From positions 1 to 39,416 of the forward strand of contig CALGLJ010000060.1 of assembly GCA_937930235.1 (NCBI GenBank): 39,416 nucleotides of DNA, given 5' to 3'. This document shows positions 1 to 39,416 of the stretch, piece after piece (the first letter of the stretch is position 1; each line of letters begins with the position of its first letter). The position numbers and the translations under genes were made by a program. The notes beneath the pieces were generated by a model, which worked only from the letters and a program-made list of their open reading frames with translations, was not told the origin of the DNA and did no database searches. This DNA is from an uncultured Verrucomicrobiales bacterium (GTDB lineage: Bacteria > Verrucomicrobiota > Verrucomicrobiia > Verrucomicrobiales > Akkermansiaceae).

Positions 1-933
1 GGTGAGTTTCTCTTGGGTGATCTGGAAAAGGAGGCTTTTCGACGCATGATGTGGCGCATGGCGGAGTTTGCGGGGGTGGAATTACTCACTTATGCGCTGA
101 TGGATAACCATTTTCATTTGTTGGTGAGGATGCCAGATCGAGAGCGGTGGCTGAAAAGATTTGAAGGAGACGACGGTGAGAGCCGCTTGCTTGCGCATCT
201 TGGGAAGGTGTATTCGAAGGCCTTTTTGAAGCAGTTAGAGGGGGAGTTGGAAAAATTGCGGGATCAGGGGCGGGAGAAGGAGATTGAGGTGCTTTTGGAC
301 CGTTTTAAACGGCGTTTTTGTGATGTCAGTCTCTTCGTTAAGGAGCTGAAGGAAAGGTTCTCCCGGTGGTATAATAAGCTACATGGACGACGGGGGACCT
401 TGTGGATGGATCGATTTCACTCGGTCTTGGTAGAGAATGGAGACGCGCTACGGATGATGGCGGCTTACATCGATCTCAATCCGGTGCGAGCAGGTTTGGT
501 AGATGATCCGGCGAAGTCGCGGTGGACGGGTTATGGGGAGGCGATGAGTGGGAGTCGGCGCGCTCGACGAGGGCTTTGCAAGGTGGTGCAGGCTCCGCAA
601 GATGCATGGGAGACGAAAGCGAGTGCGATTTATCGTTGTTGGCTCTATGAAGAGGGCGTTTCCGTAGGAGAAAAGGATCCGAAAACGGGAGAGAGGCGAG
701 AGTCGAAGAAGAAAGGGGTGAGCGTTGAGGAGATGACAAAGGTGAAGCTGAAAGAGGGTCTCAAGTTACGGGAGACTCGGATTCGGGCGATGAGCCGAGG
801 GGTGGTGTTGGGGAGTGAGGGATTTGTGCGGGAGGTATCCGAGCGCTACTGCGAGGAGATGGGTCGGATGCGAGCGAAGCCGGGGAAGAAGTTGCTGAGT
901 GGAAGGGGACGGGTGTTTGTGTTGCGGGAGTGA
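1..933 (+). CDS. REP-associated tyrosine transposase (RAYT, Y1_Tnp family), 5' end cut by window
   Basis: The protein belongs to the IS200-like HUH single-strand transposase group that acts on REP hairpins. The metal-binding H-F-H of the HUH motif (context D-N-H-F-H-L-L) is encoded at about 109-117. The likely catalytic tyrosine, in F-S-R-W-Y-N-K, is at about 370-372, followed by the family-typical G-x-L-W-x-x-R-F and Y-I-D-L-N-P-V-R-A-G-L. The reading frame is open to base 1. The TTG at base 13 is unlikely to be the true start, because family members normally carry about 30 more N-terminal residues and the visible G-E-F-L-L-G-D matches the region just after them. The C-terminal 100 residues are basic and less conserved. 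No REP hairpins are seen downstream; they could lie upstream of the window. Such genes are usually single-copy and domesticated. Confidence 0.88.
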   Translation, partial: GEFLLGDLEKEAFRRMMWRMAEFAGVELLTYALMDNHFHLLVRMPDRERWLKRFEGDDGESRLLAHLGKVYSKAFLKQLEGELEKLRDQGREKEIEVLLDRFKRRFCDVSLFVKELKERFSRWYNKLHGRRGTLWMDRFHSVLVENGDALRMMAAYIDLNPVRAGLVDDPAKSRWTGYGEAMSGSRRARRGLCKVVQAPQDAWETKASAIYRCWLYEEGVSVGEKDPKTGERRESKKKGVSVEEMTKVKLKEGLKLRETRIRAMSRGVVLGSEGFVREVSERYCEEMGRMRAKPGKKLLSGRGRVFVLRE

Positions 934-965
934 TCTGCCTCGCACGATTTTTTCGAGACACGAAA

Positions 966-991
966 AAGGCCTCCAAATTGCTGGAGGCCTT
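966..991 (-). terminator. Intrinsic terminator of tRNA-Tyr
   Basis: A perfect 10-bp stem (AAGGCCTCCA with TGGAGGCCTT) and a 6-nt loop are followed on the minus strand by a run of five T. It lies 12 bases past the CCA end of tRNA-Tyr. The plus strand has no T run after the stem, so it is assigned to the minus strand. Confidence 0.85.
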
Positions 992-1003
992 ATCATTGAA
1001 AGC

Positions 1004-1089
1004 TGGTGGGCAGGGCTGGATTCGAACCAGCGTACACTTACGTGAGCAGATTTACAGTCTGCCGCCTTTAACCACTCGGCCACCTACCC
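1004..1089 (-). tRNA. tRNA-Tyr (anticodon GUA)
   Basis: This is a class II tRNA read on the minus strand. The 7-bp acceptor stem is GGGTAGG with CCTGCCC. The anticodon loop CTGTAAA carries GTA on a GCAGA/TCTGC stem. A long variable arm follows, then the T-arm GGTTCGAATCC. The 3' CCA is encoded. Total length is 86 nt, normal for bacterial tRNA-Tyr. Confidence 0.97.
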
Positions 1090-1090
1090 A

Positions 1091-1103
1091 ATTATAGATT
1101 ATA
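1091..1103 (-). promoter_or_regulatory. Probable -10 region of tRNA-Tyr
   Basis: On the minus strand two TATAAT hexamers lie in tandem (1098-1103 and 1091-1096). The upstream one is placed to start transcription one or two bases before the tRNA. No good -35 box is seen at the expected distance (CTTTCG), so this rests on the -10 match alone. Confidence 0.4.
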
Positions 1104-1410
1104 TCGTGGGCCGCTTCGCTCGAAAGCGCTGCGACGGCGGGGAGATATGGTTGAATTTGGATCGGTGCAAGGGAAAAATCGTTCTAACCCCATTCATTCT
1201 TTTGTATTTCTAAAAAATTTACAAAATTCAACTTTCTGAAATTCATAAAATTTCTAGCAACCATCAGGGGTAAACAGTCTGGAAATCCGTTTTATTTAAA
1301 AAACTAATATTTTTAAGCTTGAAAATTTAATAAATTTTGTGGCAATATTCTCATTGAAGCTGCTGGGAGCTATTTAGCGCCCTTATTAATAACCGAAGTC
1401 ATAGATACCA
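1104..1410. other. AT-rich intergenic region upstream of the marR-type gene
   Basis: No gene is supported here. The first part is GC-rich and has a short inverted repeat (CGCTT/AAGCG around 1112-1128). From about 1190 the DNA becomes very AT-rich, unlike the flanking genes. It probably carries the promoter of the downstream regulator. A TTGAAA at 1319-1324 could be a -35 box, but its matching -10 is poor. Confidence 0.4.
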
Positions 1411-1866
1411 ATGAAACAGAACTCTGTTCCCTCTACGGGGAGTCAGGTGGATACGGACCGCTTGGCTGATTTTGTCCTTTTCACACAAAGGTCGTGCATT
1501 CTGAATTTATCCTCAGAATTAAGTAAGGGGAGTCTTTCCTTCCCTCAATTCTTTCTTCTCACTTATCTTTCAAGTGAAGATTATCTCACCATGTCTTCTA
1601 TCGCAAAGAAGATGGGCCACTCGACTGCGGCAGCCACTGGATTGGTTGACCGGCTCGAGAAGCTTGGCTTTGTAGAGCGAGTTCATGCTGCGGAAGATCG
1701 CCGCAAGATCATGGTTCGCATTACCCAACAAGGCGTTGAGTTGGTAAAGCAGATGCATGGTCGCATCGCCTCAGATCTCTCCTCCATCATGGCAGAAATG
1801 GACGATGATGATCGGCAGTCTCTTAATGCGGCCTCACGGGTTGCAAATAGCGGCACGCTGAACTGA
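1411..1866 (+). CDS. MarR-family transcriptional regulator
   Basis: A 151-residue winged-helix protein of normal MarR length. The recognition region reads L-T-M-S-S-I-A-K-K-M-G-H-S-T-A-A-A-T-G-L (about residues 59-78). It is followed by V-D-R-L-E-K-L-G-F-V-E-R and the wing D-R-R-K-I-M-V-R-I-T, all in family order. N- and C-terminal helices would form the dimer interface. MarR proteins bind palindromic operators as dimers and usually repress neighbouring genes; the ligand cannot be read from the sequence. It is the first gene of a same-strand run with the PgeF-like protein and ispE, so autoregulation of that run is possible. No clear Shine-Dalgarno precedes the ATG. Confidence 0.9.
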   Translation: MKQNSVPSTGSQVDTDRLADFVLFTQRSCILNLSSELSKGSLSFPQFFLLTYLSSEDYLTMSSIAKKMGHSTAAATGLVDRLEKLGFVERVHAAEDRRKIMVRITQQGVELVKQMHGRIASDLSSIMAEMDDDDRQSLNAASRVANSGTLN

Positions 1867-1873
1867 ATCCATT

Positions 1874-1905
1874 AGTTTCCCTCACCTTTTTGTGAAGAGG
1901 AAACT
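1874..1905 (+). other. Stem-loop between marR-type gene and pgeF-like gene
   Basis: AGTTTCC (1874-1880) pairs with GGAAACT (1899-1905), and TCAC/GTGA (1882-1885, 1892-1895) can extend the stem inside. There is no T run after it, so it is not a standard terminator. It contains the GTG at 1892 that could otherwise be read as the next gene's start, which favours the ATG at 1919. Confidence 0.4.
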
Positions 1906-1918
1906 TGGCGGAACCAAG

Positions 1919-2599
1919 ATGCTTCCCCTACGCTCTGGCGTGGCGGAAGCATTTTATTTTTTAGATTTTCTCTCAGAGTCATCATCAGATATCCGGGCTG
2001 ATTTTGTGACGAGAATTTCTGGAGTCAGCACTTCGACCGATAAACAGGAGGTTCTGAAAAGCTTGAGTGAGCATCATGAAGCGGCAGCCCAGCGGCTTGG
2101 ATTTGAGAAAACATATTATGCCGAGCAGATTCATGGGGGTGAAATTGCAGTTGTTGATGACTCTGCGGCAGAGTTCAGCCCGGAGGTAGATGGGCTTCTG
2201 ACGGGAGCTTCCGGGGTCTTACTCGGGATTCATGTGGCAGATTGTGGGGCACTTTATTTGATCGACCAGGAGACCAAGGCTCTGGGTCTCTTGCATTCTG
2301 GAAAGAAGGGGACGGAAGGCAATATCACGGGCCATGCGATCGCGATGATGAAGGAGCATTTCGGGACAAATCCGGCTCATCTCAGGGTGGCGCTCGCCCC
2401 CTGTATCCGGCCCCCGCATTACGAGATCGATTTCGCAGCTCAAATCAAAGCTCAGGCCTTGTCTGCAGGGGTCTTGGAAGAGCATTATCACGATTGCATG
2501 CTCTGCACGGCGTCTGATTTAGATCGCTTTTATTCGTATCGACTTGAGAAAGGAGATACTGGACGCATGCTCGCGCTACTTGGTCGTCACGCACTATGA
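1919..2599 (+). CDS. pgeF: PgeF/YfiH-family multicopper-fold protein (laccase-domain, DUF152)
   Basis: Members of this family are zinc/copper enzymes reported as purine nucleoside phosphorylase/adenosine deaminase (YlmD, FAMIN) or as the peptidoglycan-editing factor PgeF (YfiH). Visible motifs are Q-I-H-G-G, the metal Cys in V-A-D-C, L-H-S-G-K-K-G-T-E-G, A-P-C-I-R-P-P-H-Y-E, and the terminal D-R-F-Y-S-Y-R-x-E-K-G-D-T-G-R-M. With the ATG at 1919 the three metal ligands fall at H72, C109 and H126, close to the E. coli YfiH numbering (H71, C107, H124), which supports this start over the GTG at 1892. The usual H-A-G-W-R-G is changed to H-S-G-K-K-G, so substrate handling may differ. Its stop overlaps the ispE start by 4 bp (ATGA), implying translational coupling. 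Confidence 0.82.
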   Translation: MLPLRSGVAEAFYFLDFLSESSSDIRADFVTRISGVSTSTDKQEVLKSLSEHHEAAAQRLGFEKTYYAEQIHGGEIAVVDDSAAEFSPEVDGLLTGASGVLLGIHVADCGALYLIDQETKALGLLHSGKKGTEGNITGHAIAMMKEHFGTNPAHLRVALAPCIRPPHYEIDFAAQIKAQALSAGVLEEHYHDCMLCTASDLDRFYSYRLEKGDTGRMLALLGRHAL

Positions 2600-3429
2600 G
2601 GTATTCAGCTCCTGCTAAAATCAATTTATCACTCAAGATTGTCGGTCGTCGTGAAGATGGCTTTCATGAGTTGGAAACGCTGGTTCTCCCTCTACCGGGA
2701 CTCTGCGATACTCTCACTTTTCATCCTGCGGATGAGTTCTCTCTCTCATGTGAGACTCCTGGCGTGCCCACGGACGAGAGTAATCTTGTCTCAAAGGCGT
2801 TACGCATTTTTGAGCGGGAAACAGGATTAGCGTGCCCTTATCAAGTTCAGCTTACTAAGGAAATTCCTCATGGCGCTGGTCTGGGTGGTGGAAGCTCAGA
2901 TGCGGCTACTACTTTGCTCGCTCTCAATGAACTGACTAACGCAAATGTCCCTCTCGATTCGCTCGCGGCCTGGGCGGCTGAGCTGGGTTCGGATATTCCA
3001 CTCTTTCTTTATCAATCTCCTTGTTGGGGTAGGGGGCGTGGGGAAATCATTGAGCCCATCGAGCTGACTTGGTCTCATGCGATCGTGCTCTTTAAACCAG
3101 CGTTTGATATTTCAACCCCTTGGGCATATTCCTGTTGGCAAGGGTCACGCGAACTTCCGGAGATCTCCTACGCTCCGCAAGAAATCGCGGGTATAACCTT
3201 GAGCAATGATTTGGAGCGCCCCGTGTTTCAAAAACACTACTTTTTGGCTGAATTAAAAATGTTCTTGTTGAAACATCCGAGCACTTTGGGGGCGGTGATG
3301 TCAGGTTCCGGATCTACGGTTTTTGCGATTTTAAAATCACCTGATGATGCTCAAGCGCTGATCAAAGAAACCCGTCAGGAAATGGATCCCACATTATGGT
3401 CTCATTCCGAGGTACGATTTATTTCGTAA
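2596..3429 (+). CDS. ispE: 4-(cytidine 5'-diphospho)-2-C-methyl-D-erythritol kinase
   Basis: IspE is the ATP-dependent GHMP kinase that phosphorylates CDP-ME in the non-mevalonate (MEP) pathway. At 277 residues it has family length. It shows P-A-K-I-N-L at 6-11 with the conserved K8, the glycine-rich ATP loop P-H-G-A-G-L-G-G-G-S-S-D-A-A at 91-104, the catalytic Asp in L-G-S-D-I-P (D133), and the C-terminal M-S-G-S-G-S-T-V-F-A. The start codon overlaps the preceding stop (ATGA). The organism therefore makes isoprenoids by the MEP route. Confidence 0.96.
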   Translation: MRYSAPAKINLSLKIVGRREDGFHELETLVLPLPGLCDTLTFHPADEFSLSCETPGVPTDESNLVSKALRIFERETGLACPYQVQLTKEIPHGAGLGGGSSDAATTLLALNELTNANVPLDSLAAWAAELGSDIPLFLYQSPCWGRGRGEIIEPIELTWSHAIVLFKPAFDISTPWAYSCWQGSRELPEISYAPQEIAGITLSNDLERPVFQKHYFLAELKMFLLKHPSTLGAVMSGSGSTVFAILKSPDDAQALIKETRQEMDPTLWSHSEVRFIS

Positions 3430-3547
3430 AGGTGGATCGGGAATCAGAAATTATGATAAGAGAGTCTGTAGGGGGATCTCCGAAAATCTCATTTCTGAAA
3501 AGAGACTCAGGATAGACAGGAGAATATTTTCAGAGCAATATTTTGGA

Positions 3548-4765
3548 GTGAAGGATTTAAAAGATGGTATTCGAGCTTTAGTGCGTCTCGATTTTCAAGG
3601 GAGAGTCCATAAGACTTATCGAGGCTCTGGAATTGAAGATCGTTATCATCAAGAAGTGGCGGTTTTGAAAATTCTGGAAGAACGCGATTGCCCTTATGTG
3701 CCTCGACTTCTGGAAGAGCATCCCGAAGAGTTTCGGATTGTAACGACGTCTTGTGGGGCCCCGGTCCCTCAACTCACTCAAAAAAAAGCAGACAGTCTGT
3801 TTCAGGCTCTGGAGCGAGATTTTGGCGTGATCCATGATGACCCTGAACCTCGAAACGTGACGTATTCTACTCAGCTTGGCCGTTTTTGTCTGATCGATTT
3901 TGAATTAGCGACCATCATTCCTCAAACTTCTGGAAGTCTTGATCATGGTCAAAAAGAGGGCGAGATTTGGAAAGTTCGGTGGCATGCACGAACGAAAAAA
4001 GGGGGGCATTCGGAGGGGAATGATGATTTCTATTCCATTTTAGGAATTGCACCTGGGCATACGCACATTCGGGAAAAAACGGGAGAATCTCTTCTAGATC
4101 CTGAGCATACTTTACTGGCGATTTCAGATGGAATGGGGGGGCAGAATGCAGGTGAGCTGGCAAGTCGATTGATTCTCTCCTGGATGCGTCGTTCCTCTTC
4201 TCTGATTTATGAAGCGCTTGCGAAGCACCCGGAAGACACCTCGGCCCTGGAGAGGGCGATGCATCGCGCGCACCTCGGATTAAATGAAGTCGCGCTGGAA
4301 GATGAAAAAATACGTGGGATGGGAGCAACGCTGACGATCGCCTACATCACGCCCGCTTATCTTACCATGGCCCATATTGGAGATTCTCGTCTGTATCTTC
4401 ATCGTGATGGTGAAACGCGTCAGTTAAGCACAGACCACAGCATTGCTTTTCAAGAATGGAAAGCGGGGAAAATGACAGAATATGCCTACCGGAATCACCC
4501 TCGGCGAGCTGCGCTCTACGACTCTCTCGGTGGCGGTCATGAACACATCAATCCTCAATTTTTGAGTTTGCCGTTACAGCATGGAGATCGGTTACTTCTG
4601 TGTTCGGATGGCTTAGTTGATGGTTTAAGTGAGCAAGCGATTCATCAAGAATTATGCAGTCTGCCACCTCGGGGTGAAATTGCAGATTCGTTGCTTGCGA
4701 GAGCGGTGGCTAACGATGGTGGTGATGATACGACGCTTATTTTTGCAGAAATATCTCACCTCTGA
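3548..4765 (+). CDS. Minimal protein-kinase-like domain fused to PP2C phosphatase
   Basis: Residues 1-125 form a very short kinase-like domain. It has a candidate ATP lysine K22, a C-helix glutamate E36, a catalytic loop H96-D-D98-x4-N103 (H-x-D-x4-N) and a D117-F-E in the place of DFG. The size and loop resemble RIO/Bud32- or Kdo-kinase-like phosphotransferases rather than full Hanks kinases. Residues about 155-405 are a complete PPM/PP2C Ser/Thr phosphatase with D-G-M-G-G (194-198), G-D-S-R (278-281), S-D-G-L (353-356) and G-G-D-D (391-394), so all metal aspartates are present. Known bacterial kinase/phosphatase fusions usually have the PP2C domain first; here it is last. The GTG start has no well-spaced ribosome site; AGGAGA lies 25 bases upstream, so the N terminus is uncertain. 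It converges on the next gene. Confidence 0.8.
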   Translation: MKDLKDGIRALVRLDFQGRVHKTYRGSGIEDRYHQEVAVLKILEERDCPYVPRLLEEHPEEFRIVTTSCGAPVPQLTQKKADSLFQALERDFGVIHDDPEPRNVTYSTQLGRFCLIDFELATIIPQTSGSLDHGQKEGEIWKVRWHARTKKGGHSEGNDDFYSILGIAPGHTHIREKTGESLLDPEHTLLAISDGMGGQNAGELASRLILSWMRRSSSLIYEALAKHPEDTSALERAMHRAHLGLNEVALEDEKIRGMGATLTIAYITPAYLTMAHIGDSRLYLHRDGETRQLSTDHSIAFQEWKAGKMTEYAYRNHPRRAALYDSLGGGHEHINPQFLSLPLQHGDRLLLCSDGLVDGLSEQAIHQELCSLPPRGEIADSLLARAVANDGGDDTTLIFAEISHL

Positions 4766-4794
4766 AGGAGGAATCGAGGAGAGAGTGTCTACGA

Positions 4795-5727
4795 TCAATG
4801 GCTCGCTGTTGTTTCGGTGGTGATTTGATCGATCAGTTCCTGAAATTTTGTAGGAAATTTTTTCAGCGGGCGGATCTGGGCTTCTTGGAAGAAAATTTCC
4901 GCACCTGCTGATTGTAATTGGATCAATCCTTTATGCAAAGGGGCGCCACCATCTTCGTGGAGCTTTCGGATATTAGTGAGCACCATGGAGACTCTTCCAT
5001 TAATGAGGTAAACGGCAGAGTTACCCTTTGTGTAAATATCAGCTTGATTCCAAGTGTTGGAGGTCTTGGGTTTCACCTGGCTCATCGCGCACTCGGTGAT
5101 CATGCGGAGAGGGGAATCTATATGGTAGTGGTAGAAGAAAGTTCCTTTTTCTGATTTGCGTCTTTCTACTGGAGCATCAGCAAGAGTGTCTAATACCCAG
5201 AGGTCTCCTGCGTGTGTGTCACGAATTTGATATTCGACAGACTTCATCCAGTATCTATAAACGCCACCCGGTGGTCCAAAACAATGAATTAAGATTCCAC
5301 TATCCTTACGGTCTTGGCCTAGTGTGTTAGGCCAAATTTTTTCACCCCAGCGATATTTCACGGAGAAATGGTAGTCATCAAATTCCTCTTTTGTTATTAA
5401 TCCGCCGCTTACCTGCCCGGTTATTCTGAGCGTCTTTTTTCCATCTTCTTCAACCAAAGTAAATACTCCTAATGGATCGTAGTTTAACCCGAGTTGTTCG
5501 CTTAATTTTTCATTTTTGGAACCAAGTAAGGAGAGGGGCTGGTAAGGTTTTCCCAACCAAGTATTCCAAGCAGCTAGGTCTTGAGAAAAGAGATCTCGCC
5601 AGGCAAAATTTTCTGCGAAATGGTCTTTTTGTGGGAGCGACGATTCCTTGTCAGGTAAGAAGCTCATCACCAACCTAACGGAAATCCCAACGAAGAAAAG
5701 TAAGGAGATCAGCGCAATGATTCTCAT
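4795..5727 (-). CDS. DUF1080 (3-keto-disaccharide hydrolase) domain protein, membrane-anchored
   Basis: The protein has 310 residues with an N-terminal hydrophobic segment (about 4-24) lacking a lipobox cysteine, so it is either a cleaved signal or a membrane anchor. The rest is a concanavalin-like DUF1080 domain: F-D-D-Y-H-F-S-V-K-Y-R-W-G-E, then D-S-G-I-L-I-H-C-F-G-P-P-G-G-V-Y, then S-V-E-Y-Q-I, W-N-Q-A-D-I-Y and G-L-I-Q-L-Q-S-A-G, in the usual order. Some members act on 3-keto-glycosides; for most the substrate is unknown. It is the last gene of a minus-strand series headed by an ECF sigma factor and a FecR-LamG protein, 254 bp downstream of them. It may belong to the regulon of that sigma factor, which is inference from position only. 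Confidence 0.85.
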   Translation of the reverse strand: MRIIALISLLFFVGISVRLVMSFLPDKESSLPQKDHFAENFAWRDLFSQDLAAWNTWLGKPYQPLSLLGSKNEKLSEQLGLNYDPLGVFTLVEEDGKKTLRITGQVSGGLITKEEFDDYHFSVKYRWGEKIWPNTLGQDRKDSGILIHCFGPPGGVYRYWMKSVEYQIRDTHAGDLWVLDTLADAPVERRKSEKGTFFYHYHIDSPLRMITECAMSQVKPKTSNTWNQADIYTKGNSAVYLINGRVSMVLTNIRKLHEDGGAPLHKGLIQLQSAGAEIFFQEAQIRPLKKFPTKFQELIDQITTETTASH

Positions 5728-5931
5728 CGACTAGTTGTGTGAAATGCCAGAATTAAAGATAAGGTTTTGATTGAGAGTCTTTTTTGAGGTTAAGGGGGGA
5801 GTTGTTGATTTAGGGGGCATAAGGATTAGGGTTAACTGGTGCGGAATCATGCACGTCTCCCATAATGAGAAAATCAAAAATTCTCACTTTTTGGATAAAG
5901 GTGGTCGCTAGTTTTTGCACGTCTCTCTTGT

Positions 5932-5974
5932 GAGCGCTTTCCGTGCTTATCGTATTTGTCGTGCGGGAGCGCTC
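5932..5974. other. Inverted repeat between FecR-LamG and DUF1080 genes
   Basis: GAGCGCT (5932-5938) pairs with AGCGCTC (5968-5974), extendable to 10 bp with G-T pairs, over a 23-nt loop. On the plus strand it is followed by five T, but no plus-strand gene precedes it. On the minus strand there is no T run. Nearby are a 9-bp direct repeat (GCACGTCTC at 5851-5859 and 5917-5925) and a small TGAGAA/TTCTCA stem (5866-5886). The function is not clear. Confidence 0.3.
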
Positions 5975-5981
5975 TTTTTCA

Positions 5982-7535
5982 TCACCAAGCAGCGGAACTT
6001 CCCTTAATAAATAATTCGCGAATTTCTCCGGTTTCCATCTTGCGTGTGATCACGAAAAATTCATCGATACGACCACGGAAATCACGTTGATAAGGCCAAT
6101 GTGTGGCTTCCTGCCAATGGCCGATATTGGCTTTTCCAATAATGATTGGCCCGGCAGCTTTTGTCTGCTGAGATTTGACCTTTCGTCCATTCACATAGAG
6201 CCGTATTCGTTGTTCCTCTCCGTCGTAGGTTAGAGCAAGATGGATCCATTGCCCGGGAGCTACGAGCGGTTTATTGGAATTAATATAGAACACGCCGTTG
6301 GAACTCGCACGGATGCCGCCGTTGTCTCGTAGCTGCCAATCGAGGTGCTGATGATTTGATTTGTTCCCATTGGAATTAACCAGTGCAGTGATGGCATTTT
6401 CGAATCGATTGACCTTGATCCATGCGGCAAGAGTGAATTGCATGAGTGGTTCTGAAATTTCAAAGGCGACCCGATCATCGGGATTTTCAAAAAGTAAACT
6501 TTTCTTCTTGAGCCAACGACCACTGACTTGTGTGGGGCCATGAATGGAGCCGTCGTAGATTCCTGGTTGGGCGAGGTTTACCAAAATATGATTTCCAAGA
6601 CGATCGGGGGTGGAATTGAAATCGTAATAGACGAGTAAATCAGGATCATTTAAGAGTTCGTGCTGTGCTCTTTGCCAGCGGTGATAAGCGACGGTTTGAG
6701 GAGATTTAAAAGCTTCACTGTCTGGTTTGTTGAAAATTTGAGCAGGCTTCCCGTTCTGCCAGCCAGCGGCAAAACCTTCTGTGACGACCCGGGAAGGTTG
6801 GCCATTTTCTTCGTGCAGTTCTACTTTACCGGAAAATACGTGGACTTCGGTTTTCTGGTCTTCATCGACGGCGACGCCGAATTCCGTCCCTAAATCAATG
6901 ATATCAACCTCCGAAGTGAGGACGGTAAATCCGATGGCTTGTTCTGGAATGAGGGCCCGAATGCGTCCCTTATGTAAGACTAAACGCATGTCATTCTCGA
7001 TCGTGAAATGGGCAGGCCCTTCAAGGAGCGTTTGTGCTCCACTTCGAAATTCAAGTTCGATGTTTCCTGATTGAAATTGATAGTCTCCTGCTTGGAAAGT
7101 GGAGCCAGGTTCTAAAGGCTGTCCCTCTATTTCTGCGCCTAGAGAGAGAACTAGTCGAGCGACAGGTTCATCTTCTGACGGGGTGAGATGTGAAGGTGGA
7201 AGTTGTAATGCGGGCCATTTCCAAATGATGAAAAATAGGGGGATCAAGGCGGCAAGAGTGCCCCAATAATATCTGTGCGATTTCGGTCCCTCTTTTTTTG
7301 TTTGAGGCAGGAAGGTTTGCAGGTTCAGAAGCTCCCCCGTGTGCTGCGCGGCGATTTCCTCAAGAAGGATTGCTTCATCACGAAGAGCGTCATGAACCCA
7401 GATGACCGCATCGGGATGGGAGCGCATGATGTTGTTGAGCCGAGTGCGTTGCTCAGTAGTGATTATTCCTTCGAGGCTTGCGGCGAGTAATTGATCAAGC
7501 TCAGTTGAATCAAAATCATGTCTTTTTGTATTCAT
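5982..7535 (-). CDS. FecR-domain protein with C-terminal LamG domain
   Basis: The protein has 517 residues. Residues 1-85 are a cytoplasmic segment of the type that binds ECF sigma factors (L-D-Q-L-L-A-A-S-L-E-G-I-I-T-T-E-Q). One transmembrane helix follows at about 91-105. A FecR domain follows at about 125-240, with D-L-G-T-E-F-G-V-A-V and T-E-V-H-V-F-S-G-K-V. A LamG/concanavalin-like domain occupies about 300-515, with F-T-L-A-A-W-I-K and W-I-H-L-A-L-T-Y-D-G. In the known FecR scheme the periplasmic part senses a signal and the cytoplasmic end controls the sigma factor. The LamG fusion suggests a carbohydrate or polymer ligand, but that is inference. The start overlaps the sigma-factor stop by 4 bp (ATGA), so the two are co-translated. 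Confidence 0.9.
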   Translation of the reverse strand: MNTKRHDFDSTELDQLLAASLEGIITTEQRTRLNNIMRSHPDAVIWVHDALRDEAILLEEIAAQHTGELLNLQTFLPQTKKEGPKSHRYYWGTLAALIPLFFIIWKWPALQLPPSHLTPSEDEPVARLVLSLGAEIEGQPLEPGSTFQAGDYQFQSGNIELEFRSGAQTLLEGPAHFTIENDMRLVLHKGRIRALIPEQAIGFTVLTSEVDIIDLGTEFGVAVDEDQKTEVHVFSGKVELHEENGQPSRVVTEGFAAGWQNGKPAQIFNKPDSEAFKSPQTVAYHRWQRAQHELLNDPDLLVYYDFNSTPDRLGNHILVNLAQPGIYDGSIHGPTQVSGRWLKKKSLLFENPDDRVAFEISEPLMQFTLAAWIKVNRFENAITALVNSNGNKSNHQHLDWQLRDNGGIRASSNGVFYINSNKPLVAPGQWIHLALTYDGEEQRIRLYVNGRKVKSQQTKAAGPIIIGKANIGHWQEATHWPYQRDFRGRIDEFFVITRKMETGEIRELFIKGSSAAW

Positions 7536-8062
7536 GATTTTGAACTTGATTGTGAATTCAGTTCCGCCTCGATGCAGAGGCGGAGTGATTTTCGTAAGCG
7601 GAGCATGAGTGAACGGACTCCATCGACGGAACGTTCACAAACTAGGGCGATGTGGTTCATCGATTTGCCTTGAGCGTAACGTAGTGATAGTAAGCTTCGG
7701 TGAGCTTGATTCACTTTCATTAGACAAGATCGTAACGCTTCTTGTCTCAGTGAGAGGTCTTCAATCCGACTATCTGCGACAGACTGAAGCTCTTGTAGTA
7801 AATCATCATCGAACACGAGACGGTCCCGTTTGAGATCGCGATAAAATGCTCTCACTTCTAAACGTGCGGTTGCAATTGCCCATGGTAAAAAAGGGCGCTC
7901 AGGATCGTAACGTGAGGCGTTTCTCCATAAGGTAAGATTGGCTTTTTGCAGGATGTCTTTGGCATCATTGGAATTTGCCACCAGCGTCATGATGCAGCCA
8001 AACATCTTGGTTTGTGAAGATGTTAGTTGATCGATGAAATGACTGGAAAATTCAGGTGACAT
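7532..8062 (-). CDS. ECF RNA polymerase sigma factor, Rhodopirellula/Verrucomicrobium type
   Basis: A 176-residue ECF sigma factor. Region 2 includes N-S-N-D-A-K-D-I-L-Q-K-A-N-L-T-L-W, followed by P-F-L-P-W-A-I-A-T-A-R-L-E-V-R-A-F-Y-R-D-L-K-R-D-R-L. Region 4 contains L-L-S-L-R-Y-A-Q-G-K-S-M-N-H-I-A and a helix-turn-helix up to V-D-G-V-R-S-L-M-L-R-L-R-K-S-L. The arrangement matches the planctomycete/verrucomicrobial subfamily (TIGR02989 pattern), which is usually paired with a FecR protein, as it is here. It lies 18 bp behind a tryptophan-repeat protein gene and overlaps the FecR-LamG gene, so the three are probably one transcript. Target promoters cannot be deduced from this window. Confidence 0.92.
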   Translation of the reverse strand: MSPEFSSHFIDQLTSSQTKMFGCIMTLVANSNDAKDILQKANLTLWRNASRYDPERPFLPWAIATARLEVRAFYRDLKRDRLVFDDDLLQELQSVADSRIEDLSLRQEALRSCLMKVNQAHRSLLSLRYAQGKSMNHIALVCERSVDGVRSLMLRLRKSLRLCIEAELNSQSSSKS

Positions 8063-8080
8063 GCGAAATTTGAGTTGGAA

Positions 8081-9460
8081 TCACTGTGAGAAGAATGACG
8101 GAAACTTTGCAGTAAGATGTTCACGATCTTCTATCGATAGATCATCATTGTGCTCAATCCAGTGAATGGCATCGCTGGGGTTTTGCTTGAACCATACTTC
8201 GATGGCTTCATGGAGTCGTTCACGGCGTAAAGAAGAGTCCTGAATCGCATTTCCCCAGAGGGCGCCAGCTTCTGGATCGACGAGATAGAGTTCTCTAGCG
8301 AGGGAGGCACTCGCCTGATCAAAGCTCTGGCCTGGGTTTTGTTCGCGTAACCAGGTGGCGGCATCTTCAGGGGCTTCATATGCCCAGTTTGCCATTAAAT
8401 TGATCAGCGCATTTGTGCGACCGGGGCCATCTGCTTCTGCTTCTAAGAATGTCACCGCAGTGTCGAATTCACCGTTTTCAGAGGTGATATGATCCACGAT
8501 AGTTGGAATGGCGGCGTCACGTAGTGGGCCTGTGAGATCATTAAAGGCGTAGGCGGCGGTTTCAAAATCATTTGTGAGCCATTTTTCAAAGATCGCGGTA
8601 GTAGCTTTGGCTGCAGAGGCAGGATCGAGATTGCGGACCCAGTCCAGTGCATCTGCTGGTTTAGAATCAGCCATGGAGTATGCAATGAGTTCGGGGAGGC
8701 CTTGGCCTTCGAACTTTTGGCGATAGTTTTCAAATAATTTTTTCGCGCTGAATGGGTTTTCAAAGTGCATCATTCCCACCGCGCTACCGAGGGCTTGCGT
8801 TTGTTCTTCTTGAGAGAGGGAGCTAATCCATGTGAGGCACTCTTCGGGATCTTTGGTGGCCCATACTTTGGCTAAATCCTGGATCATGCTCTGGACCATC
8901 TGATCTTGCTGATTCGTTAAGTTTTTTTTGTTTTCTTCTAAAAATTGAGCTGCTTGTGCTGGAGACTTTGTCCCCCATTTTCGGAATACGGATTCATAAA
9001 GTTCACTCAGTCCATTGTTTTCGAGGCCAACTTGCATCAAGGCTAATGAATTTTCTGCGCCCCGTTGGATGAATTCTTCAACCAGCATTTCGACGGAGAC
9101 GGAGAGCAGGCCGGTGGCGTCTGGGTCTTCAATGTCGAGTAAGCCCATGGCTTCGTGCTGAATTTCGAAATAGGCTTTTGGAAGAGCTTCTAAGGAGAGT
9201 TTTTGAATATAATCACGCCAGCTCTCACAGCGTTTGGAATAGTTTGAGATCGTTGAAATTTCACGAAGCTTTTTGGAGTCAAGAACTTCGATATTTTGTG
9301 ATGAATTTGAGGAAGAGTTTGGGTGAATTTTTGAGCGCTTCAGGGATGAATCATTCCGATCTTCTTTTGAAGAGACCTGATCTGGATCTGACACCAGAGC
9401 CCAACCTCCGATTAGGCCGATTCCGAAAGCGAGAATCATCAACAGGATCGCAATTTTCAT
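8081..9460 (-). CDS. Membrane-anchored tryptophan-repeat protein (unknown function)
   Basis: No named family is recognised. The 459-residue protein starts with a hydrophobic anchor (about 2-23, ending W-A-L-V), then a low-complexity Ser/Lys/Asn linker. It continues as a tandem alpha-helical solenoid of about seven units of 35-60 residues. Each unit has a core like W-x-x-x-(D/S)-P-x-x-A-x-x-W: for example W-G-T-K-S-P-A-Q-A-A, W-A-T-K-D-P-E-E-C-L-T-W, W-A-Y-E-A-P-E-D-A-A-T-W and W-F-K-Q-N-P-S-D-A-I-H-W. The pattern recalls TPR/Sel1 repeats without matching either. It lies 18 bp upstream of the ECF sigma gene on the same strand, and a paralogue is encoded at 10349-11812. A scaffold or signal-sensing role outside the membrane is possible. 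Confidence 0.75.
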   Translation of the reverse strand: MKIAILLMILAFGIGLIGGWALVSDPDQVSSKEDRNDSSLKRSKIHPNSSSNSSQNIEVLDSKKLREISTISNYSKRCESWRDYIQKLSLEALPKAYFEIQHEAMGLLDIEDPDATGLLSVSVEMLVEEFIQRGAENSLALMQVGLENNGLSELYESVFRKWGTKSPAQAAQFLEENKKNLTNQQDQMVQSMIQDLAKVWATKDPEECLTWISSLSQEEQTQALGSAVGMMHFENPFSAKKLFENYRQKFEGQGLPELIAYSMADSKPADALDWVRNLDPASAAKATTAIFEKWLTNDFETAAYAFNDLTGPLRDAAIPTIVDHITSENGEFDTAVTFLEAEADGPGRTNALINLMANWAYEAPEDAATWLREQNPGQSFDQASASLARELYLVDPEAGALWGNAIQDSSLRRERLHEAIEVWFKQNPSDAIHWIEHNDDLSIEDREHLTAKFPSFFSQ

Positions 9461-9482
9461 GGAGGAAACTTTACAGGATTTA

Positions 9483-9513
9483 CGAGTGGGACACCTTTTG
9501 AGTATCCCACTCG
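9483..9513. other. Intergenic hairpin downstream of the GH12-like gene
   Basis: A 9-bp perfect stem, CGAGTGGGA with TCCCACTCG, with a 13-nt loop. It lies between the secreted-protein gene and the first tryptophan-repeat gene, both on the minus strand. There is no T run on the minus strand, so it may be a weak terminator or an RNA-processing/attenuation element. Confidence 0.4.
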
Positions 9514-9538
9514 CTAGACAAACAACAAATTTTTTCTC

Positions 9539-10273
9539 TTATAGATCTGCTACAGAGAATCTTGAATGTTCCATGTGACCTTTCGATCCCTGATGGCCTT
9601 CTTGAGCAAGTAATACATTGATGATTTCATGATTCGGCATCTTCCATCGACCACGTATGGTTTTAGCCATTTGAGCAAATCTGATGTTCATTCCCAATTT
9701 GGATTTTTGACGAGGCAGGACCCAAGATTGGAAACCATCTCTATTTCTAAAGCGGTAGACAAGATAAGTGGATCCATCTTCTGATAATTGTCCTAAGCGA
9801 GTGAATGAGCGAGTTCGGCTGTAGGGGCGATTCCATATGTTGAGTTCATGTGTTCCGAGGCCGGCTCGATTATTATCAAGCCAAACATAAGCGCCAGTTT
9901 GCCATCTTCCGCGCATTCTTACCCCAGGTCTTACTCTTGAGTTATACTTAGCTCTCTTACCCGAGTTTACTCGACTGAGAGTTTTAGGATATCCCCTAGA
10001 GCCAGCTTTGAAGTGCTTACCGCAGGTGAGGAATACTTGGTTTCTTTTAACATCCCATCTTGACTGCCATTTTCCACCTCTGAGGTTTCCTCCTGACCAG
10101 TCGATTCTTCCCGAGGCATTATTATTCTGAACCTGGACCTGAATTAAGATGCTTCCAAGATCTCTACTGGCACGCCCTTTTTTATTTTGACTAATAGCTG
10201 CTCCAAATGAGGTCGCTGTGGTTGCACAGAAAACACTCAGGAGAGTTATTTTGATTAGTTTTGTATGTTTCAT
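9539..10273 (-). CDS. Secreted protein, possible distant GH12-like (clan GH-C) fold
   Basis: The protein has 244 residues with a clear Sec signal peptide (basic start, hydrophobic core, S-F-G-A-A cleavage region near 22-26). The mature part is rich in Arg, Trp, Tyr and Gly and looks all-beta. No close family is recognised. Two motifs echo glycoside hydrolase family 12. T-H-E143-L-N-I-W, after G-A-Y-V-W-L-D, resembles the nucleophile strand Y-E-I-M-I-W. A-Q-E225-G-H-Q-G-S-K-G, near the C terminus and followed by F-S-V, resembles the acid/base segment G-T-E-P-F-x-G. Their order and distance (82 residues) suit that fold, but the usual Thr/Pro next to the second Glu is absent. This is a pattern comparison, not a database result. 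The gene lies between two paralogous tryptophan-repeat genes on the same strand. Confidence 0.6.
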   Translation of the reverse strand: MKHTKLIKITLLSVFCATTATSFGAAISQNKKGRASRDLGSILIQVQVQNNNASGRIDWSGGNLRGGKWQSRWDVKRNQVFLTCGKHFKAGSRGYPKTLSRVNSGKRAKYNSRVRPGVRMRGRWQTGAYVWLDNNRAGLGTHELNIWNRPYSRTRSFTRLGQLSEDGSTYLVYRFRNRDGFQSWVLPRQKSKLGMNIRFAQMAKTIRGRWKMPNHEIINVLLAQEGHQGSKGHMEHSRFSVADL

Positions 10274-10348
10274 ATTTTTTTGTAGTGATTTAATAGTGTA
10301 TAATATTATCCGTTGAAAGTTGATTTGAGGAGAATGGTAAAGTGATGT

Positions 10349-11812
10349 TTAATCAGAGACTGGGGGGTCTTTTTGGTAGCGGGATGTCAGTTGATTTTTC
10401 TCTTTTTTGGACAAAAAAGCATTTTCTTGAATCCAGGAGATCACATCAGAGGGAGCATCTCTAAACCACTGATCTAATGATGAGGTGACCAACTTGTTTC
10501 GATGTTCCATATCTTGAACTGAGCCATAGGTATCAAGTTGCTTCCACCTGTCATTGGATAGTTCATATGAGGTGGCTAATTCAACATACGCTTCATCCAG
10601 AGATGCCTGTGTGGAGGAGGGGAGACTCCGGAGCCATGCTTCGGCTTTTTCTCGATCGACCAGTGCCCAGTTAGCGACTAAGTCTCGGACTCCTGCATTC
10701 CGCCCTTCGCCACTGGGTTCAGCATCTAAAAATTCAGCGGCTCCTTCGAAGTCTTTATTTTCGAGCCAATAGTGGTGACTTAGGGTGCGAGCGGCTCCAT
10801 CTCGAGCGGCTCCTTGGGAGGCTTCAAATGCTTTCTTTGCGGCGCTGAAGTTATTTTCAGCCATGGTATTCATGGCGATTTCCGCAGCAAACGAGGCGGT
10901 TTTATCATCAAGTTTCTCGGCCCATGTGAGAGCTGCGTTAGGGGATTCAAGTGCCCAAGATCCGGCTAATTTTTCCGCTAATAAACTCCGATTTGGAAAA
11001 TGAGAGTGAGAAAGAAGCAGTTGGCTTGCAAGTTCCGGTTGAGAGAGGTGGATGGATCCGATCACGGTGCTGATCGCCATGATTTTTTCTTTTTCTGCAA
11101 GCTGATTGACCCAATTTAATGCTTTTTCGGTATCGTTTCGTGCCCATGTTCTTGCCAAGTCGTTGAGGAGGTCATGATAGAGCAAGGGGGCGGCTGATCT
11201 GAGTCTGGCTTCATTATTTTTGATGTATTCCGAGGCTTGATCAAAATGATTGGCGGCCCATTTGCGAAAAATATTTGCCATCATTTCGGGCAGCAATTCT
11301 GGCCCTCCTCGTTCATTTGCTTCGATCCCCTTGAGAAAGAGGCTCAAGGCTTTTTCTCCAGAATGATTTGCGAGATATTCCGCAAAGACCTCATAAGCAG
11401 AGTAAGCTTTTTCAGAGATATCAGGATCATCTGCTCGTTCTCGAATGGTGATTTGTCTCTGAAGGTCTGCCAGAGCTTCTAAGTATTGATCTGGTGTGAG
11501 TGTGCTGAGCAATTTTCTGAACCCATCATCTCGCTCCGCGATATCATTGAGTTTGAGGATGTCTTGAGCTGAGGTTGGTCCAAATTCCTCGATGAGGGAA
11601 GAGGCACTCTTGTTCGTTTGATGTCGTAAAGGATTTCTTTGATCTGAATTCAGAGAGGTTGTGGCCGAATTTTTTTCAAGGTGTTCCTTACGATATTTTG
11701 AGGTAAGAGCGTAGCCGGTGATTGCGCCCAAAAGCAAACTGAGAGTCACCAAGCTGATTACGAGGAAGCTTTTTTTTCTCAGATTTAGGGAAGTGACGAA
11801 ATTTTCGGCCAT
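10349..11812 (-). CDS. Membrane-anchored tryptophan-repeat protein, second paralogue
   Basis: About 487 residues from the ATG at 11812; a TTG four codons upstream is possible but less likely. It has an N-terminal transmembrane segment (V-I-S-L-V-T-L-S-L-L-L-G-A-I-T-G-Y-A-L) followed by a Ser/Asn linker. It shares the helical repeat plan of the protein at 8081-9460. Repeat cores include W-A-A-N-H-F-D-Q-A-S, W-A-R-N-D-T-E-K-A-L-N-W, W-A-L-E-S-P-N-A-A-L-T-W, W-A-L-V-D-R-E-K-A-E-A-W and a final W-F-R-D-A-P-S-D-V-I-S-W-I. The C-terminal repeat aligns directly with W-F-K-Q-N-P-S-D-A-I-H-W-I of the other copy, so they are paralogues. It lies 75 bp upstream of the secreted GH12-like gene. Its function is unknown; the helical surface could bind proteins outside the membrane. 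Confidence 0.75.
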   Translation of the reverse strand: MAENFVTSLNLRKKSFLVISLVTLSLLLGAITGYALTSKYRKEHLEKNSATTSLNSDQRNPLRHQTNKSASSLIEEFGPTSAQDILKLNDIAERDDGFRKLLSTLTPDQYLEALADLQRQITIRERADDPDISEKAYSAYEVFAEYLANHSGEKALSLFLKGIEANERGGPELLPEMMANIFRKWAANHFDQASEYIKNNEARLRSAAPLLYHDLLNDLARTWARNDTEKALNWVNQLAEKEKIMAISTVIGSIHLSQPELASQLLLSHSHFPNRSLLAEKLAGSWALESPNAALTWAEKLDDKTASFAAEIAMNTMAENNFSAAKKAFEASQGAARDGAARTLSHHYWLENKDFEGAAEFLDAEPSGEGRNAGVRDLVANWALVDREKAEAWLRSLPSSTQASLDEAYVELATSYELSNDRWKQLDTYGSVQDMEHRNKLVTSSLDQWFRDAPSDVISWIQENAFLSKKEKNQLTSRYQKDPPVSD

Positions 11813-11912
11813 TCTATGTGGCAATTAGCCCGAAATGATGAAAATGTGTCACAATTATTTCATTTTTTTTATTTTTTGTGATTTTTCCTGAAAAATGGAG
11901 AGAGGATGAGTC

Positions 11913-12284
11913 CTAAGCTATGCCTTTGAGCAGAAGAGCGAGGCCGATGCAGGCGATGATGAGAGCAATGATGAGAAGGCATTTTTTCAGCTTCTTTGCG
12001 GGGAGAGGTTGAGGGGCAATGGCGCAGAGTTCCTCGAGATATGCGCGACAGGTGCCGCATTTGGTGGAGGCGCCTGTTTTATCTGCAATTCGATCAGGGT
12101 CCCGATGGCACTTTGCCATATGAGAAAGGATGGTTCCCTTACTGGTATTGGTGCAATGACAGAGGAGATGGTCATCGGACCATTCTTTGGTCAGATCGGG
12201 CTCGTGAGATGTTGGGGTGGGGGGCTTCCTTTTTTGAGGGAGAGTCATGGACTCAGTTCGCATCCCCTTGGAAGATCTCAGCAT
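11913..12284 (-). CDS. BFD-like [2Fe-2S] protein with C-terminal membrane anchor
   Basis: The protein has 123 residues. Residues about 40-90 match the bacterioferritin-associated-ferredoxin-like (BFD) [2Fe-2S] domain: C42-H-C44, a middle helix pair with I-A-D-K-T-G-A, then C76-G-T-C79. The C-x-C and C-x2-C spacing is right for cluster binding. The domain normally occurs alone or inside larger oxidoreductases; here it is followed by a hydrophobic helix (about 101-119), which would hold it at the inner face of the membrane. The first 38 residues are charged and Pro-rich; internal ATG codons at 12263 and 12248 could be the true start. It begins 5 bp after folC and is third in the phoX-like/folC transcript. 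A role in iron or redox transfer is inferred from the domain only. Confidence 0.75.
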   Translation of the reverse strand: MLRSSKGMRTESMTLPQKRKPPTPTSHEPDLTKEWSDDHLLCHCTNTSKGTILSHMAKCHRDPDRIADKTGASTKCGTCRAYLEELCAIAPQPLPAKKLKKCLLIIALIIACIGLALLLKGIA

Positions 12285-12289
12285 CTCTT

Positions 12290-13486
12290 TTACTGGGCTG
12301 TGGGATGAGTTTTCTTCTGGCGGTAAAGGCCTTTGACTTCGCCAAGGAGGAAAATGGAGCCAGTGATGAGCCGTAGGGGAGACTCGACTTTCAAAGCTTC
12401 TGCAACGGACTGGTGGGAGGTGTGCGGGATGTGGGGAACGAGTTGTGAGAGTTCTTTCGGAGTGAGGGAGCGTGGGGAATTGATCGGGACAAAGTGGAAG
12501 TGGCTTACGATGGAGGAGAGAATCTCCAGGACGTGGGCCGTTTCTTTATCGGCGACGGAGCCATAAATAGTGTGCGCTTTTTGATCCCCAAATTGTTCTT
12601 TCCAAGTTGTGACGAGGGCTTCCATCGCGTGTGGATTATGTGCGGCATCGAGAATGGTGTGAGTCTCAATGGATTCAAAACGTCCCGGCCAGTTGAGGTG
12701 AGTGAGGGCGTGTTGGACGATGTCGTAGCTCAGGGTGAATCCTGCGGCATTCATCGCCTCGCAAGCGAGAGCCGCATTCTCACGTTGATGAGAGCCTGGG
12801 AGCTGAATGGAATATCCGAGGAGAGGTTCGGTGATAAAGCTGAGAGGAGCCTGCACTTCATTGGCAGTGCGTTCGATGGCGAGTTGGGCTTCTGGTTTTT
12901 GCTTGGCAGAAAGCAGAGGTTTTCCCGGGATCGCGATGCCTGATTTTTCGGTGGCGATTTCTTCGAGGGTCTCTCCAAGCCACTTGGTGTGATCGAGAGC
13001 GATAGGGGTGAGGACGCAGACGTCGGCCGGGACGGCGGTGGTGGCATCGAGACGTCCACCCATACCGGTTTCCAAGATCACAAGGCTACAGTCCAGATCC
13101 CGAAAGTGGCGCATGGCGAGGGCCAGAGTGAGTTCAAAAAAGGTGGGATGATTTTCCCACGTGGACACCATGTGACGCAATTCGGTGAGGAGTTCGGCAG
13201 TGCGTTCTTCCGAAATTTCAAGCCCATTGACTCGCACTCGTTCACGGTAGTCAACGAGGTGGGGAGAGGTGAAGAGTCCCGGCCGCTCCCCGAGTGAGCG
13301 GGCCAGGGCGTCTATCATCGCGCAGGTGGATCCTTTGCCATTGGTCCCTGCGACATGGATGACCTTGCAAGTGTGTTTGGGAAAAGCGAGAAAATCACGG
13401 AGAAGTTTGCGCGGAGCATCGAGCCCGAGTTTGATCCCAAACATTTGGGTCGAGTAGAGCCACTCGATGGACTCTTGATAGGTCAC
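12290..13486 (-). CDS. folC: Folylpolyglutamate synthase / dihydrofolate synthase
   Basis: FolC adds glutamate to dihydropteroate and folates in the cytoplasm, using ATP. At 398 residues it is slightly short for the family. Visible motifs are the P-loop V-A-G-T-N-G-K-G-S (45-53), S-P-H-L-V-D-Y-R-E-R-V-R-V-N-G, F-F-E-L-T-L-A-L-A, E-T-G-M-G-G-R-L-D-A-T-T and D-H-T-K-W-L-G-E-T-L-E-E-I-A-T-E-K-S-G-I. The C-terminal ligase domain has W-P-G-R-F-E and D-A-A-H-N-P-H. It starts with GTG, and its first four bases overlap the stop of the PhoX-like gene (GTGA). It is 5 bp ahead of the BFD protein gene. Confidence 0.95.
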   Translation of the reverse strand: MTYQESIEWLYSTQMFGIKLGLDAPRKLLRDFLAFPKHTCKVIHVAGTNGKGSTCAMIDALARSLGERPGLFTSPHLVDYRERVRVNGLEISEERTAELLTELRHMVSTWENHPTFFELTLALAMRHFRDLDCSLVILETGMGGRLDATTAVPADVCVLTPIALDHTKWLGETLEEIATEKSGIAIPGKPLLSAKQKPEAQLAIERTANEVQAPLSFITEPLLGYSIQLPGSHQRENAALACEAMNAAGFTLSYDIVQHALTHLNWPGRFESIETHTILDAAHNPHAMEALVTTWKEQFGDQKAHTIYGSVADKETAHVLEILSSIVSHFHFVPINSPRSLTPKELSQLVPHIPHTSHQSVAEALKVESPLRLITGSIFLLGEVKGLYRQKKTHPTAQ

Positions 13487-14859
13487 GCCTTTTCTTTTGT
13501 CTGCCAGGGGCCGGTTATCGCAAGAGTGAGACCATTGGCCTGCATGTTGACGAAAAGGATCTTCCCGTCGGGAGAAAAGCAGGAGCCTGCGAATTCTGAT
13601 TTGTTAGAGGCATTCCGCGCGATGGAGTAGATTTTTCCATCGGGGGTGACGCCACGGATGTGTGGGGTGTTTTCTTTATGCTGGGTGATGAGATCTTCAC
13701 AGAGGATGAGATCTCCCCATGGCGCAGCGCAAAGGTTATCCCCATTGGTGAGAAGATCGTCGCTTGTGGGCTGAAGGAAGAGTTCAAGCTTGTCATTTTT
13801 ATCAGCTTCTCGCGCAGGAGTGAGCTTGTAGATTTGACCTTGTCTTTCAGGGCCGCCGTCAGTGCAGCAGATGTAAAGTGAACCGTCGCTATACTGAATT
13901 CCTTCGCCTCGGGCAAACATGGCTGCGCCAGCCTTATTACCGCGAATACGGAGATCATTTTTAGGGGCTTCGACCTCGTCGAGGTCAATCCATGTGACTT
14001 CAAAGGCTTGACCTTCTTTCACCTTATCAGCCGACTGCGGGTAATTCCGAGTGTCCATGGACTTCTTTTCGGTGATGCAAAGTGCCTGCAGTTTACCTTT
14101 GGAGAGATCCTCAGGTTGTTCCGGGATGAAACGGTAGAGCAAGCCATCGCTGATGTCTTCGGTGAGATAGAGGATCCCGGATAAGGGATCGAGCGCGACT
14201 GCTTCATGACGGAACCGTCCGAGATTCTTGAGCGGGATCGCCTCTTGCAGTCTCCCATTGTCAGTGGCTCTCACTTCGAAGCAATATCCGTGTTTGCGGC
14301 CTCTCCTACTGGTGAGGTCAGCGGGTTCTTCGCAGGTGATCCATGATCCCCAAGGCATAACGCCTCCAGCACAGTTGCGATCAGTGCCTGTCAGAGAAAG
14401 AAACTCTTTAAGCACAACGCCTTTGGCAGGATCGTAAACGATGTTGGTAGTCCCCCCGATGTGGGGAACGGCTTTGCCATATCCTGGGTCGTAGGAGAGT
14501 CTTCGATCCGTTCCTTTAGGCGGTTTCGCGTCCTTGAATGGGCCGAGGTTTTGTCTGGCGGGGCTGAGTTCATGGTTTCGGACAAGAATGAGGCTACCTT
14601 CTCGTCCGGCGAAGCAAGCCATGCCATCTGGCATCCCAGGAACTTTGTGGCCATCACTCATGTGAGTGCCAGCTTTTGAAATGATTTTGTAAGAAAACCC
14701 CTTTGGAAGATCGAGGAGTTTTTTGGGATCAGAAACGAGTGGGCCGTAGGGCTCGATCACGCGGGGGTCTTGTTTCGCGTGTAAATATTTTTGTAATCCA
14801 AGAAAGCCAAAAGCCGCCGTGGTTCCCGTGTTCATGAATTGCCGCCGTTGCATAGACAT
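13483..14859 (-). CDS. PhoX/DUF839-family exported protein with Tat signal
   Basis: The protein has 458 residues. The N terminus M-Q-R-R-Q-F-M followed by a weakly hydrophobic stretch is a twin-arginine signal, suggesting export of a folded, metal-loaded protein. The body is a beta-propeller of the DUF839/PhoX family. It includes V-R-N-H-E-L-S, G-G-T-T-N-I-V-Y-D, R-N-C-A-G-G-V-M-P-W-G-S-W-I-T-C-E-E, R-F-R-H-E-A-V-A-L-D, F-A-R-G-E-G-I-Q-Y and F-A-G-S-C-F-S-P-D-G. PhoX enzymes are calcium/iron alkaline phosphatases, but many DUF839 proteins have no proven activity, so phosphatase function is likely rather than shown. It heads a transcript with folC and the BFD protein (4-bp GTGA overlap). No Pho box is evident upstream. 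Confidence 0.88.
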   Translation of the reverse strand: MSMQRRQFMNTGTTAAFGFLGLQKYLHAKQDPRVIEPYGPLVSDPKKLLDLPKGFSYKIISKAGTHMSDGHKVPGMPDGMACFAGREGSLILVRNHELSPARQNLGPFKDAKPPKGTDRRLSYDPGYGKAVPHIGGTTNIVYDPAKGVVLKEFLSLTGTDRNCAGGVMPWGSWITCEEPADLTSRRGRKHGYCFEVRATDNGRLQEAIPLKNLGRFRHEAVALDPLSGILYLTEDISDGLLYRFIPEQPEDLSKGKLQALCITEKKSMDTRNYPQSADKVKEGQAFEVTWIDLDEVEAPKNDLRIRGNKAGAAMFARGEGIQYSDGSLYICCTDGGPERQGQIYKLTPAREADKNDKLELFLQPTSDDLLTNGDNLCAAPWGDLILCEDLITQHKENTPHIRGVTPDGKIYSIARNASNKSEFAGSCFSPDGKILFVNMQANGLTLAITGPWQTKEKA

Positions 14860-14973
14860 GATTTTGATGCTGTTCGGCAGAAATACAAGTGGGCTTTATG
14901 GTAAAAAAATTTAGAAACGGGATTTTCTGAAACGAAAGTGATTCCTCGTTTGAGGGACCCGTTGAGAGGGCAT

Positions 14974-15000
14974 GCTCTTGAGTTCCGCAGAGTCAAGAGC
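14974..15000. other. Hairpin downstream of the carbonic anhydrase gene
   Basis: A perfect 8-bp stem, GCTCTTGA with TCAAGAGC, with an 11-nt loop, 31 bp past the carbonic anhydrase stop. A second stem (GATGCTC/GAGCATC, 15018-15043) encloses that stop codon. Neither has a T run on the minus strand, so termination here is only probable. Confidence 0.4.
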
Positions 15001-15030
15001 AGGGCGGAAGGTCTGGGGATGCTCTCCGCT

Positions 15031-15732
15031 TTATGGGAGCATCGTCACTGCACCAGTATGGAGTGAGTAGACTCCTCCAACAATTTTGATTTTTCCTGCT
15101 TCTTCTAGGTCGGCGAGGACTTTGCTTCGCTTGCGAACATCGGCGACAGTCATGGCGGCATTTTTGGCAACGACCTCAGCGACGAATTCTTTGTTTTTTG
15201 AATTTCGCTTGTCTTCGTGCCCCTTGACTTCGGCAATCGCTGGTTCGATGTGGTCTAAGAGTTTAGTAATGTTTCCGAGTTCAACGTGATCACATGCTCC
15301 TTTCACCGCGCCACAAGCTTCGTGGCCGAGAACCATAATGACTTTGACCCCACCAACGGCGGCGGCGTATTCCATTGAGCCGAGCTGTTCGGTTGTCTCG
15401 ATGTTTCCAGCAACGCGACCGACAAAGAGGTCACCCAGCCCTTGGTTAAAGACTTGCTCGACTGGGACTCGGGAATCAATGCACGAGAGAATATAGGCTT
15501 TCGGGTGTTGCCCTTTCGTTCCAATTTCACGACGTGCTTTAATGTTAGGATCGGCTGCCTTCGCTTTGACGAACGCGGCATTTCCTTCCATCAGTTCCTT
15601 TAATACTGAATCAGGAGTGAGTTTTTTCTGAGTTTCTGCCGTAGGTTGCACCTTGCTGCCGTGGTGCTCTGCAAGTGCGGTGGACACGGAAAAGAGAAGG
15701 GCGCTCGTCAGTGATAGAGTCGTTAATTTCAT
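15031..15732 (-). CDS. Beta-carbonic anhydrase, exported
   Basis: It interconverts CO2 and bicarbonate. The 233-residue protein has an N-terminal Sec signal peptide (hydrophobic core, cleavage near A-L-A-E at 19-22), so it should act in the periplasm. The zinc site of beta-class enzymes is complete: C84-I-D86-S-R88, H137 and C140 in L-G-H-E-A-C-G-A-V. The surrounding G-D-L-F-V-G-R-V-A-G-N and S-M-E-Y-A-A-A-V-G-G-V-K are typical. Most bacterial beta enzymes are cytoplasmic; exported ones form a known subgroup. It stands alone, with 171 and 218 bp of non-coding DNA around it. Confidence 0.95.
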   Translation of the reverse strand: MKLTTLSLTSALLFSVSTALAEHHGSKVQPTAETQKKLTPDSVLKELMEGNAAFVKAKAADPNIKARREIGTKGQHPKAYILSCIDSRVPVEQVFNQGLGDLFVGRVAGNIETTEQLGSMEYAAAVGGVKVIMVLGHEACGAVKGACDHVELGNITKLLDHIEPAIAEVKGHEDKRNSKNKEFVAEVVAKNAAMTVADVRKRSKVLADLEEAGKIKIVGGVYSLHTGAVTMLP

Positions 15733-15950
15733 GTTTTTATGGGATTAAAATAGATTCTAAATGTTGTTTTCTTGATCAAGAGAATGGCTCATTCAAAAAA
15801 TCACATGATCTGCAATTGATGAAGAGATTCGCTTGAACATTGGAAATTAGCACTAACAGTACCGGATTCATCCAAAAAATCCAAAAAATAGCCAATTTGC
15901 TAGGATTGCAGTTGGGCTGGTTCGGTCATTGGATTTCGCTTTCGAGGAAA

Positions 15951-16571
15951 TTATCTTGAGAAGAGCTGGAGAAAATGGGTTTTCAACTTCTGTTTAAATT
16001 CGGCCATTTCAACGGTTTGGTCGATTTCGCTTTCGAGACTGGTCATGGTGACCCCATCGAGCCCACAAGGGGTGATGGATTGAAATCCAGAAAGGCTATT
16101 TTTTTGGACATTGATACCAAAGCCATGAAGCGTGACCCAGCGACGAACACCTACTCCGAGGGAGGCAATTTTACGGTTTTCAATCCAAACTCCAGTGAGG
16201 CCGTCGCGTCGTTGCGCGCTGACGCGGTAGTCTGCGAGGGTGCGGATGAGCACTTCTTCGAGATTCCGGAGGTGGGCATGTAGGTCTTTGCCATAGTGTT
16301 CGAGATCTAGAATGGCATATCCTACCAGTTGTCCGGGGCCATGGTAGGTCGCTTGGCCCCCGCGATTGATTTCTATGACAGGGTGGGGAAGGGCCTTGGG
16401 ATTGAGGAGGCTACTTTGATCACGAGTTCGACCAATGGTATAGACTGGAGCGTGTTCAAGAAGGTAGAGGGTGTCTGGAATGGTGCCTTCACGTCGTTGT
16501 GCGACGCGTTCTTCTTGGAGGGTCCAGGTCTGGTGGAAGTCCAGATTATCACCAAGGTCTTCGATAATCAT
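15951..16571 (-). CDS. lipB: Lipoyl(octanoyl) transferase
   Basis: LipB moves the octanoyl group from acyl carrier protein to the lipoyl domains of 2-oxoacid dehydrogenases, the first step of endogenous lipoylation. The signature R-G-G-Q-A-T-Y-H-G-P-G-Q-L-V-G-Y is present. So are the catalytic lysine in N-R-K-I-A-S-L-G-V and the catalytic cysteine in I-T-P-C-G-L, with H-G-F-G-I-N-V between them. The ATG at 16571 gives a family-typical N terminus. A TTG at 16610 would add 13 unconserved residues and leave only 5 bp to polX. lipA is not in the window. Confidence 0.95.
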   Translation of the reverse strand: MIIEDLGDNLDFHQTWTLQEERVAQRREGTIPDTLYLLEHAPVYTIGRTRDQSSLLNPKALPHPVIEINRGGQATYHGPGQLVGYAILDLEHYGKDLHAHLRNLEEVLIRTLADYRVSAQRRDGLTGVWIENRKIASLGVGVRRWVTLHGFGINVQKNSLSGFQSITPCGLDGVTMTSLESEIDQTVEMAEFKQKLKTHFLQLFSR

Positions 16572-16615
16572 GATGGGGAGGTGCGAATCCTTCAGGGAGG
16601 ATGAGTCCAAGAATG

Positions 16616-18355
16616 TTAGCGTTTACTCTTTGGTTTCTTAAGCCAGGCGGTGATTTCTTTTAAATCGAGGCAGTTGATGACGTGTTTGCGTTCGAGCCAG
16701 CCTTTACGGGCCAAGCGCACTCCGAAGGCGAGGAATTGAAGTTGCTCAGTACGATGAGCATCGGGGTTGATGGAAGTGAGGACTCCTTTCTCGCTTGCCT
16801 TCTTCCACCAACGCCAGTCCATGTCGAGTCGGCGAGGATTGCAGTTGAGTTCAATCACGGTGCGTGTTTCCGCAGCGCAGTCGATGACTTTATCGACGTT
16901 GACCTTGTAAGGATCACGCTTCAGGAGAAGGCGTCCGGTAAGGTGGCCGATCATGGTGACGTGTTCATTTTCCATGGCGGAAATGATTCGTTTGGTCATT
17001 TCATCCTCCGGTAAGGTGAATGCGTTGTGAACTGAGGCCACACAGAAGTCGAGTTGGCTGAGAGTGGAGTCATCAAAGTCCAGAGTGCCATCTTTTAGAA
17101 TATCGACTTCACTTCCGGCAAAGAGATGGCAGCCATGCTCTCCTTGATTGAAGGTTTGAATTTCTTCGATTTGTTTCAGGAGCCGTTCTTCATTGAGGCC
17201 ATTGGCTTGGAAAGAAGAGTGTGAATGGTCTGAAATTCCAAAATATTGCAGGCCGTGATCATGGGCGGCATCGGCCATTTCTGCGAGAGTATTGCGGCCA
17301 TCGGATGCGGTGGTGTGATTGTGAAAAGTGCCGCGCAGGTGATCGAGTTCAATCAGGCGCGGAAGAGATCCTTCTTGTGCGATTTCTATTTCTCCTCGAT
17401 TTTCTCGTAGTTCTGGAGGAACGAATTCGAGTCCAAGAGCTTGATAGATCTCTGATTCTTCCCTGATTTCTGGGATTTCAACATCTCTAGTGGGGGTGAA
17501 ATCGTATTCGTTTAGCGAGAGTCCTTGTTTCAGGGCGAGTGAGCGAAGAGCGACGTTATGTTCCTTGCTGCCGGAGAAATATTGTAAGGCGAAAGGATAT
17601 TGTGCGTTGCTGACTGCGCGGAGGTCACATTGCAGGCCGTTTTCCAAGCGGATCGAGGTCTTGGTTTCTCCCTGTGCGATGATCTCGTGTCTTTCAGGAA
17701 AGGATGCAAAAAATTGCGTGAGCGTTGCGGGCTCATCCGTGGCAACGAGGAAGTCTAGGTCATGGAGGGTTTCTTTGGAGCGGCGATAGGATCCTGCGAT
17801 GGCGCAGCGGTGCGTCTTGGGGTGATCGCGGAGGCGTTCAAGGAGAGTTTCTGCGAGTGGGGCCACTTCTCCTAGCCGAAAGCGGTCGGCAAATTGTTCG
17901 CGGTTGGCGATGGCGGTCAGGATTTTTTCGACCGTCTTTTTCCCGAAGCCTGCGAGTTGCGTGATTTCCTCGCCTTGGCACGCCTCTTTGAGTTGGTTGA
18001 TAGAAGAGATGCCGAGGGCGTCATGAAGTGCTTTGATTTTTTTTGGCCCCAGGCCCTGTAGTTCAAAAAGTTCAAAAAGCGTTTCCGGGAATTCAGCACG
18101 AAGGTTTTCGTAGTAAACGAGGGTTCCGGTTGAGGCGAGTTCGTGGAGCTTTTGTTGAAGCGCGTCGCCGATCCCTTTGATCCCTTTGAGATCATCGGCG
18201 GCTGCTTTGGCTACGATGTCACCATCGTAATTCTGGACAATTTCCGCCCCATTTTTATAGGCACGAGTTTTAAAATGATTCTCGCCTTTGAGTTCAAGGA
18301 GGAGAGCGATTTCTTCGAGAGTTTGAACGAGGGTCTCGCGGGTTACGGTTGCCAT
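16616..18355 (-). CDS. polX: Family X DNA polymerase with PHP domain (PolX)
   Basis: Bacterial PolX fills short gaps in base-excision repair and has a PHP nuclease domain. The 579-residue length is normal. Helix-hairpin-helix DNA-binding motifs occur at about 58-63 (I-K-G-I-G-D) and 99-105 (L-Q-G-L-G-P-K). The nucleotidyltransferase core has G-S-Y-R-R (188-192), the metal aspartates D199 and D201 in H-D-L-D-F-L-V, and a third in C-D-L-R (D244). The PHP domain begins with F-H-N-H-T-T-A-S-D-G (344-353) and continues with G-I-S-D-H-S-H-S, H-N-A-F, G-H-L-T-G-R-L-L and N-P-D-A-H-R. lipB follows within tens of bases and is probably co-transcribed. Confidence 0.95.
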   Translation of the reverse strand: MATVTRETLVQTLEEIALLLELKGENHFKTRAYKNGAEIVQNYDGDIVAKAAADDLKGIKGIGDALQQKLHELASTGTLVYYENLRAEFPETLFELFELQGLGPKKIKALHDALGISSINQLKEACQGEEITQLAGFGKKTVEKILTAIANREQFADRFRLGEVAPLAETLLERLRDHPKTHRCAIAGSYRRSKETLHDLDFLVATDEPATLTQFFASFPERHEIIAQGETKTSIRLENGLQCDLRAVSNAQYPFALQYFSGSKEHNVALRSLALKQGLSLNEYDFTPTRDVEIPEIREESEIYQALGLEFVPPELRENRGEIEIAQEGSLPRLIELDHLRGTFHNHTTASDGRNTLAEMADAAHDHGLQYFGISDHSHSSFQANGLNEERLLKQIEEIQTFNQGEHGCHLFAGSEVDILKDGTLDFDDSTLSQLDFCVASVHNAFTLPEDEMTKRIISAMENEHVTMIGHLTGRLLLKRDPYKVNVDKVIDCAAETRTVIELNCNPRRLDMDWRWWKKASEKGVLTSINPDAHRTEQLQFLAFGVRLARKGWLERKHVINCLDLKEITAWLKKPKSKR

Positions 18356-18385
18356 ATGGGTATGAGTAAGGGTGAGTGGCTTAGT

Positions 18386-19492
18386 TTAGGTAAGGTTGGC
18401 AATCAATTCAACGAACCACTGGGCTCCTTGTTCAAGATCAGAGATGTGGATGAATTCATCTTTGGTATGCGCTTGATCAATGGAGCCCGGGCCGAGGCAG
18501 ATGGATGGAATGCCTGCTTTCGAGAGATGGGCCGCATCCGAGAACCAAGGGGCACCTGTGATGGGGACTCCGAGGCGCTTGAGCCACGGGTGATCGGTTG
18601 TCATTTCCATCGGAGGGTATTCATCAGCGGAGGCGAGAGTGAGGGGTAAGTCTTGAAGAAAACTTTCCAAAACTTTTTTGGCACTGGTGTCTGCGACAAG
18701 AGCCGGAACGGTGCGAATATCGATGACGGTCCGACAGTGAGCGGGGACAATGTTCGGACGGGTGCCTCCCTCGATCATGGCGATGTTCAGGGTGGAAGAG
18801 CCCAGGACGGGGTGCTGGAATTTTTGGAAATGGACCTTGAGTTGTTCTTCGAGAATTTCCAGAGCCTGAGCCATTTTGAGAATGGCGTTCTCGCCGAGGT
18901 GGGGTTTCGAAGCATGGACTGATTTTCCCGTCGCTTCGAGAGTGGCCCAGAGGCAGCCCTTGGTGCAGTAAACGGCCTCCATCGAGGTGGGTTCACCAGC
19001 GATGGCAAATTCGTAGTCTTGGCCGTGATGTTTTGCAAAGTGGATCGAGCCGGGTTGGGCGGATTCCTCCCCCATAAATCCAATGAAATCCACGGCGACT
19101 GGAAGTTCGGCTAAGCGATGGGCGTTTTCTTTCAGGCCCCAGAGCATAGCGGCCATTGGACCTTTGGTGTCAGAGGCTCCTCGACCCCAGATTTTTCCTT
19201 CTGCAATTTTTCCAGACCATGGTTCGATGGTCATGCCTTCAACTCCTACCGTGTCGAGATGTGGGCCAAGAAGAATGCGGGGACGGTCGAGGGATCCCGG
19301 AGCTCGGGCAATCAAATTAGGGCGTCCTGGGAGGACTTCTTCGATGGTGGTAGTGAAGCCGAGATTGCTCAGATAGGAATCGAGGAATTCGGCCATCTTT
19401 GCTTCTCCGCCAGGGTTGACTCCTGGATCTCCATCTGGATTGACAGATGGGATTTGAATGAGGGTCTGTAAAAGTTCTACCACGTTTTGCAT
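18386..19492 (-). CDS. M20-family metallopeptidase/deacylase (ArgE/DapE/CPG2-like)
   Basis: This is a two-zinc amidohydrolase. The metal and catalytic residues are present in order: L-G-P-H-L-D-T-V (His and catalytic Asp), W-G-R-G-A-S-D-T-K-G-P (bridging Asp), G-E-E-S (general base Glu pair), A-G-E-P-T (ligand Glu), and the C-terminal A-H-T-K-D-E-F-I (His). The lid-domain dimerisation region G-K-S-V-H-A-S-K-P-H-L-G-E-N-A is typical. The 368-residue length fits acetylornithine deacetylase or succinyl-diaminopimelate desuccinylase. The exact substrate cannot be fixed from motifs and no arginine or lysine genes lie next to it. polX follows 30 bp downstream. Confidence 0.9.
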   Translation of the reverse strand: MQNVVELLQTLIQIPSVNPDGDPGVNPGGEAKMAEFLDSYLSNLGFTTTIEEVLPGRPNLIARAPGSLDRPRILLGPHLDTVGVEGMTIEPWSGKIAEGKIWGRGASDTKGPMAAMLWGLKENAHRLAELPVAVDFIGFMGEESAQPGSIHFAKHHGQDYEFAIAGEPTSMEAVYCTKGCLWATLEATGKSVHASKPHLGENAILKMAQALEILEEQLKVHFQKFQHPVLGSSTLNIAMIEGGTRPNIVPAHCRTVIDIRTVPALVADTSAKKVLESFLQDLPLTLASADEYPPMEMTTDHPWLKRLGVPITGAPWFSDAAHLSKAGIPSICLGPGSIDQAHTKDEFIHISDLEQGAQWFVELIANLT

Positions 19493-19511
19493 AGGGCGAA
19501 CTTAGACTGAG

Positions 19512-20741
19512 TTAACGTGCAACGACGTGTATTTTTTGAGAAATTTTACCCTCTTTATTAATCGAGAGAAGTTGTGCGAGCGCTTCTTTAGCGGAAGTAG
19601 GGCGCTTGGCTGGATTTTTATCGATCATTCCCATCACCCAAGCGCAGAGTTCTGTGGGGAGGTTGGCGTTGATGGCCGCGAGGTCGCGGACGTTGCCCTG
19701 CATGTGGGAGCACATCACGCTCAGAGGACTCTCTCCATTGAAGGGGCGTTCTCCACTGAGGCAGCGGTAGAACACACACCCGAGTGAGTAGATGTCTGAG
19801 CGTTCATTAAGAGGAGCTTCGCTGAGGAACTCGGGGCTGAGTGAGAAGATCGAACCCATGAGTCCTTCACCATTTGGAGGTTCTCCGGTCGTGGGGTGAG
19901 TTTTCAGGCGAGCGCGACCATAATCGATGAGTTTCACATGATAGCGGCCACTCAGTTGTGGGCTGACCATGATATTGGACGATTTGATATCGAGGTGGAG
20001 AAGGTCGGCATTGTGTGTTGCTTCCAGCCCCTCGAGGGATTGGATCGCGATGTCCATAAATTGGTCCGTTGAGAGCGGGCCTTTGGTGAGGAGTGCTTCG
20101 AGATCTTGTCCTTCGATAAGCTCCATGACGATGAAGCTCCCGTAGCCATCGACGCCAGCATCGTATGTGCTGATGACATTGGGGTGTCGGACGCGAGAAA
20201 CGGATTGGAGTTCAGAAAGGTAATCTCCTTTGATCCCTAAATCACCTTTGTCTTTAAAGCGTTTGATTGCGACTGGCCTTCTGAGAAGAGTATCGGTAGC
20301 GCGATAGACCATGGCAGTGCCTCCTTCTCCAATTTTGATTTCGTGAGTATACCGCTTGTCATCGATGATGTCAGTGGGGTCAGGATCTTCAGGAGGAATG
20401 AGGGGGTGATTGAGTTCAACGCTTTTGTATTTGGAAATTTCATCCGAAACAAAATCGGTTTTGTTTTTATCAGCGATCAGAGCAAAGTGAATGGCCTGCC
20501 CAAGATCGGTGATGAGAATGGAGAACTTTCCCATGTCGATGCGCAATTCATCACAGTCGCGGATGATTGATTTCATCGCTCCGAGAGTATTGATTCCGCG
20601 CTGAGCTATTTTTTGAATGGTCGTGACGCGATAATCGGAGGGCGCTTGCCCTGCGACCAGTTGAGCAAGCGGGGTGGTGATGAAGTTTGCATAAACTACA
20701 TCAATCCGATCAATCATCTGGACGATTTCTCTAGGTATCAC
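19512..20741 (-). CDS. Serine/threonine protein kinase with an uncharacterised N-terminal domain
   Basis: Hanks-type kinase in residues about 130-390: glycine loop G-E-G-G-T-A-M-V (138-145), ATP lysine K160, C-helix E177, catalytic loop H-L-D-I-K-S-S-N (249-256), D273-Y-G in place of the usual DFG, and S-P-E-F for the APE motif. It should be active, since the Asp, Asn and Lys are all present. There is no transmembrane helix, so it is cytoplasmic, unlike many bacterial PknB-type kinases. Residues 1-125 form a separate domain that I do not recognise, with a beta pattern S-I-L-I-T-D-L-G-x4-F-A-L-I-A-D. The GTG start lies one base after the stop of the small upstream gene, so the two form a unit; ATG codon 9 is an alternative start. 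Confidence 0.9.
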   Translation of the reverse strand: MIPREIVQMIDRIDVVYANFITTPLAQLVAGQAPSDYRVTTIQKIAQRGINTLGAMKSIIRDCDELRIDMGKFSILITDLGQAIHFALIADKNKTDFVSDEISKYKSVELNHPLIPPEDPDPTDIIDDKRYTHEIKIGEGGTAMVYRATDTLLRRPVAIKRFKDKGDLGIKGDYLSELQSVSRVRHPNVISTYDAGVDGYGSFIVMELIEGQDLEALLTKGPLSTDQFMDIAIQSLEGLEATHNADLLHLDIKSSNIMVSPQLSGRYHVKLIDYGRARLKTHPTTGEPPNGEGLMGSIFSLSPEFLSEAPLNERSDIYSLGCVFYRCLSGERPFNGESPLSVMCSHMQGNVRDLAAINANLPTELCAWVMGMIDKNPAKRPTSAKEALAQLLSINKEGKISQKIHVVAR

Positions 20742-20742
20742 G

Positions 20743-21126
20743 TCAGTATTGGGCGGTAAGGAAGTCTTCCATCGCAGAAGAAGATGCTTCGGGTTTCGTG
20801 ATCAGACCAAAAACTCGACATTCTGAGTGATCTTCCTCGTCGGCTCCTGAGTTCTCATCGTTGAGGCCGATGGAAAAAAGCATGAACTTCTTTTTGGAAG
20901 AAGAAGCAATGATCGAGTCGGGGGCGGGGAGTCCTGCTTTTCGAGCAAGTGCGGTAGCCCAATCGATCGCGGCTACGGTATGCTGCTTAGCGCGTTCTGC
21001 TTTTTTGGAAGTGGAATGGACCATTTGGAAGTCCACATCAGTTTGAAAAAAATCATGAACATCTGGATGTTCCGTGATTTCATCAATCGCGATGGGAGAT
21101 GGTGAATGGTCAGTTGGGTTTTTCAC
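20743..21126 (-). CDS. Hypothetical protein, probable partner of the adjacent kinase
   Basis: A 127-residue soluble protein with no recognised family, no signal peptide and no membrane helix. It is acidic at both ends, and a Lys-rich S-S-S-K-K-K-F-M-L-F-S-I-G-L segment in the middle suggests a small alpha/beta domain. It ends one base before the kinase start codon and begins 109 bp after nuoF, all on one strand. A role as substrate, adaptor or regulator of the kinase is inferred from that spacing. Its many Ser/Thr residues would suit a phosphorylation target. Confidence 0.65.
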   Translation of the reverse strand: MKNPTDHSPSPIAIDEITEHPDVHDFFQTDVDFQMVHSTSKKAERAKQHTVAAIDWATALARKAGLPAPDSIIASSSKKKFMLFSIGLNDENSGADEEDHSECRVFGLITKPEASSSAMEDFLTAQY

Positions 21127-21235
21127 GACTTAGGGGGAGCTTTGAATAAAGCAAAAGTGACGAGCCACTCCAAACTATTTGAGGGTGGATGTCAAAAGAA
21201 CAATCTGAGAAGAAAGATCGCTACAATATCAAAAA

Positions 21236-22633
21236 TCAAGATGAGATCAGGAATTTTTCCCGTTCCTGTTGTTCCGGAGATTTGAACTCATTTTCCTCCG
21301 AGGTCTCTGCGATGAGTTCATCGCGATATTTGTCAATCATCGCTTCTACAGGCCATGCGCTGGCTTCACCGAATGCACAAATGGTTTTGCCATCAATCTG
21401 GTATGCAACTTCTTCGAGCGTTTTTACATCATCAGGAGTCGCATTTCCTTCTAAAATACGGTCGGAAATTTTCCTCATCCAAGTGGAACCCTCACGGCAC
21501 GGAGTGCATTGGCCACAGGATTCGTGTGCATAGAAATGTGTGATGTTATTGAGCACCCAGGAGATTTTTCGAGAATCATCGAGAACAATGACTCCTCCTG
21601 AGCCTGCCATGGAGCCTGCCTCTGCGAGGGTGTCAAAGTCGAGTGGTAGATCCCAGAAGCTGAGTTCTTTGGCCTCATCTCCGCGACCGATGCTGAAGGA
21701 TTCATTACAGCGGAGAATCTTCGAAGAAGATCCACCGGGAATGACGGCTTTGAACTCTCGTCCGTCTTTCGGGCCACCGCACATGTCGTAGATGAGTTCG
21801 CGGAAGGTGATTTTGCCCACTTGGACTTCGAAGTAACCAGGATGTTTCACGTCGCCAGAAACGCAGAGAATTCTGGTGCCAGAATTGCGTGGAGTTCCTA
21901 GTTTAACATATTCTTCTCCTCCCATCCTCAGGATGTGAACCACGTGGCAAAGGGATTCGACATTGTTCACGATGGTAGGGCACATGTAGAGGCCCATGGC
22001 CGCGGGAAAATAGGGAGGCTTGATGCGAGGATAAGCGCGCTTGCCTTCGAGGGATTCGATGAGGCCAGTTTCTTCACCACAGATGTATGCTGCAGCGCCA
22101 CGATGGACATAGATTTCGAGATCAAAACCAGATCCTTGGATATTTTGGCCGAGGAAGCCTTTTTCACGGGCTTCGGCGATGGCTTTTTCAAGGATGATGG
22201 CCGCTTCAGGGAATTCTTCGCGAATGTATATGTAGGCGGTGTGCGCTCCGACGGCGAAGGCTGAAATGACCATGCCTTCGATGAGCATGTGGGGGTCTTG
22301 ATGAACGATGTAGCGATCCTTAAATGTTCCCGGTTCAGATTCATCTGCATTGCAGATCAGGTAAACGGGTTTGGTGTTGTTGGGGGGAATGAATCCCCAC
22401 TTGATCCCAGTCGGGAATCCCGCTCCTCCACGTCCACGCAGGCCGGAGGTTTTGACTTCTCCGATGATGGCCTTCGGGTCCATGGTGAGACCTTTCTTGA
22501 GCATTTCATATCCACCATCATTCAAATATGTATCGATGGATTGATCCCAGCCTTCGCGGTCGACATTTTTAAAAATGAGGCGGTGTTCGTTGGCGTGAGG
22601 CTCTTTACCGGGAAGATATTTGATGTCGCTCAT
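21236..22633 (-). CDS. nuoF: NADH-quinone oxidoreductase subunit F
   Basis: NuoF is the NADH- and FMN-binding 51-kDa subunit of complex I, with one [4Fe-4S] cluster (N3), in the peripheral arm on the cytoplasmic side. It has 465 residues. The FMN/NADH glycine-rich segment is S-G-L-R-G-R-G-G-A-G-F-P-T-G-x-K-W (63-79), followed by N-A-D-E-S-E-P-G-T and I-C-G-E-E-T-G. The cluster cysteines are C373-G-Q-C376-T-P-C379 and C419. The C-terminal 25 residues are charged and unconserved. It lies 24 bp after nuoE. nuoG, the usual next gene, is replaced downstream by a hypothetical protein and a kinase. Confidence 0.97.
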   Translation of the reverse strand: MSDIKYLPGKEPHANEHRLIFKNVDREGWDQSIDTYLNDGGYEMLKKGLTMDPKAIIGEVKTSGLRGRGGAGFPTGIKWGFIPPNNTKPVYLICNADESEPGTFKDRYIVHQDPHMLIEGMVISAFAVGAHTAYIYIREEFPEAAIILEKAIAEAREKGFLGQNIQGSGFDLEIYVHRGAAAYICGEETGLIESLEGKRAYPRIKPPYFPAAMGLYMCPTIVNNVESLCHVVHILRMGGEEYVKLGTPRNSGTRILCVSGDVKHPGYFEVQVGKITFRELIYDMCGGPKDGREFKAVIPGGSSSKILRCNESFSIGRGDEAKELSFWDLPLDFDTLAEAGSMAGSGGVIVLDDSRKISWVLNNITHFYAHESCGQCTPCREGSTWMRKISDRILEGNATPDDVKTLEEVAYQIDGKTICAFGEASAWPVEAMIDKYRDELIAETSEENEFKSPEQQEREKFLISS

Positions 22634-22657
22634 AGAGTTGATGCGGAGGGTGAGAGA

Positions 22658-23605
22658 TTAAGCGTTTTGGTAGGAGTCGAGAAGGGCCTGGGCTTTGTCC
22701 GCCGTGATTCCTTCGTGAAAGTCGTCATTGACGAGGCAGACTGGGGCGGTGCCGCAGGAGGCGAGACACTCGGCGTATTCAACGGAGAAGTTTCCACAAG
22801 GAGAGACGGAGATGGTGTCTTTGTGGCCGTCTTCTTGTGAGCGGTCGATTTTTGTGATTTCACAGAGCTTGTCCATGAGTTCGTAGGAGCCTCCCATGGC
22901 ACAGGAAAGAGTCCGGCAGACCCGGACGTGGAGTTTACCGGGAGCCTTTTGGCGGAATCCGGGGTAGAAGGTGACCACTTCGACAACTTTCATCGGCTCA
23001 AGGTTGAGCTTATTCGCAACCCAATCGATGGATTCTGGGCTGATGAAGCCGAAATGATGTTGTACTTCGTGAAGGAGTGGCAGGACGGCGGAGCGAGTTT
23101 GATCTGCAGGGTATTGGGCGATTCTCTGGTCGGCCTTGGCTTCGAGTTCAGGGGTGATTTCGAAGCATGGGAAGTTCACGGCACCAGGGGTGATGGGCGA
23201 GTGGATGTTTCTCTCAAGAGCCGTGAGTTGAGGTTCGGAGTATTCGACCTTGGAGCGGTCAATCGGGCACGGCTTTGGAATCACTCCCGCAGAGCACAGG
23301 TAGTGGAGTTTACTACGATCAATGAGAGCAGGTTTTGGCACGACTACTCCGAGAGAACGATAGCGGAGTTTGCTACGATCAATGCAAGCAGGCTTTGGCA
23401 CCGCAGTCCCGAGAGAGTGGTAACGGAGTTTACTGCGATCAATCGGAGCGGGCCGGGGAACTTTTGGAGAAGATTGTTTCTGATCGAAGTAGATCAGTCT
23501 AGCACGATCAATCAACGCGGGAGTGGGCACTATGCTGGCAGTGCGATAAGAGACTCGGCTGCGATTGATGGGACGCGGTTTGGGGACTTCGATGTTTGAG
23601 TTCAC
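22658..23605 (-). CDS. nuoE: NADH-quinone oxidoreductase subunit E with N-terminal tandem-repeat extension
   Basis: Residues about 145-315 are a standard NuoE (24-kDa) subunit. It has a helical start (Y-P-A-D-Q-T-R-S-A-V-L-P-L-L-H), V-V-T-F-Y-P-G-F and the thioredoxin-like [2Fe-2S] site C230-x4-C235, C280-x3-C284. This cluster (N1a) sits beside the FMN of NuoF. Ahead of it are about 140 extra residues: six tandem repeats of 19-23 residues with the core V-P-K-P-x-x-I-D-R-S-K-L-x-Y, starting at residues 7, 26, 49, 69, 89 and 109. The repeats are basic, lack hydrophobic helices and look like neither a signal peptide nor a known domain. The first codon is GTG, just after an in-frame TAA. A GTG at residue 143 could start a normal-length NuoE, but synonymous differences between repeats argue that the extension is translated. 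Confidence 0.93.
   Translation of the reverse strand: MNSNIEVPKPRPINRSRVSYRTASIVPTPALIDRARLIYFDQKQSSPKVPRPAPIDRSKLRYHSLGTAVPKPACIDRSKLRYRSLGVVVPKPALIDRSKLHYLCSAGVIPKPCPIDRSKVEYSEPQLTALERNIHSPITPGAVNFPCFEITPELEAKADQRIAQYPADQTRSAVLPLLHEVQHHFGFISPESIDWVANKLNLEPMKVVEVVTFYPGFRQKAPGKLHVRVCRTLSCAMGGSYELMDKLCEITKIDRSQEDGHKDTISVSPCGNFSVEYAECLASCGTAPVCLVNDDFHEGITADKAQALLDSYQNA
23231..23587 (-). repeat. Six in-frame tandem repeats (about 60 bp) within nuoE
   Basis: The repeats encode V/I-P-x-P-x-x-I-D/N-R-S/A-K/R-L/V-x-Y with unit starts 57, 69, 60, 60 and 60 bp apart. In the three most similar neighbours the I-D-R-S-K-L core differs only by synonymous bases (AGT/AGC, CGT/CGC), followed by CGT/CGC for Arg (His in the third) and TAT/TAC for Tyr. 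They are coding repeats, without the conserved-repeat/variable-spacer pattern of CRISPR. Confidence 0.9.
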
Positions 23606-23641
23606 CTTGAGAGAAATCAGTTAAGCTAGAGGAAAGAAAAA

Positions 23642-24895
23642 TTAACGATCGCACTCACCCATGACGAAGTCGAGAGAGCCGAGAATAGCAGGGATGTCAG
23701 AGACCATATGGCCTTTGAGTAGTTCAGAGCAGATGCCGAGATTGACGAAAGATGGGGCGCGGATTTTGAGGCGGTAGGGAACGCCTCCTCCTTTGGAGTG
23801 GATGTAAAATCCAAGTTCTCCCTTTGGATTTTCGGCGGCGAAGTAGACTTCTCCCTCGGGAGCCTCAATGCCTTGAGTGGCGACGATGAAATGGTGAATC
23901 AGCTCCTCCATACTCATGAGCACTCGTTCCTTATCGGGGAGGGTTGACTTAGAGTTGACGACATTGATGTCGCCTTCTGGGAAGTCGGCGAGGACTTGGC
24001 GGATGATTTTGATCGACTGCCGCATCTCTTCCATTCGGACGAGGTAGCGATCATAGCAATCTCCATTTTCACCGATGGGGACGTCAAAGTCATACTGCTC
24101 ATAGCCGAGGTAGGGGCTGTCTTTTCTCAAGTCGCGGTCCACTCCGCAGGCACGAAGGTTTGGTCCAGTCATGCCGTAGCTGATCGCGTCTTCCCGGCTG
24201 ATGACCCCGACGTCGCACATTCTCTCAAGATAGATTTTGTTCTTATCGAGGAGGCTAGAAATTTCATCAATGGTGTTGGAGCACTCATCAAGGAATTTGA
24301 GGATGTCTTGATCGAGCCCTTCAGGAAGGTCGCGCAATTGGCCTCCAACGCGGGTGTAGGATGTGGTGAAGCGCGCCCCGGTGAGTTGCTCGCAGAAGTT
24401 GTAAATTTTTTCGCGTTCGGCGAAGGTGTAGAGGAAAACGGTCATCGCACCGACGTCCATGGCGCAGACCCCAACCCCGAGCATGTGTGATGAAATGCGG
24501 GCGAGTTCGCAGCAGAGTACTCGAAGAGCCTGTCCCCGTGGAGGGAGTTCCCATCCCATGAGCTTTTCTACGGTACAGGCGTAGGCGACGTTGTTGGCCA
24601 GAGGAGCAAGGTAGTCGAGTCGATCCGTGTATGGGATAAACTGATTGTAGTGCATGTTCTCCGCGATCTTTTCATCACCACGATGCAGGTAGCCGATATG
24701 AGGTTCTGCTTTTTCAATAATCTCCCCATCAAGTTCCAGCACAAGGCGCAGCACCCCATGGGTGGCTGGATGAGAGGGGCCCATATTCAGAACCATTTTT
24801 TCGCCGAGAACATCGTCGGTCTCAGCTTGATAATGATCTGCTGCTTTTGCCGATTTTGCGGCGGCATCCGGGGCCTCGTAAGTGGTGGTGCTCAT
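23642..24895 (-). CDS. nuoD: NADH-quinone oxidoreductase subunit D
   Basis: NuoD is the 49-kDa complex I subunit that lines the quinone pocket together with NuoB. It has 417 residues. Diagnostic segments are G-P-S-H-P-A-T-H-G (39-47) with the quinone-pocket histidine, H-I-G-Y-L-H-R-G (66-73), Y-T-D-R-L-D-Y, T-G-A-R-F-T-T-S-Y-T-R-V-G-G, Y-D-R-Y-L-V-R-M-E-E-M and the C terminus I-L-G-S-L-D-F-V-M-G-E-C-D-R. It is not fused to NuoC. It heads a nuoD-nuoE-nuoF transcript (36 and 24 bp gaps). The gene upstream is a lipoprotein rather than nuoC, so the rest of complex I must lie elsewhere. A CRP-type palindrome sits 49-68 bp ahead of the start. Confidence 0.97.
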   Translation of the reverse strand: MSTTTYEAPDAAAKSAKAADHYQAETDDVLGEKMVLNMGPSHPATHGVLRLVLELDGEIIEKAEPHIGYLHRGDEKIAENMHYNQFIPYTDRLDYLAPLANNVAYACTVEKLMGWELPPRGQALRVLCCELARISSHMLGVGVCAMDVGAMTVFLYTFAEREKIYNFCEQLTGARFTTSYTRVGGQLRDLPEGLDQDILKFLDECSNTIDEISSLLDKNKIYLERMCDVGVISREDAISYGMTGPNLRACGVDRDLRKDSPYLGYEQYDFDVPIGENGDCYDRYLVRMEEMRQSIKIIRQVLADFPEGDINVVNSKSTLPDKERVLMSMEELIHHFIVATQGIEAPEGEVYFAAENPKGELGFYIHSKGGGVPYRLKIRAPSFVNLGICSELLKGHMVSDIPAILGSLDFVMGECDR

Positions 24896-24943
24896 AAGTG
24901 CGACAAGACGATAGAACCTCCATTTGGCGGGGGTCGCAAGGAG

Positions 24944-24963
24944 TTTGTGAAACTTTTCACAAA
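24944..24963. promoter_or_regulatory. Perfect CRP/FNR-family-type operator upstream of nuoD
   Basis: A perfect 20-bp palindrome with 9-bp arms (TTTGTGAAA and TTTCACAAA, 2-bp centre). It contains TGTGA-N6-TCACA, the classical CRP half-site arrangement. It lies in the 99-bp gap between the lipoprotein gene and nuoD. No T run follows on either strand, so a regulator site is more likely than a terminator. Which regulator binds is unknown; no crp/fnr gene is in the window. Confidence 0.55.
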
Positions 24964-24994
24964 GTCTGAGCTGCGGAGCCTTTAATTTGAAGGA

Positions 24995-25507
24995 TTAGAA
25001 GCTGTTGGTCGGGAGCAGGCTGACGGATTTTGGATTGTATCGATCGGCTGGTGAAAAGAGCCACCCAGGGTTTTTATTCATGAGTTTGTAGCCCGTGAGC
25101 TTGAATTCAGGGAGGAATTGGTTGCTATTCGGTTCATAGAGCGTTCGTCCGGTGTAGCGTCCTCGAATTTGGTATTCGTAATTTTGGTCAAATCCATAGC
25201 GTCTGCCGGCAGGACCATCTTCAGGAAAGCGATCGGGGTTGAGTTTGCTGCTTTCGTTAAAAATAACCAATTTTGCGGTGTTCCAGGATGTTCCAGGTCG
25301 TCTCAGGTAGCCCCAGAATCGGGTTTTGGGGACGTAGTAGCGGCGGCCATAGTAAAAGCTTCCGCGTTCTTCAGTTGCGATTTGCTGTTTACGGACTTCT
25401 GGAGTGGGGAATCGACCCAAGTTGCCACTCGCACTGGGGGAGGAGGAGCTAGAGCTACAGGAGCTGAGCGCTAAAACGGGTAAGCATAAGAAGATGAGCG
25501 AACGCAT
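24995..25507 (-). CDS. Small lipoprotein of unknown function
   Basis: From the ATG at 25507 the protein begins with a 16-residue lipoprotein signal ending A-L-S-S-C. A longer start at 25555 would place 16 basic residues ahead of it and is less likely. After the lipid cysteine comes a poly-Ser linker. Then follows a basic, Tyr/Arg-rich domain with G-S-F-Y-Y-G-R-R-Y-Y-V-P-K-T-R-F-W-G-Y and Y-E-Y-Q-I-R-G-R-Y-T-G-R. I do not recognise the family. The protein is probably anchored to the inner face of the outer membrane. It is upstream of nuoD on the same strand but separated by 99 bp with the palindrome, so it is likely a separate unit. Confidence 0.72.
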   Translation of the reverse strand: MRSLIFLCLPVLALSSCSSSSSSPSASGNLGRFPTPEVRKQQIATEERGSFYYGRRYYVPKTRFWGYLRRPGTSWNTAKLVIFNESSKLNPDRFPEDGPAGRRYGFDQNYEYQIRGRYTGRTLYEPNSNQFLPEFKLTGYKLMNKNPGWLFSPADRYNPKSVSLLPTNSF

Positions 25508-25736
25508 AAGAATGAGGATTCTCCTTTTTGGGAAAGGGGTGGTCAAGCTTCGCATGTCCTGAAGGTGAGATGGAGGGCTATGATTTGAGAGAGGAAATTT
25601 CCTTCAATTCGACAGGGTGTTTTCTATGGAACTGATTGATTGAGAGTGTGATTCAAATTTTATTCCTTATGTCAAAGGCGTCTTGTCCGAGTGATTGCTC
25701 TTGAATCTTGTTGGCTGAAACCTTAGCAGACCCACC

Positions 25737-25752
25737 CCGCAGTTCGCTGCGG
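25737..25752 (+). other. TTCG-loop hairpin just upstream of the ptsN-like start
   Basis: CCGCAG pairs with CTGCGG around a TTCG loop, ending 13 bases before the ATG. There is no T run. In the mRNA it would sit where the ribosome binds, so it could limit translation. The rest of the 210-bp gap shows no gene. Confidence 0.4.
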
Positions 25753-25765
25753 AACCATCCTAAGT

Positions 25766-26224
25766 ATGACGAATCTTGAAAATCTGGTCTCCCCCGAATG
25801 TGTGATCCCGCAACTTCAGGCCAGCGAAACCGAGGAAGTAATCGGAGAGATGATTGAGCATCTCGTTGAGATTGGGCGTATTGAACCGAGTGACCGCGAT
25901 TTTCTCATCAACGCGGTGATGGAGAGAGAGAGGGAAATCGGCACGGGAGTAGGATCAGGGGTAGCTATCCCTCACGCCCGGATCGACGGGCTTCCTGAAG
26001 TCTTGGCCGTATTTGGCCGCTCTCAAGATGGCGTTGAGTTCCAGTCCCCTGATGATGCGCCGGCGAAGTATATCTGTTTGCTTTTGGTGCCCGAAGATCA
26101 GGCGGCCAAGCATCTTCTCACGCTGGCGAATTTAGCAAAAGCGTTCGGCCAATCACAGCGGCGTGATGCATTGCTCTCCGCCGTGACTGCGGAAGAATTA
26201 GCCCAAATTTTGACTGCAGCTTAA
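25766..26224 (+). CDS. PTS EIIA type-2 domain protein (PtsN-like)
   Basis: A 152-residue stand-alone EIIA of the fructose/nitrogen type. The phosphorylated histidine is H70 in G-V-A-I-P-H-A-R, preceded by R-E-x-x-I-G-T-G-V-G-S-G, both diagnostic. The tail (K-H-L-L-T-L-A-N-L-A-K-A-F) matches the family. No EIIB or EIIC components are nearby, so a regulatory PtsN role is more likely than sugar uptake. It is followed by argS after 24 bp on the same strand. Confidence 0.9.
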   Translation: MTNLENLVSPECVIPQLQASETEEVIGEMIEHLVEIGRIEPSDRDFLINAVMEREREIGTGVGSGVAIPHARIDGLPEVLAVFGRSQDGVEFQSPDDAPAKYICLLLVPEDQAAKHLLTLANLAKAFGQSQRRDALLSAVTAEELAQILTAA

Positions 26225-26248
26225 CGACAACGGTTTTCATTTTTTTTC

Positions 26249-28009
26249 ATGAATATTCCAGCTCTCCTACGTGAAAAACTTCTGATCGCCCTCGAGACGG
26301 CGGGGGTAGAAATTCCAGATCCTGCCCGGATTCAAGTGTCTGCGGCGGCAGATCTTCAATTTGGTGATTACCAGAGTAATGCCGCAATGATGTTGGCGAA
26401 GCCTGCCAAGAAAAACCCTCGTGAACTTGCCCAGCAAGTGGTTGATGCGATGGATTCTGATCTTTGCGAAATGTCGATTGCGGGTCCCGGATTTATCAAT
26501 TTTAAAATCACTCCGGCGGCGTGGACTCAAAATGTCATTGCGCAGGGAAATGCGCCCTTACTTGGGATTCATCAAGTGCCTGATTCGCAAACCATCGTGA
26601 TTGATTTCTCGGCGCCCAATGTCGCTAAGCCAATGCACATCGGGCATATTCGTTCCACCATTATCGGGGAATGTCTCGGCCGTATTGCTGATCGCCTCGG
26701 GCATCAGGTAATCAAAGATAATCACATTGGAGACTGGGGAACACAGTTTGGGATGGTCACTTGGGCTTGGAAAAAGGGAGTCGATGAGGGCGCACTTGAG
26801 ACGGATCCACTGCAGGAACTTCTGCGCCTCTACCGGAATGCCAGTGATCTCTCAAAAGAAGACGACAAGGTGAGAGAAGAGTGTCGGCAAGAGTTGGTCG
26901 CACTTCAGCAGGGAGATGCGGAAAATAAGGCCATTTGGGATCGCTGTGTGGAGCTTTCTAAAAAGGGTCTCAACCAAATTTACGATCGTCTTGGAGTCAC
27001 CTTTGATCATTGGATGGGCGAGAGTGCCTATAATGATCAGTTGGCACCGCTCGTCTCTCGCTTAGAGCAGGAGGGGCTGGCTCGGGAATCCGAAGGAGCG
27101 CTGTGTCTTTTCTCTTCGGAGGAGAATCCACCGAAGAAAGATCCTTTTAAAATTCACCGGGATGGAGAATGGCAGGATCAGCCGATGATTGTCCGCAAGA
27201 ATGATGGCGCATTCAACTACGCGACGACAGACATTGCGACAGTCGAACATCGAGTGCAGGAATGGCAAGCTGATCAAATCTGGTATGTGGTGGATTTCCG
27301 ACAGGGGAGCCACTTTGAGCAACTCTTCGATGTGGCGCACCGCATGGGGTATAATCAGGTGGATCTCGTCCACGTTTCCTTCGGGACGATCCTGGGGAAA
27401 GATGGTAAGCCTCTGAAGACTCGGGCGGGAGATTTACCTCAACTCGCAGATGTTCTTGATGATGCGGTGAAAGCGGCCCGATTAGTGGTCGGGGAAAAGT
27501 CTCATCTGGATACCGAAGAAGAGAAAGATCAGCTCGCGGAATTGATCGGGGTGAATTCGGTGAAATTTACCGAACTGGCGCACCACCGGATGTCTGACTA
27601 TGTCTTTGATTTGGATAAAATGGTGGCCTTGGAAGGTGATACCGCTCCCTATCTTTTCTACAGCTACGTGCGTGCGCGATCCATATTTCGCAAATTGGAG
27701 CAGGAGGAGATCGATCGCCTGAATGCGGAGCAGATCCAGCTCACGGAACCGGCTGAAATTCACATTGCTCGGATGCTCGCTCGCTACGGAGATTCGGTGA
27801 GAGTGGTGCTGGATGATTATCGCCCGAATCTTCTGTGTTCATACCTCTTGGAGCTGGCTCGCTCGTTCCACTCCTTCTTTGAAGCTTGTCCGGTTCTCAA
27901 ATCAGAAGGAGTGCAACGTGAAACGCGCTTGATCTTATGTGATCTCACCTCTCGGGTGATTCAGGATGGTCTGAATCTTCTCGGCATTGACGTTCCGGAG
28001 CGGATGTAG
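26249..28009 (+). CDS. argS: Arginyl-tRNA synthetase
   Basis: A class I aminoacyl-tRNA synthetase that charges tRNA-Arg. It has 586 residues. The N-terminal domain ends with G-P-G-F-I-N-F-K. The HIGH motif is in N-V-A-K-P-M-H-I-G-H-I-R-S-T, followed by N-H-I-G-D-W-G-T-Q-F-G. The KMSKS counterpart is D-G-K-P-L-K-T-R-A-G, as in many ArgRS enzymes that lack the canonical lysine. The anticodon-binding domain ends in the usual G-L-N-L-L-G-I-D-V-P-E-R-M. proB begins 15 bp later, suggesting co-transcription. Confidence 0.98.
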   Translation: MNIPALLREKLLIALETAGVEIPDPARIQVSAAADLQFGDYQSNAAMMLAKPAKKNPRELAQQVVDAMDSDLCEMSIAGPGFINFKITPAAWTQNVIAQGNAPLLGIHQVPDSQTIVIDFSAPNVAKPMHIGHIRSTIIGECLGRIADRLGHQVIKDNHIGDWGTQFGMVTWAWKKGVDEGALETDPLQELLRLYRNASDLSKEDDKVREECRQELVALQQGDAENKAIWDRCVELSKKGLNQIYDRLGVTFDHWMGESAYNDQLAPLVSRLEQEGLARESEGALCLFSSEENPPKKDPFKIHRDGEWQDQPMIVRKNDGAFNYATTDIATVEHRVQEWQADQIWYVVDFRQGSHFEQLFDVAHRMGYNQVDLVHVSFGTILGKDGKPLKTRAGDLPQLADVLDDAVKAARLVVGEKSHLDTEEEKDQLAELIGVNSVKFTELAHHRMSDYVFDLDKMVALEGDTAPYLFYSYVRARSIFRKLEQEEIDRLNAEQIQLTEPAEIHIARMLARYGDSVRVVLDDYRPNLLCSYLLELARSFHSFFEACPVLKSEGVQRETRLILCDLTSRVIQDGLNLLGIDVPERM

Positions 28010-28024
28010 AGGATCAGCTCTCAG

Positions 28025-28768
28025 ATGAGTCAGTTGATTGTGATTAAAGTCGGAACAGGTGTTCTGACGAAAGAGAATGGGACCTTGGATGGAGCCTCTC
28101 TCGTCCGTCTCGTGACTGCGGTCGCCGCTTTGCAAAATGAAGGATACTCCTGTGTCATGGTGTCTTCCGGTGCGGTCGGAGCTGGGGTATCGGCCCTGGG
28201 GCTCGATGCTTACCCGCAAGATATTGATTCCCGTCAAGCGGCCGCTGCCGTCGGGCAAGCCCGCCTGATGCAGCGCTATGAAACCTTATTTGGTCAGTTT
28301 GATCTCATCGTAGCTCAGCTGCTTTTGAGTGGATCTGATTTTGATCATAACCGCGATCGAGTGTGTGCTACCGCGAAGCGCCTGCTCGAGGATGATCGCA
28401 TCATTCCGATTATTAATGAGAATGATTCGGTCGCGATCGAAGAACTCCGCGTGGGTGATAACGATATGCTTTCGGTCAAAGTGGCGGAGCTTTTAGAAGC
28501 CGATCAATTGATTCTGCTAACGACCGTGGATGGACTTTTAGACACGACCGGTCAGCTTGTGGAAGAGGTGCGGCATGTGAATGAAGTGCAGGCCCTCGTG
28601 CGTGACGATTCCGGGAAATTTTCCATGGGAGGGATGAGCTCCAAGTTAAAGTCTGTGGAATATGCGAGCTCGCGTAAAATCCAGACGTTGATTGCCAATG
28701 GTCGCTCCCCCGAGCAGCTCTCAGAAATTGTCAAAGGCAGAGGGCGGTGTACCCGCTTCCCGCTCTAG
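28025..28768 (+). CDS. proB: Glutamate 5-kinase without PUA domain
   Basis: ProB phosphorylates glutamate for proline synthesis and belongs to the amino-acid kinase family. Motifs present are V-I-K-V-G-T-G-V-L at the start, V-S-S-G-A-V-G-A-G, A-A-V-G-Q, P-I-I-N-E-N-D, G-D-N-D-M-L-S-V-K-V-A and G-G-M-S-S-K-L. At 247 residues it ends after the kinase fold; many ProB enzymes carry a further RNA-binding-like PUA domain of about 100 residues. Forms without PUA are known. proA is not in the window. Confidence 0.94.
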   Translation: MSQLIVIKVGTGVLTKENGTLDGASLVRLVTAVAALQNEGYSCVMVSSGAVGAGVSALGLDAYPQDIDSRQAAAAVGQARLMQRYETLFGQFDLIVAQLLLSGSDFDHNRDRVCATAKRLLEDDRIIPIINENDSVAIEELRVGDNDMLSVKVAELLEADQLILLTTVDGLLDTTGQLVEEVRHVNEVQALVRDDSGKFSMGGMSSKLKSVEYASSRKIQTLIANGRSPEQLSEIVKGRGRCTRFPL

Positions 28769-28864
28769 CTCTCTCAGGTGATCAGAGGAGGGTGATCAGG
28801 ACCAAGGAGAGATTTTTTTTGAGGAGAGGATCTTAGGATTTTGCGCCTCTCTCTCCCGTCGTTG

Positions 28865-29038
28865 CTACACGAAAAATCCCATCATCTGAATCACGCGGAA
28901 GAACCACCAGATGAAGGTGAGAATGAGGGCAATGATAAAACCTTTGATGCAAAATTCGATCGATTGACGAGTCATGGCAGCGGCAAGATGATGCTCTTCT
29001 TCCGATAGGTCAACCTGATTTGATGAGAGATTGGTCAC
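28865..29038 (-). CDS. Small single-pass membrane protein (57 residues)
   Basis: A short frame from a GTG that directly follows an in-frame TAA (TAA-AAT-CCG-GTG). The protein has an acidic, His-containing N terminus (L-S-E-E-E-H-H-L-A-A-A-M), then one strongly hydrophobic helix G-F-I-I-A-L-I-L-T-F-I-W-W-F-F. It ends V-I-Q-M-M-G-F-F-V. No family is recognised. The transmembrane pattern on one face supports a real gene, but no Shine-Dalgarno is seen; ATG codon 22 is an alternative start. It lies in the 403-bp gap between proB and the PAS phosphatases. The remainder of that gap (28769-28864 and 29039-29171) holds no gene, only repeated GGTGATCAG at about 28789 and 28803 and the presumed promoter of the phosphatase pair. 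Confidence 0.5.
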   Translation of the reverse strand: MTNLSSNQVDLSEEEHHLAAAMTRQSIEFCIKGFIIALILTFIWWFFRVIQMMGFFV

Positions 29039-29171
29039 CGGATTTTATGGAGAATTTGGGAGTCATTTTGCCCGCTTGATTCCTATGATCTGCGGTATTT
29101 AGAAAAGGCGTTCCGCAAAGACTTCTCTTTAGAGTTTCAAAATCTGAAAAATATGATTTTTTAACAGTAAG

Positions 29172-31181
29172 ATGTCCACGTGGAATGAGGATCGCTTGGA
29201 GCTCGCTTTTCGAGCTTCAAAGGAAGGGATTTGGGATTGGAACTTGGAAAAGGGGACGATGTTCTACTCGGGACGAACCCTGCGTTTTTTAGGGTATCGC
29301 CGCGACGAGGCGCCTCACCTGTTTCATCATTGTGAGACTCTCATGGATGAGGCCTCCGCGGAGGCCATGAAAAAGGCGCTTGCTGACGTGCATGCTGAAG
29401 AGACTGATCTTTTTGCGGTAGAGCCACGTGTGAAGACGAAACGAGGGAAGTGGAAATGGTTTCGCTTACGCGGGACTCCCGTGCGAGATAATGAAGGCAA
29501 AGTCCTGCGGCTTGTGGGGTCCGTGATTGATATTTCCCAGCGGAAAGTGGCTGAGATGGATCTGGCCGAAGAAAAATCATTGATGGAAATTTTGGCCGAA
29601 AATATTTCCATGAATGTTTTCTTCAAAGATGTCGAGTCGCGCTTTGTCATGGCCAATACGCCGACGGCTCAAAAAATGGGCCTCTCCTCAGTCTCGGAAC
29701 TCATTGGTCGCACCGATAACGATTTTTTCTCCAAAGCTCATGCGGAGGAATCGCGCCTGCTGGATCAAGCCATCATGAAGAGCGGGAAGGGGAGGGAAAA
29801 AATCCTCGTCTCCGAGCAGTGGGAGGGAAAAGAAGACACCTGGGCGATCACGACCAAGCAGCCATGGGTGGGGCAGGATGGGAAATTAAAAGGCACCTTT
29901 GGAGTCACCAGTGATGTCACTGAATTCATCCAAGCGCAGCGTGAGCAAGAGCGGGTGGCCTCTGAACTCAATCAGACGAATAAGCTCATCGAAGAAGAAC
30001 GCCATCTTCTCCGGCTGGTCATCGATAATGTGCCTCTGAATGTTTATTTTAAAGACCGGGACTCATCATTTGTCCTCGTCAATCAAGCAATGGCGCACTG
30101 GTTGGGAAAAGAAAAACCAGAAGATCTCCAAGGGAAAAGTGATCAGGACTTTTTCTCAGAAGAACATTGGCGAGCCGCGGCAGAAGATGAGCGCAAGATC
30201 ATGGAGACTGGTGAGGCGATGCAGGGGACGGTGGAACGTGAGACCTGGAGTGGAAAGAGTGATACTTGGGTCATGACCTCGAAGTATCCTTGGATCGATG
30301 CCGATGGGCAAATTTTGGGGACATTTGGAGTTTCCAATGATGTCAGTGATCTCGTGCGGGCCCAGCGAGACCTCGCTTCCTTGGCCGAGACTCTGCATGA
30401 GAAAAACCGGGAAATGGAAGAGGAACTGAGTCTGGCGCGTGAAGTCCAGCAGGCGTTGATCCCGGAGGAACTCCCGGTCTTTTCTGGATGGGGGAAGAAT
30501 GGCGAGGGGCGTTTGGAATTTTGCCACCTTTATCAGCCCGCTTCTGAGCTTGCCGGTGATTTTTTTGAAGTCTTACCCCTCGGGGGAGACAAGGTCGGGT
30601 TTCTGGTTTGTGATGTGATGGGGCATGGAGTGCGCTCGGCGCTGGTGGTGTCGATGCTTCGTGGTTTGATCGAAAAACAAGAAAAAGCAGTGACAGATGC
30701 GGGCGAACTTTTAACTGGTCTGAATCAAGGGCTCACCCACTTGTTAGAGAAATCAGGAGTGAGCCTTTTTGCAACGGCAGTATGTGGGATCGTGGATCTG
30801 GCTAATGAGACCTTTCAGCTTTCTCTCGCGGGGCACCCAAATCCCATTGCCGTCTTTCGTGATGGCGTGCGCCAGCTCTCACCACCCGCGGAGGTGAAGG
30901 GGCCAGCTCTGGGAATGATCGAGGAGGTGACTTATAAGGCGGTCACCGTTCAGGCTGCTGGTTTACTCCGCGTGATTTCTTTCACGGATGGTCTCGTGGA
31001 AGCAGAAAATGAAGATGGGGAAGAATTTGGAATTCATCGAATGGTGGAAAAAATTGAACAAGGAGGGCGGCTTCAATCTCTTTTGAATAACCTGGTGAAG
31101 GAAGCGTCTCAGTTTTCGGGAAAAGAATTTTTTGATGATGATGTGTGCCTGCTAGCGCTCGAACTGACAAACCCTTCATGA
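29172..31181 (+). CDS. PAS-PAS-PAS-SpoIIE (PP2C) serine phosphatase, first copy
   Basis: A 669-residue cytoplasmic RsbU-type protein with no membrane helix. Three PAS/PAC units cover about 5-125, 130-255 and 270-395. They end in V-G-S-V-I-D-I-S, G-T-F-G-V-T-S-D-V-T and G-T-F-G-V-S-N-D-V-S. Units 2 and 3 share the pattern N-V-x-F-K-D and a D-F-F segment. A coiled linker with L-A-R-E-V-Q-Q-A-L-I-P leads to the SpoIIE phosphatase domain with A-G-D-F-F-E-V, C-D-V-M-G-H-G-V-R-S-A, A-G-H-P-N-P, F-T-D-G-L-V-E and F-D-D-D-V-C. Such enzymes usually dephosphorylate an anti-anti-sigma (STAS) factor; none is nearby. The stop overlaps the start of the second copy. Confidence 0.92.
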   Translation: MSTWNEDRLELAFRASKEGIWDWNLEKGTMFYSGRTLRFLGYRRDEAPHLFHHCETLMDEASAEAMKKALADVHAEETDLFAVEPRVKTKRGKWKWFRLRGTPVRDNEGKVLRLVGSVIDISQRKVAEMDLAEEKSLMEILAENISMNVFFKDVESRFVMANTPTAQKMGLSSVSELIGRTDNDFFSKAHAEESRLLDQAIMKSGKGREKILVSEQWEGKEDTWAITTKQPWVGQDGKLKGTFGVTSDVTEFIQAQREQERVASELNQTNKLIEEERHLLRLVIDNVPLNVYFKDRDSSFVLVNQAMAHWLGKEKPEDLQGKSDQDFFSEEHWRAAAEDERKIMETGEAMQGTVERETWSGKSDTWVMTSKYPWIDADGQILGTFGVSNDVSDLVRAQRDLASLAETLHEKNREMEEELSLAREVQQALIPEELPVFSGWGKNGEGRLEFCHLYQPASELAGDFFEVLPLGGDKVGFLVCDVMGHGVRSALVVSMLRGLIEKQEKAVTDAGELLTGLNQGLTHLLEKSGVSLFATAVCGIVDLANETFQLSLAGHPNPIAVFRDGVRQLSPPAEVKGPALGMIEEVTYKAVTVQAAGLLRVISFTDGLVEAENEDGEEFGIHRMVEKIEQGGRLQSLLNNLVKEASQFSGKEFFDDDVCLLALELTNPS

Positions 31182-33196
31182 AATTTGCTAAAAAAGACGA
31201 GGACGACCGCCTCGAACTCGCTCTCAAAGCATCCAATGAAGGAGTGTGGGATTGGGATTTACTGGCGGGAGAGATCTTTTATTCAAACCGGGTCTTGGGA
31301 TTTCTGGGCTATGGCCAAGTGGATGCTCCTAATATTTTCACCAAGCTCGATGAGCACGTTCACCCGGATCACCTTGCCGCCTTTCAAAGGAAACTCGAAC
31401 GCCTCCTCCATCGCAATGGGCGTCTATTAGCGATCGAACCCCAAATTAAAACGAAGGGCGGGGAGTGGAAATGGTTCCGAGTCAGAGCCACCCCTGTGCG
31501 CGATGAGGAAGGGCGCCTCATTCGCTTGGTGGGATCGATGATTGATATCTCAAAGCGAAAAAATACGGAAACCGCTCTCGCGGAAGAACAACAGCGCATC
31601 CGGCTCTTGTTCGAGAACATCCCCGTGAATATCTACTTCAAGGATGGTGAATCTCGTTTTGTCAGAGCGAATAAAGCGACTGCGCAGCGATTAGGCGCGA
31701 AATCCGTGACGGATCTCATCGGAAAGACTGACCATGATTTTTTTGAAGCAAAGCATGCGAATCTCGCACGTGCCTCGGAGGAGAAGATCATGCAAACCGG
31801 TGAAGCAATTTTAGAGACCCTTGAGCATGAAATTTGGGATGATGGGAAAGATACCTGGGTCCTTGTTTCGAAGTATCCCTGGCGGGGTGCTTATGGAGAA
31901 ATTAAAGGGACCTTTGGAATTACGGAAGACATGACCGAGCTGGTGAAAGCTCAGGAAAAGCTGGCAGCGGTGACCGCGCAACTCAGCGACATGAATCAGG
32001 ATATCGAGGAAGAGCGGCATTTGTTACGACTCGTCATCGATAATATTCCCATGTATGTTTACTTTAAGGATTTGGAGTCGAATTTCGTCCTCGCAAATCA
32101 AGGAATGTCTCGTTTGTTCGAGCTCAAAGATCCCCAGGAAATCGTGGGGAAACATGATCGCGATTTTTTTGGAGAACAGTATGCTGCAGTTGCCAGTGCC
32201 GATGAGAAAATCATCATGGAAAGCGGTGAACCTGTCCTCGGGCGCTTAGAAAAAATTCCGTGGGAAAGTGGACGGGTGACCTGGTCTTTGACCTCTAAAT
32301 TTCCCTGGTTTGATAAAGAAGGTCACATCACTGGAACCTTCGGCGTTTCAGGAGATGTCTCGAAGCTTGTGCAAACGCGCAATGAGCTAGAGAAGGTCGC
32401 AGAGGTATTGGCTCGTAAAAATCAAGCGATTCAAGAGGAGCTCAAGCTCGCTCGCGAGGTGCAGCAAGCGGCGATTCCAGAAACTCTTCCGAAATTTCGG
32501 ACCGATGACGTGGTTGCTTCATTTTATCACCGTTACGAACCGGCCTCTGATCTGGCGGGCGATTTTTTTGAAGTCATCCCGCTTGGTAATGACCGGGCTG
32601 GTTTTTTGGTTTGTGATGTGATGGGGCATGGGGTGCGTGCCGCGCTCATTGTGTCGATGCTTCGCGGGCTCATGGAGAAGGAGTTGAAGTACGCAGAAAA
32701 TCCCGGGCAATTTTTGACCAATCTGAACCGTGGTTTAAGCCACCTCTTTGAGCGCATTTCCTTGACCATGTTTGCCACTGCGATCTACGGGGTGGTTGAT
32801 CTGCATTCACGTGAAATCCGGATTTCTCTCGCTGGTCACCCCGCTCCTTTAGTGAAGCTGGGGGCCGAAATCAAAGAGTTACCAGTTGCCGCAGAAGATA
32901 AAGGTCCTGCTCTCGGGCTCATTCAAGAGAGTCAATATCGTGAGCAAAAAATCATCCTCAACCAAGATGTCGAAGCTCTGCTGTGTTTTACCGATGGGAT
33001 CTTAGAGGTGGAAAATGCTGAGAACGAAGAATTCGGAGTCTCTCGAATCCAAGAGGTTCTGACAAAAGCTACCGATCTACGATTAGGAATGGATCGTGTT
33101 CTTGAAGCGGGGAGAGCCCATGCCCGGGAAAAAAAATTCGCTGACGACATCTGTCTTTTAGGGCTCGAAATCCGATCTGCCAAGGTAGAGGCTTGA
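31178..33196 (+). CDS. PAS-PAS-PAS-SpoIIE (PP2C) serine phosphatase, second copy
   Basis: This is a paralogue of the preceding gene with the same three PAS units, coiled linker (L-A-R-E-V-Q-Q-A-A-I-P) and SpoIIE domain (A-G-D-F-F-E-V-I-P, C-D-V-M-G-H-G-V-R-A-A, A-G-H-P-A-P, F-T-D-G-I-L-E, F-A-D-D-I-C). The ATG at 31178 overlaps the upstream stop (ATGA) and aligns with the other copy's N terminus (D-x-R-L-E-L-A-x-x-A-S). An upstream GTG at 31145 would overlap by 37 bp and is rejected. Identity is high in the phosphatase core and the PAS ends, lower in ligand regions, suggesting the same output with different inputs after a tandem duplication. Confidence 0.92.
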   Translation: MKFAKKDEDDRLELALKASNEGVWDWDLLAGEIFYSNRVLGFLGYGQVDAPNIFTKLDEHVHPDHLAAFQRKLERLLHRNGRLLAIEPQIKTKGGEWKWFRVRATPVRDEEGRLIRLVGSMIDISKRKNTETALAEEQQRIRLLFENIPVNIYFKDGESRFVRANKATAQRLGAKSVTDLIGKTDHDFFEAKHANLARASEEKIMQTGEAILETLEHEIWDDGKDTWVLVSKYPWRGAYGEIKGTFGITEDMTELVKAQEKLAAVTAQLSDMNQDIEEERHLLRLVIDNIPMYVYFKDLESNFVLANQGMSRLFELKDPQEIVGKHDRDFFGEQYAAVASADEKIIMESGEPVLGRLEKIPWESGRVTWSLTSKFPWFDKEGHITGTFGVSGDVSKLVQTRNELEKVAEVLARKNQAIQEELKLAREVQQAAIPETLPKFRTDDVVASFYHRYEPASDLAGDFFEVIPLGNDRAGFLVCDVMGHGVRAALIVSMLRGLMEKELKYAENPGQFLTNLNRGLSHLFERISLTMFATAIYGVVDLHSREIRISLAGHPAPLVKLGAEIKELPVAAEDKGPALGLIQESQYREQKIILNQDVEALLCFTDGILEVENAENEEFGVSRIQEVLTKATDLRLGMDRVLEAGRAHAREKKFADDICLLGLEIRSAKVEA

Positions 33197-33229
33197 GCTT
33201 CGTCTGCGCTGTGTTACATCCTCCACATC

Positions 33230-34195
33230 TTGAGTGAGAAAGTAGCGATCTTAACATCCGGTGGTGATGCCGCGGGAATGAACCCTGCGATTAAGTCGGC
33301 CGCTGAATATGCCCAGCGTTGTGGGATGAAGCCTTATGTGGTGGAGTGGGGGTTACGTGGCCTCATCGAAGGGTGGATTCATGAAGTCACCCCTGATCGG
33401 CTCTCTGGAATTTTGCATCGCGGAGGGACCGTCCTCGGATCTTCCCGTTCAAAACGATTTTTTGATATCAGTTTTCGGGAAAAAGCTTACGAAAATCTGC
33501 AGCAGAGAGGAATTACAAAGCTGGTCGTGATCGGTGGAGACGGATCGTTTAGTGCCTTAAATCAGTTTTATTCCGATTTCGGAGTGCCCTTTGCCGGTAT
33601 TCCCGCCACCATTGATAATGATATTGCAGGGACCGATTACTGTCTCGGAGTGGATACTGCCCTGAACATGATTCGGCAGAGTGTGGATAGTATTCGCGAC
33701 ACAGCTTCTTCTTTCTCCCGTGCGTTTGTGATTGAGACCATGGGTCGTCACTGTGGTTACTTGGCGATGACGAGTGCTCTTGCCACTGGCGCGGAAGTCT
33801 GTCTCGTTCCTGAGATTCCCTATGATCTTGACTCCATCGCAGAGCGCATGCGTGACGCAAAAGCGCATGGCCGTAACTACCTCCTGGGGATCGTAGCTGA
33901 AGGGGTGGGGATGGGGGATAGTCTGACCCGCTGGATGGGAGATGCCTTGGGAATGGATGCACGTCTCACCGTGCTCGGCCACGTGCAGCGAGGTGGTTCT
34001 CCCACTGTTTATGATCGCATCATGGCATTTAAATTTGCCGTGGCCGCGATCGATGCCCTTCAAGCTGGTGAGAAAAACCAAGTGATTACCTTTGCCGACG
34101 GCACCTTCGGGAGTGATTCGATCAATAATATCGCGGATACGAAACATCGCGTAGATCCAGATCTGATCAAACTCTGTGAAGGGTTGAGCAGGTAA
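33230..34195 (+). CDS. pfkA: 6-phosphofructokinase, ATP-type
   Basis: PFK-A family; it converts fructose 6-phosphate to the 1,6-bisphosphate. It has 321 residues. Motifs: L-T-S-G-G-D-A-A-G-M-N at the ATP site, V-I-G-G-D-G-S with Gly after the GGD (typical of ATP-dependent rather than PPi-dependent enzymes), P-A-T-I-D-N-D-I-x-G-T-D with the catalytic Asp, E-T-M-G-R-H-C-G, and G-H-V-Q-R-G-G-S-P-T. In the P-x-T-I-D-N-D position ATP enzymes usually have Gly and PPi enzymes Lys; here it is Ala, so phosphate-donor preference deserves care. The start codon is TTG. A terminator follows 28 bp downstream. Confidence 0.95.
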   Translation: MSEKVAILTSGGDAAGMNPAIKSAAEYAQRCGMKPYVVEWGLRGLIEGWIHEVTPDRLSGILHRGGTVLGSSRSKRFFDISFREKAYENLQQRGITKLVVIGGDGSFSALNQFYSDFGVPFAGIPATIDNDIAGTDYCLGVDTALNMIRQSVDSIRDTASSFSRAFVIETMGRHCGYLAMTSALATGAEVCLVPEIPYDLDSIAERMRDAKAHGRNYLLGIVAEGVGMGDSLTRWMGDALGMDARLTVLGHVQRGGSPTVYDRIMAFKFAVAAIDALQAGEKNQVITFADGTFGSDSINNIADTKHRVDPDLIKLCEGLSR

Positions 34196-34223
34196 GGCTG
34201 ACGAAGAGGGGAGGATGGTGAAA

Positions 34224-34258
34224 AAAAACTCCGTACCTGATGGAGGCACGGAGTTTTT
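34224..34258. terminator. Bidirectional intrinsic terminator between pfkA and hpf
   Basis: An 11-bp stem (AAAAACTCCGT with ACGGAGTTTTT) with a 13-nt loop, with A/T runs on both flanks. It lies between two convergent genes and can end transcription from either side. Confidence 0.88.
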
Positions 34259-34315
34259 GTGTCGTTGTTTTTTTAGCAAATGCTAATTTTCACGGTGATG
34301 GAGGTGGGATCTACT

Positions 34316-34906
34316 TTAACCCACATCAACCATCCCGTATTCTCCGTCAGGCTTACGCCAAACGATAGAGATCACATCACGCCTCGCATTCTTGAACACC
34401 ACAAAAGGTCGTTCCGTTAAATCAAGATCAACAATCGCCTCTTCTTTGAAAAGTCGACGCAGGCGGAAGGCTTCCTTATGAACAAAGAAAGGGGCTACGT
34501 CTTCAGTGACATCTTCAGGAAGAGTGTCGAGGTAATCGGCTCGAAAGTTGCTCTCATCGAGATGTTTAATGGTATCATCAGGCTTGGGGCGATGGCGCTT
34601 GAGAAGGCGAGTCTTGTGCTTGCGCATTCGGCGGCAGATTTTATCGATCGTGAAATCGATGCTTTTGTACATATCTTCTGTCGTAGAAGAGGCATCAATG
34701 ACGATGTGATTGGCACAAAAAAGGACCATTTCCGCTTTGTGTCGTTGGCCACTTTCAACATCAAGGATGACCTTAGCATCCATGATTTTTGGATAGTCCA
34801 AGTGAATGCCTTGGATTTTTTTCTCTGCGTATTCGCGGAGAGATTCCGTGATTTCTTCGTGACGCACCGTCACGTTGATATTTGGATTCGCGTTTCTAAT
34901 TTGCAT
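34316..34906 (-). CDS. hpf: Ribosome hibernation-promoting factor, long form
   Basis: Long HPF dimerises 70S ribosomes into inactive 100S particles in slow growth. The 196-residue protein has the N-terminal beta-alpha-beta domain (I-N-V-T-V-R-H-E-E-I-T-E-S-L-R-E-Y-A-E-K-K), which binds the decoding region. A basic linker follows, then the C-terminal dimerisation domain ending F-V-V-F-K-N-A-R-R-D-V-I-S-I-V-W-R-K-P-D-G-E-Y-G-M-V. The long form is the usual one outside enterics. Confidence 0.94.
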   Translation of the reverse strand: MQIRNANPNINVTVRHEEITESLREYAEKKIQGIHLDYPKIMDAKVILDVESGQRHKAEMVLFCANHIVIDASSTTEDMYKSIDFTIDKICRRMRKHKTRLLKRHRPKPDDTIKHLDESNFRADYLDTLPEDVTEDVAPFFVHKEAFRLRRLFKEEAIVDLDLTERPFVVFKNARRDVISIVWRKPDGEYGMVDVG

Positions 34907-34948
34907 AATGATGGTTAAAAAAAGTCAATATCTACTCATAGCAGTGAC

Positions 34949-35761
34949 TCAGAGAGAAAGCGACTTCTTTTCGCAATGACTTTCGGATAAGACTCCGAGC
35001 GCCCACCCAGCCATCATATTTCCAAAAGTAGCCGTCACATGGGTGGCGGCTCCATACCCGGTATCACAATTCAGTCCTGCAGGGGCCTCGGCAGGGCGTT
35101 CCGTGCAGCTCTCGCCATCGCCCTGGGGGTAAAGTGGAGGCTCTGCGGAGAACACCGCTGGAATTTGGAATTTCTTTAATTTTTTCTCAAACCGAGGAAA
35201 TCCATACTCAGACCGGAGTCGCTTTCGGACAGATTGGAGTAGAGAGTCATTGTGAGTGCGTGCGAGATCATCGATTTTGATCTGTGTAGCATCGCCCCGC
35301 CCTCCTGCTCCTCCGCTGGTAATGACTGGAATGTGATGTTCCCGGCAAGTTGCCAAGAGATGGCACTTAGGGCGCACCGAATCGATGGCATCGATCACGA
35401 GATCTGGAGTGTTCTTAAGAAGAAGTTCTGCCGAGGAATGTTCGGTGTAGAATGCCTGGTGAACATGAGTCACAAGGTCAGGGTGGATGGCATGCAAACG
35501 CTCCGCGAGAACGGTGGCTTTAGAATGTCCCACCGTTTCGCTCAGGGCGTGAATTTGTCGATTGATATTCGTGATACAGATGTCATCGAGATCCACGAGG
35601 GAGAGCGAACCAATCCCTGAGCGGGTCAGGGCTTCGGCACTCCATGAACCCACTCCTCCGAGCCCCACGATCATGATATGGCTTTTAGAAAAACACTCCA
35701 AGGCCTTCATTCCGTAAAGGCGACCAATTCCAGAAAAACGATTGAGGTAAGCGTCCGTCAT
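34949..35761 (-). CDS. tcdA: tRNA threonylcarbamoyladenosine dehydratase
   Basis: TcdA (YgdL/CsdL) is an E1/ThiF-like ATP-dependent enzyme that cyclises t6A37 to ct6A in tRNAs reading ANN codons. From the ATG at 35761 (M-T-D-A-Y-L-N-R-F-S-G-I-G-R-L-Y-G) it has 270 residues. It shows the Rossmann ATP site V-G-L-G-G-V-G-S-W-S-A-E-A-L, S-L-V-D-L-D-D-I-C-x-T-N-x-N-R-Q, D-A-I-D-S-V-R-P-K, G-G-A-G-G-R-G-D, and the tail F-G-N-M-M-A-G-W-A-L. A start 12 codons upstream is possible but adds unconserved residues. It is transcribed divergently from the ACT-domain gene. Confidence 0.93.
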   Translation of the reverse strand: MTDAYLNRFSGIGRLYGMKALECFSKSHIMIVGLGGVGSWSAEALTRSGIGSLSLVDLDDICITNINRQIHALSETVGHSKATVLAERLHAIHPDLVTHVHQAFYTEHSSAELLLKNTPDLVIDAIDSVRPKCHLLATCREHHIPVITSGGAGGRGDATQIKIDDLARTHNDSLLQSVRKRLRSEYGFPRFEKKLKKFQIPAVFSAEPPLYPQGDGESCTERPAEAPAGLNCDTGYGAATHVTATFGNMMAGWALGVLSESHCEKKSLSL

Positions 35762-35809
35762 CGCTCTGGAAAAAAGCGATTTTGAGACGAAGAACAAGCG
35801 GATTGATCA

Positions 35810-36301
35810 ATGCCAGCAATTATCTTACTCTCCTCCTTCGTGAATCCAGTGGAAGAAGTGAGTCGTAAAAAAGATTTTGTAAGACAGTTTTCTGTCATGC
35901 TGCCAAATCGTGTAGGGGCTTTTTCTTCCCTCACCAGCTTGCTGAAAAGACGGGCCATCGACGTCGTTGGCGTGAGTATGCAGGACTCCCGGGATGCGTC
36001 CGTAGTCCGCCTCGTCCTGAGTGATCCCGACGCGGCTGAGGAGCTGTTCCAAGAAAAAGGAATTTCGTTCACCATGTCACACCTCGTAGTGGTGCGCTTA
36101 AAAGAATCGGGGGAAGGCTTTAATCGTTGTCTGATGACCCTCCATGAAGGTGAAACAAATGTTGATTTTGTCTACTCACTCGTCGTGCAGCACCGGGGCC
36201 ACCCTCTATTGGCACTTCACCTGGAGGATGCCGAATTTGGTGCCAGTATTCTCAATCAGGCAGGCTTGACCGTCGTGTATGAAAATGAACTTTTAGTGTA
36301 A
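35810..36301 (+). CDS. Tandem ACT-domain protein
   Basis: A 163-residue protein consisting of an N-terminal tail and two ACT-like beta-alpha-beta-beta-alpha-beta units. The first begins F-S-V-M-L-P-N-R-V-G-A-F-S-S-L-T-S-L-L (about 27-45), and the second covers about 95-160. ACT domains bind amino acids or other small ligands as dimers. The gene has no fused enzyme domain, so a regulatory role is inferred. It resembles the stand-alone ACT proteins related to acetolactate synthase small subunits, but no ilv genes lie beside it. Confidence 0.8.
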   Translation: MPAIILLSSFVNPVEEVSRKKDFVRQFSVMLPNRVGAFSSLTSLLKRRAIDVVGVSMQDSRDASVVRLVLSDPDAAEELFQEKGISFTMSHLVVVRLKESGEGFNRCLMTLHEGETNVDFVYSLVVQHRGHPLLALHLEDAEFGASILNQAGLTVVYENELLV

Positions 36302-36442
36302 GGAGCGCCTTTACTGGATCATGAAAGCAGTGGGAGTGCCTCCGTTCTGCTTTGTTGCGTTTATCTACAACTGTTTAGATTGAAGGGTTAGCCGATAACG
36401 TCACGTTTTTTCTATACAAGAGCCTAGTCGAAGACTAACGCT

Positions 36443-37342
36443 GTGTTCATGCACACTAAATTTTGCTGGAAATGGGCTGTTTCCAAGCGTCTTCAAATCA
36501 GTGCTTTATATTTTCTGATTTTTTCAGCGTCTTCACTGTCGGCTTTCCCACCAGCGCCTGCGATCACTTACTTTGGGACCGTGAGGGATTCTTTTGGGAA
36601 TTCGATTGATTCCAGCGCGGGGGCTTTTGTTGTGATTCGTTCAGGTGAGCGAATCATTACGGAGACTCCGATTAATGAGCGTTTTCGTGCTGGTGAGAGC
36701 TATCGAGCTCTTGTTCCTGTCGATCTGGCAGCGAATGATCCATACAGTGAAGAGGCTTCAGATCGAGGCGCTTTGCTTTCATTCAGTGTTCGCCTGGCAG
36801 GTTCCGACACCTTGATTCCTGTGTCGGGAATTTCCGTGGGTAACATTTCAGTCACAGATCCGGGTGATCGCCTCCGTGTTGATTTTTTCTTGGGCGTCGA
36901 TTCAGACGGTGACGGACTTCCCGATGATTGGGAGTTATCTCAGCTAGAGTTGGCAGGTATTTCCCCCTCAGATTCACGTTTTTCATTGAGCACCCTGAAT
37001 CGCAATGGCGACTTCGATAGCGATGGTCTGAGCAATTTTACTGAATATGTGGCAGGGACCTTTGCTCTGCTGCAGGGTGATCGCTTTGCTCTCAAGCTGA
37101 TTTCGGTGAGTGAAGAGACGGACCGCTTAGAAACGAATTTTGTCTTTGGGAAAAGGTATCAATTTGAGGCGTCTTCAGATTTTACCACTTGGTATCCTGC
37201 GCGGGTGCAGCTCGTTGATTCCACGAGTTCAGCAGTGGCCGAGATCGCTGCTGCCGATGACGGCACCACTCAGCTTGATGCGGTAAGACCTGAAGAACTC
37301 AGTAGTGCCACGAGTGTGTTTTACCGAATGTCCGTCCGTTAG
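36443..37342 (+). CDS. Secreted protein with calcium-binding thrombospondin-type-3/dockerin-like motifs
   Basis: The protein has 299 residues with a signal peptide (hydrophobic stretch I-S-A-L-Y-F-L-I-F, cleavage near S-L-S-A-F). The start is either the GTG at 36443 or the ATG at 36449. After a beta-rich region it has two Asp-rich loops, D-S-D-G-D-G-L-P-D-D-W-E and N-G-D-F-D-S-D-G-L-S-N-F-T-E-Y-V-A-G-T. These are the calcium-binding motif common in exported verrucomicrobial and planctomycete proteins, often ahead of a C-terminal sorting or comparison domain. The function is unknown. It begins a run of three secreted-protein genes on the plus strand, with gaps of 24 and 50 bp. Confidence 0.8.
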   Translation: MFMHTKFCWKWAVSKRLQISALYFLIFSASSLSAFPPAPAITYFGTVRDSFGNSIDSSAGAFVVIRSGERIITETPINERFRAGESYRALVPVDLAANDPYSEEASDRGALLSFSVRLAGSDTLIPVSGISVGNISVTDPGDRLRVDFFLGVDSDGDGLPDDWELSQLELAGISPSDSRFSLSTLNRNGDFDSDGLSNFTEYVAGTFALLQGDRFALKLISVSEETDRLETNFVFGKRYQFEASSDFTTWYPARVQLVDSTSSAVAEIAAADDGTTQLDAVRPEELSSATSVFYRMSVR

Positions 37343-37366
37343 TTTTTTCTCCCAAATATTTAGCAC

Positions 37367-39157
37367 ATGAAATTCGCCTTTCTCAAAATCTCAATTCTCA
37401 ATCTCATCATGGTCACTACGGCCATGGGAGAGTGGAAGTCTGAGAGCTTTACTCTCAATGCGGGTTGGAATGCCATCTACCCCTTGGTCGATGCTTCTTA
37501 TACTACGATCGATGAACTCACTGTGGCCCATCCGGATATTGTCGAAGTGTGGCGCTGGCAACCGGACCGGGTGGATGGACGAGACTTGGACCCGACTCTG
37601 CCACCGGTGACTGGTGCGGAGTGGGCGATCTGGCGTCGTGGTCTGCCTGCAGAATCTTCCTTTGTTCGTCTCCAGGCGAATCGTGGTTACCTCGTCCGTT
37701 TGCGTGATGGGGCGACCCCTTTGAATTTTTCTCTCGTAGGGCAGGCGGTCGCGCCTGATCTCACTTTCCGTAGTGACGGCTTAAACCTCGTTGGCTTTCC
37801 TGTAGTTGAGCAATCAGCTCCTCGCTTTATCCAATATTTATCCACCAGCGGGATTCCACTACTGACGACGACGATTCTCCAATACAATGGCGGAGACCTT
37901 GTCGATGGGATCAATCCACGGCGAGTAAATCCCACCGCCACGCGAGTGAATCGGGGGCGGGCTTACTGGATCAGAGCGGAACAGTTTTCTGGGTTTTACG
38001 GCCCCCTCGCGGTCAATGTGGATGGTGGAAATATCATTGATTTTGGTGAGAGTTCACAGTCTGAACAAATCACTTTGACTAATCTCGCGGACCGCGAGCT
38101 GACGGTGACTCTGCGTTCCGCAGTTTCTGCCGCGGTGCCGGCTGGGCAGCCCGCTTTGACTGGTGCGGTGCCTGTTTCGGTGCGTCCCAGCTTTGCGCTA
38201 GAGGCGAGTGATTTAGCCTCTCCTCTCACCGTGACTCTCCCCGCGAATAGTCGCGTGGTGGTTGAGATTTCGCTCGATCGTAGTGCGCTCGCAGGATCTC
38301 CCGATGATCGCTTTGGCTCATTGCTCGTTTTAGAAACCGAGGGTGAAGAGGTCAGCATCGGAATGGTCGCTGAGGTAGGCTCTCTCTCGGGGCTTTGGTT
38401 AGGCGATGTTCAGATCACTCATGTCGGCAGTGTTCGCCGGACTTTTTTACGCGATGCCGAGGGCAATACCGTCTTTGATTCCGATACAGGTGCGCCGACT
38501 TTGACCGAAGATTTTACCACAGGGACTTCTGGTGCTTTGCCACAGGTAGCTCGGCCATATCCCCTGCGCTTGATTGTGCATTTAAATACTGCGCAGCAGG
38601 CGACCTTACTCTCACATATTTTCACCGGGATCCTCGCGGGCGAATCTGGAGTAAATGCGCTTGGTTTGACTCTGGACGAAGCCGCGCTTGATCCATCCCA
38701 CCTAAATTCAGCTTCGCGTCTTTCGGTAGCTCACTTGCCGATCGATACGGTGGAGAGCTTGGGTTCAGGCTTCGGTCCTGCGGCTACCCTGAATGCCACT
38801 GTGACCACCGCGCATGATTCTCCCGCGAATCCTTTCATTCATACTTACCACCCGGATCACGATAATTTGACCGCTCGTTACGAGACCCAAATCATCAATG
38901 GCGTGGAGACTCTGGTTCAGCTTCCTGCTGGTTTGGAGTCTTTCACGATCACGCGGAAAATGTCCCTCATCTTTGATGCCGAGGCTCCGGAAGGAGCTGG
39001 CTCCGATTGGGGCAGCACCTTTTTCACCGGGACCTTTCGGGAAGATGTCGGAGGCCTGTATCGGGTGACCAATGATAACTCGAACGCGATCCGCACCGAG
39101 GGCCGTTTCGCGCTGAGACGGGTCTCAACTATTCCAGAACTCACCGAAGCACCTTAG
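37367..39157 (+). CDS. Large secreted beta-rich protein of unknown function
   Basis: The protein has 596 residues with a cleavable signal (K-I-S-I-L-N-L-I-M-V-T-T-A-M-G). The mature protein begins F-T-L-N-A-G-W-N-A-I-Y-P-L-V, a pattern I associate with verrucomicrobial surface proteins, but I cannot name a family. A central section (S-E-Q-I-T-L-T-N-L-A-D-R-E-L-T-V-T-L) looks like an immunoglobulin-like/ASPM-type beta domain. The C-terminal third includes F-I-H-T-Y-H-P-D-H-D-N-L-T-A-R-Y and ends in F-T-G-T-F-R-E-D. There are no membrane helices after the signal. It is probably co-transcribed with its neighbours. Confidence 0.8.
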   Translation: MKFAFLKISILNLIMVTTAMGEWKSESFTLNAGWNAIYPLVDASYTTIDELTVAHPDIVEVWRWQPDRVDGRDLDPTLPPVTGAEWAIWRRGLPAESSFVRLQANRGYLVRLRDGATPLNFSLVGQAVAPDLTFRSDGLNLVGFPVVEQSAPRFIQYLSTSGIPLLTTTILQYNGGDLVDGINPRRVNPTATRVNRGRAYWIRAEQFSGFYGPLAVNVDGGNIIDFGESSQSEQITLTNLADRELTVTLRSAVSAAVPAGQPALTGAVPVSVRPSFALEASDLASPLTVTLPANSRVVVEISLDRSALAGSPDDRFGSLLVLETEGEEVSIGMVAEVGSLSGLWLGDVQITHVGSVRRTFLRDAEGNTVFDSDTGAPTLTEDFTTGTSGALPQVARPYPLRLIVHLNTAQQATLLSHIFTGILAGESGVNALGLTLDEAALDPSHLNSASRLSVAHLPIDTVESLGSGFGPAATLNATVTTAHDSPANPFIHTYHPDHDNLTARYETQIINGVETLVQLPAGLESFTITRKMSLIFDAEAPEGAGSDWGSTFFTGTFREDVGGLYRVTNDNSNAIRTEGRFALRRVSTIPELTEAP

Positions 39158-39168
39158 GCCTCCGGCCT
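39156..39168 (+). terminator. Possible weak terminator or attenuator after the 596-residue protein gene
   Basis: A 5-bp GC-rich stem (AGGCC with GGCCT, loop TCC) overlaps the stop codon and is followed after five bases by CTTTTTATTTT. The stem is short, so read-through into the next gene is likely. Confidence 0.35.
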
Positions 39169-39207
39169 GAAATCCTTTTTATTTTAACTTTCAAAAATAC
39201 CATCATC

Positions 39208-39416
39208 ATGAATCCACTGAAATTCGCACTCAGATCCTGCCTGACTTTGGCGGTGACGGCCGGCACCCTCTTCGGCCAAGACGCCAGCTTGGTCCCTCAA
39301 GGTCTGAACTACCAAGGCTTCCTCGCAGATAATGCCGGGGCACCTATTGGTCAGGGCGCTGCTGTCACTCGCACCATCGAATTCCGTCTCTACACCACGG
39401 CCTCCGGTGGTGCTCC
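39208..39416 (+). CDS. Secreted protein, 3' end cut by window
   Basis: The reading frame is open from the ATG at 39208 to the window edge (69 codons visible). It starts with a signal peptide (S-C-L-T-L-A-V-T-A-G-T-L-F-G-Q) and continues L-N-Y-Q-G-F-L-A-D-N-A-G-A-P-I-G, then E-F-R-L-Y-T-T-A-S-G-G. That N-Y-Q-G-x-L ... F-R-L-Y pattern is common at the N terminus of exported collagen-like or tail-fibre-chaperone-type proteins. It is the third secreted protein in the run and probably the same transcript. Confidence 0.75.
   Translation, partial: MNPLKFALRSCLTLAVTAGTLFGQDASLVPQGLNYQGFLADNAGAPIGQGAAVTRTIEFRLYTTASGGA

Follow-up and report, generated by a model that had tools for sequence, protein, structure and literature searches.

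Introduction

Three described systems lie closest to the locus reported here. In E. coli, the MoxR ATPase RavA and its VWA partner ViaA are connected with complex I. The passages of PMC3893208 on this interaction report that both proteins were pulled down with Nuo subunits, that NuoA and NuoF came with both RavA and ViaA under aerobic conditions, and that NuoE came weakly with RavA; a function in maturation is suggested there. The second system is the MoxR-DUF58-BatA (aerotolerance) operon. The third is NuoE itself, the 24 kDa subunit of complex I (PF01257), which is encoded between nuoD and nuoF.

Our locus shares features with each of them. As for RavA-ViaA in the cited account (PMC3893208), a MoxR ATPase appears to be linked to complex I; here, however, the link is a common peptide motif, and MoxR sits with DUF58 and BatA-type genes. 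The gene order and Pfam domains of MoxR-DUF58-BatA operons are kept, whereas MoxR in the genus studied has its own N-terminal tail with the motif. The NuoE protein has the core domain, the conserved cysteines and the gene position of the 24 kDa subunit, but it bears in addition a tail of about 125 residues composed of repeated motifs. A literature search on N-terminal extensions of NuoE or MoxR, repeats in verrucomicrobial NuoE, and complex I or MoxR of Akkermansiaceae returned nothing on this tail, judged by title and the start of the abstract. We know of no answer to the question of how MoxR ATPases find their respiratory clients.

Results and Discussion

The nuoE Gene and Its Repeat Tail

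The window, that is, the whole stretch of 39,416 nucleotides that was analysed, contains the following features around nuoE.

22658..23605, minus strand: nuoE, 315 aa, with a six-repeat tail; GTG start at 23605, assigned by comparison
23225..23587, minus strand: N-terminal tail, six copies of V-P-x-P-x-x-I-D-R-S-x-L-x-Y, residues 7 to 127
23168..23224, minus strand: NuoE leader TALERNIHSPITPGAVNFP, residues 128-146, alignable with tail-less relatives
22661..23167, minus strand: NuoE [2Fe-2S] thioredoxin-like core, residues 147-315, PF01257 at 159-313
21236..22633, minus strand: nuoF, neighbour
23642..24895, minus strand: nuoD, neighbour

The gene is named here as a predicted NuoE from its Pfam match, the order nuoD-E-F and its alignment with relatives. 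PF01257 (2Fe-2S_thioredx) matched residues 159-313 with 132.3 bits against a curated cut-off of 24.8. The NCBIfam family TIGR01958 (nuoE_fam) gave 130.5 bits, which is under its curated cut-off of 142.4; because the tail lies outside this match, the short score is a matter of the core. The remaining eight NCBIfam matches were all under their own cut-offs. Residues C230, C235, C280 and C284 were invariant in all 24 aligned NuoE sequences, and their spacing, C-x4-C and C-x3-C, is that of the four NuoE cysteine ligands.

No nuoABC or nuoG was seen by eye beside nuoDEF in the window. Upstream of nuoD lies a gene that looks lipoprotein-like by eye and has no Pfam match (24995..25555, minus strand); it is found at this place in 22 of 26 genus loci, and the other four loci stop short of that position. 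On the other side, a Ser/Thr kinase gene and a gene whose 127-aa product matches neither Pfam nor NCBIfam adjoin nuoF (19512..21126, minus strand). Among 22 loci, this pair stands beside nuoF only in the window and in its sister genome G011.

The six repeats begin at residues 7, 26, 49, 69, 89 and 109 of NuoE, at spacings of 19, 23, 20, 20 and 20 residues, so that repeats 3-6 follow an exact 60-bp period. A sequence-only reading of this DNA, which named no strand, had described six N-terminal repeats, four of them with near-exact 60-bp periodicity, and both descriptions hold. Tandem Repeats Finder (TRF) reported a single array at the tail (period 60, 2.7 copies, 78% matches), and the tail scored 137 for self-similarity at offsets of 19, 20 and 23, where none of 1000 shuffles went beyond 50. 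Codons for the conserved residues differ from copy to copy, as had been noted for neighbouring repeats. The tail is also basic, as had been said of the repeats: its calculated pI is 10.3 (residues 1-127), and that of the core is 5.05. It is probably disordered. A search of the PDB with the repeat profile gave a best match at chance level (E 4.4). The start of the window NuoE lies 146 residues ahead of the aligned core, compared with about 20-23 in family relatives; the tail therefore adds about 125 residues, which bears out the proposed extension and corrects its length of about 140.

Copy Number and Restriction to the Genus

The genus set comprised 27 genomes, and NuoE was obtained from 26 of them (G015 gave a distant match only). 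Copies were counted with a matrix built from 28 hand-picked NuoE rows, at a score of at least 8. Under this scoring, 21 of the 26 genus NuoE proteins have one to six copies, so that absence from all relatives, which the sequence-only reading had named as evidence against itself, does not hold. The total is 50 copies, 30 of which are identical to matrix rows, which makes the count partly circular. The window has the highest number, six, and its sister G011 has one. Five genomes (G001, G007, G008, G010 and G017) have no copy above the score used, with a degenerate remnant of the tail in G008 and G017. In a tree of NuoD-E-F, in which several deep nodes are weak (bootstrap 37-64), these five fall on three branches, namely G001/G008/G017, G007 and G010. 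If the tail is assumed to be ancestral, the copy-less branches represent losses.

Outside the genus, NuoE proteins of the family begin straight with the short leader and have no tail, and the same scoring found no copies in the four outside NuoE sequences scored. Profile searches were made at three levels. Within the family, profile A1, built from the NuoE repeats only, matched 11 of 117 genomes at E ≤ 0.001, all within the genus; at this threshold it missed the genus members G001, G007 and G008, all of which have no NuoE copy. Within the order, profile A2 reached E ≤ 0.05 in 12 genus genomes and in two of 276 others (G159 and G122), in these two in frames of only 34 and 13 aa. The G159 match (E 5e-5, the 34-aa frame) was rejected, as it lies antisense within a phosphatase-like gene. 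Within the phylum, A2 at E ≤ 0.01 matched one of the 387 genomes drawn, the window's own. Plasmids searched with a 52-aa probe gave no match. Among the genomes searched, the motif is confined to the genus.

A Second Carrier: MoxR AAA+ ATPase

When A1 was run over the 27 genomes, only weak matches appeared beyond NuoE (E 0.02 and worse). Those in moxR came from G022 and G008 (E 0.02 each) and from G004, G010, G001 and G017 (E 0.26 to 0.63), and taken alone they are not significant. The motif common to the NuoE and MoxR tails is P-x-P-x-x-I-[DNTE]-x-x-(x)-[LV]-x-Y. The moxR gene was found in 22 of the 27 genus genomes, and the motif is present in all 22. The absences concern incomplete assemblies: G006, G015, G020 and G024 have lower-scoring paralogs only, and G023 has none at the cut-off. 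Profile A2 also matched moxR in 22 of 22, a result that is partly circular because A2 includes MoxR rows.

The NuoE-only matrix contains no MoxR rows, and with it each tail was compared with 500 shuffles. The scores of 17 of the 22 genus MoxR tails were reached by no shuffle, two by one and two by two of 500, and that of G014 by 131 of 500; in G014, the motif sits in the neighbouring frame, as after an assembly error. All seven MoxR tails from outside the genus were reached by 241 to 499 of 500 shuffles. The same matrix was run over 2220 open frames of at least 60 residues from the window and 31 loci. Ten frames other than NuoE scored above 12.1, and all ten are MoxR (eight genes, two of them present in two loci each). 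Next in rank are one unrelated frame scoring 12.1, a MoxR scoring 11.8 and six further unrelated frames scoring 10.5 to 6.6; the lowest MoxR tail, that of G011 at 5.2, falls under these seven unrelated frames.

In the genome of the window, moxR lies on contig C10, and its protein begins with two copies of the motif, VPRPASITKPVVY and VPSPAKITGPISY. The MoxR ATPase contains AAA_3 (207.4 bits) and AAA_lid_2 (47.9 bits), both above the cut-off. Its AAA part matched RavA weakly (E 8e-5), which makes RavA a remote relative; the RavA-specific domain is LARA. A 39-aa repeat probe found NuoE as its sole match in the window's genome. No third carrier was detected at a convincing score in the genus genomes, where the other A1 and A2 matches were at noise level; one weak A2 match recurred, in 394-aa frames of G008 (E 0.10) and G001 (E 0.13). 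In one subclade (L134, L137, L142, L143 and L149), MoxR opens with a long Lys/Ala-rich stretch, presumably resembling histone H1-like tails.

In the operon, moxR comes first; DUF58 and a BatA-type gene are next, and the gene of a large protein comes after them. This order is kept in the outside relatives G032-G034, where MoxR is without the tail. The position of moxR relative to nuoF is known as adjacent for only five of the 22 moxR genomes (G022, G008, G004, G001 and G017), in which it starts some 1.5 kb beyond the nuoF end; in G022 and G008, a TrhO-like gene lies between them on the opposite strand. In G005, moxR lies on the same contig, about 31 kb from nuoF.

A Proposed Docking Motif Common to NuoE and MoxR

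With the motif common to NuoE and MoxR and no third carrier detected, the reading that we prefer is docking to one site. On this view, each NuoE repeat would be one short linear motif for docking, P-x-P-x-x-I-[D/N]-R-x-x-[L/V]-x-Y, in a tail placed ahead of NuoE. The NuoE and MoxR tails may share one binding site, for which the MoxR-DUF58-Bat machinery is the likeliest place, and the NuoE tail would bring this machinery to complex I, at its NADH-oxidising arm, for assembly or repair. Additional copies could raise avidity. We put this reading forward tentatively, at somewhat below even chances. In its broader form, which is our best reading of the sequences, the motif would bring complex I together either with the MoxR machinery or with a partner of both. 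Since all 22 genomes with the gene have the MoxR copy and five genomes lack one in NuoE, the basic element is probably the tail of MoxR, and NuoE would use the same site in trans. A more elaborate version, in which copy number tunes a docking code by which the MoxR machine recognises complex I through NuoE and the MoxR tail fills the same site as an in-cis competitor, is rather doubtful.

Partner binding had been among the uses suggested by the sequence-only reading. The presence of the same motif in MoxR makes this suggestion more likely, with binding itself still conjectural; tethering of complex I by the repeats is possible, and the interpretation as a whole is partly supported.

Several results count against docking. 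Over 16 genomes, the NuoE and MoxR motif variants of one genome were no more alike than those of different genomes (p 0.10 by genome and 0.29 by clade); covariation of the two motifs was not significant. The five genomes in which no NuoE copy reaches the score used keep the MoxR motif, so the NuoE tail is dispensable there. Neither a binding site nor a reader of the motif was identified: in the window genome, DUF58, BatA and the third protein of the operon aligned nearly end to end with those of three outside relatives, and no large genus-specific insert showed. AlphaFold models were poor (mean pLDDT 58.6 and 58.7) and uninformative on contacts. The low score of the G011 MoxR tail and the remoteness of this MoxR from RavA also tell against docking.

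An alternative is a scaffold unrelated to chaperoning, such as a membrane, pole or supercomplex factor, which both tails would bind and which would co-localise complex I and the MoxR machinery. The common motif, the varying copy number and the lack of an identified reader among the MoxR operon proteins would all suit such a scaffold. Nothing specific speaks against it; however, the precedent of MoxR with complex I, as presented in PMC3893208, makes a direct link more economical, and we regard the scaffold as somewhat unlikely.

A motif common to one complex I subunit and one MoxR, and absent from the outside relatives examined, is a concrete peptide that can be tested. Natural genomes with zero to six copies provide a ready comparison series.

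Selection on the Tail

Among the repeats of the window, omega was 0.08-0.39 in eight of 15 pairs, and the other seven pairs were saturated. For orthologs, eight of the 11 two-copy NuoE proteins were picked by hand, and their tails gave omega values of 0.11-0.41 in 26 of 28 pairs; of the remaining two pairs, one is identical in the tail and one has an omega of 1.14 at a dS of 0.06. The cores of the same orthologs gave 0.02-0.12, and the tail values are several times higher. The tail is thus under purifying selection, which is moderate and weaker than that on the core. Selection on the peptide, which had been claimed from codon differences, is borne out, and neutral dN/dS was not seen in these 26 pairs. 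Over the 50 NuoE copies, the most constant residues are P4 (50), Y16 (48), R11 (45), I9 (44) and P6 (43), with Ser in 32; the matrix by which the rows were picked favours P4, Y16 and I9.

These values bear on a further explanation, that a fragment was copied between the two genes long ago and has since expanded and shrunk as a disordered tail that is mostly tolerated and has little function. The swing from six copies in the window to one in its sister and none on three branches agrees with this, as does the higher omega of the tail. However, P4, Y16 and I9 persist despite many codon changes (with the matrix favouring them), 26 of 28 ortholog pairs have an omega under 0.5, and the MoxR motif is present in 22 of 22. 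We consider a tolerated tail unlikely.

It had also been proposed that R-S-K is a conserved phospho-acceptor-like motif that might be phosphorylated, with a kinase in the same gene block as a clue. A Pkinase gene is indeed present at 19512-20741, and it might phosphorylate this Ser. However, neither part of the proposal is sustained: Ser occurs in 32 of 50 NuoE repeats and, by eye, in five of 22 MoxR tails, and the kinase stands beside nuoF in only two of 22 loci. Phosphorylation by the nearby kinase is very improbable.

Translation of the Tail

All 26 genus NuoE genes keep a GTG ahead of the tail, at the V of V-S-S, V-N-S or similar triplets, and in G012 and G024 it is the sole start codon of the open frame ahead of the core. 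The tail is very probably translated, because this GTG is kept throughout and is the only pre-core start codon in those two genomes. Family relatives outside the genus have an ATG start about 20-23 residues ahead of the core and run from it directly into the leader; together with the GTG kept ahead of the tail, this places the tail, on comparison of the sequences, between an old start and an old leader. That translation starts internally at codon 143 and the tail is never made is scarcely credible: there is a GTG at that codon, as had been pointed out, and every in-frame start as far as that codon is GTG or TTG (the first ATG is codon 205), but the pre-tail GTG is retained as described and selection acts on the tail peptide, both in the window repeats and in the orthologs.

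Two plus-strand regions of the window may be added. At 29172..33196, there are two adjoining long genes with similar sequences, which by eye combine a PAS-like sensor and a PP2C-like phosphatase. At 22928..23599, an open frame of 223 aa lies on the strand opposite the repeat tail and some of the NuoE core; it is perhaps a by-product of codon use.
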